DNA from: a virus
Virus record (IMG/VR): IMGVR_UViG_3300009788_000120
Coordinates: 1-53,592 of that record
DNA length: 53,592 nucleotides
Reading direction: 5' to 3' (one strand)
The notes beneath the pieces are model-generated. The model saw only the letters and a list, made by a program, of their open reading frames with translations, ran no database searches and had not been told where the DNA came from. Below are positions 1-53,592 of the stretch, one piece after another; the stretch's first letter is position 1; each line of letters starts with the position of its first letter. Made by a program: the position numbers and the translations under genes.

Positions 1-825
1 CCGCCCCCACCCCCACCCCCTCCACCACCGCCACCAGCGGGCGAGCTCATCCCGTGCTTCACCGCGAGCCCGATGACCGCTACCACCGGCCAGTCGATCT
101 CCTTCGATTCATCCTGCTCGAGCGGCCCGATCGCGTGGCGCGAGTGGAATCTGGGCGACGGTACGATCGAGACGGACCGGGTGTGGCTGGATCATGCCTA
201 CTTGACGAGCGGAACGAAGACGGTCCGCCTATTCCTCTCCAAGACGACGGGAGGCTTCGGTCCGAACGTAGCTCACGAGGTGACGATCACCGGGACAGCA
301 CCACCGCCTCCGCCCCCGCCCCCGCCACCACCGCCACCACCGCCACCACCGCCACCACCTGACTGCCCAACGTGCCCGGACCCGCCGGCCTGTGATTCTT
401 GCTGCAAGCCCTGCGTCCAGCCCCCGCCGTGCCAGGCGAGCGGCATCGAGGCAAGGACGGTAGTCGGCGGGATCGAGTTCCGCGCCACGGTCTCCGGCCC
501 GGGCTGGCTGGCGTGGTCGTGCGCTCCGCCCGAGACCCTCCAATGGGTGAGTCAAGCGGCCGAGCTGACGTGCTCGGTCTTCGATGGGCGGGTCTACCCC
601 GCGCCCTACGATAGCTTCTGGTTGTTTTGCAGTTCAGCGAGCGACCAGGCGTTCGAGACTCAGATCTGGATCGAGGAGCTAGCCTGCGGCTTCGCCTTCG
701 TGAATCCGGCGCGTCATATCTTCGGAGCCGAGCGAGGATATCAGTGCGCGGCTGCTGGTGAGTCATCGAAGCGGCCGACAAGACGGGACCGGAAGACGCT
801 CAAGGCCCTGGAGGCGAGACGATGA
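1..825 (+). CDS. Poly-proline/PKD-domain protein (5' end missing)
   Basis: The frame is open from base 1, so the N-terminus lies outside the window; 274 codons remain. They encode a poly-proline run (bases 1-36), a PKD-like immunoglobulin-fold segment (LGDG near bases 150-160, then DHAY and GTKTVRLFL), a second poly-proline run (bases 301-360), a cysteine-rich stretch (DCPTCPDPPACDSCCKPC) and a C-terminal domain of about 120 residues that I do not recognise. PKD domains are usually extracellular adhesion or spacer modules, so an appendage or surface role is likely (inference). The stop TGA overlaps the next start as ATGA. The alternation of poly-proline and domain suggests more domains upstream. 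Confidence 0.75.
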   Translation, partial: PPPPPPPPPPPPAGELIPCFTASPMTATTGQSISFDSSCSSGPIAWREWNLGDGTIETDRVWLDHAYLTSGTKTVRLFLSKTTGGFGPNVAHEVTITGTAPPPPPPPPPPPPPPPPPPPPDCPTCPDPPACDSCCKPCVQPPPCQASGIEARTVVGGIEFRATVSGPGWLAWSCAPPETLQWVSQAAELTCSVFDGRVYPAPYDSFWLFCSSASDQAFETQIWIEELACGFAFVNPARHIFGAERGYQCAAAGESSKRPTRRDRKTLKALEARR

Positions 826-998
826 GCAAGAGTGACGACAGTTTCCTCGGGGCTGCCGCGGTTCTCGCGTGTCCTGCCGCGTGGCCCGGCCTCGCCTTCG
901 TGACTGGCTGGCTCGGCACCTGCCTGATCATCGCCGGGAGCGCCGAGCTCGCGGGCGTAGCGGCGCGGGCGGTCGGGTTGATGCCGCCGAGGGAGTGA
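822..998 (+). CDS. Small single-helix membrane protein
   Basis: A 58-codon frame whose ATG overlaps the stop of the preceding gene (ATGA). After a short polar N-terminus (MSKSDDS) it is hydrophobic almost throughout (LAFVTGWLGTCLIIAGSAEL), giving one or two membrane segments. Too short to assign; a holin-like or regulatory membrane role is possible but unsupported by any motif. Its stop overlaps the next start (GTGA), so it sits in a coupled chain of three frames. Confidence 0.5.
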   Translation: MSKSDDSFLGAAAVLACPAAWPGLAFVTGWLGTCLIIAGSAELAGVAARAVGLMPPRE

Positions 999-1129
999 CG
1001 ATCGAGCTCTTCGAGCGCACGCTCTTGATCTCGCCTCACGCGGACGATGAGACGATCGCCTGCGGCGGGGCCACCGGCCGGGCCGAGATTCGCCTGCGCG
1101 ATCGGCGCCCGCCGGCCCCAACCGTCTGA
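995..1129 (+). CDS. PIG-L/LmbE deacetylase N-terminal fragment
   Basis: A 44-codon frame starting at GTG overlapping the previous stop (GTGA). Residues 9-24 read LLISPHADDETIACGG, which fits the N-terminal metal-binding signature of the PIG-L/LmbE family (hydrophobic run, then PHxDDE, then GG). Family members are normally above 200 residues, with a second metal ligand further on. Here the frame turns into an arginine/proline tail and stops, so the protein cannot be a complete deacetylase. It is best read as the remnant of an acquired gene cut by deletion or frameshift; no continuation was seen in the other frames. Confidence 0.45.
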   Translation: MTIELFERTLLISPHADDETIACGGATGRAEIRLRDRRPPAPTV

Positions 1130-1214
1130 AATCCGGTCTCCGGCCCAGCCCGGGCAAATTATTTTCGCCACGGAGAGCGCGGAGATCCGCGGTTTTGACC
1201 CCGCGGGCCAAGAA

Positions 1215-1266
1215 ACTTGAAAAAAATACTAGACTTTCCCCGAAAAGGTCTATAGACTTTTCAAGT
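1215..1266. promoter_or_regulatory. AT-rich palindromic element, candidate operator/promoter
   Basis: A locally AT-rich block in GC-rich DNA. Outer arms ACTTGAAAA (1215-1223) and TTTTCAAGT (1258-1266) are perfect inverse complements. Inside lies the 10-bp palindrome GTCTATAGAC (1248-1257), and TAGACTTT occurs twice as a direct repeat. TATAGA (1251-1256) could be a -10 box, but there is no convincing -35 box at 16-18 bp. It lies upstream of the plus-strand early block, so an operator, promoter or attachment/origin element are all possible. Confidence 0.4.
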
Positions 1267-1300
1267 CATGAGCGACCGAGACAACCGAGACTAAGCCGAT

Positions 1301-1414
1301 ATGGTGAGCAACCGTCACCTCGGTGAGAGCGCGAACGCGGCGGGCCGCCCGAGAGCGGCCCGGATCGACAAGCTCGCTGGCGAGACGATCCAGGCGGCGT
1401 TTTTTTCGCGCTAG
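1301..1414 (+). CDS. Possible 37-aa peptide
   Basis: ATG at 1301 opens 37 codons ending at TAG. There is no clear Shine-Dalgarno and no recognised motif. It is listed because the 1130-1610 gap otherwise has no frame. The rest of the gap holds the AT-rich palindrome, a stem GGGCCG/CGGCCC (1342-1361), a T7 run near 1400 and a stem GCCCGC-gccg-GCGGGC (1450-1465). The whole interval may be non-coding. Confidence 0.2.
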   Translation: MVSNRHLGESANAAGRPRAARIDKLAGETIQAAFFSR

Positions 1415-1581
1415 GGCAGTCGGTCTTTGAAAACTCCCACCGATCGAGAGCCCGCGCCGGCGGGCCGTGTCGATCTACCCACAGTCGAAACCTGAAGCGC
1501 GCCGCGAGATCGCAGCGCCGGGTCGCCGCGAGGTTTGCCGCTCGCGGCCTGATGAAGACAGGCCACACGATAAATCGACCG

Positions 1582-1595
1582 CGCCCGCGAGGGCG
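1582..1595 (+). other. Hairpin with GNRA loop before the first early gene
   Basis: CGCCC-GCGA-GGGCG forms a 5-bp stem with a GNRA tetraloop, four bases before the GGAGCGAGCAAG leader of the gene at 1611. Similar GC-rich hairpins precede several other genes in the window, suggesting RNA processing or stability elements (inference). Confidence 0.4.
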
Positions 1596-1610
1596 AGAGG
1601 AGCGAGCAAG

Positions 1611-2018
1611 ATGAACATCACACCGTTTCCGCCGCGTAGTCGTTACGCATTTCCGCCTCACCCGCCAGAACTTGTCGAGCTGGTCTTTGCCGTTTTCGCT
1701 CGCGAAGGGCACCTGACCCAGCCCGTGATCGGCGAGACCGGCTCCGAGATTCACCCTGCGCGACCGTTGCCGCGGAGTAGCGGGAGGGGCCAGCGCAAGC
1801 TCGCCGTCATCCTCGACCGGCTCCTGGCTGGCTATTCTGATCCGGACGCTGAAGAAGCCCGTCGGCTGATTCGATACACCGACGATCCTTGCAAGTGCGG
1901 TGCGCTGACGATGACCGTCTTCGCCGGCGCCCCGGGCACCGGCCGAGCGACCGTCTGCTCGAATGGCCACACGATCGATAGCACGATTCGGGAGCTGACT
2001 CCGGAGGAGTGCCGATGA
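1611..2018 (+). CDS. Hypothetical early protein, 135 aa
   Basis: The start at 1611 is chosen because GGAGCGAGCAAG lies directly before the ATG, the shared leader of this phage's non-structural genes; a longer frame from 1467 lacks any ribosome site. The C-terminal part has CKCGALTMTVF and later CSNGHTI, so CxC plus a single Cys near a His could bind a metal. No family recognised. First gene of the left early block; its stop overlaps the next start (ATGA). Confidence 0.7.
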   Translation: MNITPFPPRSRYAFPPHPPELVELVFAVFAREGHLTQPVIGETGSEIHPARPLPRSSGRGQRKLAVILDRLLAGYSDPDAEEARRLIRYTDDPCKCGALTMTVFAGAPGTGRATVCSNGHTIDSTIRELTPEECR

Positions 2019-2584
2019 TCACCACGATCAACCCGGTTACCGCCCGAGCCGAGTGGCTCAACTCGCCGGCCCGTCTCGAGATCGAGGCGGACGGCGAGAC
2101 CTGGACCGTCCCCTGCCCGCCGCGGCGCCGAGCAGCGGCTCTCGAGCTTCTCGAAGACTCCTGGCCCGTCGACCTCGAGCGCGTGGAGGCGGTCGCCGAT
2201 CCCCGCTACGACTTCGATTGGGCGCGCGGCGCCCGGACGGTCGCCGAGATCGACGAGCTGGAGACGGCCGAGCGGTCCCTCTTCCTTCACCTCATCGACC
2301 TCGAGATCGAAGAGCGTGAACTCGAACGCCTCGAGCGAGAGGCCGAAAAGCACGAAGCGGCGCAGACCGAGCTGCTCAAGGGCGAGCTGCGGGGCGCCGG
2401 TCGCGATCTCGCCGGCGACTTGACGAGATGGGGCCAGGCCGAGATCGTGGCCGATGCGGCGCTCGACGTCGCGCAGGGCCTGGCCTTCACCGGACAGCTG
2501 CTCGGCCTCGTCAACACCGAGGTCGCCGCCGACATCATCTACGACGCCGCGGTCAACGAGATCGAGCGCCGCAAAGAAGCCTGA
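2015..2584 (+). CDS. Hypothetical acidic, helical protein
   Basis: ATG at 2015 overlaps the upstream TGA and is preceded by GGAGGAG at 2003-2009; a GTG two codons earlier is possible but worse placed. The 189-aa product is strongly acidic and mostly helical, with a charged coiled-coil-like stretch (LEIEERELERLEREAEKHEA) in the middle. No catalytic motif or family recognised. It follows the first early gene in the same coupled chain. Confidence 0.7.
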   Translation: MITTINPVTARAEWLNSPARLEIEADGETWTVPCPPRRRAAALELLEDSWPVDLERVEAVADPRYDFDWARGARTVAEIDELETAERSLFLHLIDLEIEERELERLEREAEKHEAAQTELLKGELRGAGRDLAGDLTRWGQAEIVADAALDVAQGLAFTGQLLGLVNTEVAADIIYDAAVNEIERRKEA

Positions 2585-2595
2585 CCGTTGCAACG

Positions 2596-2616
2596 AGCCC
2601 TCGACACGCGAGGGCT
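2596..2616 (+). other. Intergenic hairpin before 2657 gene
   Basis: AGCCCTCG-acacg-CGAGGGCT, a perfect 8-bp stem, lies just after the 2584 stop and 30 bases before the GGAGCGAGCAC leader of the next gene. There is no T run, so it is more likely an RNA-stability or processing structure than a terminator. Confidence 0.45.
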
Positions 2617-2656
2617 GCATGGAGCGTTCAAGCCCCAACAACCAAGGAGCGAGCAC

Positions 2657-3442
2657 ATGAAGACAGCAACCATCCCCGAGACCACAGACAGTTTCAAGCG
2701 CCGCCAGGCCGCCATTCTCGATCTCGAGCGCATCGAGGTCGGCGACACGGTCGTCATCGAGCAGCGCTACCGCAACCAGGAGCAGCCGGAGCGCACGATC
2801 CACGTGGTCACCAAGGTGACGAAAAAGCAGATCGTGATCGACGGCGGCGGCCAGCGTTTCAACCGCGAGACCGGCGAGCGGATCGGCGGTCACCGCAGCA
2901 CGTCGACCTCGATTCGGCTCCCCCGCGAGGGAGAGATTGACGAGATCGAAGAGGACATCACCGCCAAACAGCAGGCGCTGCGCGCCGAGCGTCAGGAGAC
3001 CGCCGCCCGTCGGGCCGGTCGATTCGAGGGTCAGCTGTTCAAGGCGGCCAGGATGATCCAGAAGACCGCCGGTGAGGACGACGGCCTACAGCACGTCAGC
3101 TTTCAGCTTGATAGCCTGGGCCGCGACATCGAGAGCGCGCAGGGCCGGGTTGTTCAGATCGCCGAGTGGATGCGCGATGACCTCGAGCGTCTGACGCGCG
3201 ACCTCGAGGCGGGCCGCTGGTGCACTCAGACTGACCGCGGCGCCGATCTCGCGAAGGCCATCGCCGAGCTGCAAGCCGCGATTGAACACGGTAAGACAAC
3301 GCTCTACATGGTCAGCAAGCTCACCGGCATCGAGCGCGACGCCTTCAAGGTCGCGAGCCCGGATGAGCTTCTGCGGCCCGAAGACCGGACGCATGACGAC
3401 GTCGTCGACGAAGAAACCGCTGGCGCGAAGGTGGCGTCTTGA
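2657..3442 (+). CDS. Hypothetical early protein with N-terminal beta-barrel-like segment
   Basis: The start at 2657 follows the shared leader GGAGCGAGCAC; a frame opening at 2588 has no ribosome site. 261 aa. Residues about 24-80 (EVGDTVVIEQ, VVTKVTKKQIVID, RFNRETGERIG) resemble a KOW/SH3-like small barrel seen in many unassigned phage proteins, often ending in the RFNRETG-type motif. The rest is charged and helical with coiled-coil potential. No enzymatic motif; a nucleic-acid-binding role is only a guess. Confidence 0.7.
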   Translation: MKTATIPETTDSFKRRQAAILDLERIEVGDTVVIEQRYRNQEQPERTIHVVTKVTKKQIVIDGGGQRFNRETGERIGGHRSTSTSIRLPREGEIDEIEEDITAKQQALRAERQETAARRAGRFEGQLFKAARMIQKTAGEDDGLQHVSFQLDSLGRDIESAQGRVVQIAEWMRDDLERLTRDLEAGRWCTQTDRGADLAKAIAELQAAIEHGKTTLYMVSKLTGIERDAFKVASPDELLRPEDRTHDDVVDEETAGAKVAS

Positions 3443-3615
3443 GCCGGCGATCGAGCGCGCGCCGGCGCCTGCTCAACACCCTGTCGGTGATGAAATCGAT
3501 CACCGTCCGAGAGGGCGACGCCGAGCACCGTGCCGCCAAGCAACTGGAGACCGAGAGCCGCGTCACGATTCGCAGCGACCGCGACTACCAATACCTCCGG
3601 GTGGCCCTCAAATGA
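3439..3615 (+). CDS. Small basic protein, 58 aa
   Basis: TTG start overlapping the previous stop (TTGA) and a stop overlapping the next ATG (ATGA). The product begins with a basic run (SRRSSARRRLL) and ends VTIRSDRDYQYLRVALK. No family recognised. Support is the double coupling and the absence of another frame in this interval; the TTG start is uncertain. Confidence 0.45.
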   Translation: MSRRSSARRRLLNTLSVMKSITVREGDAEHRAAKQLETESRVTIRSDRDYQYLRVALK

Positions 3616-3794
3616 CCGCCAGAAAGAGGAAGGGCCGGCTCCAGATCTGGTTTGGCCAGGAAGAGGAGCCGCGCATTGACCGGGTCTTGAGCTGGGAGAA
3701 GGCTCTCGAGCTGAAGACGAAATCGATGAACTGGAAGGGTACGACCGAGGCGTTTCTGACGCCGATCACCAACCACCGAGGAGCGAGCAGATGA
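3612..3794 (+). CDS. Small hypothetical protein, 60 aa
   Basis: ATG at 3612 overlaps the upstream stop (ATGA), and its own TGA at 3792-3794 overlaps the ATG of the gene at 3791. The product starts MTARKRKGRLQIWFGQEEEP. The last codons run through the GGAGCGAGCAG leader of the following gene, so the leader is also coding here. No function assigned. Confidence 0.5.
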   Translation: MTARKRKGRLQIWFGQEEEPRIDRVLSWEKALELKTKSMNWKGTTEAFLTPITNHRGASR

Positions 3795-4243
3795 ACGAAG
3801 ACTTCATGAAGCGGAATCCACACGCCAAAGCAGCGGCTCTGATCGAGGGCCTGACCGAGCTGCTCATCGAGCAGATGATCGAAAACCACCACCTGCGCGA
3901 CGGCCAGAACGAGGCCGGCGCCCGCCGGGAGGCGCTCGTCGACCTCCGCCGGGCTGTGAGTCGCATCTCGGTCGCTCGTCGATCGTTCGGACCGCAGCTG
4001 TGCCTGGTGGTCTCTGACCACCTGACCGCGCTGATCGAGGCGGCGGACGCCGCGGCCTACGAGGCGGCCGGAGACGAACTCAGACTGCCTGCTGAGGACG
4101 ACTCCGAACCGCCTTTCCCTCCATCTCGCGATGCGCCGGCGCGCCTCTCCGAGGTGACCCGTCGACCGGCTCACCCTCGCGGTGAGTCGATGCTGGAGCG
4201 GGCGACCCGCCAGGACAACGATTCCGCCTTCTACAGGAGCTGA
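3791..4243 (+). CDS. Hypothetical helical protein, 150 aa
   Basis: Start set by the shared leader GGAGCGAGCAG directly before ATG. The first 100 residues are mainly helical and charged (LIEGLTELLIEQMIENHHL, then repeated Ala/Arg-rich helices); the last 50 are polar and proline-rich, probably disordered. No recognisable motif. Part of the left early block, stop two bases before the next ATG. Confidence 0.65.
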   Translation: MNEDFMKRNPHAKAAALIEGLTELLIEQMIENHHLRDGQNEAGARREALVDLRRAVSRISVARRSFGPQLCLVVSDHLTALIEAADAAAYEAAGDELRLPAEDDSEPPFPPSRDAPARLSEVTRRPAHPRGESMLERATRQDNDSAFYRS

Positions 4244-4245
4244 TC

Positions 4246-4764
4246 ATGAAGACCACCGGACTAGACGCAGAGACTTTCGCGCTCGAAACGGGCGCAGAGA
4301 CCAAGCTGGAGGGAAAGGGCCGCGGAGCCTGGGGAGAGGTCAAGGTGCCCGATCGCGGCGTCGTCGCCTTCTCCTCATCGCCCGGCGGTTGCACTCTTCA
4401 GATTCGCAGCAGCGGGGCGACAACCGATGGCGGGAAGTCCCGGCGTGCGTATTCCGTCGCTTGGCTCGACGCCGAGATGGCCGACGATCTTGCGCACTGG
4501 CTATCGGCCTGGGCTCGCGAGAACCGCGGGCTCGCCGACGCCGCCGCGGCGAGTGACGCCGAGCTTGAAGAAACCATCACGCCTCACGGCGAGTTCAAGA
4601 TCTACACCAACTGCCGCGGCTACGCCTTGGACGGCGGCCTCGACGGCTGGTGCTGGCAAGCCTGGTCGGGAGAGCTGATCGCCTACGGCCGCACCGAGGA
4701 ATCGGCGATCGAGCATCTGAGGGAGAAGAGAGCGCAACGCGCCGGCGAAGGGAGTCGGTCATGA
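4246..4764 (+). CDS. Hypothetical protein, 172 aa
   Basis: ATG at 4246 follows CAGGAG at a proper distance. The product is acidic to neutral and rich in tryptophan in its C-terminal half (GLDGWCWQAWSGELIAYG). No family or motif recognised. The ending (TEESAIEHLREKRAQ) looks like a helix after a small alpha/beta domain. Its TGA overlaps the start of the next gene (ATGA). Confidence 0.65.
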   Translation: MKTTGLDAETFALETGAETKLEGKGRGAWGEVKVPDRGVVAFSSSPGGCTLQIRSSGATTDGGKSRRAYSVAWLDAEMADDLAHWLSAWARENRGLADAAAASDAELEETITPHGEFKIYTNCRGYALDGGLDGWCWQAWSGELIAYGRTEESAIEHLREKRAQRAGEGSRS

Positions 4765-5156
4765 GCACCCAACCGAAACACGGCGGCGCCCGCCAGGGCG
4801 CCGGCCGTCAACCGCTCGCCAAGAAGGGCCTCCAGTGCACGATTCCGGCCGACACCCTCGAGCGGCTCAAGACCTTCACCTGGGACGCTCGCGTGCCCCG
4901 GAGCAACGGACCCCTGCCCCCGATCGCCAATCGCCGGCCGACCCAGGGCGAGGTGACCGCCGCCGCCCTGGAGATCGCGCTCGAGGCGCAGGCGCCGGCG
5001 GCCCGCGCGCAGCTGTTGACCGTCCTCGAGATGATCGAGGACGTCACGCTCGCCTCCGGCGAGGACGTCACGCTCGCCTACCAGCTGATCGCTCGGCTGA
5101 TTCAGCCGCTGCCCGAGAGGGTACGGATTCCGACCATGAGGGAGGTGAGCTCGTGA
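4761..5156 (+). CDS. Small protein with GGxRxGAGR N-terminus
   Basis: ATG at 4761 overlaps the preceding stop. The 131-aa product opens with HGGARQGAGRQPLAKKG, a basic glycine/arginine tail common at the N-terminus of small phage DNA-binding proteins, followed by a helical part (TAAALEIALEAQ, LLTVLEMIEDV). This supports DNA binding but not a specific role. It could be a transcription factor or nucleoid-type protein. The stop overlaps the GTG of the next gene. Confidence 0.65.
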   Translation: MSTQPKHGGARQGAGRQPLAKKGLQCTIPADTLERLKTFTWDARVPRSNGPLPPIANRRPTQGEVTAAALEIALEAQAPAARAQLLTVLEMIEDVTLASGEDVTLAYQLIARLIQPLPERVRIPTMREVSS

Positions 5157-5470
5157 AAAGGCACGAGCGAGCTGTGATGGATATCGCAACTGCCCGCTAT
5201 AACGGAACCCGCTACGACTTGACCGTGACCGCCCACCGCGGGACGGGGCGCGGTAGCCACCACACGACGAAGGTTCCATTCACTGTCATTTCGTGGGAGA
5301 CCGGCGGCGACATCGATCCGATGACGCGAGGGACGGCCTACATCCCGGTAGGAACGAAGGGCTACCCGGACGGACTGGTGCTGGCCCATATGAACACCGC
5401 CGGTCACGGCCATCACGAGGCTACGCTGCGAGCGATGGTCGACCAAGGCAACGACGAAGTGATCCGATAG
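5153..5470 (+). CDS. Hypothetical protein, 105 aa
   Basis: GTG at 5153 overlaps the upstream TGA (GTGA). The product contains TARYNGTRYDLTVTAHRGTG near the start and histidine-rich stretches (GSHHTTK, HMNTAGHGHHEATL) that might bind metal. No family recognised. Last gene of the left early block, ending with TAG just before the intrinsic terminator at 5477. Confidence 0.6.
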   Translation: MKRHERAVMDIATARYNGTRYDLTVTAHRGTGRGSHHTTKVPFTVISWETGGDIDPMTRGTAYIPVGTKGYPDGLVLAHMNTAGHGHHEATLRAMVDQGNDEVIR

Positions 5471-5476
5471 TCCCAG

Positions 5477-5511
5477 CCCCGACCGGGCTCTCTCCCGGTC
5501 GGGGTTTTTTT
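5477..5511 (+). terminator. Rho-independent terminator of the left early block
   Basis: An 11-bp perfect stem CCCCGACCGGG / CCCGGTCGGGG with a 6-base loop is followed by seven T. It separates the early genes from the packaging and structural block starting at 5532. Confidence 0.9.
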
Positions 5512-5531
5512 GTGCGTGCTATCGTGGGTCG

Positions 5532-6491
5532 ATGGCGAAGAGAGGCGGATCTAAGCGGTCGCGGATGCAGCTCGAGGTGGATCGTCTCACCGCCGTCCAG
5601 CTCTCGGCCCGCGGCTGGGGCCCTGCGGAGATCGCCGCCCATATCAACGAGCTGCCGGCCATCGAGAACCTGGCCGCCGGCAGCCCGCCTCGGCCGCCAT
5701 CGTCCCACGTCAGCCGTCAGGCGGTGGGGCAGGATCTCAAGGAGGTCTTCGAGCGCCTGGCCGAGGAGCAAATCGGCTCGCTGCGGGCCTCGCTCGGCTC
5801 CCAGCTCCAGAAGGAGCGGACGCTACGTCGCGAGGCCTGGGAGGAGTACGAGAGGTCGAAAGAGAACTACCAGGGCGGCTCTGACGTCACCAAGGAGCTC
5901 GTCGGCACGGTGCCGGATCCGGACCCGGCGCTGATCCGTCGACTGGCGGCCGCAGGCGCCGATGAGCAGGTTCTGGCCGCGGCCCGTGAGACAGCGGATC
6001 CGGAGGTGGTGCTGTCTCACGAGCGGCGCGTCACGCGCAAGGTCGAGGGCCGGGTGGGCGACCCGCGGTTCCTGGCGATCATCGCCGGCTGTCACCAACG
6101 GGAGATGGAGCTCCAGAGGCTGAATCAGCCGTCGATCTGGGCGCGGGCCATGGTGCCGAAGACCGCGGCGGCCCGCGGCCGGCTCAGAAATGGGAAGCCG
6201 AAAGCCGCGGTCAAAGCCCTGCTCATCGGCTCGACGGCCGCCGAGAGGGCGATTGTCGCCGCCCAGGTCCAGGCCCTGGATGAGGTCGAAGATCTGTCGA
6301 GGGTGCACGCCGCGCTGGCCGAGGGCGACGCCGCGCGCATTCGCTGGGCCGAGCTGCGGCTCAAGGCCGGCGAGCGCCGGATGCGCCTGTTGGGCATCAA
6401 GCCGCCGAGCCCGGATGATCCCTTGGCGGGCGGAGACGGAGACGATCAGGTGATCGAGGTCACGGTCATAGAGAAGTCGATCGCGCCGTGA
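5532..6491 (+). CDS. terS: Putative terminase small subunit
   Basis: 319 aa, first gene after the terminator and in the usual terS place ahead of terL. Residues about 16-75 suggest a helix-turn-helix region (LTAVQLSARGWGPAEIAAHI, then SHVSRQAVGQDLKEVFERL), followed by long charged helices fit for oligomerisation. The acidic C-terminus (DDPLAGGDGDDQ) is typical of proteins contacting a motor partner. Assignment rests on position plus the HTH; sequence alone does not prove it. It would recognise the packaging start site on phage DNA. Confidence 0.6.
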   Translation: MAKRGGSKRSRMQLEVDRLTAVQLSARGWGPAEIAAHINELPAIENLAAGSPPRPPSSHVSRQAVGQDLKEVFERLAEEQIGSLRASLGSQLQKERTLRREAWEEYERSKENYQGGSDVTKELVGTVPDPDPALIRRLAAAGADEQVLAAARETADPEVVLSHERRVTRKVEGRVGDPRFLAIIAGCHQREMELQRLNQPSIWARAMVPKTAAARGRLRNGKPKAAVKALLIGSTAAERAIVAAQVQALDEVEDLSRVHAALAEGDAARIRWAELRLKAGERRMRLLGIKPPSPDDPLAGGDGDDQVIEVTVIEKSIAP

Positions 6492-6709
6492 GAAGAAAAC
6501 TCCTACAGGGGTTCGAGGTTGGCGCGGCTGCTCGAGGAGAGGTCATTCTTCAGCACGCGGTCAAACCGCTGCCGGCTCCGAAGATATCCTTCAAGGCGGT
6601 TTGCGGAGCAAAGATCGTATGCCGTCGATTGGAGTTCAACCCTACAGATCGACGAGCGTGTTTTCAATGCAGCGCTCGTACCGGAACTCTCTACCTGCGA
6701 TCCTCCTGA
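6488..6709 (+). CDS. Small cysteine-containing protein, 73 aa
   Basis: GTG at 6488 overlaps the terS stop (GTGA). The product has KAVCGAKIVCRR and ACFQCSARTG; the four cysteines in two pairs could form a zinc site. Base composition is less GC-rich than its neighbours, which may point to separate acquisition or to non-coding DNA. It is the only coupled frame in the 427-base terS-terL gap. The remainder of that gap (6710-6845) shows nothing I can assign. Confidence 0.4.
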   Translation: MRRKLLQGFEVGAAARGEVILQHAVKPLPAPKISFKAVCGAKIVCRRLEFNPTDRRACFQCSARTGTLYLRSS

Positions 6710-6845
6710 GATCTTCGTTCTCCCCACCCTCCCGCACTCCCTCCGGCGATCAGCGACCGGCGGCCGGGCGATCGGCCCCGCGGCCGAGGTCGGCGCGGGA
6801 GAGGTCGTAATATGCTTTCCTTCCTTGCAAGGGACCCGCCGCGAT

Positions 6846-6901
6846 GCCCGGAGAGGGTGAGCGGGCTCGAGGCCCGACATTTGCTACTCCCCTCTCCGGG
6901 C
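6846..6901 (+). other. Large hairpin directly upstream of terL
   Basis: GCCCGGAGAGGG (6846-6857) and CCCTCTCCGGGC (6890-6901) are perfect 12-bp inverted repeats; the 32-base loop contains a smaller stem GGGC-tcgag-GCCC. The structure ends 16 bases before the terL GTG, with no T run after it. Its position between terS and terL is a known place for pac-type sites, and it could also regulate terL translation. Neither role is shown here. Confidence 0.5.
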
Positions 6902-6917
6902 CGGGTAGACTGCCTGG

Positions 6918-8351
6918 GTGAAGATCGAGTTTCCCCTCTGGCCAAAGCAGATGCTGGCCTTCCGATCGCCGGCGACCGAGCTTCTCTACGGCGGAGCGAA
7001 GGGCGGGGGCAAGAGCTACCTCATGAGGGTCTGCGCCATCTGCTGGTGCATGACGATTCCCGGGCTCCAGGTCTACCTCTTCCGGCGCACGTCGCCAGAG
7101 CTCCGCAAGAGCCATCTCGAGGGACCTACGTCATTCGAGAACCTGCTGGCGCCGCTCTTGGCTTCCCGACGGGTGACGATCGTCGCCGACCAGATCAGAT
7201 TCTGGAACGGCTCGCGCATCCACCTGGCGCACGCGCAGTACGAGCACAACCTGTCGAAGTACCGCGGCGTGGGCATCCACGTGCTGATGATCGACCAGCT
7301 CGAGGAGTTCACCGAGCCGATGTATCGGCTGCTGCGGGCCGAGGTCCGGATGGCCGGGATCAAGATCCCGTCGGAGTCGAACCTGCGCGGCAGATTCCCC
7401 CGCGTGCTGTTGTCCGACAACCCGGGCGGGGTCGGCGACGGCTGGATCATGCAGCAATTCATCGACCCGGCGCCCGAGCTCGAGATCTGGGAAAGCCCGG
7501 CCGGCTTCAAACGCCAGTTCATCCCCGCGCTGCTCGAGGACAACCCGTCGATCGAGCTCGAAGATCCGATGTACCGCCGGCGGCTCGAAGACCTCGGCAA
7601 CCCGATGCTGGTCGAGGCCCTGCTCCTCGGCCGCCGCGGGCTGGTGGCCGGATCGTTCTTTTCCGACGTCTGGAACCGGCCCGACTACCAGATCCTGAAG
7701 CCGTTCAGCGTTCCGGCCGGCTGGTGGTGTTTCGCGTCGTTCGATTGGGGCTCTGCATCGCCGGCCTCGCTGGGGATCTGGGCGGTGGCCAACGGCGAAG
7801 AGGTCACGATCGCCGGAGATCGCCGATGGTTCCCGCCGGGGTCGATGATTCGAATGGACGAGCTCTATACCGTCGTCGAACACGACGGCAAGGTGGAGCA
7901 CAACGTCGGCCAGCGCCTCACCAACGCCAAGCTCGGGCTTCAGGTCGCGGCTCTGGCCGCTCCCTACCAACCACGGTTCATTGCCGCTGATCCCCAGGTC
8001 TTCCAGGAAATGGGCGGCCCGTCGATCGGCGATCAGATGATCGAGGCGGCGCAGGCCAGAGGCTACGGCCTGCCCCTGGTGAGAGCCGATAACGCCCGGG
8101 TGCCCGGCTGGCAGAAGGTGCGCAAGATGATGCATCAGAGCGCGGCAAACCATCCGGAGGGAGCGGGACTCTGGGTGGTCGATACCTGTCGGCACTGGAT
8201 GAGAACGATGACCGGCGTTCAGAAGGATCCGGCCCGTGGCGGCGAGGATCTGAAGAAAGAGGGCGAGGATCACTGCGCCGACGACACGCGCTATGCGGTC
8301 ATGATGGTAGATAGTGGTAGGCTCGAATCCGAGCCGCTGGACTTGTACTGA
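6918..8351 (+). CDS. terL: Terminase large subunit
   Basis: 477 aa, GTG start. The N-terminal ATPase has Walker A GGAKGGGKS (residues 25-33) and a Walker B-type strand VLMIDQLEEF (about 122-131) with acidic residues after the aspartate. A C-terminal nuclease domain is indicated by FDWGSASPASLGIW near residue 275, where the aspartate fits the first metal ligand of the RNase H-like terminase nuclease. Length is normal for the family. It translocates DNA into the prohead through the portal encoded next and cuts concatemers. The stop is ten bases before the portal ATG. Confidence 0.93.
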   Translation: MKIEFPLWPKQMLAFRSPATELLYGGAKGGGKSYLMRVCAICWCMTIPGLQVYLFRRTSPELRKSHLEGPTSFENLLAPLLASRRVTIVADQIRFWNGSRIHLAHAQYEHNLSKYRGVGIHVLMIDQLEEFTEPMYRLLRAEVRMAGIKIPSESNLRGRFPRVLLSDNPGGVGDGWIMQQFIDPAPELEIWESPAGFKRQFIPALLEDNPSIELEDPMYRRRLEDLGNPMLVEALLLGRRGLVAGSFFSDVWNRPDYQILKPFSVPAGWWCFASFDWGSASPASLGIWAVANGEEVTIAGDRRWFPPGSMIRMDELYTVVEHDGKVEHNVGQRLTNAKLGLQVAALAAPYQPRFIAADPQVFQEMGGPSIGDQMIEAAQARGYGLPLVRADNARVPGWQKVRKMMHQSAANHPEGAGLWVVDTCRHWMRTMTGVQKDPARGGEDLKKEGEDHCADDTRYAVMMVDSGRLESEPLDLY

Positions 8352-8361
8352 GGAGACGCTT

Positions 8362-9906
8362 ATGGCCGAGATCGCCGACAGGCCGGAAGACTCGATCGAC
8401 TACGTGACTCCGGAGGTCAGGGAGCTGAGGCAGATCGCGGCTCTGCCCCGGGCGCTTTTCGGTAGCACCAGAAAGATGCGCGAGGGCCGGGAGACGTGGT
8501 TGCCCAGGGCGAGGACGGGAGCCGGATCGAATAGAGAAACTGACGCGGAATACGAGAAGCGCCTGGACAGCGCCTACCTCCTCGACGCCTTCGCCGAGAC
8601 GGTCAAGAAGAGCGTGGGTCGGGTCTTTCACCGGCCGCCGTCGTTGACCGGCTCGCCGCCCTGGATGGACCGGGTCAAGAAGAATTTCGACGGCGGCGGG
8701 TCTTCTTACCCGCTTTGGAGCCGCGACACCCTGGCCGACGCGATGGTCGGCGGAGTCAACTTCGCATTCGGCGACAAGAAGCCCAAGCCGGAGGGCGAGA
8801 CGACGGCCGAGGCTCTCAAGCGGAAGCCCTACGCCGTCAGGTATCCGATCGAGAAGGTCTACGGCTGGCAGATGACGACGGCCGAGGACGGAAGCTCGCA
8901 GATCGGTCAGATCCGTTTCCAGGAAAGCTACCCCGTGACCAAGGGCCTGTACGGGGTCAAGCGCGCCGACCAGGTGCGACTGATCGAGCCGGACCATTGG
9001 GAGACCTGGCGCGAGGGCGTAGACGGTAAATGGTTCAAGGAGAACGAGGGGCCGATGGACCTGGGCCGGGTGCCGGTCATCCCGTTCTTCGGTATGAGAA
9101 CGGGGCCGATGAGCGGCATTACGCCGCTCGAGGGCCAGTGCCAGATGAACCTCTGCCACTACCAGAGTTCGAGCGCGCAGAGGCACATCCTCAACGTCGT
9201 CCGAGTGCCCACTCTGACGCTTCTAGGCGTATCGAAAGATGACGCGAAGAGCATCTCACTCGGCATCGCTCGAGCGATTCGCGCCGGCAAAGATTCGGTC
9301 ATCAAGTGGCTAGAGCTCGACAGCGGAGTCTCGATCGAGGCCGGCTGGAAAGATCTCGACCGCCTGGAGAGGGCCATGTCCGAGCTCGGCATGGACATTC
9401 GCGCACCGCGCCAGACCGGCGACGTCACCGCCGCCGCCAACTGGATCGGATACGAGTCAGCGACCTCTACCCTCGACGCCATCGCGATGGGCTTCACCGA
9501 GTCGTTCCAGGCTCTGCTCGACTTGTTTGCGGAGTGGGAGGACGCCTCGACGGCCGGCACCTACGCTCTCACCACCCGAGATCTGTTGACCTCGAAGAGG
9601 CCCGAAGACCTGAAGCATCTCCGGGACATGCGTCAGACCGGCGATCTGAGCCAGGAGGGCGAGTGGGAGGAGCTCCAGCGCCGACAGGTTCTCGGAGAAA
9701 AATTTGACGCCGAGAGGGAGAAGGAACGGTTGGCGGCTGAGGTCGGAGGCCAGGTCTTTCAGGGAACGTGGCGCGCTCCGGTGACCGGCGAGGGTGGAGA
9801 GCCGGCGCCGGGAGCGGCCGGTGGCGAGGGCGGCGAGCCGACGCCGGGCGAGCCCGGCCCAGACCAGGGCGGCGGCGCGGGGGACTCGGGCGTCGAAGAG
9901 GGATAG
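8362..9906 (+). CDS. Portal protein, DUF4055 family
   Basis: ATG at 8362 is preceded by GAGGAG; earlier in-frame codons lie inside terL. 514 aa. Features fitting the DUF4055 portal group are YLLDAFAETVKKSVGRVFHR near residue 65-90, the following RPPSLTG, and later helix-rich stem and clip segments (QSSSAQRHILNVVRVP, IGYESATSTLDAIAMGFTES). The C-terminal 45 residues are a Gly/Pro/Glu-rich disordered tail. It forms the dodecameric ring at the head vertex, binds TerL during packaging and later the neck. Placed between terL and the MuF gene as expected. Confidence 0.88.
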   Translation: MAEIADRPEDSIDYVTPEVRELRQIAALPRALFGSTRKMREGRETWLPRARTGAGSNRETDAEYEKRLDSAYLLDAFAETVKKSVGRVFHRPPSLTGSPPWMDRVKKNFDGGGSSYPLWSRDTLADAMVGGVNFAFGDKKPKPEGETTAEALKRKPYAVRYPIEKVYGWQMTTAEDGSSQIGQIRFQESYPVTKGLYGVKRADQVRLIEPDHWETWREGVDGKWFKENEGPMDLGRVPVIPFFGMRTGPMSGITPLEGQCQMNLCHYQSSSAQRHILNVVRVPTLTLLGVSKDDAKSISLGIARAIRAGKDSVIKWLELDSGVSIEAGWKDLDRLERAMSELGMDIRAPRQTGDVTAAANWIGYESATSTLDAIAMGFTESFQALLDLFAEWEDASTAGTYALTTRDLLTSKRPEDLKHLRDMRQTGDLSQEGEWEELQRRQVLGEKFDAEREKERLAAEVGGQVFQGTWRAPVTGEGGEPAPGAAGGEGGEPTPGEPGPDQGGGAGDSGVEEG

Positions 9907-9909
9907 GCG

Positions 9910-10122
9910 TTGCCCGCGGTCAACCTAGCCCTGCACGACGATTCGGTGAGGCGCTCGCTTGGCCTCATTCGATACGACTCCAGGGTAGCTCGAGAGATCC
10001 ACGCGGTGCTCGAGGCCTCCCGGCTCGAGCTCTTGGAGAAGATCGCAGCTCGAGCCGCGGTGCTGGATCCTGCCAGGGGTTTGACCTACACCTCGGCCAG
10101 GCTCAATGAGCTGCTGCTCTAG
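9910..10122 (+). CDS. MuF minor head protein, N-terminal part before an in-frame amber
   Basis: TTG start at 9910, three bases after the portal stop, with GAGGG upstream. The 70 codons end at TAG (10120-10122). Twelve bases later, in the same frame, the next ORF starts. The reading LTYTSARLNELLL-stop-TEAAMAEAG joins naturally into one helix, so this is almost certainly the N-terminus of the same minor head protein, interrupted by a single amber codon. The amber could be a mutation, a sequence error, or a readthrough site. TAG ends many other genes here, so general recoding is unlikely. Confidence 0.6.
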   Translation: MPAVNLALHDDSVRRSLGLIRYDSRVAREIHAVLEASRLELLEKIAARAAVLDPARGLTYTSARLNELLL

Positions 10123-10134
10123 ACCGAGGCGGCG

Positions 10135-11658
10135 ATGGCCGAGGCGGGCCGGGTGCTCGGATCCAACATGACTCGCGAGATGCGCGGGCTGGCCGCCCGG
10201 GAGGAAGCCTGGCAGCTCAACTCCCTGACCAAGCGGACGGGCATCCCGGTGGGCAACGAGGCCTTCTCCGCGGTCAGCTCGGCGGCGAGCTGGGTGAGAA
10301 CCTCGCCCGAGCTCCTGGCGGCGCTCGTCGACAAGACGCCGGTCTTCGGCAAGCTGCTGACTTCCTGGACCGATGGCCTCGCCGGCGCTCAGCTGGATCG
10401 AATGTCGAGCGCGCTACGCATCGGCGTGCAGCAAGGAGAGTCGATCGCCGGCCTCGGTCGCCGGATCCGACGCATCGAGCCGTGGAGCCGTCGGAGCTCG
10501 GAGGCGGTGGCCCGCACCGTGGTCAACGGCTTCTCTCGCGAAGCGCGCATGTCGACGATGCGCCAGAACAAGCACCTGCTCAAGGGCATCCAGATCGTCG
10601 CCACTCTTGACGCGCGCACCACGCCGATCTGTCGAGATCTCGACGGCAAGGTCTTCCCCGTCGACAGCGGGCCGCGGCCGCCGTTTCACGTCGCTTGCCG
10701 GACGACGATCGCCCCGCTGGTCAAGAGCTGGAAAGCGATCGGCTCCCGGCGGCTCCCGGCCCTGACCGAGACCCGGCGCCGGGCAATGGACGGCTTCGTC
10801 CCCCGGGGCGAGACCCACAACGCCTGGCTCCTGCGGCAGCCGGTGCCGATCCAGGAGGAGATCCTGGGAGTGAGGCGGGCGGAGATCTTCCGGACGAAGA
10901 AGGGAATCGAGCTCTCGGACCTGATCGACCGGCAACGAAACCGCTACTGGACGCTCGAGGAGCTGGGTCCGAAACTTGCGAGAAAGGTCGGCAAGACGAG
11001 CGTTCAAGAGATCGCTCCGAGCAGCGTTCTGGGAAAACGGTTGGAGATTCCGGAGTTCAAGACGGCGAAACAGGGTCGCGACTGGATAGAGGGTCGATAC
11101 GCAGAAAAGGTCGAGCTTCTAGGCGCGAAGACCGCCCGTATTCAAGAGATCGCAGAGGGATTGTCGAGGGTGCTCGAGGGAACCGGCGTCAGGCTGAAGA
11201 AGATCAGATTCCATCCGCGGTCTGGCGACAACTACTTCGGCGCACATACGCCAGGCGACAAAACTATTCTTCTGAATCGGAGGTTTCTGAAAGACCCGAA
11301 CGCTGGCGTCAAGAGAATTCAGGCGGCGCTATCTCAGCACCCCGGCGGTGCCAAGGGGACTTTCGTCTCGAGCTCAAGCTCCCGTCCGGTCGTAGCGGGA
11401 ACCTCTCATGAGGCCGGTCACGCGCTCTGGTATGACGGTCTCAGCGAGCAGGCGCGGACTACCTTCGCCTTCGAGACCGAGAGATTTTACGGATTCACGA
11501 AGAGAATAGACCTCGGTTTTTCCAGCTACGCCTCAACCAGCGCCGAGGAGCTCTGGGCCGAGCTCATTGCGATGTCTGCGGAGGGTCGGATAAGCGAGAT
11601 ACCCGCGGATCTTCTCACGTCCCTACTGCGCGCCCTTGGCGATTCCGGCTTGGTCTGA
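10135..11658 (+). CDS. MuF-type minor head protein with HEXXH metallopeptidase-like C-terminus
   Basis: 507 aa from ATG 10135. Residues about 155-205 carry the phage MuF/SPP1-gp7 signature: ATLDARTTPICRDLDGK, FPVDSGPRPPFH, then ACRTTI. This domain sits at the portal and can be injected with DNA in related phages. Past residue 230 the protein continues with an unrelated region, ending in a zincin-like domain: SHEAGHALWYD (HEXXH at 425-429) and SAEELWAELIAMS, whose glutamates (471-476) could give the third zinc ligand. MuF proteins with variable enzymatic or toxin tails are known; a metallopeptidase tail here is inferred from the motif. The 3' end overlaps the antisense PadR-type gene. Confidence 0.82.
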   Translation: MAEAGRVLGSNMTREMRGLAAREEAWQLNSLTKRTGIPVGNEAFSAVSSAASWVRTSPELLAALVDKTPVFGKLLTSWTDGLAGAQLDRMSSALRIGVQQGESIAGLGRRIRRIEPWSRRSSEAVARTVVNGFSREARMSTMRQNKHLLKGIQIVATLDARTTPICRDLDGKVFPVDSGPRPPFHVACRTTIAPLVKSWKAIGSRRLPALTETRRRAMDGFVPRGETHNAWLLRQPVPIQEEILGVRRAEIFRTKKGIELSDLIDRQRNRYWTLEELGPKLARKVGKTSVQEIAPSSVLGKRLEIPEFKTAKQGRDWIEGRYAEKVELLGAKTARIQEIAEGLSRVLEGTGVRLKKIRFHPRSGDNYFGAHTPGDKTILLNRRFLKDPNAGVKRIQAALSQHPGGAKGTFVSSSSSRPVVAGTSHEAGHALWYDGLSEQARTTFAFETERFYGFTKRIDLGFSSYASTSAEELWAELIAMSAEGRISEIPADLLTSLLRALGDSGLV

Positions 11659-11932
11659 GCGCTTCCCTAGCGGCCCCCAGAAGCCCGAAGGCCTCTCCCC
11701 TACCGACCTCGGTGAGCTTGTAGTAGCAGCGCCGGCGCCGGCCCGCGGCCGCCTCGTCGATCTCCTCTCGCCGTCCAGAGATCCAGCCTATGGCCTCGAG
11801 CCGATGCAGGATCGGGTAGAGACTTCCGGACTTGAGGCCGGCCTCAGATGCGATCTCGAGGCCGTAGGCTTCGGGCTGTCGAAGCAGCGCGGCGAGGACC
11901 CTCAAGGTCTGAAAACTGAGCGTGGCACCCAT
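11615..11932 (-). CDS. PadR-family transcriptional regulator (antisense to the head operon)
   Basis: 105 aa on the minus strand inside the plus-strand head operon. GLEIASEAGLKSGSLYPIL at residues 24-42, followed by HRLEAIGW and then RRRRCYYKLTEVG (66-78), is the classic PadR winged-helix pattern, with the basic wing before YYKLT. PadR proteins are dimeric, often ligand-responsive repressors. The dimerisation part after the wing is short. The gene's 3' 44 bases overlap the MuF gene antisense. A separate promoter is needed; TATAGT with direct GGA(A)CTAT repeats lies just upstream. Its target (phage or host) is unknown. Confidence 0.85.
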   Translation of the reverse strand: MGATLSFQTLRVLAALLRQPEAYGLEIASEAGLKSGSLYPILHRLEAIGWISGRREEIDEAAAGRRRRCYYKLTEVGRGEAFGLLGAAREALRPSRNRQGRAVGT

Positions 11933-11936
11933 TATC

Positions 11937-11956
11937 GGAACTATACCATGGACTAT
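11937..11956 (-). promoter_or_regulatory. Candidate promoter/operator of the PadR-type gene
   Basis: Just upstream of the minus-strand start (11932) are two direct repeats, GGAACTAT (11937-11944) and GGACTAT (11950-11956), with CCATGG between them. Read on the minus strand this gives TATAGT, a possible -10 box very close to the ATG, so the mRNA may be nearly leaderless. Auto-regulation by the PadR protein is a reasonable but unproven idea. Confidence 0.35.
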
Positions 11957-12018
11957 GCAGAGGAAAGGGGGCCGTGGTATTCCTGGATCATGATGAATCG
12001 CAAACGGAGGAGCCGGCG

Positions 12019-12897
12019 ATGCCGCAGCTGAAACCCCAGGTCGATGACCTGAGCACCGTTGACGAGAGTGCCCGTGGATTTTACAAGGAATTCGACGCCG
12101 TCGATGACCAAGGCAAGGCCACGGGGAAGACAGTTTTCCGACCGGATTTCGGAGACGATGACCCGGTGGCCGTCTACGGCGGCGAGCTCAAGCGAGCTCA
12201 CGCGCGGACGAAGAAAGAGCACGACCTCACCAAGGCAGAGCTCGCCAAGGAGCGGGCCAAGACCGACAGCTGGGACAAGATCCAGACTGAGCTCGGGGCC
12301 GATCCGGGTGCCGTGCGTCGACTCTATGATCGCCAGTCGGAGTTCGAGAGCGCGACGGCGACCCACCAGGCCGCGGTGCAGGAGATGAAGACTCAGCACG
12401 AGAGCGCGCTCAGGGGTGCGGATGCAAAGACCTCGGCCGAGCACGCGCGGTTTCTCGAGAACGTCAACCAGAACCGGGCGCTCGCCGCTCTCGGCGCCGG
12501 CAATCGACACACCGGCCTGCCCGGCATCCTCGCCAGGATGAAGACGCAGGACAACCCGGCGGGCGGCGATCCGATCACGGTGATCGAGAAGCTGGACGGC
12601 GACGATGAGATCTTCATGAGCCAAGAGGATCGAGACGCCGGCAAGACCCTCGACGAGTTCAAGACCGCGAGCGACCTGGTCGCGGCGATGAAGAAAAGTC
12701 AGGCTTTCGGCGGTTGCTGGGAGTCGAACGCGAAGGCAGGATCCGGAGCCGACGTCGATGACGTCGATCTCCAAAGCGCCGATGGCGCGGTAGTTCTCTC
12801 GCGGGAACAAGCGTTGATCCCTGCCGTCTACCGCCGCGCTCAAAAGCAGGCGGAAAAAGACGGTAAGGACTTTCGCGTCGCTCCCGTGGGTACGTAA
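12019..12897 (+). CDS. Capsid scaffolding protein
   Basis: The start at 12019 follows GGAGGAG (12005-12011); an upstream in-frame start at 11974 lacks a site. 292 aa, acidic, with a central coiled-coil-rich region (AVYGGELKRAHARTKKEHDL onward) and little globular character. Lying between the minor head and coat genes, it fits a scaffold that directs coat assembly and leaves or is lost on maturation. No protease motif seen, in keeping with P22-type heads that lack a maturation protease. Assigned by context and composition. Confidence 0.7.
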   Translation: MPQLKPQVDDLSTVDESARGFYKEFDAVDDQGKATGKTVFRPDFGDDDPVAVYGGELKRAHARTKKEHDLTKAELAKERAKTDSWDKIQTELGADPGAVRRLYDRQSEFESATATHQAAVQEMKTQHESALRGADAKTSAEHARFLENVNQNRALAALGAGNRHTGLPGILARMKTQDNPAGGDPITVIEKLDGDDEIFMSQEDRDAGKTLDEFKTASDLVAAMKKSQAFGGCWESNAKAGSGADVDDVDLQSADGAVVLSREQALIPAVYRRAQKQAEKDGKDFRVAPVGT

Positions 12898-12952
12898 ACC
12901 CGACGGCGCCAGAGCGGACTGAGCCGAGGCGGCGTCCCAAACGGGAGCCATC

Positions 12953-14125
12953 ATGGCCAACTTTCTCGATCCCTACGATCCCATCTTCTACGCGCAGGAA
13001 GCCCTGCGCCACATGGAGAACAACCTCGGCTTCGCCGGGCGCCTCCACCGCGGCTTCGACAAGGCTCCGCAGCAACGCGGGTCAAAAATCCAAGTCTCTC
13101 GGCCGTCCGTCTTCACGACCCAGGCGGGCACCGACGCCACGCCGCAAGACCTGGCGACGTCGTCCATCTGGATCACGTTGAGCAACCACCGGAAGGTGGA
13201 ATTCCTGGTCTCGGACGTCGACGTCTCTCACGGCGGCCAGTCGATCATCGACGACCACATCCGTCCCGCCGGCTACGCGCTCGCCAATTACGTCGACGCT
13301 CAGCTTGCCGGGCTCTATACGTCGGTCCCCTGGGTGCTCGACGCAACCGGTGTCGCCGCGAATATGACCGCGGCCCGCAAGGTGCTCCGCGACAACGGGG
13401 TACCGCTGGGCGAGAAGGACCGGATGCACTTCATCATCGGCTCGAGCTACGAGGAGAAGCTGCTCAACGTCACGGCCTTCGCCCAGCACCAGGGCGCCGG
13501 TCTCGAGGGTCAAGAGCTCCAGCGCGAGGGTGATCTGGCGCGGAAGTACGGGTTCAACATCTTCCCCGATCAGAACGTGGCCACGCACGCCACCGTGGCG
13601 ATCACCGCGGCGAGCCCGACGTTGAAGGCCAACATCGCGCCCAGCGTCGCGCCCGAGGACGACGTCAACGCCGTCGAGACCTTCATCATCGAAGACACGA
13701 CGATGACCGGGACGCTCAAGAAGGGCGATACCTTCGTCATCGCGGGCAACGCCCAGCGCTACGTCATCCAGGCCGACGTTGTTTGTGCAAGCAACGAGGC
13801 CACGGTGACCGTTCTGCCGCGTCTGGCGACCTCCTATTCGCTCGGCGACGCCGTGACCTTCGATCAGACGGACAACGCGAAGACCCAGAACATCGCCTTC
13901 CATCGGAACTTCGCCTGCCTGGCGATGGCTCCGCTGTCCGACATCGGAGCGAGCCTCTTCGGCGGCCGCATGGTGACGATCGTCGATCCGAACTCCGGTC
14001 TGGCGATCCGCTCGAGCATCTGGTACGACCCGCTCGTGGGCGGCAACACCAAGGTGCGGCTCGACATCCTCTTCGGCTTCCGCGTCCTCGACGGCAACCT
14101 GGCCGTCCGCTCGCGGCTGGCCTAG
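12953..14125 (+). CDS. Major capsid protein, P22 coat family
   Basis: 390 aa. The N-terminal helix MANFLDPYDPIFYAQEAL, the stretch FDKAPQQRGSKIQVSRPS and then SDVDVSHGGQSIIDDHIRPA followed by ALANYVDAQLAGLY match the P22-type coat group (HK97 fold). Around residues 250-305 there is an inserted beta-rich segment (GTLKKGDTFVIAG, YVIQADVVCAS, ATVTVLP) that resembles the coat insertion domain of this family. The C-terminal half closes the fold (SSIWYDPLVGGNTKVRLDIL). It forms the icosahedral shell around packaged DNA. Confidence 0.9.
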   Translation: MANFLDPYDPIFYAQEALRHMENNLGFAGRLHRGFDKAPQQRGSKIQVSRPSVFTTQAGTDATPQDLATSSIWITLSNHRKVEFLVSDVDVSHGGQSIIDDHIRPAGYALANYVDAQLAGLYTSVPWVLDATGVAANMTAARKVLRDNGVPLGEKDRMHFIIGSSYEEKLLNVTAFAQHQGAGLEGQELQREGDLARKYGFNIFPDQNVATHATVAITAASPTLKANIAPSVAPEDDVNAVETFIIEDTTMTGTLKKGDTFVIAGNAQRYVIQADVVCASNEATVTVLPRLATSYSLGDAVTFDQTDNAKTQNIAFHRNFACLAMAPLSDIGASLFGGRMVTIVDPNSGLAIRSSIWYDPLVGGNTKVRLDILFGFRVLDGNLAVRSRLA

Positions 14126-14157
14126 CGTCTAACGGCTGCGGCCAAAAACAGGGCTCG

Positions 14158-14177
14158 GGCCCTCCGCGAGGAGGGCC
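14158..14177 (+). other. GNRA-loop hairpin after the coat gene
   Basis: GGCCCTCC-GCGA-GGAGGGCC is a perfect 8-bp stem with a GNRA tetraloop, between the coat stop and the AAAGGAG site of the next gene. There is no T run, so it is more likely an mRNA-stabilising or processing element for the abundant coat transcript than a terminator. Confidence 0.5.
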
Positions 14178-14201
14178 GGCCCGATGCCCAAAGGAGTCAC
14201 G

Positions 14202-14492
14202 ATGAGAAGCATTCCGACAATTCGCGTTCAGCTCAAAGGCGCCGCGTTCAAGGCTAAGGGGACGGTCAACATCAACGAGGAGGACTTCAACCCCAAGCTG
14301 CACAAGCGGCTCGATGACCCGAAGCCCACGGCGGCCGTCGTGGAGAAGGAGAAGGTCGAGATGATCGAAATCGTCGACCCGACCAATCCCGACAAACCGC
14401 TCAAGATCGCCGCCTCGAGCTTCACGCCGAAGCACAAGCTCTGGAGCGAGAGCAAGGCACCGAAGGGCAAGAGCCAGACGCCCGCGAAGTAG
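14202..14492 (+). CDS. Small head-associated protein, 96 aa
   Basis: Start at 14202 is preferred over ATG 14184 because AAAGGAG (14190-14196) is well spaced from it. The product is highly charged and lysine-rich (KLHKRLDDPKP, VEKEKVEMIEIVDPTNPD, KSQTPAK tail). No family recognised. Lying between coat and neck genes, it may be a head decoration or minor head component (context only). Confidence 0.6.
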   Translation: MRSIPTIRVQLKGAAFKAKGTVNINEEDFNPKLHKRLDDPKPTAAVVEKEKVEMIEIVDPTNPDKPLKIAASSFTPKHKLWSESKAPKGKSQTPAK

Positions 14493-14498
14493 GGGAAG

Positions 14499-15023
14499 AT
14501 GGCTCCGCCTCTGGACTACCTGATCGTCGAGACGGGTGCTGGCGTCGACCTCGCCAACACCTGGATCGACGTCGTCTACGCCGACGCCTACCACCTCGAG
14601 AGGAATCGGGCGGATTGGGCCTCGGCGACGGATTTGGTGAAGGTGGCGGCCATTCTCCTGGCGGGCCAGTGGATCGTCGGTCAATATCGCTTCCGAGGTA
14701 GTCAGACCGACCGGGACCGGCTCCCCTTCCCGGCGACGGCCGCCTACGACGACGGTGAGCCGCCGCGGCTGATCTCCGGCGTGCCGCTCGAGATCAAGCG
14801 AGCGCAGGCCGAGCTCGCCTACGACCACGGGGTGAGACTGAACGCGGTTGACGTGCCCCTGGATCGAGACCTCGCGGAGCTGAAAGCCGGTCCCGTGACC
14901 TTGAAGTGGGCCGAGGGCGGGCCTCGAGACGTGACGCGTCGGTTGGTCGAGGCCGAGCTGTCCGGCCTGATCGTCTCAGGAGGCCTCTCGCTCGACTTAC
15001 CGCTGGCCGCGGGGTTCTACTAG
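14499..15023 (+). CDS. Head-tail connector, DnaT-like adaptor family
   Basis: 174 aa. The beginning LDYLIVETGAGVDLANTWID, then YADAYHL and WASATDLVKVAAILLAGQWI, followed by FRGSQTDRDRLPFP and IKRAQAELAYD, matches the putative DnaT-like/adaptor proteins found directly after coat genes in siphophages. They form the ring joined to the portal. Starts six bases after the previous stop. The order adaptor, stopper, tail completion, terminator is preserved downstream. Confidence 0.75.
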   Translation: MAPPLDYLIVETGAGVDLANTWIDVVYADAYHLERNRADWASATDLVKVAAILLAGQWIVGQYRFRGSQTDRDRLPFPATAAYDDGEPPRLISGVPLEIKRAQAELAYDHGVRLNAVDVPLDRDLAELKAGPVTLKWAEGGPRDVTRRLVEAELSGLIVSGGLSLDLPLAAGFY

Positions 15024-15026
15024 ATC

Positions 15027-15449
15027 ATGGCTCTCGTAGGTCCACTGTCCAAGGTCTCGGCTCTCGTCGATAGGGCGACGCGGAAAGTCATGCAGCCGTT
15101 GACCATCTACCCGCCGGCGGCCGGCGGCAAGGTCTTCGACCCGGCCACCGGCCAGTACACCGGGACGGCGCCGGCGGCGATTACCGGCCGCGGCCTCATT
15201 ACCGCCTACAGCGATCAGCTCGTCTCCGGCGGTGCAGCTCGGGCCGAGGATCGCCAGGTCATCGTCATACGCAAGAGCCTGTCGGCGGATCTACTCTTCA
15301 AGCCCGGCGTCGAGGTGGTCCAGGTTGGCGACCAGGCGACCGAGAGGGTCAAGCCCGTGCGCTGGGAGAAGGATCCGGCCGAGGCCACGATCATCGGCCA
15401 CACGGCCAGGACAGCGACCCGGCAACGGTTCGTGGCGGCGGATGGCTGA
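15027..15449 (+). CDS. Head-tail connector, putative head-closure (stopper) protein
   Basis: 140 aa. A compact, beta-rich sequence (VMQPLTIYPPAAGGKVFDP, ITGRGLITAYSDQL, EDRQVIVIRKSLSADLLFKP). Position between the adaptor and the HK97-gp10-like gene is that of the stopper that closes the portal after packaging. No diagnostic motif seen, so the name comes from gene order. TGATG overlap with the next gene. Confidence 0.62.
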   Translation: MALVGPLSKVSALVDRATRKVMQPLTIYPPAAGGKVFDPATGQYTGTAPAAITGRGLITAYSDQLVSGGAARAEDRQVIVIRKSLSADLLFKPGVEVVQVGDQATERVKPVRWEKDPAEATIIGHTARTATRQRFVAADG

Positions 15450-15901
15450 TGTTCACCGTAGACCTCGACCTCGCGGCCTTCGATCGAGCTGCCGGGCAGG
15501 CCGCGGCCTTCGTCGAAGAGGAGATCGTGCCCGATCTCGTCGGCGCCCTCGGCCTCCACATCCTCGGCGGGGCCATTCGGCGATCGAGGGTTGACACCGG
15601 CTGGTATCGATTGGCCTGGATGCTCGAGATCAACGCCTTCAGCAACGAGATTCCGCCGGCGCCGCCCAAGGGCTCGAGGGCCGCGGCTCCGGATCCGCGC
15701 GCCCAGATCGGCAAAGCCAACCGGCTCGGCCGCGGTGACTTCATCACCATCTCCAACAACCTGGCCTACGCTCCGGTGCGCGAGTGGGGCTCCGAGACCC
15801 AGCCACCGGACCTGACGATGACCCGGGCGATCGAGGAGACCTTGGCCTGGTCCAACGGCCTTGGCGAGCTCGAGGGTGGCGCGGTGGGGTCAGCGGCATG
15901 A
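15449..15901 (+). CDS. HK97 gp10-like neck/tail-completion protein
   Basis: 150 aa. The pattern of an N-terminal helix (FDRAAGQAAAFVEEEI), then RRSRVDTGWYRLAWML and later FITISNNLAYAPVREWGSE is that of HK97 gp10-type proteins (the RVDTGxxR and NNLxYAxxxExG motifs). These sit at the neck and help join tail to head. Start overlaps the stopper stop as TGATG, and its TGA overlaps the next ATG. Confidence 0.85.
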   Translation: MFTVDLDLAAFDRAAGQAAAFVEEEIVPDLVGALGLHILGGAIRRSRVDTGWYRLAWMLEINAFSNEIPPAPPKGSRAAAPDPRAQIGKANRLGRGDFITISNNLAYAPVREWGSETQPPDLTMTRAIEETLAWSNGLGELEGGAVGSAA

Positions 15902-16590
15902 CGCACGCAGAGGCCATCGCCGCGGTTTGCGCTCGCTTTCAGACAGCGTGGAGCTCGAGGTGCAAGGTCATCTGGCCCAACGTCGGGGGCGAGGAGGCGG
16001 AGACGCCTCGGACCTCGACCGCGACAGGCTCCCTGACCGTGACCCTCTCAACTCGTCGCATGACTCTGGTCGGGGCTTTCGCCCAAATGAAACAGCTCGA
16101 CGTCTTCGCGCTCTCGGGCACCGTGCTCTACAACCGGCGCTTCACGATCAAGCAGAAGATCTCGGACGACGTGGTGGTGGTCGCCGATCACGACACGATC
16201 ACCGCGGACGAGACGGCGGCCGCCGCCACCTTGACCTCGATTCTATCCTACGTCCGGTTCGACGTCATCGCCGATCACGACTCTCAGGCCTGGATGAGCG
16301 ACGTCACCGGCTATCGAAACGATTGCTTCGTCTCGGCCTCGATCTTCACCCCGCAGGGCGAGGGCTTCAGGGAGATCTGGGGGCTCAAAGAGGTGGTCAA
16401 GTGGGCCTTCAGGGGAAATACGATCGCCGGCGAGCTCTTCTTCTCCTCGCGGGTTTCCTACAGCCCGCCGCTGCGATCGGGGGAGATGTACCAGGTCACG
16501 GTCTCCGTCCCGTTCTACTTCGAGGAGACGGGGAACACGGTGCCCGTCTTCGAGCCCGACGTCTTCGAGCCGGAGGTCTTCGAGGCATGA
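15898..16590 (+). CDS. Tail terminator with an inserted beta module
   Basis: 230 aa, ATG overlapping the previous stop. The start (THAEAIAAVCARFQTAWSSR) and the end (PFYFEETG) fit tail terminator proteins, which cap the tail tube and join it to the neck. These are usually about 130-150 residues; the surplus is an inserted segment near residues 44-115 (SLTVTLSTRRMTLVGAFAQM to ITADETAAAATL) whose pattern repeats in the tail tube and distal tail proteins. The C-terminus has a repeat, FEPDVFEPEVFEA. Named from motif pattern and gene order. Confidence 0.68.
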   Translation: MTHAEAIAAVCARFQTAWSSRCKVIWPNVGGEEAETPRTSTATGSLTVTLSTRRMTLVGAFAQMKQLDVFALSGTVLYNRRFTIKQKISDDVVVVADHDTITADETAAAATLTSILSYVRFDVIADHDSQAWMSDVTGYRNDCFVSASIFTPQGEGFREIWGLKEVVKWAFRGNTIAGELFFSSRVSYSPPLRSGEMYQVTVSVPFYFEETGNTVPVFEPDVFEPEVFEA

Positions 16591-18533
16591 TGACTACGAC
16601 GCGCTGGATCCGGATCGTCACGCTGGCCATCGCGCTCTCATCGGCGCCGGCGGCCGCGCAGGTCTGTACCGACACGATCAACCTTCGGTGCCCGGTCGGC
16701 GACCCGTCCTGCGACACCTGCCCGGCCGGCTCGCCCTGCGTGATCACGACGGACGCCCTGAGCAACGTGAAGTGGAATCAGGCGGCGACCGACATCGCCC
16801 TGATGTGTCTCGAGGTCGACAAAGAGCCCAGGGCCCGCACTCACGCCACCGACTGCACCGGATTGACCGACGGCGAGGCTGGTGAGCTTTGCTTTGATCT
16901 GGACGACGATCGCGGCTGGCGATGCGAGCCGACGGCTGGCCTTTGCGACACGGTAGGCGAGTGGATAGCGGTCGCCGGCACAGACACGAACCTGACCCAG
17001 GAGGAGGTCGAGGACTTCGCCGGCGCGCTGGTCGCCGACGGCACCGGAACTCACACCGGTGTCGCGGTCACTTATCAGGATGCGACGGGCGACGTCGACC
17101 TGGTGGTGGATCACGACGCGGCGACCAACTTCCTGGCGGCCGAGCATGTCGATTGGGCCGGGGCCTCGGCCGGCACTGTCCACGCGACGAACTACGTGGA
17201 CGATGACGTGCCTGACGCAGGCGAGGTCGATGACACGGCCTTGGCCGCGGGCGCGGTCGACGGCGGTGCCGGCGGCGAGATTGCGGACGGCACGGTAGAC
17301 GGCAACGACATCGCGACGGACGGCGTGAGCGCCGATGAGCTGAACGCCACGGGAGTTGAGGCCGAGCTCGAGGCGGTTCTTGATCTCCCTGATCTCCAGG
17401 GCACACTGGGCTCCGCGCAGCTGACCGCGGCCCTGCTCTCGAAGACGATCGACGCCGGCGACGCCGGCAGCGGCACCACCCGGCCGGCCAACGGCAACAC
17501 CATCCAAGTGCTCACCCACGACACCGACTGCACCTCTTTGACGATCGGCAAGCGCGGAGAGCTTTGCTGCGACGAGGACGACGATTCGTGTTTCCGATGC
17601 GAGCCGACGGCCGGCGACTGCGACACGGCCGGCGAGTGGATCGCGGTGGGTGGCGGTGGCACCAGCATCTCAGAGGGCGACTCCAACGTCACCGTGACCG
17701 ATGCCGGAAACGGGCAGGTGGACTTCAACCTCGACGGCGTCCTGGCTGCCCGATTCTCGACCGACGGCACCGACAATATCTTCACGCTTACCGCCGCGAG
17801 CGCGCCCGTAGGAAATGAGTTTGTCATCGACGGCGAGGGCTCGTTCTCATGGGAGATTGGCACCGGCAAGGGCTTCAACCAGATTCTTTCGAGCCACGAT
17901 TTGTACTTCTATGCCGGGGCGAACTGGTTTAGATGGGGTGTCAGTACTAAAATTCTGTCTTTTCCTGATCCTGGCACCGCAGCGGCGCCAATAATCGGTA
18001 TAGGTGAATTGACCACGGGGTTCTTCCGCCCGTCAGTCGGCGTGCTCGGGATCACGGGCGGTGGCATCGCGGTCGCTCACTTCAACACTATCGCCTCGGG
18101 CGTCAACCGCCACGACTTCTATGCTTCGGCCACCGGCTTGCCGATCCGCTGGGTCTTTACTGGAACCGACACCGATGGCACGATTGACGTAGAGCCCAAA
18201 GGCGCGGGGTCGTTCAACGTAGTCGGAAAGCTGTCTGGAGACAATCAAGCAATCACGCTCGGCGCGGCGGCGACTACCTTCGCCGCAACTACCAGCTTCG
18301 TCACTCTCACCGGCGACGGTGGAGCGAACACGCTCGCGGACATCACCGGAGGCGTCGTCGGGATGCCCCTGCGGCTGCTCTTCGTCGATGCCCTCATCAC
18401 CATCACCGACACCGACGCGCATGACGCCAACACGATCGACCTCTCTGCGGCGTTCACCTCGGCCGACGACACCACCCTGACGCTGCTGTTTGATGGCACG
18501 TCGTGGTACGAGATGTCCCGAAGCGTCAACTAG
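16587..18533 (+). CDS. Fibre-like appendage protein with signal peptide and cysteine repeats
   Basis: 648 aa from ATG 16587 (second ATG at 16590), overlapping the upstream TGA. The N-terminus is a clear Sec signal peptide: basic n-region, IVTLAIALSSAP core, AAA-Q cleavage site. Two cysteine-rich repeats follow (DCTGLTDGEAGELCFDLDDD and DCTSLTIGKRGELCCDEDDD), each continued by RCEPTAG then GEWIAV. The middle is beta-rich and fibre-like, and the end (TLTLLFDGTSWYEMSRSVN) is a typical fibre C-terminus. A gene of this type between tail terminator and tail tube is unusual. It may form head, neck or side-tail fibres. Surface or periplasmic exposure is suggested by the signal peptide. Confidence 0.8.
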   Translation: MMTTTRWIRIVTLAIALSSAPAAAQVCTDTINLRCPVGDPSCDTCPAGSPCVITTDALSNVKWNQAATDIALMCLEVDKEPRARTHATDCTGLTDGEAGELCFDLDDDRGWRCEPTAGLCDTVGEWIAVAGTDTNLTQEEVEDFAGALVADGTGTHTGVAVTYQDATGDVDLVVDHDAATNFLAAEHVDWAGASAGTVHATNYVDDDVPDAGEVDDTALAAGAVDGGAGGEIADGTVDGNDIATDGVSADELNATGVEAELEAVLDLPDLQGTLGSAQLTAALLSKTIDAGDAGSGTTRPANGNTIQVLTHDTDCTSLTIGKRGELCCDEDDDSCFRCEPTAGDCDTAGEWIAVGGGGTSISEGDSNVTVTDAGNGQVDFNLDGVLAARFSTDGTDNIFTLTAASAPVGNEFVIDGEGSFSWEIGTGKGFNQILSSHDLYFYAGANWFRWGVSTKILSFPDPGTAAAPIIGIGELTTGFFRPSVGVLGITGGGIAVAHFNTIASGVNRHDFYASATGLPIRWVFTGTDTDGTIDVEPKGAGSFNVVGKLSGDNQAITLGAAATTFAATTSFVTLTGDGGANTLADITGGVVGMPLRLLFVDALITITDTDAHDANTIDLSAAFTSADDTTLTLLFDGTSWYEMSRSVN

Positions 18534-18544
18534 AGGAGCCCCCG

Positions 18545-19183
18545 ATGATCCAACAAGCCCTCTCAGAGCTTGCCGAGCAGGCCGCCATCGACCGCGCCTA
18601 CCGGGCCAGCCGCGTTCGGGTCGCTCGCAAGAGCGCCGGTATCCTGCCACTGATCGCGCTACTGGCCCTCTCGGGCGCCAGCGCCAAGGCGATCGAGCTG
18701 ACCGACACCGCCTTTTGTACGGCTCAGAATCGCCCTTGGGACTGCTGCTCGGGACCGGCTGCCGGAAACTGCGATGGGAAGGCCGAGATCCGCACGTCCG
18801 TCAAGGCGTGGACGGTCTTCGAATCCTGCGCCGTGGAGTGGTTCGACGGCAACGGAGCGCTGCGGCTGTGTAACGAGATCCGCTTCGGCATCCAGTGGCA
18901 TGTAGACGCCGGCCCCGGGACCGGAAGCGGCGCTTGCAGCCAAGCCGAGGCCGATGCCGCGACGCCGCTTCCCGTCGTGACCTGCACGACCGCTCGCCAA
19001 ACGGCCGGGAAGTGCCGTGCGCCGTTCGAGGGCTCGACAAAAATGCCTGCTCAGGCCGCGTGCTTCAAAGCGCGCGGGTATCTGGAGAAGAAGGAGATCA
19101 AGGGACCACGGAAGGCCGGCCGGAAACTTTGGAAGCTAGCGGATGACGGCGGGGCCTTTGACCCCGGCGACGAAGAGGAGTAG
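18545..19183 (+). CDS. Membrane-anchored or exported cysteine-containing protein
   Basis: 212 aa; ATG 18545 follows GAGGAG, 12 bases after the fibre gene stop. After 30 charged residues comes SAGILPLIALLALSGASAKA, a signal anchor or signal peptide with possible cleavage after AKA. The exported part has about ten cysteines (FCTAQNRPWDCCSG, NCDG, SCAVEW, LCNEI, GACSQ, TCTTA, KCRAP, ACFKA), fit for disulfide bonds. The tail is charged and acidic. No family recognised; likely a partner of the preceding fibre gene. Confidence 0.7.
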   Translation: MIQQALSELAEQAAIDRAYRASRVRVARKSAGILPLIALLALSGASAKAIELTDTAFCTAQNRPWDCCSGPAAGNCDGKAEIRTSVKAWTVFESCAVEWFDGNGALRLCNEIRFGIQWHVDAGPGTGSGACSQAEADAATPLPVVTCTTARQTAGKCRAPFEGSTKMPAQAACFKARGYLEKKEIKGPRKAGRKLWKLADDGGAFDPGDEEE

Positions 19184-19252
19184 GAGCAAGGGAGCATCCA
19201 AAGAGTTCAGACGTTGTAACATCGAACGAACAAACCAGGAGAAAGAGAGCCC

Positions 19253-20443
19253 ATGAGCACCAACCTGACCACCCTCGCATTCGCCAAAGAGACCACGCTC
19301 GGAGTCGCGGTCACCGCCAGCGCCGCTTTCTCCTACCTCAAGCACGTGGGAGAGTCTTTGAAGACTGATCTGGCCACGGCCAGAAGCGGCGGCTTCACCC
19401 CGGATCGACGGCCACAGTCACTCTATCCAACCGGGAGAATGCCCTCCGGCGGAATCAGCGGCAAGCTGGCCGTCGGATCCCACGACGAGTTCCTGCCCGG
19501 CGCCTTCATGGCGACGGATTGGGTGACGTCGCAAACCACCACCGCGGCCCTGACGGTCGTAGCGGCGACTCGCACCGTGACGATGATCGCGGCCTTCACC
19601 AACATGATCGTGGGCGACGTTTTCAAGATCGATGGCTCTGCCTCCACTGGCGCCAACGATGGCCTTTACCAGATTCTCACTCGCACCTCGGACGACGAGG
19701 TCATCGTAGAGACCTTCCACAGCCTTGCCGGCGGTGACGAAACCGCGACCGCAGATGTGACGATCAGCCACACCGGGTACTGCGACGTCGGCGTGGTGCT
19801 GAGCTCCTGGAACCTCGAGAAGAACCTGCGAAAGGGCGCCGCGTCCCTCGATTTCCATCAGAGCCTCGGCATGGCGATCGACACCATGACCCTCAAGATG
19901 GGGTTGGAGGGGGAGCTCGAGATCGAGCTGAACTTCAAGGGCATGAAATGCCTGAGCTCGGTGGCCACCGCGGCCGTCGGCGCGATTACCGCGGCGACCA
20001 CGGTCAAGGCCGTCCGGTCGGTGACCGGCCTCAAGGGCTTCTTCATCAAGGGCCTGACTACCCCTGCCGCCTACCGGGTGCGCGACTGGAGCCTTACGGT
20101 CAACAACAACATCCGACAGGACAAGGCGCAGGCCGACGATCTCGACAACGTGGTCTACGACATCGAGCCGGGAAACTCGGAGATCGCCGGCACGATGGAG
20201 ATTTACTTCAGCTCTCGTGACATCTACACCCAGTTCCTGGCCTTCACCTCGCTGGGTTGCCTCTGGCACCTCCAGGATCCCCAAGGCGGGAAGTTCGCGC
20301 TGGTTATCGATGAGCTCAACTTCACGGCCGTCGAGGTCAACGCCGGCGGCGAGAATCAGCCGGTGGTCGCCAACATCACCTTCGAGGCTTCCGAGATCGA
20401 GGCGTCCGACCGCTACGTTCGCCTCTACCGCTTCGCGGCCTGA
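19253..20443 (+). CDS. Tail tube (major tail) protein
   Basis: 396 aa; GGAGAAAGAGAG precedes the ATG. The stretch FAKETTLGVAVTASAAFSYL is the usual N-terminus of the siphophage tail tube group; later FHQSLGMAIDTMTLKMGLEG, DWSLTVNNNIRQD and FEASEIEAS complete the pattern. Residues about 97-172 carry an inserted beta module (ALTVVAATRTVTMIAAFTNM, GDVFKIDGSAS, GLYQILTR) related to one in the tail terminator. Hexamers stack into the tail tube. The upstream 69 bases hold only the ribosome site. Confidence 0.87.
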   Translation: MSTNLTTLAFAKETTLGVAVTASAAFSYLKHVGESLKTDLATARSGGFTPDRRPQSLYPTGRMPSGGISGKLAVGSHDEFLPGAFMATDWVTSQTTTAALTVVAATRTVTMIAAFTNMIVGDVFKIDGSASTGANDGLYQILTRTSDDEVIVETFHSLAGGDETATADVTISHTGYCDVGVVLSSWNLEKNLRKGAASLDFHQSLGMAIDTMTLKMGLEGELEIELNFKGMKCLSSVATAAVGAITAATTVKAVRSVTGLKGFFIKGLTTPAAYRVRDWSLTVNNNIRQDKAQADDLDNVVYDIEPGNSEIAGTMEIYFSSRDIYTQFLAFTSLGCLWHLQDPQGGKFALVIDELNFTAVEVNAGGENQPVVANITFEASEIEASDRYVRLYRFAA

Positions 20444-20473
20444 TAGGCTGCTCGCCAGGTCGGTAAACCCCGG

Positions 20474-20494
20474 GGGCCGCACGATGGGCGGTCC
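20474..20494 (+). other. Hairpin before the tail assembly chaperone gene
   Basis: GGGCCGC-acgatgg-GCGGTCC forms a 7-bp stem with one G-T pair, followed by ACAAGGAGCGATGCTTC before the ATG at 20515, a partial match to the early leader. No T run. It may tune expression between the abundant tail tube and the chaperone (inference). Confidence 0.35.
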
Positions 20495-20514
20495 AAGACA
20501 AGGAGCGATGCTTC

Positions 20515-21015
20515 ATGAGACTCGACAATGCGTATGCGAACCGCGAGCAGCTGAAGGACGACGACGGCGTCAAGGTCTGGCTCGAAGAGCTAGACGAGGT
20601 GGAGGATGGCAAGGAGCGAGCCTTCGTTCACGTCCGCTCGAGCCGTTACGCGCCTTTCTCCAAGCTCCAGCGCAAGCTGGGATTCCCCGAGCGCAAGAAG
20701 ATCTTGCGCGGCACCCACTCCGACACCAAGCTCGAGAAGATCCAGGCCAAGTGCGTTTCCCGCCAGGGCCTCGTGACCTGGGGCGGGATCTACGACGGCG
20801 ACACCCTGATCCCCTTCTCGGCCGCGGCCGCCGAGAAGTACTTCCTCAAGTATCCAACGTTCTTGGACGATGTTGTGGGCTTCATGGGTGAGGAGTCGAT
20901 CTTCTTCGCTGAAACCCTGGAGAAGGAAAAAAACTCCTCGCCCGCTGGGTCGCCTGGCAGTGCCAGTGGGGAGAGTACCGGGCCGACCTCGAGCACTCCG
21001 AGCGGGAAGCCTTAG
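20515..21015 (+). CDS. Tail assembly chaperone G
   Basis: 166 aa. Placed between the tail tube and tape measure genes, the conserved site of G-type tail assembly chaperones. N-terminal residues (VKVWLEELDEVEDGKERAF) and FLKYPTFLDDVVGFMG fit the group; the C-terminus after the slippery site is a low-complexity Ser/Pro/Gly tail. The zero-frame product and its frameshifted GT extension coat the tape measure before tube assembly. The slippery heptamer A AAA AAC is at 20928-20934 in frame. Confidence 0.85.
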   Translation: MRLDNAYANREQLKDDDGVKVWLEELDEVEDGKERAFVHVRSSRYAPFSKLQRKLGFPERKKILRGTHSDTKLEKIQAKCVSRQGLVTWGGIYDGDTLIPFSAAAAEKYFLKYPTFLDDVVGFMGEESIFFAETLEKEKNSSPAGSPGSASGESTGPTSSTPSGKP

Positions 21016-21323
21016 ACGACGAAACAACCGTAGCCGACGAGGCATCGGAAACCCTAGATGACGAACCCGAGATCCCCGACTTCTTGTCCTGGATCTCAAG
21101 CGCCTTCCAGCTCCTGAGCAGCCGACGGCCTATCAGCAGCGAAGGCATCTCACCCATCGGCGTCGATGACGTCCTGGCCTACTGCGAGCTCTTCCTGGTC
21201 GATGACCTGGACTCGCGCACAGAGCTTCTGGAGTGCATCGACGCCATGGACAACTCCTACGTCAAGGTGATGGCGCCCAAGCTCCGCGCAAGGCTCAAGG
21301 CGGCCGCGGGTGGGCGCTCCTGA
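20515..21323 (+). CDS. GT fusion by -1 programmed ribosomal frameshift
   Basis: At A AAA AAC (20928-20934; codons gaA AAA AAC) a -1 slip joins the G frame to an open frame that continues through LLARWVAWQCQWGEYRADLE and CELFLVDDLDSRTELLECID and stops at 21323. The T part has no good start before 21084 and overlaps the tape measure start by 14 bases, as usual for GT cassettes. A short stem CTGGC-agt-GCCAG (20954-20966) lies 20 bases past the slip. The long product is about 269 residues. Most siphophages need a fixed G:GT ratio for tail length control. Confidence 0.85.
20928..20934 (+). promoter_or_regulatory. Slippery heptamer A AAA AAC
   Basis: The X XXY YYZ heptamer lies in the correct phase of the G frame, one of the most efficient -1 slip sites in bacteria. 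Internal Shine-Dalgarno-like AGAAGGA sits just before it (20921-20927), which can stimulate slipping, and a small stem follows. Confidence 0.88.
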
Positions 21324-24300
21324 AGTACCCGTCAGAGTAGCTGTTAGGGCGAACACGGGCGCTGGCCGAGAGGTCACGCGCTCGCTTCGCAAGATCCGGG
21401 CCGAGGCGCGCGGCGCCCGCACGGATCTCAAAAGGACGTCGGGGGCAGCTGGGCAGCTGCTCTCGACGTTCAAGCGCTTTTCTGGTCTGGGAGGGTTACT
21501 CGGCGGCTTCCTGGCCGTCAACGAGCTGCGGACGGCGGTCACCGCCTTCTCCGACTTCGAGAGCTCTATGGCCGAGGCCCGGGCGGTCACCGGAGCGACG
21601 AACTCTCAGTTCATCGAGCTGACGGCGACCGCCCGCGAGCTCGGCCGCACTACCAAATTCAGCGCCACGGAGGCGGCCTCGGGCATCGTCTTCCTGGGCC
21701 GGGCGGGGTTCGAGACCACGGAAATCGTCTCGGCGATGCCGTCGGTCCTCGATCTGGCGGCGGCGGCCACCTTGGATCTCGGCCGAGCTGCCGACATCAC
21801 CTCGAACATCATGTCGGCCTTCGCCGTGCCGGCTCTCGAGGCGACCCGTATCGCCGATGCTCTGGCCGCGGTGGCCGCCAACGCCAACACCGACGTCTCG
21901 CAAATGGGCGAGGCGATGAAATTCGTCGGCCCCGTGGCCAGGGCCCTCGGCGTGTCGATGGAGGACTCGGCGGCCGCCATCGGCATCCTGTCCAACGCTG
22001 GCCTACAGGCCAGCCTGGCGGGCACCGGTCTGCGGCGCATCTTGAGCTCGCTGGCCAAGGCGGCTCCGAAGGTCACTCGGACGCTGACCGACCTCGGTCT
22101 GAAAATGGAGGATCTGAATCCTCAGACGAACAGCCTGATCGACATCATCCGCCGTCTGGCTGAGGCCGACATCGACGCCACGGCCGCCTTCGAGGCATTC
22201 GGCGATCGAGGGGCGCCGGCGATCCTGGCCTTGACCTCGATGGTCCCTCAGCTCGAGCGTCTGACCGACGTCGTGAACAGCAGTGAAGGGGCCGCCGGCC
22301 GGATGGCCGAGACCATGCGCAACACCCTGCGCGGGGCGACCCTCGAGCTCAAGAGCGTGATCGAGAGCGTGAGAATCGAGTTCGGCACCGCCCTGGCGCC
22401 GGCTCTGCGCGAGACCTCGGTGCTGCTCAAAGAGTGGTTCGATAGCGGCTCTGACGGCGCTCGGAAATTCGGCGAGGCCTTCGGTCAAGGGCTGCTGGCC
22501 GTGGTCAAGATCCTCTTGGCCCTGTCGGAGAACATCGACCTGGTCATCGGCGGCCTGAAGGTCTTCCTCGCCTACCGGGTGGCGACGGTGCTCGCCGGCT
22601 GGGTCACGGCCATGAACGCGGCGACCGTCGCGACCCACAGCTTCTCGGCCGCTCTGCTGGCCAATCCAATCGGCGTCTGGGTCGCGGCGGCTGTCGCCGC
22701 CTATGCCGTGCTCGACACGGCCATCAACCGATGGGCCGACAGCAGCGAACAGGCGATCGAGCGGACCGTGGCCTCGAGCCAGAGGCTTCTCGCTACTTTG
22801 GATCGCGCTGTCTCGCTCATCGAGCGCGGCAGCCTCGCTTCCCAGCAGGCGGAGTACGACGCCCTGTCTGAGAGCATCTTCGACCTCGGCGTCGAGCAGG
22901 CAGCGGCCGCCGAAGAAACCCAGCGGCTGCGCGATCAGCTGGCCCGCCAGGTGCAGGAGTCGGGCCTAGCAGCCAAAATGTTCGCCGGCACGAATCGACT
23001 GATCGAGGAGTCGGTCAAGCTCGAGGGCGAGCTCGGCGCCGAGATCCGGGTTGCCACCCTCGCCCAGGCAGACCTCTCCAAGGCCATCGTCGAGGGCGGC
23101 ACCGCTCAGACCGAGGCGGCGATCAAGGCCGAGGAGCTCCGAAAGAATCTCGAGGCGGTGGCGGAGGGCGTCGATCAGGTCGAGACCGCGTACGCCAAGC
23201 TCGAGCGACGGGTGGAGGCTAGCCAGCGGATCGTCGATCTGATGGAGCGCACCGGGATCTCGGCAAAGCAAGCGGCCCTCGTCGTCTCCGTGCTGATGTC
23301 TGAGGGCAATACGGCGCGAGAGGCTCAGGTGCTGGACCTGGTGCGCGCTCTCGAGCTCGCGCAGAAGGCGGCCGCGGCCCTCGCCGGCGAGCTCGACCTC
23401 ACCATCTCCAATGCCCTGACGCAGACCCTGGGCGGCGAGGGCGCCGGCTTCAACGTCCCGGTGGACGACCTCGAGGCCTACGAGCACAACGCCGACCTGA
23501 TCGGCGATCACAACCAGCGGATCCGCAATCTACAATCCCAGATCAACCAGGAGACCCGGACCTGGGTGCAGCTCGGCAACCTGGTCGCGGAGAGCATCGG
23601 CGGAATCGACTCTGGCCTTGGCCGGATGCTTCAGAGCGTCGTTCGGATCGTTCAGGCTTTCCAGCTCATTCAGCAAGAGGGCTCGAAGGCCCAGAGAGCC
23701 TTGTCCGGGGCTCAGTTCGGGGGTGCCCTCGGCGGCTTAACGGGGAGCTCGGCTGCCGCCGGTCTCGGTAGCCTGGGCGGCTTCCTCGGACCCCTGCTCT
23801 CGGCCTCGAAATTCGCCGGCGTCTACGGCGCGGCGATCGGCGTTGCCGTCGGCCTGATCGGCGACATGTTCGCCAGGACCGCCCAGACCTTCGCCGACGG
23901 CTCAACCGAGGGCGGCCGCCTGGCGGCTCAGATTCACGAGGGCTCGGGCCGGCTGGCCGAGCAGACGCAAGGGATCATCGACTCGATCACCGGGACCGTC
24001 AACGGCATCCTCGACTCGATCAACGGCACCTTCTCCTCCTTCTCGACCTTCGCCGTCCAGATCCGCGATGACTCGGGGGGCATCCGGGTTTGGGTCAACA
24101 ACCAGGTGCGGGTCTTCGGCGAGGACGTCCAGGGGGCAATCGATTTTGCCGTCACCGAGATCTTCCGCCAGAGCGAGGTTAGCGGCGTCTCGGATGTCGT
24201 GTCCGGCGCGCTCAACTCCTTCGTCGGCTCGACGGTCCAGGAGCTCGAGGCGACGTTGTCCGACGCCCTGACGATCGACAACCTGGGCCTGACGCAGTTC

Positions 24301-26895
24301 GAGATTGACCTCAGCTCGAGGGTCCGGGAGCTCGGCCGCCTGCTCGATCGAGCGATCTTCGAGTTCGGCGCCGGCGCAGAGCAAGTGTTGACCGGCCCGG
24401 GCGGTTTGGTCTCGACCCTGCGCGATGCCTACAACCAGGCTTTCGGCATCGAGCAGGATCAGGGCGAGCTGACGAGGCAACGGATTCTTGCCGTTCAGGC
24501 GCAGATCGCCATCGCCGAGGCGCAGCTCATCGTCCTCCGGCAGCAGCTGCTCGTTCAGCAGGCCGAGGTCGAGGGCCGGGCGGCCGGCGTCCAGGCCCAG
24601 GCGGTAGCCACCGAGGCGATGCTCGAGCTGTCCGCGCTCGGTGCTCGAGGCATCGGCGCCTTTGCCCATACCATGGGCGCCGCCGGTGTCGTGGCGGCGA
24701 TCTCTGCCGAGTCGATCGCCCGGGCGCTGGCCGGGGTAGACGCGGCTCTCGCCGCTCTCAGCGATTTCGATTTCAGCCCGGCGGCAATCAATGCAGCCGT
24801 AGCGGCGGCGGCCGCGGCGGCCAGAGGCATCTCGGGCGGCGGTCGGGCCGGGCCGCTCGGAGGTCTGAGCGAGGCCGATATACAGCGAGAGCTCGACCTT
24901 CTCCAGGCTCTCGCCGATGGCAACACGGCGCTGGTCAGGGAGATGGAGGAGCACGATCGTTGGCTCGGTTTGATAGCGCGAGGCTACAGCGAAGAGCAGG
25001 CAACCCGAGCCATCACCCTTCAGGGTCTGATCGATGCGAATGCAGAGCTCGAGCGCTTCAACGATCAGCTTCGAGATCTCGCGGATCGCACGCGGGACCT
25101 ACTCTCTCCCGGCGGTTTCCAGGGGCAAATCGACCGACTCAGGGGGCAATTCGAGGGCCTGATCCAAGAGATCTTCAATACCCTGGCTGGCGCCACCGGC
25201 ACGCCTATCGCTATCCAGGATCTCATTCGACAATGGCTCGCCGGCGACCTCTCCCTGGAGCTTCTACTCGAGCGCCTGGCGCAATACTCCGAGACCATCG
25301 CCGACGTGACCGCGCTCCAGGACGGGCTCACCCGAGCCCTCGAGCTCATGGGTAGGGCGATGCTCGCCTCGCTCTCGCCGACCCTCGCCGCGCGCCAGGC
25401 CCGAGACGATCTCGCCAGGGATCTCGATGACCTGGTGCGCAACATGGAGGCGCTCGGCGTTTCCTGGGAAGAGCTCGGCATCGTGGCTCGCGATGTGACC
25501 CTGCGAGTGGTGGGGTCGGCGATCGATTTCCTGGCCGATGCGCTGTCGGGTATCAAGGATCCGGAGGCTCGAGCTCGGGCAGAAGAGGCGCTGCTGAAAA
25601 TGCGCCAAATCGAGTTCCAGCTTCGTTTCACGCTCATGGAGCTCGAGCTGGCGCACGCCAGAGCGATGCTCTCGGCGCAGGGGCTGATGACCGACGAGCT
25701 CGCGGCCTTGTTCGACCTGGCCGACAGCCTAGCGCGCGACGTCCTGGCAAATTGGGAGGAGATCTTGGCCGGTCTCGCCGATTCGACATCCGGTCTCGCC
25801 GACCAGGCCGGGCAGCTGGAAGACGTGATGTCGCGGCTCGCCTCGATCAGCGGCGCAATCGGGCAAGCTGGTCAGATCGAGTCGGCTCTCCGGGGCCTCG
25901 AGGATCTGATCCAGGCGGCGCAGGAGCTGCTCTCCGGCGGCGGGCTCCCGGTCGAGGATTTCGACGCACTTCTGGCGAGCATCGAGCTTGCCCGGCGCGC
26001 GGTCAAGGCCCAGATCCAACAGATCGCGTCCGATTTCCTGGCGGGGATCATCGAGACCGGACTCAGAAACCGGATCGAGAACGCCGAGACGGCCGAGGCG
26101 CGCTTGGCGGCCGAGCAACGGCTATTCGAGTTTCAGACACGTCGTCTAGAGCTCGAGCGAGCCTTCCAGCTTGCGCAAATCGCGCTGATCGAGGCGCAGC
26201 TGACCGCGTTCGGCGCCATGACCGACGAAATCGCCGGATGGATCGATCTGGCTCGAGAGCTTCTCTCGGAGCCGTTGCCGGCCTTCACCGCGGAAGTCAA
26301 CTCGACGCTCGACGCCTTCCGGGCCCTACGCGACGAGCTGACCCTGGGTAGTCTGTCGAACCTCTCGGGCGGCGAGCAGCTGACCGAGGCGCAGGGCCGG
26401 GTCGACGCTCTGATGGCGAGGATCGCGGCCAACCCGGCAGACCAGGCGGCCATCGGTGCCTTGCCCGATGCTCTCAGAGACCTGGTGCAGGCCGCCTCCG
26501 CCTTCACCGGCGGCGCCGGGCCGCTCTACGATCGCATCTTCGCACAGGTCCAGGCGATCATCGCCCAGATGCTCGGGGAGGCTCCGGCGGGGGCTACATC
26601 TCCAAACAATCTAGCGTTCTTCCCGACACCGCCGCCGAACTCGTCGGTTGGCTCGACGATCGGCAGCCTGCCGGCGACCGTGACCCTGCTGTCGGATATC
26701 CGCGACTCCCTGGCACGGCAGGAGACCGAGCTCAGCGAGATCAAAGAGGAGCTGAAGGAGACGGGAGCCGAGCTCGCCGACTATCACCTGGACGAGCAGA
26801 CGCGAGAAGCCCAACGGCGCCAGCGCGATGGCTCAGAGGAAGAGGACCGGGCGGCCATGAGGCGCACAGCGACCACCAGAAAGAGGATCGCGTGA
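21310..26895 (+). CDS. Tape measure protein
   Basis: 1861 aa, GTG start overlapping the GT fusion end. Residues about 75-330 are a PhageMin_Tail-type domain (FESSMAEARAVTGATNSQFI, ELGRTTKFSATEAASGIVFL, MKFVGPVARALGVS). A hydrophobic segment follows at about 420-475 (ANPIGVWVAAAVAAYAVLD), then long Ala/Glu-rich helices and coiled coils, with another hydrophobic stretch near 800-860. The C-terminal third contains a duplicated helical unit. At roughly 1.5 angstrom per residue this predicts a tail near 280 nm (family rule). No muramidase domain seen. Confidence 0.93.
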   Translation: MGAPEVPVRVAVRANTGAGREVTRSLRKIRAEARGARTDLKRTSGAAGQLLSTFKRFSGLGGLLGGFLAVNELRTAVTAFSDFESSMAEARAVTGATNSQFIELTATARELGRTTKFSATEAASGIVFLGRAGFETTEIVSAMPSVLDLAAAATLDLGRAADITSNIMSAFAVPALEATRIADALAAVAANANTDVSQMGEAMKFVGPVARALGVSMEDSAAAIGILSNAGLQASLAGTGLRRILSSLAKAAPKVTRTLTDLGLKMEDLNPQTNSLIDIIRRLAEADIDATAAFEAFGDRGAPAILALTSMVPQLERLTDVVNSSEGAAGRMAETMRNTLRGATLELKSVIESVRIEFGTALAPALRETSVLLKEWFDSGSDGARKFGEAFGQGLLAVVKILLALSENIDLVIGGLKVFLAYRVATVLAGWVTAMNAATVATHSFSAALLANPIGVWVAAAVAAYAVLDTAINRWADSSEQAIERTVASSQRLLATLDRAVSLIERGSLASQQAEYDALSESIFDLGVEQAAAAEETQRLRDQLARQVQESGLAAKMFAGTNRLIEESVKLEGELGAEIRVATLAQADLSKAIVEGGTAQTEAAIKAEELRKNLEAVAEGVDQVETAYAKLERRVEASQRIVDLMERTGISAKQAALVVSVLMSEGNTAREAQVLDLVRALELAQKAAAALAGELDLTISNALTQTLGGEGAGFNVPVDDLEAYEHNADLIGDHNQRIRNLQSQINQETRTWVQLGNLVAESIGGIDSGLGRMLQSVVRIVQAFQLIQQEGSKAQRALSGAQFGGALGGLTGSSAAAGLGSLGGFLGPLLSASKFAGVYGAAIGVAVGLIGDMFARTAQTFADGSTEGGRLAAQIHEGSGRLAEQTQGIIDSITGTVNGILDSINGTFSSFSTFAVQIRDDSGGIRVWVNNQVRVFGEDVQGAIDFAVTEIFRQSEVSGVSDVVSGALNSFVGSTVQELEATLSDALTIDNLGLTQFEIDLSSRVRELGRLLDRAIFEFGAGAEQVLTGPGGLVSTLRDAYNQAFGIEQDQGELTRQRILAVQAQIAIAEAQLIVLRQQLLVQQAEVEGRAAGVQAQAVATEAMLELSALGARGIGAFAHTMGAAGVVAAISAESIARALAGVDAALAALSDFDFSPAAINAAVAAAAAAARGISGGGRAGPLGGLSEADIQRELDLLQALADGNTALVREMEEHDRWLGLIARGYSEEQATRAITLQGLIDANAELERFNDQLRDLADRTRDLLSPGGFQGQIDRLRGQFEGLIQEIFNTLAGATGTPIAIQDLIRQWLAGDLSLELLLERLAQYSETIADVTALQDGLTRALELMGRAMLASLSPTLAARQARDDLARDLDDLVRNMEALGVSWEELGIVARDVTLRVVGSAIDFLADALSGIKDPEARARAEEALLKMRQIEFQLRFTLMELELAHARAMLSAQGLMTDELAALFDLADSLARDVLANWEEILAGLADSTSGLADQAGQLEDVMSRLASISGAIGQAGQIESALRGLEDLIQAAQELLSGGGLPVEDFDALLASIELARRAVKAQIQQIASDFLAGIIETGLRNRIENAETAEARLAAEQRLFEFQTRRLELERAFQLAQIALIEAQLTAFGAMTDEIAGWIDLARELLSEPLPAFTAEVNSTLDAFRALRDELTLGSLSNLSGGEQLTEAQGRVDALMARIAANPADQAAIGALPDALRDLVQAASAFTGGAGPLYDRIFAQVQAIIAQMLGEAPAGATSPNNLAFFPTPPPNSSVGSTIGSLPATVTLLSDIRDSLARQETELSEIKEELKETGAELADYHLDEQTREAQRRQRDGSEEEDRAAMRRTATTRKRIA

Positions 26896-27047
26896 TCGGA
26901 AATCGAGCTCGAGGCGTTTTTGTGGGGCGAGCTGACGTCGTAGGCGGGGCTCCTGACGTGATCGAGGATCGCGCGGGCGGTTACTCGCTCACCCGCCAGA
27001 GGCCCGGAGATCGAGCGCTAGAGCTTCAGAGAGGTAACGACTCTTGA
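26892..27047 (+). CDS. Small coupled protein, 51 aa
   Basis: GTG at 26892 overlaps the tape measure stop (GTGA), and its TGA overlaps the TTG start of the next gene (TTGA). The product (GNRARGVFVGRADVVGGAPD onward) has no recognised motif. Double coupling is the main support. It may be a short distal tail component or a translation-coupling frame. Confidence 0.4.
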   Translation: MIGNRARGVFVGRADVVGGAPDVIEDRAGGYSLTRQRPGDRALELQRGNDS

Positions 27048-29146
27048 GGCCGGCGTCAAACTTCGTCGTGGAGCTGACTCCCCGGGTGCTGACCGCGGTG
27101 ACGATCCACGGGCAGGCCTACACCGCGGGCCAGACGCCGACCCTCCGCTACGCGATTGACGACTATGTGACGGGCGGCGCTGATACGCCGGCCCTCGAGC
27201 CTCACGAGGTCGCCGTGCTCAAGATCCTCAACTTCGAGCAGTCAGCTTTTTCCATCGGCAACGGGTGGCTCGAGCTCGGCGGTTTCGCGGCTCGTAGCGG
27301 CGGACTGATCCAGCTCAACAATGCCGACGGCGACATGGACGACTTCAGCTCCCTCTCGTTCGACGGGGCGGCCGTGGCCGTGAAGGAGGGACTATACGTG
27401 TGGGATCAGGCCCGTGGCTGGATCGCCGAGCCGTTCGTCGACTTCAAGGTGTGGATGCAGGGCCTGTCGAAGGGGCGGCCGCGAATCTCGGACACCGTGG
27501 TCTCGATCGAGATCGCAGACCTCGCCGTCAAGCTCAACGTCGACCTTCAGGCGAGCAAGTTTCTCGGCCTGGGCGGCGCCTTGCTCTTCGAGAGCGCGGG
27601 ATCGGTTGGAGTCGCTGAGGATCCCGACAACCTCCTGGACCCGGCGCTCGCCGCTCTGACTCTGATCTTTCTCAGCAGGATCGATACCGCTCAGGGATAC
27701 TCGGTCGCCAAGGGGACTGAAGCGGCCGGCCCATTCTGGGTGAAGGCCATAGCGACCGGCGGCGGCACTATGCACTGCGGCGTCCGAACCGCCGGTGGCG
27801 TCTCCGAGGTCGACTCGGCGGCCCAGGGTCTGGCGAAGTGGTTCTGGACGGTCCTGAGATACGACGGTGCCCTGGTCGAGGTCTTCACCGCCGACGTCGA
27901 TGGCTCCAACTGGACGGCCGGCGGCACCGCGGCGCGCACCGGCTCCACCGTCTCCGTATCGGAGGCCCTCGAGCTCGGCCGGGCCGGCGTCAGCTCGACG
28001 GAGTTTCGCGGCGCCCTGGCCCACGTCCGGCTCTACAGCGTGGCGCTTCCGACGGCGACGGCGCAAGCTCAGATCGGCCGGCTGTTGGATATGGACGTGG
28101 CGGCCGACACCGACAACCTTCTCCTGAGCATTCCGGCCGACGATAGGTTCGGCCTATGGGCCTCGGACCTTGCCGACGATCATCTCGACGCGCAGCTGAC
28201 GACGGTCTCTTGGGCAACCACAGGGACCGGCCGACCGGATCTCAAGGGTAAGCCCATGCCCCTGACCCTCGGCCCGGCGGCCCACGTCACCCTCACGTTG
28301 GTCGACGAGCTGGCGACCGGAAGGGTCTACACCTGCAACTGGCGCTCGGTGTCCAAGTGGCGCTACGTCTTCGCCGGCGCCGTCGGCCTGGCCGGGCCCT
28401 TCGCCTTGACCTCGAGCGCGATTCGATTCGACGCGGGTCGAAAGCTGTTGTTGGGAACGGCCGGCGCCGGGCTACTTGACGGCCTGGTGCCCGATCAGCA
28501 GTTCTCGGTCACAGGCTCGGCGAGCAACAATGTCACTTTCACGGTCGACGGCTTCAACCTCGGCCCCGATCATTGCCGCGTTCTGGAGACCGTGGTCACC
28601 GAGGCGGCCGGTGCCAGCGTCACGATTACCGGCCTCAATCCCGGTTGGACGCTGCTACAGGCAGGCGACGCCAGCAACCCTACTCTGATCCTTGTCACCG
28701 GCGGCGCGACCGGCGAGCTGACGGCCACGGTCGATGGCGATGACGCAGGGCCCGTGGGCTACGCCGACACCTTCGAGAAACAGATCAAGGTGCTGTGCGT
28801 GGATATGTCGCCGGGTTTCCTGGTCAGCAACCTCGACTTCTCCGGCCTCGGCGCCTCGAGCGCGCTGGTGACCAGCTGGTATCGTGGCATCGATCCGATC
28901 GCCGCGCTGGAGGCAGTGCATTCGCTTTGCGTGTCGATCATGGCACATGCGGCCGCCGTCTCGGACACCCAGCTCGACTTCGACCTGGTGGACCTGTCAA
29001 GCGCGGCGGCCGTCATCGGTACTTTTGTCCGCGACGGCTCCGGCGACGCCGGACGGGATCATCATGTCGTTGGCCGTCGTCGACCTCGGAGCCCCACCCT
29101 CGGAGCTCAGGGTCGGATACGCGCCGGCCTACTCCACCTTGACTGA
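27044..29146 (+). CDS. Distal tail protein with LamG-like domain (3' end frameshifted)
   Basis: TTG start; 700 codons as read. First gene of size after the tape measure, hence distal tail or baseplate. Residues about 195-350 look like a concanavalin/LamG-type domain (LTLIFLSRIDTAQGYSVAKG, EALELGRAGV, FRGALAHVRLYSVALPTATA). Residues 465-530 hold a GDxF-like module (LVPDQQFSVTGSASNNVTFT, TEAAGASVTI). After about base 29050 this frame turns into an Arg-rich shadow (RRRPRSPTLGAQGRIR), while another frame carries a plausible C-terminus. The real gene probably spans 27044-29531. Confidence 0.78.
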   Translation: MRPASNFVVELTPRVLTAVTIHGQAYTAGQTPTLRYAIDDYVTGGADTPALEPHEVAVLKILNFEQSAFSIGNGWLELGGFAARSGGLIQLNNADGDMDDFSSLSFDGAAVAVKEGLYVWDQARGWIAEPFVDFKVWMQGLSKGRPRISDTVVSIEIADLAVKLNVDLQASKFLGLGGALLFESAGSVGVAEDPDNLLDPALAALTLIFLSRIDTAQGYSVAKGTEAAGPFWVKAIATGGGTMHCGVRTAGGVSEVDSAAQGLAKWFWTVLRYDGALVEVFTADVDGSNWTAGGTAARTGSTVSVSEALELGRAGVSSTEFRGALAHVRLYSVALPTATAQAQIGRLLDMDVAADTDNLLLSIPADDRFGLWASDLADDHLDAQLTTVSWATTGTGRPDLKGKPMPLTLGPAAHVTLTLVDELATGRVYTCNWRSVSKWRYVFAGAVGLAGPFALTSSAIRFDAGRKLLLGTAGAGLLDGLVPDQQFSVTGSASNNVTFTVDGFNLGPDHCRVLETVVTEAAGASVTITGLNPGWTLLQAGDASNPTLILVTGGATGELTATVDGDDAGPVGYADTFEKQIKVLCVDMSPGFLVSNLDFSGLGASSALVTSWYRGIDPIAALEAVHSLCVSIMAHAAAVSDTQLDFDLVDLSSAAAVIGTFVRDGSGDAGRDHHVVGRRRPRSPTLGAQGRIRAGLLHLD

Positions 29147-29531
29147 GGGCGAGATTGCCGAGGCAGCTTGGCCGCGTGAGGCTGATTTCGTCCGGGCTGA
29201 GTATCGCTGGGCGGTTCAGGCGGTGGCGGCGGTCGCCGATTGGCCGCTGTCGCGGGGCGCCGCGACCGGCGAGCCGCCGGAGATTCCGACTCACCTCGTG
29301 AATCGAGCCGCCGCCGAGGCGCAGGCTGTCGCCAGGGCGACCGCGGCGCAGTCGAAGGTCGTCACCGTGAAGCTGAGCGAGCTTCCCGCGGGCCTGGCGA
29401 TCGGCTCAAAACTCTCCCTGGCCTACGACCGGCACGGCTTCGACGAAGGCGTGACGGTCTGGGTGGTAGGCTTCGCTCTCAACGGCACCACCGGACTCGT
29501 CGAGGTCGACGCGGCAATCCCCCCACTATGA
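29064..29531 (+). CDS. Distal tail protein, C-terminal part in a shifted frame
   Basis: 155 codons from ATG 29064, overlapping the previous frame. The sequence (GAPPSELRVGYAPAYSTLTE, ADFVRAEYRWAVQAV, then GSKLSLAYDRHGFDEG and TVWVVGFALN) is typical of the C-terminal part of large siphophage tail proteins. Just upstream the same frame reads TPDGII with no clear ribosome site, so a +1 shift near 29042-29055 from the upstream gene is more likely than an independent start. Its TGA overlaps the next ATG (ATGA), showing that this is the frame the operon is built on. Confidence 0.65.
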   Translation: MSLAVVDLGAPPSELRVGYAPAYSTLTEGEIAEAAWPREADFVRAEYRWAVQAVAAVADWPLSRGAATGEPPEIPTHLVNRAAAEAQAVARATAAQSKVVTVKLSELPAGLAIGSKLSLAYDRHGFDEGVTVWVVGFALNGTTGLVEVDAAIPPL

Positions 29532-30475
29532 GCACACCCAATCCGATCATCGGAGGCCTTCCGAACCACGTGGCCGAGGGGCTCTCCGAGGTGGTGATGT
29601 CCGCGAGCTCGGAAGCCAACGCGCGGACGTTGGTTGCGAATTTGCGCAACCCGGCGAGCCACCGGCCTTGGATCTCGGCCTCGAGCTCGCCGATCGCCGA
29701 CGCCTCTTTTCAGTGGCACTACGGCGGCGCCAGTCGCTCGGCCGATCACGTCGGGCTCTTCGGCGTCGACCTTCCTTTCGATTCCGATTTCCAGCTCGAG
29801 CTCTTTGGCGGTCAAACGGTGGACGTAGGTGATCCGGTCTACGACTCAACTCGACTCCCGACGTGGTATCCCTACTTCACGCCGGGGGCCGGTGGCGGGA
29901 CTCTTCCCTGGGGGCAGTTCATCTGGGGTGGTCGTGCTCCTCAAGACGTACTGCAAAACTTTCCGCGCAACATCCTGATCCCGCTACTCGCCGCCGACGG
30001 ACTGAGCTTGCAACCGATCCAGCACGCCTCGGGCCGCTTCACCTTTCGGACGGCCAATCCGGTGACCAGCCAGACCTACTGGCGGGTCAACTATCTCGAC
30101 GTCTCTGAGGCTTGGATGAGCTCTTGCCCCCCGGCCTGGGGTAGAGAGCGAAACGGTCGAGAATGGACATTGTCGGAACGCGGCCCTGCCGGTCACTTCA
30201 AATCAACGGCCAGGGGCTACTCGCCGGGACACAGCTTCGGCTTCAACTCCCTGACCTTGACCGAAAGCCTACATCGCGTCGAGCGTCTCAACGCAGCGAT
30301 CGGCACCGTATCGCCGCTCGTGTTGATCCTCGAGCCTCACCACCCGGAAAACTTCTGGCGTGACGCGGGGCTCTATCGGTTGAACAGCCTGATCAAGGCA
30401 TCGGTCCAACCGCGCTGGCGATTCGGCCGACCCGTCTGGAAAACCAACAAGCTACAAATGGAGGCTTGGTCATGA
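29528..30475 (+). CDS. Tail/baseplate protein, unknown family
   Basis: 315 aa; ATG overlaps the upstream stop. The sequence is beta-rich with many aromatic residues (QWHYGGASRSADHVGLFGVD, WGQFIWGGRAP, YWRVNYLDVSEAWMSS). No known fold recognised. Placed between the large distal tail protein and the fibre genes, it is probably a baseplate or receptor-region component. The stop overlaps the next ATG. Confidence 0.65.
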   Translation: MSTPNPIIGGLPNHVAEGLSEVVMSASSEANARTLVANLRNPASHRPWISASSSPIADASFQWHYGGASRSADHVGLFGVDLPFDSDFQLELFGGQTVDVGDPVYDSTRLPTWYPYFTPGAGGGTLPWGQFIWGGRAPQDVLQNFPRNILIPLLAADGLSLQPIQHASGRFTFRTANPVTSQTYWRVNYLDVSEAWMSSCPPAWGRERNGREWTLSERGPAGHFKSTARGYSPGHSFGFNSLTLTESLHRVERLNAAIGTVSPLVLILEPHHPENFWRDAGLYRLNSLIKASVQPRWRFGRPVWKTNKLQMEAWS

Positions 30476-31971
30476 GCTACTTCCGCACCAGCATCGCCTG
30501 CGCGTTTCTGCTACTCCTGCGCTTTTTCGTTGCACCTGCACCTGCGGTCGCGCAACTGTCCGCGACGCTCGAGAACAGCCAGGCTTCAGGGCCGTCCTTC
30601 TGCACCTACGCGGAGGCCAACTTCAGCGGCACGGCCTACGCGAGCACCGGCCCGTGCACCGGGTTTCTGCCCGCGATGCAGGACATGGCCCAGCATGTGG
30701 CCAACGCCTGGCGCGGGACGTCCCTGACAACTCACAGCTGCACGGCCACCTCTAAAGCCTTCACGCTGTCGAGCGGAGGCGCGGGTTTTGGGGCCGGAGC
30801 GCCGGCGCGCATAGTGGAGACGGCGGTTTCGACCGAGGTGATGGACGGCCAGATCACGGCCTGGGATCCGGTGGGCCTCATCGTGACGATCAACGTCACG
30901 GGCGTCAACTGCACCGGCTCGGCCGCCGATTGGCAAATCTACCTGGCGAGCTTCGAGAACGTCACGGTGTCGACGCCGGTCTCCATCGCCAACGGCGGCA
31001 CCGGCGCCACCGACGCGGCGACCGCGCGAACCAACCTCGGCGTGCTCAGCTCGCCGGTAGCGGTGGCCGACGGCGGCACCGGCGCCACCGACGCGGCGAC
31101 CGCGCGGACCAACCTCGGCGTGCCCTCAAACGAGGGCGGTGCCGTCTTCAACGACGCGGGCGGAGATTTCGACTTCAGAGTCGAAGGCGACACCCAGCCC
31201 AATCTGCTGGTCATAGACGGAGCACTCGAGGCGATCGGTATTGGAGAGATAGCTCCGGAGTCCCTGGTGCATATCAAAAAGGCCAGCGCCGGCGTTCACA
31301 CGCCCGTCGGCGGGACCGTCCTCTTGGTGGAAAGCGACATCAACGCTGCCATCGAGATCGCCACCGCGGACACGTTTGATTCGAGCGTCCGCTTCACCTC
31401 GACCGACGGCATCGGCGCGGAAGTCGTTTGGTCGGACAACACCGAAAGCTTCGATCTGATTACGAGAACCGCCGGCGCCAAGACCCGTTTCTACACGAGC
31501 ACCACGCTGCTCGCGATGACGATCGCGAGCGATCAGGAGGTGGGTGTAGGCGTTATCTCACCGGCGAGCAGACTTGATGTCGCGGACACCTCGGTCGCCG
31601 ACAACGTCTTGTTGCTCACCGACGACTCCGGCACCTGCGAGGCTCAGCCGGCGACCGGCTCGCTCACCTGGAGCTGCTCCTCCGATCGAGCCCTCAAGAG
31701 CAACATCAGAGAAGCCGCGCCGGCCCTCGAGCGTCTGTCTCGATTCCGCGTTCGAGACTACGTCGAGCGGGCGACGGGTCTGCCTCAGACCGGGGTCATC
31801 GCCCAGGAGGTGGCGGTCGACGCACCGGACCATTTCGTCAAAAACGATTCCGGTCTCATGGCCTCGGCTCCGAACGCCTGGGTTCTGATCAAAGCGATTC
31901 AAGAGCTTCAGGCCGAGGTCGTTGCCCAGGCGGCTCTGATCGGCGATCTCCAGAGGAGAGTCGAGAGATGA
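30472..31971 (+). CDS. Tail fibre/spike with signal peptide and S74 intramolecular chaperone
   Basis: 499 aa; start 30472 chosen for the ATGA overlap. N-terminus is a Sec signal peptide (IACAFLLLLRFFVAPAPAVA-Q). Two tandem fibre repeats GGTGATDAATARTNLGV follow near residues 174 and 200. The C-terminus is a peptidase S74/endosialidase chaperone domain: SSDRALKSNI with Ser404 and Lys409, the five-residue spacing of the known self-cleaving dyad, then TGVIAQEV and a final trimeric coiled coil (LIKAIQELQAEVVAQA). The chaperone trimerises the fibre then cuts itself off. A signal peptide on such a protein is unexpected for a tail part. Confidence 0.85.
   Translation: MSYFRTSIACAFLLLLRFFVAPAPAVAQLSATLENSQASGPSFCTYAEANFSGTAYASTGPCTGFLPAMQDMAQHVANAWRGTSLTTHSCTATSKAFTLSSGGAGFGAGAPARIVETAVSTEVMDGQITAWDPVGLIVTINVTGVNCTGSAADWQIYLASFENVTVSTPVSIANGGTGATDAATARTNLGVLSSPVAVADGGTGATDAATARTNLGVPSNEGGAVFNDAGGDFDFRVEGDTQPNLLVIDGALEAIGIGEIAPESLVHIKKASAGVHTPVGGTVLLVESDINAAIEIATADTFDSSVRFTSTDGIGAEVVWSDNTESFDLITRTAGAKTRFYTSTTLLAMTIASDQEVGVGVISPASRLDVADTSVADNVLLLTDDSGTCEAQPATGSLTWSCSSDRALKSNIREAAPALERLSRFRVRDYVERATGLPQTGVIAQEVAVDAPDHFVKNDSGLMASAPNAWVLIKAIQELQAEVVAQAALIGDLQRRVER
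30993..31122 (+). repeat. Two 52-bp direct repeats in the fibre gene
   Basis: 30993-31044 and 31071-31122 are identical except for one base and lie 78 bp apart. They encode GGTGATDAATARTNLGV, a common tail-fibre repeat, and provide recombination points for fibre exchange. Confidence 0.85.
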
Positions 31972-33002
31972 GAGCCTCGGCCGCGGCGCTCGCCGCGTCG
32001 ATCTTCTTGGCTTCCGTCGCCGGCGCCGAGACCTACCGGGCCTATGACATCGAGCTCTATCGATCCACCCAGCCGTCGACCGCCGAGCCCTGGGTCTGGC
32101 TGGCCAAGACCGGCGGCGATGTCGCGGCCTACGGCAAGGCCAAGGGCAAGACGAGCGCGACGGCCGCGGCCAAAGACGCGATCGACATCGTCCTGGATGA
32201 GACCCACGTCGGGGTCGGAGACGACCTCGGAGACCACACTGCCACCACCAACATTCTGCTCAACGGAGAATGGCTTTCTGGCGACGGCGGCGACGAAGGG
32301 GTTTTCGTCGACTCAGCCGGCAACGTCGGCATCGGTACCTCCACCCCCCAGTCGAAGGAAGACGTAGAGGGCGGCCTCGCTGTTGGTGCCACTTACTCCG
32401 GCACCACGGCGGCACCGACGAACGGGGTGATCGTCGAGGGGCGCGCAGGCTTTGGATCTAATGCGCCCGAAACCAACGTGCACATCTCTGAGAGCAACTT
32501 GAACACCAAGCCAGCGCTAGAGATCGAGCAGCTCTCAACGGGCGACGCCGCGTTCCAGCTCTCGATCGCCGGCGACGCTTGGGCCTTTGGAATCGACAAC
32601 TCGGACTCGGACGACAGCCTCAAGCTTTGCTACGCCGCGGCCGCAGGGACCGCCATCCTCGGGACGGGCTGCTTTCTCGACATCGCGCCTAACGGGCAGG
32701 TCGGATTCGGAGCCGCTGGGACGTTTCGGCTCGAGGCCAAGGGGACGCTGGGCGGCGGCTACTTTGGTCTGACCAACTCGACCTCGGGAGACGTCTTCAA
32801 AGTAGACGGCTCCGGACAGGTCAGCATCGGAACGATCACCGCCTCGGCAAACCTCGACGTTGACCAGGGGACCGGTCGCGGTATCATCGAAATCGACGGC
32901 TCGACCGGTGGCTGCCTCAAAATTCGCGACACCGACGATGCCGGTTTCACATACTGCACCGCCCTCAATGGAGTCCTATCGTGCTCAACATCCGCTTGCT
33001 GA
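31968..33002 (+). CDS. Fibre-like protein with signal peptide
   Basis: 344 aa; ATG overlaps the S74 fibre stop. Signal peptide ALAASIFLASVAGA-E at the N-terminus. The body has fibre-type repeats (SAGNVGIGTSTPQS, GFGSNAPETNVHIS, GSGQVSIGTITASANLDVD) and a cysteine-bearing end (GGCLKIRDTDD, TYCTALNGVLSCSTSAC). It lacks an S74 chaperone. Likely a second appendage or co-fibre. The 3' end overlaps the next gene by 22 bases. Confidence 0.75.
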   Translation: MRASAAALAASIFLASVAGAETYRAYDIELYRSTQPSTAEPWVWLAKTGGDVAAYGKAKGKTSATAAAKDAIDIVLDETHVGVGDDLGDHTATTNILLNGEWLSGDGGDEGVFVDSAGNVGIGTSTPQSKEDVEGGLAVGATYSGTTAAPTNGVIVEGRAGFGSNAPETNVHISESNLNTKPALEIEQLSTGDAAFQLSIAGDAWAFGIDNSDSDDSLKLCYAAAAGTAILGTGCFLDIAPNGQVGFGAAGTFRLEAKGTLGGGYFGLTNSTSGDVFKVDGSGQVSIGTITASANLDVDQGTGRGIIEIDGSTGGCLKIRDTDDAGFTYCTALNGVLSCSTSAC

Positions 33003-33538
33003 CCGTCTCGATCCTCTTGGCATCGCCCGCGGCCGCCGACCCGTGCTGCATCGTCAACCGCCCGGCTATGGTCATGGCGACGAGCTCGAGCCTATTGCTG
33101 CCGGAGCACCCGGTGGTTGATTGTCGAGCCTCTTCCTGTGACATCGACCTACCGCCGCAGTGGGAAGGCCTCGACTGGACCATCGGTGCTCTTTGTCGGC
33201 CGCTGTCCGCCGCCGACGACTGCGACCCGGCGCAGGTCGAAGCTGTCGAGGATTCCGATCCGACAGCCAAACGAATCGGCTGCTGCAACTGCGCTGAGCC
33301 GGATCCCGGCGACCCCGGCTGCGCTCCTTGTGAGGAGGGAGAGGTGCGCGATGTCGATTGTTTCCCATGCACCGTGGTTGCGATCTGCGGGCGTTGCAAC
33401 CCGCAGGGCACTCCGCCTACGGCCGAGGTCTTCGTTTTCTGCCCACCGACGCAAACGCAGGCCGCGGTCTCTCCCCAGCTGCCGGTCGAGACTCTTGCCG
33501 TTTGGAGGCAAGATCAAGATCTGAAGGCAAGGTATTGA
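32981..33538 (+). CDS. Very cysteine-rich exported protein
   Basis: 185 aa, GTG start with GGAG upstream, overlapping the previous gene by 22 bases. Signal peptide LLTVSILLASPAAA-D. About 17 cysteines, many in CxxC or CC pairs (DPCCIVN, RIGCCNCAEP, GCAPCEEG, DCFPCTVV, ICGRCNP). Such a density suggests a disulfide-knotted or metal-binding exported protein. No family recognised. It closes the fibre cluster; its TGA overlaps the TTG of the next gene. Confidence 0.7.
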   Translation: MLNIRLLTVSILLASPAAADPCCIVNRPAMVMATSSSLLLPEHPVVDCRASSCDIDLPPQWEGLDWTIGALCRPLSAADDCDPAQVEAVEDSDPTAKRIGCCNCAEPDPGDPGCAPCEEGEVRDVDCFPCTVVAICGRCNPQGTPPTAEVFVFCPPTQTQAAVSPQLPVETLAVWRQDQDLKARY

Positions 33539-33960
33539 ACGACGAGCACCCGGAGATTGCTGCCCTAGATCGCGTCGAGAAATCCTTCCGGGAGGCGGCA
33601 GACAGAAGCGTCCGCAAGGTCGAAGAGCTGAGAAAACACTTCGACGAGGAGCGCCTGCGAGCAGAGGAGCGCGAGGAGACTCGACTCGAGAAGCTCGAGG
33701 ATCGCTGGTCAGAACGTGACAAGGAGCTGCGAGGGGACTTCTCGCGCCTGTCAGAGCGAGTCTCGGAGGCGTTGGCCAACAAGGAGGTCATCGCCCGAAC
33801 GCTCGCTGTGTTGACCAAAATCGTGAAAGCGATGGAGGATCTGGGCTCCGTGAAGGAGAAGGTCGCGACCCACGACTGGCTGCTCAAATTCCTTTTGCTG
33901 GCGATCACCCTGGCAGCTCTTGCCCAGGGGCTAGCGCGCATCTATTTCACGAAACCTTGA
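33535..33960 (+). CDS. Coiled-coil protein with C-terminal membrane helix
   Basis: 141 aa; TTG start overlapping the previous stop (TTGA). The first 100 residues are a charged coiled coil (EERLRAEEREETRLEKLEDR), followed by one membrane segment near 113-133 (WLLKFLLLAITLAALAQGLA). This layout resembles XhlA-type membrane proteins that assist holins, but no specific motif is seen. Located at the start of a run of membrane proteins after the fibre genes. Confidence 0.65.
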   Translation: MNDEHPEIAALDRVEKSFREAADRSVRKVEELRKHFDEERLRAEEREETRLEKLEDRWSERDKELRGDFSRLSERVSEALANKEVIARTLAVLTKIVKAMEDLGSVKEKVATHDWLLKFLLLAITLAALAQGLARIYFTKP

Positions 33961-33969
33961 GGAGAGGCC

Positions 33970-34473
33970 ATGTCCGAGAAGCTAGGGACGGTCCAGAACA
34001 TTCGGAAAGCGCTCAATGGCAGCACGGCGAAGCTGATCTCAATCGCCTTAATCGCTGTTCTGGGCGGCGGGCTTGGCGTCGACGCCGCCAACGACTGGCG
34101 CCTGGAAATGGTCGAGAGGGTCAAAGGGCTAGAGGACGCCCGCGAAACTGACGCGGTGATCATCAAAGATCTGAAGACGTGGCGCGACAACTGGATCAAG
34201 AGCGGCGCGCTCCCTATGGACGATGATCAGAACGAGGCGATCTTGGAGCTTCAGGCCCATGCCGAGGTCGGCACGCGGTTCACCGGCGAAGACGCCCTCG
34301 TCACCGCGCCCTGCATCATCACCAGCGCCAAGGCCGTGCGTCGCATCATGCTGGATCGTCGCTCAGGGTCTCAGGAGCACCACCAGGACATTCTCGAGAG
34401 CCTGAACCGCTGCATCGCTGTTGTCGAGGATCAGTTGGTTCAGTTACGGCGCCGGCGGGTCGGCGTACCTTGA
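33970..34473 (+). CDS. Membrane-anchored helical protein
   Basis: 167 aa; GAGGAG precedes the ATG. One membrane segment near residues 21-38 (KLISIALIAVLGGGLGVD) followed by a soluble helical part. Similar in outline to phage spanin-like or holin-associated proteins, though the family is not recognised. Part of the membrane-protein cluster 33535-35606. Confidence 0.6.
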   Translation: MSEKLGTVQNIRKALNGSTAKLISIALIAVLGGGLGVDAANDWRLEMVERVKGLEDARETDAVIIKDLKTWRDNWIKSGALPMDDDQNEAILELQAHAEVGTRFTGEDALVTAPCIITSAKAVRRIMLDRRSGSQEHHQDILESLNRCIAVVEDQLVQLRRRRVGVP

Positions 34474-34480
34474 GGCGAAG

Positions 34481-34490
34481 TGCTAAGATG
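34481..34490 (+). promoter_or_regulatory. Extended -10-like box before 34499
   Basis: TGCTAAGAT fits an extended -10 element (TG-N-TAAGAT) just upstream of the ATG at 34499. There is no good -35 box. Similar TGCTA-type boxes occur at 5517 (TGCTATCGT) and 35210 (TGCTAGAGT), just before genes, so a weak phage promoter type is possible. Confidence 0.25.
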
Positions 34491-34498
34491 ATTCCGCT

Positions 34499-34681
34499 AT
34501 GGCAAAGAGCTTCCTTTCGTTGGATGAACGGATCCGAGGACTGCTCAAGAGAGTCCGAGGCGGGCTGGATATCAACGAGGCCCTGATCGAGCTCGAGCGC
34601 CTAGTTGAAGACGAGAGGAAGCGCCGGCGTCAGACCGCGCGGCTGCTGCGCATCGCAGCCCTGACAGCCCGATTCCCGTGA
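34499..34681 (+). CDS. Small basic helical protein, 60 aa
   Basis: 60 aa, highly charged and helical (SLDERIRGLLKRVRGGLDIN, then LERLVEDERKRRRQTARL). Without membrane segment or known motif. Its TGA overlaps the GTG of the following membrane gene (GTGA). Its context places it with the possible lysis genes. Confidence 0.55.
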   Translation: MAKSFLSLDERIRGLLKRVRGGLDINEALIELERLVEDERKRRRQTARLLRIAALTARFP

Positions 34682-35238
34682 AAACCTTCACTCTCTGCGT
34701 CGCATCTCTGGCCGCCGCGGGAATAATCTGCGCGGTGATCGCCGGCGACCTCGAGCGGACAAACGAGGCGGGCGTGCCCCGATTCGTGCCGGCGATCTTC
34801 GGATCCCTGGCCCTGCTCCTGATCTCCGCGGGCTTCTGGCGATGTCGTCGCGGCTGCGCTCGACCTCTCGCCGGTCTCTACGAGGTTCTGGCCGCGGCCT
34901 ACGCGACCGGCGCGGCGCTCGGCGGACGGGTCGGACTCCAAGCGCTGCTCGACGTTCATCTTCCTGTGATCGCGCCGCTGGCGATCGCCGCCGGCGCGGC
35001 GCTCTACGTGCTGACGCGATTGGCTCGAAGCGGCCCGTCGAGGGCGATCAGGGCGACAGCCGGAGCCTCGGCCCTCTCGCTGCTCGCGGTTCTGGCCGCG
35101 ATCTTCGCCGGGCCGCCTTCATCGGCGCCGGCGGCCGCGGTCTTGGCCGCGATCATTTGGGCCTCGGTGGCCTCGATGACCGGGTTGCTCCTCGCGGCCT
35201 TGCCGCGTGCTAGAGTGGCTGAAAGGAGATCAACATGA
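34678..35238 (+). CDS. Multi-spanning membrane protein, possible holin
   Basis: 186 aa; GTG overlapping the upstream stop. Five or six hydrophobic segments (LCVASLAAAGIICAVIA, FGSLALLLISAGFW, VIAPLAIAAGAALYVLTRL, SALSLLAVLAAIFAG, AVLAAIIWASVASMTGLLLA). Larger than a typical holin but in the right place after fibre genes. No endolysin is adjacent, so the lysis role is inference. It could also be a superinfection-exclusion protein. Confidence 0.6.
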   Translation: MKTFTLCVASLAAAGIICAVIAGDLERTNEAGVPRFVPAIFGSLALLLISAGFWRCRRGCARPLAGLYEVLAAAYATGAALGGRVGLQALLDVHLPVIAPLAIAAGAALYVLTRLARSGPSRAIRATAGASALSLLAVLAAIFAGPPSSAPAAAVLAAIIWASVASMTGLLLAALPRARVAERRST

Positions 35239-35606
35239 CGCCAGAAATCGCCGCAATCATCCTCGCCGCCGCCGTCGGCCTCTACCGGAAAATCGATTGG
35301 CAAAAGGAGGATACAGCCGGTTGGATCCTGAGATGGTGCCAGTCCGGAATACGGCCTTTGCTACTCAAGTATCCGGGCCTCGACGCTTTCAATGCACCGA
35401 GCGGCGTGGAGGCGGTCGCCGACCTCGAGCGACAACTGCTCAGGGTGGTTCCCGAGTTGGTAAAGGTGGATGCGCGCGTCAAGGTCGCCGATCTGGAGGA
35501 GTTCAACGCCGTGCTCAGAAAGAGCTCCACCTGGCTCTGCGAAGACAATTTGACGGCTGACGATCCCCGAGCGCCGGCCCTCAGAGCCGCGGGCCTGATC
35601 GAGTAG
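35235..35606 (+). CDS. Hypothetical protein, last of the late block
   Basis: 123 aa; ATG overlaps the preceding TGA. A short hydrophobic N-terminus (EIAAIILAAAVGLY) may be a membrane anchor; the rest is soluble and helical. No family recognised. It ends ten bases from the converging minus-strand block; no strong terminator lies between, only a weak CCAGC/GCTGG stem (35612-35630). Confidence 0.6.
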   Translation: MTPEIAAIILAAAVGLYRKIDWQKEDTAGWILRWCQSGIRPLLLKYPGLDAFNAPSGVEAVADLERQLLRVVPELVKVDARVKVADLEEFNAVLRKSSTWLCEDNLTADDPRAPALRAAGLIE

Positions 35607-35615
35607 GGGGTCCAG

Positions 35616-35972
35616 CTAATTTCTCGCTGGGCTCGAGAGTAGAATACGTTGCTTCTTTTCTCGGTAGCCGCCCTTCGCCGCCTGCCGCATTCTCTCTCCC
35701 GATTCCTCCTCAATCAGCCGCAGCTCCTCGCATGCGAGGCACTCGCGGCCAGAATTCCGGCACTTTCCCCGGCAGTATCCAACGTCCTCTTCGGATTCGA
35801 GCCCTTGGACTTCGTCGACCAAGCGAGCCGTTTCGAGGTAACGAGCGCGGCTCATCTTGCAGCGCGATGCCGCCGCGTCCACCCAGTCGGTCGGCGAAAC
35901 CAAGCCGCAAGCTATGCACCACCAGCCGCCGTGTGTGCCGTATCTGGGGATCATTGATCCGCAGGAGCACAT
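35616..35972 (-). CDS. Zinc-binding protein, 118 aa
   Basis: Start at 35972 is chosen because GAAGGAG lies before it and the upstream extension of the frame is a shadow of the methyltransferase gene. The N-terminus has CSCG (residues 2-5) and WWCIACG (16-22), a likely zinc ribbon; a second cluster CRGKCRNSGRECLACEE follows. Small zinc proteins often bind nucleic acids or regulate. Last gene of the minus operon. Confidence 0.65.
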   Translation of the reverse strand: MCSCGSMIPRYGTHGGWWCIACGLVSPTDWVDAAASRCKMSRARYLETARLVDEVQGLESEEDVGYCRGKCRNSGRECLACEELRLIEEESGERMRQAAKGGYREKKQRILLSSPARN

Positions 35973-36003
35973 GGCTCTCCTTCCTCGAGCTTGCAGTGAA
36001 AGA

Positions 36004-36477
36004 TCATCGTCTCGGCAACTCGATGTAGGAATGGATCGGCGGGCCGGGCCGCGAGTCGAAGATGACGATCGCCGTCCCCCTGAAGAAAGAGCGCCCGAGC
36101 TCTTTTCCCTCCGCGGATCGGAACCAGACCCGGCCCTGGAGGAAACGGATCTCGGAGGCGCCGGCCGCCACCTCGCGATGCCACCATCCGGTTGACGGGT
36201 CGCTGGGTAGGACCATGACGACGGTCTCCCGCTCGAAGAGCCGGGCTCGCCGCGTCCAGGTCGGAAGGTCGGAGTAGGGAGGGTTGCAGAAGACGGGGCC
36301 GGGCGCCCAGGGCTCGAGCAGACCGTTATACCCGAGATCTCGAGCCAGGCCCCGGGGCGCGAGCTTGTTGCTCGATGTGCAGGCCGCATCGAGTCGGAAG
36401 TGGAATTCTGCGTCCAGGGCCCGGTATAGCCTCGGCGGCGTTCTGAACTCGTCGCCGTTGGGCTTGAGTTTCTTCAT
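36004..36477 (-). CDS. dam: DNA N6-adenine methyltransferase (Dam-type phage family)
   Basis: 157 aa from 36477, whose ATG overlaps the upstream stop; the longer frame upstream is a shadow. Features of the phage Dam family (PF05869): DEFRTPPRLYRALDAEF at residues 9-25, LDAACTSSNKLA, catalytic FCNPPYSD (NPPY 65-68) and FLQGRVWF. It should methylate adenine in DNA using S-adenosylmethionine, most likely to protect phage DNA from host restriction or to regulate. It lies in the same operon as the methyltransferase-helicase fusion. Confidence 0.88.
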   Translation of the reverse strand: MKKLKPNGDEFRTPPRLYRALDAEFHFRLDAACTSSNKLAPRGLARDLGYNGLLEPWAPGPVFCNPPYSDLPTWTRRARLFERETVVMVLPSDPSTGWWHREVAAGASEIRFLQGRVWFRSAEGKELGRSFFRGTAIVIFDSRPGPPIHSYIELPRR

Positions 36478-36683
36478 TCGACGAATCCGATCTTGAGACT
36501 CTCGCTCCCGGCCATCGGCTCGACGGAGGTGGCCTCGATCCAATCGAAGTGGCAGACGCCGCCGTCCCAATGCTCGACAAAGTAGCGCGCGGTCGGCCCG
36601 GATCGAATCTCTACCGCGACCACAGCGGCCTCAATCTCTCCGAGGACCAATCGGACTCTCGACCCGGGCGCGATGACTTTCAT
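36474..36683 (-). CDS. Small beta-barrel-like protein, 69 aa
   Basis: 69 aa; overlaps its neighbours on both sides by ATGA. PGSRVRLVLGEIEAAVVAVE and then YFVEHWDGGVCHFDWIEA suggest a small SH3/KOW-like fold. No assigned function. The gene sits between the HTH protein and the Dam gene, so it may modulate one of them. Confidence 0.6.
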   Translation of the reverse strand: MKVIAPGSRVRLVLGEIEAAVVAVEIRSGPTARYFVEHWDGGVCHFDWIEATSVEPMAGSESLKIGFVE

Positions 36684-37399
36684 GACGGTCGCCTGACGCC
36701 GGCGAGGCCTGTGGCCCTCAGATCACTCGATACCGTTGCCAGGGAGGCGCCGACGTCGGCGACGATGGCCTTCAGGTCCCAATGCTCGCCCGCTAGCCAT
36801 CTCATCCGGAGCTCGGCGACCCGAGCCCGTCGGGCTCGTCGAGCCGAAGCCGCCGGGTTGTCGGTCTCCCAGGCTTGCCGCTTTGTAGCCTCGGAGGCTC
36901 CTACAGCGGCCTCCGGAGCTCGGAGTCGAACGAAATTCCTCGACACGTCGAGCCTTCGCGCTATGGCCCGCACGCTGAGCTTCTGTGACGCGAGCTCGTG
37001 CGCCCGAACGGCGAGCCCGTCATAGTCTTTGCCGTTTCTTCGCGCATTCATGATCTCGTCGGCTCGGCTCTTATCGCGGAGCACGCCGCGCCGGCGAAGG
37101 TGCACGTTGACCCATTCTTGCGACGGCGCCGGGTCTCCGGGATGAAGCTCTTTGAGCCTGGCGACGACTCCCCGACAGCTGAGCTGCTCGTCGACGTACA
37201 GCCGCTCCGCCTCGGAAACAAGACGCACCGTGTAGGTTGGGCAGGTTCCCATGTGCCCGGCCTCGCAAAGTCTCTTGTATGCCCATGTTTTCCCGACGTG
37301 GCCGGCGGCCGCGGCCCGCGACAGGGAGCGGCTTCGCTCATACTCTCGCAGCACTCGAGACCTGTGCCAGGCTCCGTATCGACGACGTCGACCCATCAC
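36680..37399 (-). CDS. Basic protein with several helix-turn-helix units
   Basis: 239 aa, strongly basic; ATG at 37399 overlaps the stop of the helicase gene. Four HTH-like units can be drawn: about 20-45, 72-105, 138-160 (LSVRAIARRLDVSRNFVRL) and 208-230 (IVADVGASLATVSSDLRA). The third is the clearest, resembling recombinase or transposase HTHs. No catalytic residues seen. It could be a transcription regulator or a target-recognition partner of the methyltransferase-helicase. Confidence 0.7.
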   Translation of the reverse strand: MMGRRRRYGAWHRSRVLREYERSRSLSRAAAAGHVGKTWAYKRLCEAGHMGTCPTYTVRLVSEAERLYVDEQLSCRGVVARLKELHPGDPAPSQEWVNVHLRRRGVLRDKSRADEIMNARRNGKDYDGLAVRAHELASQKLSVRAIARRLDVSRNFVRLRAPEAAVGASEATKRQAWETDNPAASARRARRARVAELRMRWLAGEHWDLKAIVADVGASLATVSSDLRATGLAGVRRPS

Positions 37400-40300
37400 G
37401 CGGCCCTCGCGGTCAGTGCCCGGTAGATCGCCTCGCCGACCGCCAGGGAGGTGGCGGCCGCCGCCTGGCTCTCGGGATCAGCGCCGCAGGCCTCGAGCGC
37501 TCCCTGAATCGACAGGCCGTCGAGCTGTAACGATGCCGTGACCTTCGCTGCGATAAGCTCGAGGGCGGCCTGCTGCGCGGTCCCGGGGTAGTAGGGCCAG
37601 TCGACGGTGCACGGCCGGTCTTGGCCGATGCGGTGGATGCGACCGTTGGCCTGGCGGTAGGTGAAAGCCGAGTAGTCTGACTCGTACCAGAGCGTGCGAC
37701 AGAAGCTGACGAGGTTGTTGAGCCCGGTGCGGACGGCGACCGGATTGACCAGCATCACCGAGCATTCTGGGCCGTTGATGTGCTGATCGATCCAGGCCTC
37801 CCGCGTTCTGGCCGAAACGCTGCCGGCGTTGAGCCACTCGACCTTGACCCCCAGCTCTTTGCGTAGCATGGACCGGAGCCGATGCGCCAGGTGAGCGGTT
37901 CCCGTGTGCCGGAGGAAGACCATCGTCCGATCGCCGGCGGCCAGCGACTCTCTCAAGCTCTCGACGAGGAAACGCTCTTTAGGCGTCCGGATCGAGGCCG
38001 GGAACTGCCGACCGACTGCCAACACTGGATCTTCGATGTCGCACCCGTCGGTGTAGGCGATCACGAACTCCGGTTGGTCATCGGTACACCGATCCAGATA
38101 GGACGGCAGCTCGAGCAGCTGCCCCAGGAGCTTGCCCTGGAGCGGTGTGAACATATCCCTTTTGATCGCGCTGAGTAGCTCGGTCTCGAGCCGTCGATAC
38201 TCCTCCATGATCTCGCGGTCGAGGTCGGTATCCAGGTCGAGAGGGTGTCTCAGCTCGGACATCGGCGGGAGCTCTTCCTCCAGATCCGTCTTGTGGATCG
38301 TGGCCGCGATCGGCAGCAGATGATCCATGAGGAAGGCCGGCAGGATGCCCGGCGCCTCGCCCAACCGCCGAGCTCGGCAGCTGGTTTCTCGATCCGACTG
38401 GCTGCCGAAGTCGACGTCCTCAACCTTCACGCCCTCTCGAGGCTCGTAGAGCGTCTTGCGGTAGCCGTAGCGATCGACGAAGGCCGCGACGTCGCCGCGG
38501 TCGAAGGTCTCGCGGAAGCGGGCACTGGCCGCCCAAAGATTGGCGAAGAGCGAGCTTGCATACCCTCCCATGAAGGATCCGCTCAGCAGCAAGGTCAGCT
38601 TACCGAGAGCGAGCAACCGCTGCGCGGACTTCGACTGCGCCGAGCCCTGGTTGTTGTTCTCGTGCGCTTCGTCCAGAGCGAAGAGGTCGAATCGTTCCGG
38701 GTAGCGGCGGACGATCGCCTTGGACAACGGGTAGCGTCGAGGCCCGGAGATCGCATGGAGCATCTCGTCGCACGGCTCGCTCTCACTCCAACTGGCAAGA
38801 TTCCAGAGCAGGTCGAGCGCTTTCGAGAGATCCTCTCCCGCGCCCGGCGGGCCGGTGGCCGGCGCCGAGGCGAAGGGCCCATGTCCAATCGAGCAGCCGG
38901 TCATCTCCAGGGCCGCACTCCGGATCATCTGAACCCGCTGGCCGTGTCCGTGCTCGACGCCCCCCATGCCCCTGAGCTCGACGCCCACCGGGTCGCTCGA
39001 GCCCAGGAACCGGGCCAGGCTCTTGACGATCGCCAGCCGCGGGTAGAGCTCGCCATAGACGTCTAGCGACTCCTTGACCAGAAGCCCGGTAACCGTGGCC
39101 AGCGTCCGGCGCAAAACGCCGGCGACGGTTGACGAGTCGGGCGTGACGCTCTTCTGCTTCCCCAGATGTCGGAAGCCCTCGACAACGGCCCGCACCGTCT
39201 CGTCCGTCGGGATCAGACCGCGAGCGGCGACCGACAGCCGCTCGACGTCCACTGCCTCGGCGTTCTGCGGGCGCAGGGTGGTCGCCGTGCATCGCAGGCG
39301 GCGGCGAGCGCAGACCACGGCCTCTTTCGGTAGCCCAGCGCCGCACCGCGGGCAATGATCGACGGACAAGGGCTCGACCGTCGACCCGAGCTTGGCCTTC
39401 TCCCGGCTGAGGATGTAGATCTCGGCGTCGGCCTCGAGATCGGAGATCGACGTCACTTCAATCGCCCGCCAGCCTGGGAGCACGGCGGCCGCCTGATCAA
39501 GCCACGACGACACGAGGTGAGGCGGGCACTGCACGAGCATCCTGCGTACCGTGGGAAGCTCGCCGGCTCGGTCGAATCCCAGGCTCTGGAGCTGGGCGAC
39601 GGTCGCCGCTCGATTGTCGGCCGAGAGGGCGTTAGCGACCTCGAGCGTCACTTGAGACTTCCCGGTGCCGACCTCTGCAACCACAAAAACGTTCTCGAGG
39701 CCGGATCCGGCCGCTGCGATCTTGAGCGTCGCCTGGATTGCGTGAACCTGGCAGCGGTAGGCGGGCCTGGCGGTAGGCGGTAGCTCGATTCGATCGTCGG
39801 GCTCGGCCGGCGAGTGGAGCGGCGGGAACTGCCGTCGCATGAGATCGGCCAGCCCGTCGCTGTAGCAGGCGAGAATGTCGGCCGCGTTCATCTCCTCAAG
39901 CACCTCAGCGCCGCTCGGCGCGGCGCCGGGCACCGGGCTGAAATAGTTGTAGGTGTCGAGGCGCAGAGCGCAGAGCGACAGCCGTGGCTCTTCGACCCGG
40001 GTACTCGAGCTCTCCCCCGCCTTGATCTCTACGCTCTCCCTCGAGAAACGCCCCTTCAGCAGCAGGGATGGATAGCGGTCGGGATCATTGGGCTCGAGGC
40101 GGTGTCCGTTGAAGACGCCGGAGGCAACGGCCAGAGCGAGGTGCGCGGGCCGCGGGGGCATGGCCGTCGTATAGCTTCTGCCGATGAGATCGTCGAGACT
40201 GAGCCCTGGGCCGATGCCGGTGGGCGGGGTCCAGGCGTCGATCGTCGCCCTCAGATCCGCCTGGAGGATTTTGCAACCTTCGAGGCCGGCGCGCAGATCG

Positions 40301-41010
40301 CGATCGAAGGTGTCTGTCAGCTGAACCCGAAGAGGGTTCTGGATCTTTTCCGGCAGAGGCCAGAGGTGATCGGGATCCGCCCAACTCGCGATCAGCGCCT
40401 CGGCCTCGACCCGGGTCTCTTCACTCCGGCAGGGTGATCGCCGGCGTCGAGCGTAGAACGCCACCTGGCTGTAGTCGGTGAACTCGGGCTCCGGGAACTT
40501 CCAGCATCGGTGATCGCGATAGTGAAGGGCCAGGGTGCGCGCGCTGGCCGGCAGCGAGGTCGCCGGCACGATGAATAGGAGCACGCCGCCCGGCGCCAGG
40601 GCCTGTGTGAATCGCTCGAGGAAGCGCTCCTCCAGACGCTTGTGCTCGCGGTCTTGATCGTAGGGCGGATTGAGATGGAGGACGTGCGCGCCCTCGTATC
40701 TCGAGTCCCAGGCCAGGGAGAAGGCGTCGCCCTCGATACATCGGCCACGGCCATGGAGCTTTCGTTGACAGGCCGCGGCCCTCTCCTTCTCCATCTCGCA
40801 AGCCAAGATCTTGGGCCGTAGGTCTTCGCAGTCTTCATACCAGAGTGCCCGAAGCGCATCGATCGCCTCGCCGTCGCCGGCGCACGGATCGAGCAGGACC
40901 AAGCCGTCTTGGTCGGGTAGCTCAATCCCAGAGGCTAAGCTGCTGAGAAGCCGGGCCGGGGTGGGGTAAAATCCGGCCAGGGCTTGGCTCTCGAATCTTG
41001 CCACGTTCAA
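37396..41010 (-). CDS. Methyltransferase-SNF2 helicase fusion
   Basis: 1204 aa. N-terminal part: FYPTPARLL (14-22), SAM-binding LLDPCAGDG (39-47) and catalytic NPPY (114-117), as in DUF6094-type N6-adenine methyltransferases. C-terminal part, from about 415: helicase with Walker A AEVGTGKS (445-452), DEAH (780-783), LLLSGS (motif III) and QANGRIHRIGQ (1120-1130), the SNF2-type motif VI. Between Walker A and DEAH a four-cysteine site (CPRC at 553-556, then C567 and C574) may bind zinc. Fusion of this type occurs in restriction, defence and phage antirestriction proteins. It overlaps the previous gene by 89 bases. Confidence 0.85.
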   Translation of the reverse strand: MNVARFESQALAGFYPTPARLLSSLASGIELPDQDGLVLLDPCAGDGEAIDALRALWYEDCEDLRPKILACEMEKERAAACQRKLHGRGRCIEGDAFSLAWDSRYEGAHVLHLNPPYDQDREHKRLEERFLERFTQALAPGGVLLFIVPATSLPASARTLALHYRDHRCWKFPEPEFTDYSQVAFYARRRRSPCRSEETRVEAEALIASWADPDHLWPLPEKIQNPLRVQLTDTFDRDLRAGLEGCKILQADLRATIDAWTPPTGIGPGLSLDDLIGRSYTTAMPPRPAHLALAVASGVFNGHRLEPNDPDRYPSLLLKGRFSRESVEIKAGESSSTRVEEPRLSLCALRLDTYNYFSPVPGAAPSGAEVLEEMNAADILACYSDGLADLMRRQFPPLHSPAEPDDRIELPPTARPAYRCQVHAIQATLKIAAAGSGLENVFVVAEVGTGKSQVTLEVANALSADNRAATVAQLQSLGFDRAGELPTVRRMLVQCPPHLVSSWLDQAAAVLPGWRAIEVTSISDLEADAEIYILSREKAKLGSTVEPLSVDHCPRCGAGLPKEAVVCARRRLRCTATTLRPQNAEAVDVERLSVAARGLIPTDETVRAVVEGFRHLGKQKSVTPDSSTVAGVLRRTLATVTGLLVKESLDVYGELYPRLAIVKSLARFLGSSDPVGVELRGMGGVEHGHGQRVQMIRSAALEMTGCSIGHGPFASAPATGPPGAGEDLSKALDLLWNLASWSESEPCDEMLHAISGPRRYPLSKAIVRRYPERFDLFALDEAHENNNQGSAQSKSAQRLLALGKLTLLLSGSFMGGYASSLFANLWAASARFRETFDRGDVAAFVDRYGYRKTLYEPREGVKVEDVDFGSQSDRETSCRARRLGEAPGILPAFLMDHLLPIAATIHKTDLEEELPPMSELRHPLDLDTDLDREIMEEYRRLETELLSAIKRDMFTPLQGKLLGQLLELPSYLDRCTDDQPEFVIAYTDGCDIEDPVLAVGRQFPASIRTPKERFLVESLRESLAAGDRTMVFLRHTGTAHLAHRLRSMLRKELGVKVEWLNAGSVSARTREAWIDQHINGPECSVMLVNPVAVRTGLNNLVSFCRTLWYESDYSAFTYRQANGRIHRIGQDRPCTVDWPYYPGTAQQAALELIAAKVTASLQLDGLSIQGALEACGADPESQAAAATSLAVGEAIYRALTARAA

Positions 41011-41764
41011 TATCCTCCTCGAAGTAGAGCGCTGTCTGAGTCTTGATCAGCTCCTCGATCTGGCCGTGACTCGCTCGGCAGAGCGTTGGCCGCTCGAGGC
41101 CGGGGATCTGTTGACCCGGGAAGATGCCGACCTTCGACCCGTAGACGATATTGGTCAGAGGCGTCAGGAGCTTCTCCTCGAGGGCGGCGGCGACCAGCTG
41201 CCGGTGGAAGCCGATATCCTTGACCAGCGGAAGACCGGTTCTCCGATCGAGGTAGGCGGTAGTCACCGCCGAGGTCGCGACCTCGATGGCTTCTTCGTCC
41301 GGCAGATCATCGCCGAGCAATTCGCGCGCCGCCGGGACCTGAGACCTCACCCAGGCGGTCGACGGCGCGGCGATGAAGTCGATGCGCGGCTCCTCGGTTG
41401 ACGGCGGATCGAGGTCGAAGAGCCGCGGCAGGTAGGCGGTGACCACCGCGGTGTCTCCGGGCCCTGGAGCCTGGAGGAATCTGAACCGAGCCGAGCGCGG
41501 GATTTCGAGCTGCTCTTTCCCCCATCGGTCCGTCTCCTTCATTCGTCGGATTTTCCGCCCGGTTCGCACGTTGGCCTGAAACGCTCGGCACTCCTGAGTG
41601 GTGCCGGTGAAGGCCAGCCAAACGGGCCGGAGGCAGGTGTCGGAGGCTCCGCTACCGAGTTCCCAAAGCCGGTTGGCGATGATGTAGCCGATGAGGCGCA
41701 CGGAGAAGGCGCGGCTCTTGCCGCTGTCGTCGTTGGCCTTGGGGCAGACGATGAGGCGATCCAT
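40922..41764 (-). CDS. Hypothetical protein with C-terminal sliding-clamp-like motif
   Basis: 280 aa; ATG at 41764 forms a TGATG overlap with the upstream gene. An N-terminal alpha/beta part (MDRLIVCPKANDDSGKSRAF, WELGSGASDTCLRPVWLAFTG) and a middle helical region are not recognised. The C-terminus QQLSLWD resembles the beta-clamp binding motif QLSLF. The last 89 bases overlap the start of the methyltransferase-helicase in another frame, both readings look real, so the two proteins are probably functionally linked. Confidence 0.65.
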   Translation of the reverse strand: MDRLIVCPKANDDSGKSRAFSVRLIGYIIANRLWELGSGASDTCLRPVWLAFTGTTQECRAFQANVRTGRKIRRMKETDRWGKEQLEIPRSARFRFLQAPGPGDTAVVTAYLPRLFDLDPPSTEEPRIDFIAAPSTAWVRSQVPAARELLGDDLPDEEAIEVATSAVTTAYLDRRTGLPLVKDIGFHRQLVAAALEEKLLTPLTNIVYGSKVGIFPGQQIPGLERPTLCRASHGQIEELIKTQTALYFEEDIERGKIREPSPGRILPHPGPASQQLSLWD

Positions 41765-41994
41765 CAGCTGCTGGACCCAAAGAGAATGACCGGGGCGTCG
41801 GGATCTCTGTAGTCCGGCCAATGGTTGCGGCAACCCCATCGGCCGCATCGACGATCGGGAGCGACGTGCTGGGCCTGGACGGTCTTTCCGATGAAGAAGT
41901 AGCCTCGACAGGCCGCCCGATGCCTCTCGCTGTCGCTCTCGAGGTGATAGCGGCCGTGGCCGTCGGCGGTGATCAGACCGGCTCGAGCGGTCAT
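41764..41994 (-). CDS. Candidate separate small protein (76 aa) inside the 148-codon frame
   Basis: ATG 41994 has GAGGA at a suitable distance and overlaps the stop of the +1 reading described above. The product (MTARAGLITADGHGRYHLES onward) carries CRGYFFIGKTV and RRCGRWGCRNHWPD, so its cysteines and histidines may bind a metal. It ends in the TGATG overlap with the 280-aa gene. Offered as an alternative to the longer frame. Confidence 0.4.
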   Translation of the reverse strand: MTARAGLITADGHGRYHLESDSERHRAACRGYFFIGKTVQAQHVAPDRRCGRWGCRNHWPDYRDPDAPVILFGSSS

Positions 41995-42210
41995 AGGATG
42001 TTCCTCAGATCGATCAGACGCGGCCCGCCCGGCCGATCCGTCTCGGTCCAGCTCACGATCGAATTGAGCGGAGTCGGCCTGGTTGTGCACGGCGATGCGG
42101 TGGATGAAGACGTCGCACTCGATGCCCGAGGCGGTGACTCCTTTCCAGTGGCGGACGGGCACGCCGTCGATCTCCGTGGTGTTGCTGGTCGATATGATCT
42201 GGATCTCCAT
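41764..42210 (-). CDS. Hypothetical protein, probably two genes joined by an apparent frameshift
   Basis: The literal frame has 148 codons, ATG at 42210 preceded by GGAGAG. Up to about residue 54 it reads well (WKGVTASGIECDVFIHRIAV, then HNQADSAQFDREL). Then the +1 frame reads TETDRPGGPRLIDLRNIL and stops at TGA 41993-41991, which overlaps an ATG at 41994 (ATGA) with GAGGA upstream. So the first gene probably ends at 41991 after a base gain, and a second starts at 41994. No function recognised for either part. Confidence 0.55.
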   Translation of the reverse strand: MEIQIISTSNTTEIDGVPVRHWKGVTASGIECDVFIHRIAVHNQADSAQFDRELDRDGSAGRAASDRSEEHPMTARAGLITADGHGRYHLESDSERHRAACRGYFFIGKTVQAQHVAPDRRCGRWGCRNHWPDYRDPDAPVILFGSSS

Positions 42211-42220
42211 TCCGCTCTCC

Positions 42221-42568
42221 TTATTCTCGTGATTCCGCAGTGTTGCTCGAGGGGATCAACTCGGCCTCTACCTCCATCGGACCCGGTGGCAACGCCGGCG
42301 CTGATAGCTGCTGCCAGCCGCGGTATTGCTCTCCGCTCTTCGACGCGCCGTAGCGATCGACGGCCCGGAGGGCGGTGAGCGTCAGGCTCAGGGCCCGGAG
42401 GTTTGCCGTCCAGGAGTCGTAGGTATCGCAGGGCATCGCGATCTCGCCGTGTTTCCCGTTGAAGAAGAGAACCACGCCCGGGGATTTCGGCCTGGCGATC
42501 TCATGTTCCTCGATCTCGAGCTTGATCTTTACGTCGTAAACCTCTATTTGCTTGAGCCTGGTCTTCAT
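42221..42568 (-). CDS. Hypothetical phage protein with DRYGxxxxGEQYxGW motif
   Basis: 115 aa; ATG at 42568 overlaps the upstream stop (ATGA) and follows GGAGAATCCG. The motif AVDRYGASKSGEQYRGW recalls a common phage family of small proteins adjacent to early genes, often annotated as J-domain-like though no DnaJ domain is visible here. VVLFFNGKHGEIAMPCDTYD is also conserved in that group as I recall it. Function unknown. Confidence 0.62.
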   Translation of the reverse strand: MKTRLKQIEVYDVKIKLEIEEHEIARPKSPGVVLFFNGKHGEIAMPCDTYDSWTANLRALSLTLTALRAVDRYGASKSGEQYRGWQQLSAPALPPGPMEVEAELIPSSNTAESRE

Positions 42569-42762
42569 CGGATTCTCCGGCTGACCCTCCAAAGCGGAAT
42601 CGGCTCCTTTTGGCCGACGGGGACGAAGACCCGGACGCCGTGCTGGCGGTAGCTGGCGCCGGCCGCCTCGTACTCTTTTCCGTCGAGGGTCACGACCACT
42701 GCTCCCCGGGGGAGGACGTCGTCAGGTCCACGGTCAGTTCTCATCTCTGTCAGCGTGTCCAT
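42565..42762 (-). CDS. Small hypothetical protein, 65 aa
   Basis: 65 aa; ATG at 42762 preceded directly by the shared leader GGAGCGAGC. Composition is mixed, with a beta pattern (GAVVVTLDGKEYEAAGASYR, VRVFVPVGQ). No family recognised. Its stop overlaps the next ATG. Confidence 0.62.
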   Translation of the reverse strand: MDTLTEMRTDRGPDDVLPRGAVVVTLDGKEYEAAGASYRQHGVRVFVPVGQKEPIPLWRVSRRIR

Positions 42763-42785
42763 GCTCGCTCCTCTCTATGGTGAAA

Positions 42786-42816
42786 GGCGCTCGGCTGGTC
42801 TCCGACGCCGAGCGCC
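42786..42816 (-). terminator. Strong hairpin between the resolvase and the 65-aa gene
   Basis: A perfect 10-bp stem GGCGCTCGGC / GCCGAGCGCC lies in the 176-base gap. On the minus strand it is followed by TTTCACC, a short U run, so it may be a weak terminator or a processing hairpin. The GGAGCGAGC leader follows 14 bases later. No gene seen in the rest of the gap. Confidence 0.45.
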
Positions 42817-42938
42817 CGGGTGGCGGGAGTTCGGGACGGTGGGAAGATCCCTCGGCGACCGGAGAGGGCGTGTCAGGCGCCCGCCGTCGAGGGTTGGATT
42901 CAACGCTCCAAGATTCCTCCACTCGAGGCGTTGAGTTT

Positions 42939-43634
42939 TCACGCCACTCCTCCGAGCAGCGATCCTTGACGCGGCGGCCGAGGCGGGTCGCCGGTTTTCT
43001 TGCGCTTCGGCGTCGGCTCGACGTCGGCGCCGTAGTGGATCATGAGCTCCCGCATCCGCCAGTAGCGCAGGCGAGAGCCGCGGCCGACGTCCTGGTGAAC
43101 GCGCACCGCGACGTGCCGGGCATAGGACAGGGGCATCGAGCGCATCTTGGCGCTCGCCTTGTACGCCTCCCAGAGACCGATTCGTAGGAAATGGCACTCG
43201 GCCTCCGAGCCGTCCGGCAACTCGACTAGCCAGAGAACGCCGGCGACGTTGCCCGCCGCCGCGGCCTTGAGCAAGCCGGCCACCTGATGATCCTTGACCT
43301 GGTCGAAGGCCAGGCGCGCGGCCAGGTCGCCGGTCTTGGCCGCGAACCTTCCCTGCGTCCGCTTGCACTCGAGGGCGAAGACAATTTGCGGGGAGATGCC
43401 GAGCGGCGCCGAGGGACAAAAACAGCCGGCGGCCGGCGCCGTGACTAGGAAGTCAAACGGGTATTTCGGGCTGAATCGCGTGTTGCTACCCGGGGCCTCG
43501 TTGTCACCGCCGAACCACGTTGCGGGATCCGGGAACTTGTAGCCCCAGACGGTCGCCGACCGGACGGGGGAGGCGAGGGGCGGCAGAGACCGTCCCACCT
43601 CCTCCTGAAATATTCCTCCGGGGCCCTTGGCCAT
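42939..43634 (-). CDS. RecU-like Holliday junction resolvase / PD-(D/E)xK nuclease
   Basis: 231 aa. The region KYPFDFLV (Asp61), ALECKRTQG (Glu89-x-Lys91) and FDQVKDHQVAGL (110-121) matches the RecU-type resolvase layout: D, then ExK in the next strand, then the QxxHQ helix. It should cut branched DNA intermediates before packaging or during recombination. Minus operon, downstream of the 509-aa gene with only four bases between. Confidence 0.8.
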   Translation of the reverse strand: MAKGPGGIFQEEVGRSLPPLASPVRSATVWGYKFPDPATWFGGDNEAPGSNTRFSPKYPFDFLVTAPAAGCFCPSAPLGISPQIVFALECKRTQGRFAAKTGDLAARLAFDQVKDHQVAGLLKAAAAGNVAGVLWLVELPDGSEAECHFLRIGLWEAYKASAKMRSMPLSYARHVAVRVHQDVGRGSRLRYWRMRELMIHYGADVEPTPKRKKTGDPPRPPRQGSLLGGVA

Positions 43635-43638
43635 CTCT

Positions 43639-45168
43639 CTACTCCGGCGGCTCGAGCGGCACGCCCGGATCAGTGACCCTGGCCGCCCTGGCCTTGTCGA
43701 TCGCCTCGATGCAGGTCTTCCGATGCTTGCCGGCGAAGGCTCCGGGCTTCCCGGTCTCCGTCTCCGTCAGCTTGCGCAGGGCCGGCAACGACATGCCCGT
43801 GAGGTTCTCTTCCGGCGCGGGCGCGGGCGCGGGCATCGGCTTGTGTTCCTCGAGAAGAGCCTTCTCTTCATCGGTCAGGACATTGGGGGGCACCTCTTCG
43901 TCGCCGGCGATCGGCTCGCCATCCTGGTCGACGTACTCCGCGTCGATCTCATCGCCGTCGGCCAACTCGATCTCGGCGTAGGCCTCGAGGACGGCCGGCG
44001 GTACAGCGCCTACGTTTCCTTGGGTGAAGGACATCACCTTGAGACGCTCTTCGGAGGCCCACTCAGCAATGTCCTCGACCGGAACGGCGAAGCCCAGATC
44101 CAGGAGCCGATCGGCGAGCACGGAGGGATGGAGCGTCATCGAGTAGGCGTCCAGACCCTCCGGGAGAGGCTCTCCGGTGGCGGCAAAGTGCCGAATCTCC
44201 TCCCAGGGCACCATCGTCAGGTCCGCCAAGACGGTGGGCCGGACGTGAAAGCAGCGGCTCAGGAGCTGAGTCGAGAGCTCATGGTCATCCAGAGCCGGCT
44301 CGGCGTCATCCGGGCCGATGATCGAGATCGAGGCCAGTCCATCGGACTCGGGCGCCGGCGGTACGTCGACCTCTGACCCCAGAGCCTGGCGGCGCTGGGC
44401 GTCGGCCCAGGACACGGCGCGATCACGGAACTCGGAGCCCCACTCGGCGACGGCCTCCGCCGCGGCGTAGTAGCCGAGAGCGGCCAGCAGCAGCGCCAGC
44501 GCGGAGTCGTCACCGAGGTCGAGCTCCAGGTCCGAGAGGATCTCCCGGCGCATCGACGGGACGCGATCATCGACTGGGGGTGCGGTCTCTGGGTCTTCTC
44601 CGCCGAATTTCCCGGCGGCCTCCGGCATGCCCGGCAGAGCCGCTACCAACCGCGGTGTCTTCGGCGTCTTGCCGGCGATCATCCCTTCGCACCACGCCGC
44701 GATCTCTTTGCGCTCCGAGGCGGTGAGACCGTCGATCGCCTCAACGCCCGGCCATGCGCGGTTCGGATCCGCCTCCCAAAGCAGGGAGACGATCGCCGCG
44801 GCTGGCGTTTCGTCGGACGATTCCGGCTCGGCCCGGCGGCCGGCGTCGTTACGATCGACGGTGGTTTTGAAGAAGCCCTCCACCATCTCGCGCAGCTCCC
44901 CGTGGGTTACGGCGTGGTCGTGCTCGCTGCCGGGAAACAGCGGGCCGGTGACCGTCGCCTCCTGATCTTCATCGGCCTGGAGATAGGCGGCGAGCAGCCG
45001 GCGCGCGCAGTGTGCAGCGGCGGCAATCGCCGTCTGCATGAAGGTCTTAAACGAGCTCATCCAGAGCGTGGGAAGAGGAAGATCGAAGGCTTCGACCTCC
45101 GTCTCCAGGCCGATGACCGTGTCGGTCAGGGCCATGATTTCCTGCAACGTGTTCTTCTTCTTCGCCAT
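43639..45168 (-). CDS. Hypothetical protein, 509 aa
   Basis: ATG at 45168 is chosen for GGAGGATTCGAGA directly upstream; the longer frame runs into the non-coding gap. The N-terminus is helical (TLQEIMALTDTVIGLETEVE), the middle acidic, and residues near 480 (MSLPALRKLTETETGKPG) look like a small SAP/Rho-N-like helix pair. No enzymatic motif. In the same operon as the DUF932 and resolvase genes, so a replication or recombination role is possible. Confidence 0.68.
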   Translation of the reverse strand: MAKKKNTLQEIMALTDTVIGLETEVEAFDLPLPTLWMSSFKTFMQTAIAAAAHCARRLLAAYLQADEDQEATVTGPLFPGSEHDHAVTHGELREMVEGFFKTTVDRNDAGRRAEPESSDETPAAAIVSLLWEADPNRAWPGVEAIDGLTASERKEIAAWCEGMIAGKTPKTPRLVAALPGMPEAAGKFGGEDPETAPPVDDRVPSMRREILSDLELDLGDDSALALLLAALGYYAAAEAVAEWGSEFRDRAVSWADAQRRQALGSEVDVPPAPESDGLASISIIGPDDAEPALDDHELSTQLLSRCFHVRPTVLADLTMVPWEEIRHFAATGEPLPEGLDAYSMTLHPSVLADRLLDLGFAVPVEDIAEWASEERLKVMSFTQGNVGAVPPAVLEAYAEIELADGDEIDAEYVDQDGEPIAGDEEVPPNVLTDEEKALLEEHKPMPAPAPAPEENLTGMSLPALRKLTETETGKPGAFAGKHRKTCIEAIDKARAARVTDPGVPLEPPE

Positions 45169-45254
45169 TCTCGAATCCTCCAAAAGGTGGTTGACTTGCG
45201 CGTCGGCCGTCGACCGTGCTACGCTTCCTCTGACGACGGGCCTCTCCGGTGCTT

Positions 45255-45267
45255 TGCTCGCTCCTGG
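45255..45267 (-). promoter_or_regulatory. Orphan copy of the GGAGCGAGCA leader
   Basis: On the minus strand the sequence AGGAGCGAGCAAA is present with no start codon after it, in the 165-base gap between DUF932 and the 509-aa gene. On the plus strand the complement TTTGCTCGCTCCT could pair with the leaders of the early genes. It is either a dead gene start or an antisense RNA element. Confidence 0.45.
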
Positions 45268-45295
45268 TGTCAGGCTCCTGTGTTCTCGATCCGAT

Positions 45296-45325
45296 CCGGC
45301 CTCGCGGCGCAATCCGCGAGGCCGG
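45296..45325. other. Perfect 12-bp stem in the DUF932 downstream gap
   Basis: CCGGCCTCGCGG-cgcaat-CCGCGAGGCCGG lies eight bases after the DUF932 stop. On the minus strand no U run follows; on the plus strand it is followed by TGTAGTTTTC, a weak one. It may end a plus-strand small RNA or stabilise the 3' end of the DUF932 message. Confidence 0.5.
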
Positions 45326-45333
45326 TGTAGTTT

Positions 45334-46596
45334 TCAGGCGGCGGCCGTCAGGATTCTCTTCGTCTCGGTCACCGCCCGCTCTTTGACGGCCGGCGGTTGA
45401 TCTGAGTGCGAGATCTCGACCCAGGACCGGGCGGGCATCTCGATGACCCGGCCCGCCAGCTCCTGGAGCTCGACGGCCCGATCGTAGTTTTTGACGTCGT
45501 TCGAGGCCCGGGTGATCGCGGAGGTGAAGCCCCACTGGCTGAGGTTGCCGCCCCGGATCAAGTGCGTCAGGACGTCGTTGCTTTCCGGCTCGGTGAGGCC
45601 GAGCTGCTGGCGAGCGGTCTCCACCATGGCGGGCGGTTGGGCGACGATCGGCAGCTGGTCGGCAACGCTCATCCTGGCGCAGACCCGGGCGAAGGCGCCT
45701 TGGTCCATCGCGTGACGGAGCGCATCTCGTAGCTTGAGCAGGAAAGTCTTGTTCATGCTCTGCTGGGTGTCGGAGGCGTACTTGACCTCGCCGAAGACGT
45801 CGACCTCTTTCCCTTTCTGGCGGCCACCCGAGTGCCAGCCGCCGAGCCCGCGGCCCACGGTCATGCCGTTGGAGCAGACCAGAGTATGGATCATCGGCCG
45901 GAGCCAGACGGCGCCGTCCCCGATCTCGGAATTCTTCAGCAGGATGGCGGCGGAAACCGCCTCGCCGACCGCCACCTCGCCCTGGATGCCGGGAAAGACC
46001 ACCTGGAGGTAGAGCTTGTTGCTCGTGACCTCGCAGGATTTGATGTCGATCTCCTCGGTTCGTTCGGAGAGGACGCTGAGCGCCGTCCCCAGCACCACGT
46101 CGTTATCCAGCACTCGGTAGGAGCTCGAGAGGAAGGCTCGCGCGCGACCGTCGAGGGTGCGGACCATTCGCTCTTCGGGCTGACGCCGGAAGTGGGTGTT
46201 GACCGTCTCGCAGAGGAAATCCGGCATCTCGGCCTTGAGCCGCTTGACGTAGGTCATCGGGATCTTCAGGCGCCCGGCGACCTGGGTGAGGGCGTGGGTC
46301 GTGAGGCCGAAGACCTCACCGTGACCCGCGGTGAGCCCGATGCCGCTGGATCTCGTGTCCATCACCTCGAGCTTGAGGGCGCCGCCCGTCGGCACGAGGG
46401 CCTGTTGGGATCGGGTGATCAGCTGCGGCAAGCTGCCGTTGCCCGCGGCGATTGCCTGGGGGTTGGCGATCGGCTTGGGCGGCGGTTCTTCGTACCGTAG
46501 CGCGAGAAGACGGGTGTCGCCCTTGAAATCGCGCTTCTCTTCTGCCTGGCGTTGGACCTCCGCGGACAGGTTTTGGAGGCTTCGTCCCTGGATCAT
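45334..46596 (-). CDS. DUF932-family protein
   Basis: 420 aa; leader GGAGCGAGC directly before the ATG at 46596. DUF932/phage-plasmid-like features include SSSYRVLDNDVVLGTALSVL, CEVTSNKLYLQVVFPG and VCSNGMTVGRGLGGWHSGG. Proteins of this family are widespread in phages and plasmids, often near recombination genes, with unclear function. It is the first gene of the minus operon and is transcribed from the mirror-image promoter at 46653-46681. Confidence 0.85.
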   Translation of the reverse strand: MIQGRSLQNLSAEVQRQAEEKRDFKGDTRLLALRYEEPPPKPIANPQAIAAGNGSLPQLITRSQQALVPTGGALKLEVMDTRSSGIGLTAGHGEVFGLTTHALTQVAGRLKIPMTYVKRLKAEMPDFLCETVNTHFRRQPEERMVRTLDGRARAFLSSSYRVLDNDVVLGTALSVLSERTEEIDIKSCEVTSNKLYLQVVFPGIQGEVAVGEAVSAAILLKNSEIGDGAVWLRPMIHTLVCSNGMTVGRGLGGWHSGGRQKGKEVDVFGEVKYASDTQQSMNKTFLLKLRDALRHAMDQGAFARVCARMSVADQLPIVAQPPAMVETARQQLGLTEPESNDVLTHLIRGGNLSQWGFTSAITRASNDVKNYDRAVELQELAGRVIEMPARSWVEISHSDQPPAVKERAVTETKRILTAAA

Positions 46597-46652
46597 GCTC
46601 GCTCCTTGTCTGAGGTGGCCGCTCGGTGCATCCGGCGACCCCGTGAGACTCG

Positions 46653-46681
46653 ATTCTACTTTGGGGCTTTACAAATGTAAA
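46653..46681 (-). promoter_or_regulatory. Minus-strand sigma70-type promoter
   Basis: Read on the minus strand: TTTACA, 17-base spacer, TAGAAT. Five of six bases match each consensus box. It points at the DUF932 operon, with a leader of about 50 bases. Its -35 box lies in the centre of the 36-bp palindrome. Confidence 0.75.
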
Positions 46682-46692
46682 GAGGCAAAGTA
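46657..46692. promoter_or_regulatory. 36-bp palindromic operator
   Basis: TACTTTG-n3-CTTTACA-aa-TGTAAAG-n3-CAAAGTA: both pairs of arms are perfect inverse repeats. The palindrome covers the -35 boxes of both divergent promoters, so a dimer or tetramer bound here would repress both. The HTH protein encoded at 46721 is the best candidate ligand. Confidence 0.8.
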
Positions 46693-46696
46693 AGAT
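46668..46696 (+). promoter_or_regulatory. Plus-strand sigma70-type promoter
   Basis: TTTACA (46668-46673), 17-base spacer, TAAGAT (46691-46696). It drives the HTH regulator and the recombination block, with a short leader of about 18 bases holding AAAGGAGGT. It is the mirror image of the minus-strand promoter. Confidence 0.75.
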
Positions 46697-46720
46697 CGGT
46701 GACGAAAGGAGGTCAGCACG

Positions 46721-46984
46721 ATGAAGACTGACTTGGACGTAGACACCGTTCGGCGTGATACGGATCGGCTGATGATCGTCGCCTTCAACATGGTCAAGGG
46801 GGAGCTCGGGTGCTCTTCGGATCACGAGTTGGCGGCCAGGCTGGGGCTCTCTGCCAGCTATACTCACCATGTGACGGGGACGCGGTCCTGGCCCGCCGCC
46901 TCGATGCACAGAATCGCCGCCGCGTCCGGCAGGACGGTTGACGCCCTGCTCGGCGACGCTAGGGCATTGGCGGCCGCAGCGTGA
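46721..46984 (+). CDS. Small HTH regulator (Cro/CI-like)
   Basis: 87 aa; strong AAAGGAGGT site before the ATG. Residues about 33-70 form a XRE-like HTH (SDHELAARLGLSASYTHHVT, then GTRSWPAASMHRIAAASG). Placed directly next to the palindromic divergent promoter, it is likely to bind it and set the balance between both operons. Small size suits a Cro-type repressor. The stop overlaps the next GTG. Confidence 0.78.
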   Translation: MKTDLDVDTVRRDTDRLMIVAFNMVKGELGCSSDHELAARLGLSASYTHHVTGTRSWPAASMHRIAAASGRTVDALLGDARALAAAA

Positions 46985-47271
46985 CCGTCTCGGCGGCCAG
47001 AGTGCATAGCACGGGGCTGTCGAAGATGATTGACGGCTTCGTTGCGCTCGCGACCGACGTGAAGATTCCGCAAGGCCTGAGGGTCGCGGCGGCCGTTGAG
47101 TGCGCCAACCAGGCGGCCGTCCAGGCGACGATAGATGGCCGCTTTCATCCGGTCCGGAGTTCGGGTTCCACGACCTGGCGCGAGGTGCCTGAATGGCTCG
47201 ACCCCTACCCCGACCGCGGCCGACGACACCTCTTCACCCCGACCACGTTACCGACGCCTTCGCCTGACTGA
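46981..47271 (+). CDS. Hypothetical protein, 96 aa
   Basis: GTG at 46981 overlaps the HTH gene stop (GTGA). The product starts VTVSAARVHSTGLSKMIDGF and is followed by an Ala-rich helix and a proline-rich end. No motif recognised. It might be a co-regulator with the preceding HTH gene. Confidence 0.5.
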   Translation: MTVSAARVHSTGLSKMIDGFVALATDVKIPQGLRVAAAVECANQAAVQATIDGRFHPVRSSGSTTWREVPEWLDPYPDRGRRHLFTPTTLPTPSPD

Positions 47272-47290
47272 AACACAAGGAGCGAGCAAC

Positions 47291-49396
47291 ATGCACATCG
47301 TCCCCCCGAAGACCGCGTCCCTTCCCTTCGAGATCGAAAACGTCGGCCCGCGCATCGGCCCAGAGGGTCAGCCGAGTCGGCTCACCGGGACTCTTCCTCC
47401 CGGCGTCCTCGAGTTTCTCGGCGGCATGGCCGCCGGCAAGAGCCATCACATTTGGGCGCTGTTGGCGGCCGCCGGCGCCGACATTCCCGACCAATTCATC
47501 GAGGTGACCCGCGGGGCCGACGTAGGCCGCGTGCGACTCGGCCCCGACTCTCTGATCATCAAGGCCGGCGAGATGCCGGAGTCCGGGAAGCGCGGACTCG
47601 CGGCGCCGGCCGAGCCGGTCGACGTCAGTCCGCTCTCCGTGCTCTTCCGTCCGGACGCCGTCGACCCGGCGGTCAGCCGGAAGCTACGTATCACCGCGTT
47701 CTTGAAACTCGCTCGGCTCGAGCCGACCCGCGAGCGGCTGGCGAAGCTCTGCGCGGGCTCGGCCGAGCTGCTCGAGTGGATCGTGGCCAAGGTCGCCGGC
47801 GACAAGAAGATCTCAACGCTCGACGTCGCGCTCAAGAGGCTGACGACCGAGGCTCACCGCCTCGCCCGAGAAGATCACGAATCCAAGATCAAGGCCGCGG
47901 CCAACGATCGCATCCGCCTGGAGGGCCGCGTCGAGCAGCTGCTGAGGGAGGCGGCCGCGCCATACGGCATCACTTGGTCGATCGAGCCGGCGGAGGAAGA
48001 CGACGACGAGCAGGCTGCGGCCAGGGCTGCGGCCGTCAACCAGGCTCGCGAGCTGCTGTCCGTCGAGCCCGGCAAGGCGCCGGCCGACCTGGAGGCCGCC
48101 CGTCGAGAGTTCGGCCAGCTCGAGGCTCGCCGAGAGGCTCGAATAGCCTTTGACGCTCTACTCGCGGAGGTGGGCGAGACCGAAGAGGTCATCGACACGG
48201 CGGGCGCTGAGGCCGAGGTCGAGCGCCGACAATCCGCGGCCCAGGCGACCCGGGCGGCCGCCGATCAGGCGAACAGCCAGCGGGCGAAGGCCGACGCCTC
48301 GTTGCAGATTGCGGCCGCGGCCGTGAAGACGGCTCGAGAGCGACACGCCGAGACCGAGGCGAAAATCGACGGAATCTCTGAGGATCAGGCTGCTGAAGAA
48401 TTGTTGGCTCAGGAGCTGGTGAGGAAGCTAGCGGAGTTTCGATCGCGGATCGAGGCTCTTGAAGCCGCTCAGGCGAGTGCCTACGAGGAAGAGAGCGAGC
48501 GGAGCATCGCGGTTGCGACGGCTGAGGATGCAGCGAAACTCCGCCAGGCGGTCGCCGCGGCGGCGGTCTCCGACGCCGAAGCGGTCGAGCTCGCCTCAAC
48601 CGAAGCGGCTCGCGAAGCCGAGGGCGCCCGGATCGAGCTCGCCCGGCTCCAGAAGGCGCAGGCGTCCCAGGCTGAGCGTCAGCTCATCTTGTCGAAGAAG
48701 CCGGCCGACGTCGGCCCCGAAGAGAACGAGGTTGATAACGCGGCCAACGAGCTCGACAAACTGGCCATCGCCCACCGCCTCTTCGGGCTACGCTCGACGT
48801 TCGTCGATACCGATCGGGAGTACTTGGCGGCGGTCGAGCTCGAGCGCGTCGAGCGTCAGGCGTCCGACGCGCTGCGTGACGTCGCTCGTAACGCCCACCG
48901 GCGGCTCTACAAGCTGCTGACGGAAGAGGGCGGCATCCAGGGAGTCGAGATCACGGAGGAGGGCGATATCCTGATCGTTGACGAGTACGAGGGCGAGGAG
49001 CGCAAGCGCGACGTCGCGGACCTGGCGCACGTGTCGGAGGGCGAGAGAATGTCGACCTTCCTGGACATGGCGCAGCCCTACTTATCGGGCACCGGGATTC
49101 CGGTGATCCACTTGGAGGGCCGCTACTGGCGAGACCTGGATGAGACGCGCAAGCGAGAGCTCGCGGCGAAGGCCTCGAGGCGCGGCCAGTGCATCCTGAC
49201 CGAGGTACCGACCGACGAGGACGACACCCGGCCCTGCTCGATCGAGACCGGTAAGTTGATCATGGTCGAACGCGAGCCGGGAGTCTGGACCGCGGACCAA
49301 CGCAAACTCGGCGGCGGAGCCGACATCGAGGGATACTTTCAGTCCCGGGTCTACTACCGGCGGTTGACGGCGCCGGCCGAGGAGTCGACGTCATGA
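47291..49396 (+). CDS. SMC/Rad50-like ATPase
   Basis: 701 aa; start at 47291 is fixed by the leader GGAGCGAGCAAC; the longer upstream frame lacks a site. Walker A GGMAAGKS (44-51) near the N-terminus, a long Ala/Glu/Arg-rich coiled coil between about 230 and 510, and an ABC-type signature VSEGERMS (581-588) before a strand VIHLEG. This is the SbcC/Rad50/SMC layout. It lacks an obvious partner nuclease of SbcD type; the YqaJ exonuclease downstream may work with it. Likely handles DNA ends during recombination or replication. Confidence 0.8.
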   Translation: MHIVPPKTASLPFEIENVGPRIGPEGQPSRLTGTLPPGVLEFLGGMAAGKSHHIWALLAAAGADIPDQFIEVTRGADVGRVRLGPDSLIIKAGEMPESGKRGLAAPAEPVDVSPLSVLFRPDAVDPAVSRKLRITAFLKLARLEPTRERLAKLCAGSAELLEWIVAKVAGDKKISTLDVALKRLTTEAHRLAREDHESKIKAAANDRIRLEGRVEQLLREAAAPYGITWSIEPAEEDDDEQAAARAAAVNQARELLSVEPGKAPADLEAARREFGQLEARREARIAFDALLAEVGETEEVIDTAGAEAEVERRQSAAQATRAAADQANSQRAKADASLQIAAAAVKTARERHAETEAKIDGISEDQAAEELLAQELVRKLAEFRSRIEALEAAQASAYEEESERSIAVATAEDAAKLRQAVAAAAVSDAEAVELASTEAAREAEGARIELARLQKAQASQAERQLILSKKPADVGPEENEVDNAANELDKLAIAHRLFGLRSTFVDTDREYLAAVELERVERQASDALRDVARNAHRRLYKLLTEEGGIQGVEITEEGDILIVDEYEGEERKRDVADLAHVSEGERMSTFLDMAQPYLSGTGIPVIHLEGRYWRDLDETRKRELAAKASRRGQCILTEVPTDEDDTRPCSIETGKLIMVEREPGVWTADQRKLGGGADIEGYFQSRVYYRRLTAPAEESTS

Positions 49397-49833
49397 CGAT
49401 CAACGACCACCTGGCCGGTCTCCGGTCCCTGGCCTTGAGGCCGGCCGTTACCCTCGACCAGCTCGCGCAAGCGATCCTCGCGGATCCTCCGACCCCTCCG
49501 ACCCCGCAGAGCTGCGAGCCGGTCATCGCCACGGACGAGGGCTCGCCCAACAACCTGACCGTCTTCATTCGGCAGCTGCAATATAAGAAGGCGGTGTCCT
49601 GTAGCGCTTGCGGGGCCTTCGCCCGGCGCCATTGGACGATGATCCTGCCCTTTCGAGCTGCTCTCCCAGACGGCTCGGCGTCGCCCATGATCCCGGGTCT
49701 CTGGCCGGTCTGCGAGCGCCACTCGATGCAGCCCGACCCCGTCATCTTCGACCAGGCCCTGGCCTCTTTCAAGCACCTGGCGAGGCTCTACGCCGAGGAT
49801 CTCGAGCGTCAACAGCTCGGGGAGAAGAACTGA
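49393..49833 (+). CDS. Hypothetical zinc-ribbon-like protein, 146 aa
   Basis: ATG overlaps the ATPase stop (ATGA). A CSACGAFARRHW motif and later VCERHSMQ suggest a metal site (CxxC plus C/H). The C-terminal helix (LASFKHLARLYAEDLERQ) may pair. Function unknown. Confidence 0.62.
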   Translation: MTINDHLAGLRSLALRPAVTLDQLAQAILADPPTPPTPQSCEPVIATDEGSPNNLTVFIRQLQYKKAVSCSACGAFARRHWTMILPFRAALPDGSASPMIPGLWPVCERHSMQPDPVIFDQALASFKHLARLYAEDLERQQLGEKN

Positions 49834-49835
49834 TC

Positions 49836-50216
49836 ATGTGGGAAAAACAGAACCTGGTGACTCAGTCCAAAGGCGATCAGTGGAAGTGCTCACATTGCGG
49901 CTATAAATTCTGGTCTTGTCGGTTGGGAGCCAACGACTCGACCTGCCCGAAGTGCGATTGCTTAGCCGGTCTCGAGCACCCCGTTGAGATGTCCGGGAAG
50001 CCGCTCGGCGGCTGGTACGCGCCGGCCGCGGAGAAGGCCTACGACTCTCTGGTCGAGCTTCGGGCGGCGGAGAGTTCGAGACCGTCATGCGCGGGCTGCC
50101 GAGGCCCGTTGGTCATCGTTCCTCGGACGAGGCATCCGCTCTCCGACCTCTGGAGACTTGAGCGGCAAGATGGCCTGGCGCTGATGTGCTGCGCCGGCGA
50201 CTGCAAGGAGCCTTAG
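49836..50216 (+). CDS. Zinc-ribbon protein, 126 aa
   Basis: 126 aa; ATG 49836, three bases after the previous stop. Two zinc ribbons: CSHCGYKFWSCRL to CPKCDC near the N-terminus, and CAGCRGPL to MCCAGDC near the end. No catalytic domain. Likely DNA- or RNA-binding or a structural adaptor within the recombination block. Confidence 0.68.
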   Translation: MWEKQNLVTQSKGDQWKCSHCGYKFWSCRLGANDSTCPKCDCLAGLEHPVEMSGKPLGGWYAPAAEKAYDSLVELRAAESSRPSCAGCRGPLVIVPRTRHPLSDLWRLERQDGLALMCCAGDCKEP

Positions 50217-50453
50217 GGGGTGCGCGGCCTGAACTCTACGCAGCGGCGGGCCGGTGCGCTCTGTGCGGCGGAGACATGAAGAAGAGGCTCGGGTTGTCGA
50301 ATAGCGCGACCCTGGAGGACGACGGACCTGGACGTCTGCCGCGGCTGTCAAATGTTCCACGGCTGCAAGGGCCATCGAGATCTCGACCGGCCGGAGCTGA
50401 TCGTGGAGAGCGTGGATTGGGATCGAGAACTTAGCAAAGGAGCGAGCAAATGA
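50186..50453 (+). pseudogene. Small zinc-finger gene broken by an apparent frameshift
   Basis: In one frame bases 50219-50320 read RCALCGGDMKKRLGLSNSAT; then the +1 frame reads TDLDVCRGCQMFHGCKGHRD and RPELIVESVDWDREL, stopping at a TGA that overlaps the ATG of the next gene (ATGA). Joined, the two would make a protein with paired CxxC motifs, a typical zinc finger. The start codon is unclear (GTG 50186 possible). An indel near 50315-50325 is the likeliest cause. Confidence 0.4.
50439..50449 (+). promoter_or_regulatory. GGAGCGAGCAA leader of the pentapeptide gene
   Basis: An example of the shared translation leader. Other copies: 1599-1610, 2646-2656, 3780-3790, 47279-47290, 51436-51447 and 53347-53356 (GGAGCGAGTG) on the plus strand; 42763-42771 and 46597-46605 on the minus strand. 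Conservation extends beyond the GGAG core to CGAGCA, more than ribosome binding alone needs. Confidence 0.8.
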
Positions 50454-51052
50454 ACATCGACGAGGTACTCAGAAAACATAGGATTTGGATTCAAGATGGA
50501 GACGGCGGCGAGAGGGCCAACCTCAGCGGGGCCAACCTCAGCGGGGCCAACCTCAGCGGGGCCTACCTCAGCCGGGCCAACCTCAGCGGGGCCTACCTCA
50601 GCCGGGCCTACCTCAGCGGGGCCAACCTCAGCGGGGCCAACCTCAGCGGGTCCGACCTCCGCGGGGCCGACCTCAGCCGGGCCTACCTCCGCGGGGCCAA
50701 CCTCCGCGGGGCCAACCTCAGCGGGGCCGACCTCAGCGGGGCCGACCTCAGCGGGGCCGACCTCAGCGGGGCCTACCGACACGAAGGCTTGGCGCTCGAC
50801 GGCCGTGTTGACTGCGGCTTATCGCTGGGATACTTCTGGTTGGCCTATACCGCAAATCGCCACGCTTATCTAGAGATCGGGTGCCATAAAAACCGTCGCA
50901 CGGTTCGACAGTGGCGCCGAGATCTTCCGGGTATGACTCGGGGGTACTTTGCCTCAGACCGGAAGGAGGGCGAGGCAACGATCAGGGCTCTGCTCGATTT
51001 CGTCGAGTCAACCCTTGGCGTCTCAATTCCCAGCGAGGAGAGCTCTTCATGA
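50450..51052 (+). CDS. Pentapeptide-repeat protein
   Basis: 200 aa; leader GGAGCGAGCAA before the ATG. Residues 23-107 are 17 consecutive pentapeptides of the form A(N/D/Y)L(S/R)(G/R), forming a right-handed quadrilateral beta helix as in pentapeptide proteins. The C-terminal 90 residues are a separate domain ([20 protein letters not shown], later [10 protein letters not shown]) of unknown function. Members such as Qnr and McbG bind gyrase by mimicking DNA; any such role here is inference. Confidence 0.87.
50516..50770 (+). repeat. 17 tandem 15-bp repeats
   Basis: The consensus GCCAACCTCAGCGGG repeats 17 times with few substitutions, far more uniform than most pentapeptide genes at DNA level. 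This suggests recent expansion by slippage or recombination. It also leaves long open frames on other strands and frames. Confidence 0.92.
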
Positions 51053-51417
51053 ACCCACTCTTCGCGCCTCGATCCGGGCGCCAGGTGCGCGCCGGCGCCG
51101 GGCAGGCGGGCGACACCCTACGCGAGATCATCGGGCCGCCGATGTTCCAGGTCACCCACCGGCGACAGCTGACGGTGCCGGGGGCCGTCAAGCCGGAGAT
51201 CTGGGCGGGCGAGGATCGCACGATCGCCGAGCGGTTCATCGCGCCCCTAGCCGGTGCGGTTCTGGTCGAGGGCCGGACGACTGACGGAAAAAGAATCGAG
51301 CGTGCGTACCAGCCACGAGATAAAATCGAGCTGACAGCGTCGCAGTTTTTCGCGAATGAAGAGGATCTGAGGCGCATGAGAGCCTGGATCCTCGGTGATC
51401 CAACAGCCTGGCTCTGA
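51049..51417 (+). CDS. Hypothetical protein, 122 aa
   Basis: ATG overlaps the previous stop; GAGGAG upstream. Basic N-terminus ([20 protein letters not shown]), a predicted beta/helix middle and a helical C-terminus ([17 protein letters not shown]). No family recognised. Between the pentapeptide gene and the YqaJ gene. Confidence 0.62.
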
Positions 51418-51447
51418 GTAGAGCGAGGCGGAAAAGGAGCGAGCAAG

Positions 51448-51723
51448 ATGAAGCCGACGAGTTTTCCTCAGTCGAACGACACGCTGACCGGCGGCCCTGG
51501 CGAGAATTACGGGGTCGATCAGGAGACGGTGCCCGACCTCGAGATCTATCGAGGCACCGGCGAGGTCATATCCTGCTGGTCTTTTGACGATTGGTGGGAG
51601 CGGCTCAGCGTGCTCTTCACCGGCCGGGTCTTTCTCCGCGTCGCGGGCAAAACCCATCCGCCACTCTGGCTCGCCGGCGGCCGGGTGTTCAACTCGGGCG
51701 GTCGCAAGAAGGGTGACCGATGA
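51448..51723 (+). CDS. Hypothetical protein, 91 aa
   Basis: 91 aa; leader GGAGCGAGCAAG before the ATG. A central hydrophobic/aromatic stretch (CWSFDDWWERLSVLFTGRVF) and a basic C-terminus. No motif identified. Its TGA overlaps the start of the exonuclease gene. Confidence 0.62.
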   Translation: MKPTSFPQSNDTLTGGPGENYGVDQETVPDLEIYRGTGEVISCWSFDDWWERLSVLFTGRVFLRVAGKTHPPLWLAGGRVFNSGGRKKGDR

Positions 51724-52811
51724 CCGCTCCGCGGGCTCTCCCAAAAACCCGGCCCGAGCTGAGCCCGGAGCACGCCCAGGCCCGCGCGGGGAACATCGGA
51801 GGCTCGGAGGTGGGCTCCCTCTTCGGATGGGGCTTCGAGACCAAGCTCGAGCTCTACAACCGCAAGACCGCCGAGCTCGCCGGCGTCGCGCCGGCGGCCG
51901 TCGATCGACCGACGCACTCAGAGCCGCGGCGGCCCGGAGCTCTCGATCCCCTGACCAGGGGATCGGTGCTGGAGACGGCGGTCGCCGAGCTCTTCGCCAT
52001 TGAGACCCAGCTCGACGTCTACCCGCTGGTCGATGCCTACTGGCCGCATCCGACAATCGACGGCATGGGCGCCTCGCCTGACTTCGAGTTGGTGCACCCG
52101 GATTGGGGCCCTGGGATTCTGTCGATCAAGACGGCGATCTTCTGGATCTATCGCCGGTGGCAGGCTCTGTCCGAAGCGTTACACGGCGCGGGCGCGGCGG
52201 TTGAGCCGTCGATGGGCTATCAGCTCCAGGTGCAGCAGGAGCTTGCCTGCTCCCCGGGCTCGGCGGTCGAGCCCGGCGCCCCGCACACCTGGGGCTGCAT
52301 CGCCACCCTCGTCGGCCTCGAGCGGCTCGAGGTCTTCCCGGCGCCGGCCAACGACCTAGAGGTGATCGGCGCTTACCGTCCGAACGAGCAGCTGGTCGGT
52401 CAGATGGCTGTCGAGATCGATCGATTCTGGGATCGCGTGCGGCGAGCCGAGCCGCCGCCCGCCGACTTCGAGCGCGATTGGGAGACGCTGGCCGCGATGC
52501 AAACGAAGCTTGGCGTCGGCGTGCACCTGGACCTCCGCCGGGACGAGGACTTCAACCGGGCGGGCAATGCCTACGTGATGCACCGCGACGAGGAGACCTA
52601 CAGCCGCAAGCTCAAGGAGCTGGCCGGCGCCGAGCTCCGAGAGATCAGCGTGCGACAGGAGACGCCGGCCGCCATCTACGGCCAGGACTTCACTCTCAAG
52701 AACATCCAGGTCAAGGGCTCGAGGTGCCCGGGTTGCCGGCGGCCGCTGCGCAAGCCCTACATCATGACCAGGATCGACAAGAACAAGGTCGACAAGAACA
52801 AGGGGGCTTGA
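51720..52811 (+). CDS. YqaJ-like viral recombinase/exonuclease
   Basis: 363 aa; ATG overlaps the previous stop. RAGNIGGSEVGSLFG (22-36), GSVLE (81-85), SPDFEL (119-124) and ILSIKTA (133-139) follow the YqaJ/lambda-exonuclease order; the usual ExK is S-I-K here, so one acidic ligand appears replaced. YQLQVQQELAC, the conserved QLQxQL helix, follows. A C-terminal CPGC pair may bind zinc. It should resect DNA ends for single-strand annealing together with a RecT-like partner, not seen in the window. Confidence 0.83.
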   Translation: MTAPRALPKTRPELSPEHAQARAGNIGGSEVGSLFGWGFETKLELYNRKTAELAGVAPAAVDRPTHSEPRRPGALDPLTRGSVLETAVAELFAIETQLDVYPLVDAYWPHPTIDGMGASPDFELVHPDWGPGILSIKTAIFWIYRRWQALSEALHGAGAAVEPSMGYQLQVQQELACSPGSAVEPGAPHTWGCIATLVGLERLEVFPAPANDLEVIGAYRPNEQLVGQMAVEIDRFWDRVRRAEPPPADFERDWETLAAMQTKLGVGVHLDLRRDEDFNRAGNAYVMHRDEETYSRKLKELAGAELREISVRQETPAAIYGQDFTLKNIQVKGSRCPGCRRPLRKPYIMTRIDKNKVDKNKGA

Positions 52812-53050
52812 TGAGAAGCGTGAAGCGAAAAGTCGACCCTCGCAAAGAGGAGCTTGCGCTCGAGCGCATAGAGCCCGATCTGGTCTCAGCGATCGACGCT
52901 ATGAAGAGTGTCGGGAAGATGACCTGGGAGCTCGACGAGCACCCGGCATCGACTCCGGCCCTTTCCGAAGGCGACCGGGTCAGCATGCCGCCGATCGGGA
53001 AGCACACCGAGCTGGGAGGCTACGCTCGGGGGAGCCGTGGCCGCGACTGA
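52811..53050 (+). CDS. Hypothetical protein, 79 aa
   Basis: ATG overlaps the exonuclease stop as TGATG. Basic N-terminus (MRSVKRKVDPRKEELALERI) then acidic, partly disordered. No motif recognised. Its end overlaps the next gene by 14 bases. Confidence 0.55.
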   Translation: MRSVKRKVDPRKEELALERIEPDLVSAIDAMKSVGKMTWELDEHPASTPALSEGDRVSMPPIGKHTELGGYARGSRGRD

Positions 53051-53357
53051 GGCGGAGGCACGTCAGGTGGAAGTGTGGAAAAAATCTCGCGCCGGTGAAG
53101 AAAACGGCGCTATAATCGGAAACGCCAGACCGGTCGGAGGGGAAGCCGAGCGCCTATTCCGGGCTCTCGCATTCTTCCGCCGGCTCTGGAGCGAGCTCGA
53201 CGGGCTGCAAAAGGGTCTGACCCCAGACCCGGATTTTGACGGCCTGGTCAACGACGTCAGGGTGCTCGACTACGAGACCCTGATCAGCCGATTGCGGGAG
53301 TCTCCCGCGGTCGAATCAACCACCACCCCTGGATCAGGGGTAGACAGGAGCGAGTGA
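53037..53357 (+). CDS. Hypothetical protein, 106 aa
   Basis: GTG start at 53037 inside the previous gene's end. 106 aa, helical (FRALAFFRRLWSELDGLQKG), ending with a Ser/Thr/Pro tail. No family recognised. Its TGA overlaps the next ATG as TGATG; GGAGCGAGTG before that ATG is a variant leader. Confidence 0.55.
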   Translation: MAATEAEARQVEVWKKSRAGEENGAIIGNARPVGGEAERLFRALAFFRRLWSELDGLQKGLTPDPDFDGLVNDVRVLDYETLISRLRESPAVESTTTPGSGVDRSE

Positions 53358-53592
53358 TGGACGACAAGAAGAGCGCCGGCGGAGCCGGCAAACAGGCAGG
53401 ACTTCCGACGACACCACCTCTGGCATCGCCGCAGACCGGCAAGGAGACCGCCTCGAGCGGCTCATCGGCGCCGGCGGCCGCCGGCCAGGCCAGTCAGGCG
53501 ATCGATGCGACCACCCTGCCCGCCGTCAGGAACCTTCCGCCGATCGAGAGCCTGGAGCTCATTCCCGAGGTCGAGGAAAAGGAGCTCCAGCA
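53357..53592 (+). CDS. Incomplete gene at the right end, possible recombination partner
   Basis: ATG at 53357 after GGAGCGAGTG. The 78 visible codons are Ser/Ala/Gly/Thr-rich and disordered, then end in LPPIESLELIPEVEEKELQ. Position after the YqaJ exonuclease would suit a RecT-like annealing protein or another recombination gene, but the visible part shows no motif. Truncated by the window edge. Confidence 0.5.
   Translation, partial: MDDKKSAGGAGKQAGLPTTPPLASPQTGKETASSGSSAPAAAGQASQAIDATTLPAVRNLPPIESLELIPEVEEKELQ

Follow-up and report, generated by a model that had tools for sequence, protein, structure and literature searches.

We report here a phage locus that we read, with a probability of about one half, as the fused, phage-borne version of a three-part module by which mobile elements would modify DNA, and which would be recruited by the sliding clamp and would protect from restriction. 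The locus lies in an IMG/VR virus record of 53.6 kb (the window, i.e. the whole stretch of DNA analysed) that also carries portal, head and tail tape-measure genes. Its three parts occur linked and with catalytic motifs in place, and clamp-like peptides recur at C-termini among the relatives. The module most likely serves to methylate adenines in the DNA of its own element, either while that DNA replicates or afterwards, as a guard against host restriction; an antirestriction or DNA-modification function is the best reading of the sequences.

The pair lies on the minus strand, where the gene for a 280-aa partner (40922..41764, starting at ATG) precedes that for a methyltransferase–SNF2 fusion (37396..41010), and the partner ATG overlaps the stop of the next gene upstream (TGATG). 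Both frames of the original prediction, 1204 aa from TTG for the fusion and 280 aa for the partner, are present, and they overlap by exactly 89 nt. The true fusion start is probably the GTG at 41004, because the Met of homologues aligns there and GAGGAGG stands 9 nt upstream; this start gives a product of 1202 aa and an overlap of 83 nt. The fusion begins with a gamma-like adenine methyltransferase region (39886..41004, minus strand, residues 3–375) containing the motifs DPCAG and NPPY (114–117), within which residues 3–197 match DUF6094 (PF19587) at 55 bits, compared to a curated cut-off of 22.8 (E 7.4e-15). The SNF2/SF2 ATPase region (37411..39798, minus strand, residues 405–1200) contains GTGKS, DEAH and RQANGRIHRIGQ; residues 773–1156 match the phage DNA-helicase family phrog_62 (E 6e-37), and the first lobe bears a Cys4 insert (38770..39354, minus strand; C553, C556, C574 and C747). 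These matches, together with retention of the four cysteines in 85–86 of 88–89 relatives, fused and split alike, bear out the predicted fusion with an internal four-cysteine site. Conservation extends to the methyltransferase active-site motifs DPxAG and NPPY (D41 in 81/81, N114 in 80/80, P116 in 80/80 and Y117 in 78/80) and to the ATPase residues K451 of Walker A (85/88), D780 and E781 of the DEAH box (88/89), and Q1120, R1124 and R1127 of motif VI (87/87).

Profile searches with Pfam, PHROGs, PADLOC and NCBIfam gave no match to a nuclease domain for the fusion, the partner or P200, which favours modification or protection over attack. This result weighs against a restriction-like defence directed at competing phages or plasmids (superinfection exclusion), a very improbable role that might be read from PADLOC, where the methyltransferase matches mad2 (E 7e-11) and the ATPase matches ZorD/DpdE; those matches are weak, partial and confined to generic catalytic domains.

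The proposed pairing with the 280-aa protein invited a search for co-occurrence elsewhere, and the pair does co-occur, at 12 viral and four bacterial loci (L033, L035, L036 and L037), the partner sequence having played no part in fetching either set. The viral loci are those with full-length, single-frame fusions (1253–1572 aa) in an alignment-based scan of viral contigs. Single-protein scans of these contigs gave no match and a nine-sequence alignment was too diverse as a query; two-sequence alignments were used instead. In all 12 viral loci, about 10 of them independent given the near-duplicates L024/L025 and L026/L027, the fusion is preceded by a partner homologue, with a gap of about 3 kb in L028; the four bacterial loci, which belong to the same clade, likewise have theirs upstream. 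By tblastn, one phage record was found to carry both genes, LR745208.1 (485 kb). In this phage the two genes are parted by an insert of ∼3 kb with an HNH-like endonuclease frame (L002 12863–13609, minus strand), possibly a homing endonuclease. A further irregularity is found in a high-GC MAG contig, where the frame of the partner runs on without a stop through 3 kb of the fusion gene (L035 6184–9954, plus strand), possibly through a frameshift or as a chance open frame.

The window, the four bacterial loci and the viral proteins form a single clade with support of 100/100, in which the window branches near the Acidobacteriota loci (L033, L035 and L037) and outside the large-phage branch. The large-phage fusions (LR745208.1 and IMG/VR loci L017–L027) resemble that of the window in being single proteins of the same clade with the partner upstream, but most of the partners there are tail-less and share hardly any bases with the fusion gene, unlike that of the window.

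Relatives of the DUF6094 methyltransferase and the SNF2/DEAD helicase were found on 101 plasmid records, mostly as two neighbouring genes, in Pseudomonas, Vibrio, Thermus, Paenibacillus and other hosts, and throughout these the methyltransferase motifs, the ATPase motifs and the four cysteines are kept. The pKLC102-type split pair of plasmids and ICEs (PF19587) has the same methyltransferase family and the same Cys4-insert ATPase as the window, but as two genes rather than one polypeptide. In an Enterobacter plasmid, the DUF6094 gene is itself divided into several consecutive frames and looks degraded (L013 6914–9304, plus strand). Just as the partner gene adjoins the fusion in the window, the split pair is adjoined (e.g. 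L012, L015 and L007) by a gene for a ∼200-aa family that we name P200, and that has no family name in Pfam or NCBIfam.

Searches of Pfam, PHROGs, NCBIfam and PADLOC gave no match to the window partner, which had been described as unknown; it is instead a divergent member of this third family that accompanies the dyad on plasmids and ICEs, with 280 aa and a clamp-like tail as compared to ∼200 aa. Profile comparison, iterative HMM search and predicted folds agree on this; the case is strong for the partner family as a divergent P200 and indirect for the window sequence itself. The P200 HMM was trimmed to the domain (fused proteins taken whole pull the iteration into the helicase) and built without any fused-clade partner; it retrieved 65 P200 sequences, 57 beside the methyltransferase and seven fused to the helicase N-terminus, and its further matches, in a set of 8268 ORFs, were partner ORFs only (L024/L025 at 8e-5, L018 at 1e-3, L020 at 0.09 and L022 at 0.19). 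Comparison of partner and P200 by hhalign was suggestive with small profiles (E 0.02), and deeper profiles then gave E 3.7e-6 (probability 87%), collinear over 167 columns, with E 1.5e-4 (probability 51%) in the reverse direction. Direct BLASTP of the partner against one ICE P200 was negative, and the window partner is connected to P200 by way of the profile of its own family. Two AlphaFold models, one for the window partner (pLDDT 82, pTM 0.80) and one for a P200 (pLDDT 90, pTM 0.84), have the same order of strands and helices when their elements are compared, with extra helices inserted in the partner. Neither the partner nor P200 drew a convincing match from the PDB with Foldseek and VIA (highest Z 4.5 and 5.2, with many tied rows).

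The partner ends in QQLSLWD (40925..40945, minus strand), a clamp-binding-like tail coded within the gene overlap, and the attention that the original prediction drew to this motif was warranted. Similar peptides recur at the C-termini of split helicases. The published clamp-binding consensus is QL[SD]LF or QxxLF, in which position 5 matters (PMC12309361); QLSLW fits four of the five positions, and its Trp at position 5 departs from QxxLF. With split helicases clustered at 60% identity, 10 of 19 clusters have a peptide resembling a clamp-binding motif among their final 40 residues (e.g. QLRLL, QLTMF, QLFLF and QLMFDF), as against 0.64 clusters expected by shuffling (never more than 3 in 1000 rounds) and a rate of 1.1% among internal windows; these enrichment figures are descriptive, the pattern having been fixed by hand after some tails had been seen, but the contrast is nevertheless large. 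Helicases of the pKLC102 type and of proteobacterial ICEs have no such C-terminal peptide, nor do helicase C-termini of the fused clade of the window, except in L021 (QIGMGW). A human-gut contig with a phage annotation encodes a P200–helicase fusion that ends in QLSIFDFAA and is followed by a gene for a DnaN-like sliding clamp (L004 3282–7518, plus strand). We considered whether the viruses whose partners lack a tail encode their own DnaN; PF02768 had no match in the 16 viral records, several of which are fragments. With no clamp gene in these records, the host clamp would be needed.

The tail of the window partner may be incidental, and the module may methylate against restriction with no coupling to the clamp, acting on entering DNA as DarB does. 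We consider this unlikely. In its favour, a clamp-like tail is absent from the partners of 10 of the 12 viral loci, and DarB, the archetype of the methyltransferase–SNF2 dyad, protects injected DNA in cis (PMC5512222). Against it, the partner in L033, the locus most closely related to the window, is extended by a homologous stretch, ...THSQLCLDFAVA, that ends in QLCLDFAVA (motif QLCLDF) and likewise overlaps its fusion; partners in L026/L027 have QLKLW and a short tail at the end; and C-terminal clamp-like peptides recur across the split relatives. 

The clamp-like partner tail is a hint that the mark is laid down during DNA copying. We tentatively suggest a replication-coupled, self-marking machine of mobile elements, in which P200, the DUF6094 methyltransferase and the SNF2 motor would be tethered to the clamp and nascent element DNA would be methylated behind the fork, the peptide having moved between subunits: it would sit at the helicase C-terminus in split forms and, in part of the fused clade, on the P200-type partner, within the gene overlap.

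As to the suggestion that the module might be new, the dyad was already published: coupling of an SNF2 ATPase to an adenine methyltransferase in mobile elements, and its relation to DarB antirestriction, have been described (Iyer 2017, PMC5512222), as has the presence of DarB in the virion (PMC5512222). DarB of phage P1 and other dyads share with the window an arrangement in which a single phage protein carries an adenine methyltransferase and, after it, an SNF2-clade ATPase, but DarB (2255 aa) has a methyltransferase of the N6_Mtase/Eco57I type, not DUF6094, and no CxxC pair. The ATPase regions of DarB and the window are distantly related (hhalign E 1e-9); with the DUF6094-family HMM and hhalign the ATPase alone aligns, and the methyltransferase domain does not. 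Membership of the window fusion in the DarB family is ruled out on this domain. P200 was not found in the half of P1 that was searched. The module is real and conserved, a phage-borne fused variant of the published dyad, with two features for which we found no description: P200 as a component, and a clamp-like tail that recurs. The literature searched names DUF6094 in no paper and describes neither the tail nor P200; one earlier review may mention neighbours of the pair.

Among genes near the module, named by reading sequences and the annotations of relatives and counted by neighbourhood cluster, are dnaN (6), SSB (13), RadC-like (8) and ArdC-like (4) genes, with CHC2 primase and Rad52-like genes as further neighbours. 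Such company, and the clamp-like tails, would also suit a replication, repair or recombination factor whose methylation marks strand or self for mismatch repair, initiation control or gene regulation. This reading seems to us decidedly unlikely: ArdC-like genes occur in the same neighbourhoods, and published work links the dyad to antirestriction (PMC5512222). Some loci from ICEs and MAGs have DUF932 genes close to the split module (L013 and, by reading, L047, L091, L094 and L099), and the window encodes a DUF932-like protein (45334–46596, minus strand; phrog_1362, E 3e-39). In the same gene block as the module is a Holliday-junction-resolvase-like protein (42939–43634, minus strand; phrog_843, E 3e-9).

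The original prediction had also drawn Dam and a multi-HTH protein into the module. Dam is genuine (PF05869, E 3e-23), and the other protein has a single HTH rather than several, with weak support (Pfam E 0.002, phrog E 2e-4). Both genes lie downstream and overlap or abut the operon, but neither occurs near the relatives within the fetched flanks, except for a distant Dam in L030; they are probably local companions from outside the module.

In the mechanism that we favour, the P200 accessory protein, the DUF6094 adenine methyltransferase and the Cys4-SNF2 translocase would form a complex, which the sliding clamp behind the fork would recruit, here via the tail of the partner. The SNF2 motor would carry the complex along duplex DNA while the methyltransferase modified adenines on newly copied element DNA, and DNA so methylated would escape cutting by host restriction enzymes. 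Each time a mobile element replicates in a cell, its DNA has to be concealed from host restriction. A widespread module that couples methylation to translocation, and probably to clamp binding, would explain how this is achieved, and would give conjugative plasmids and phages one common mechanism, with P200 as a marker by which the module can be found and tested.
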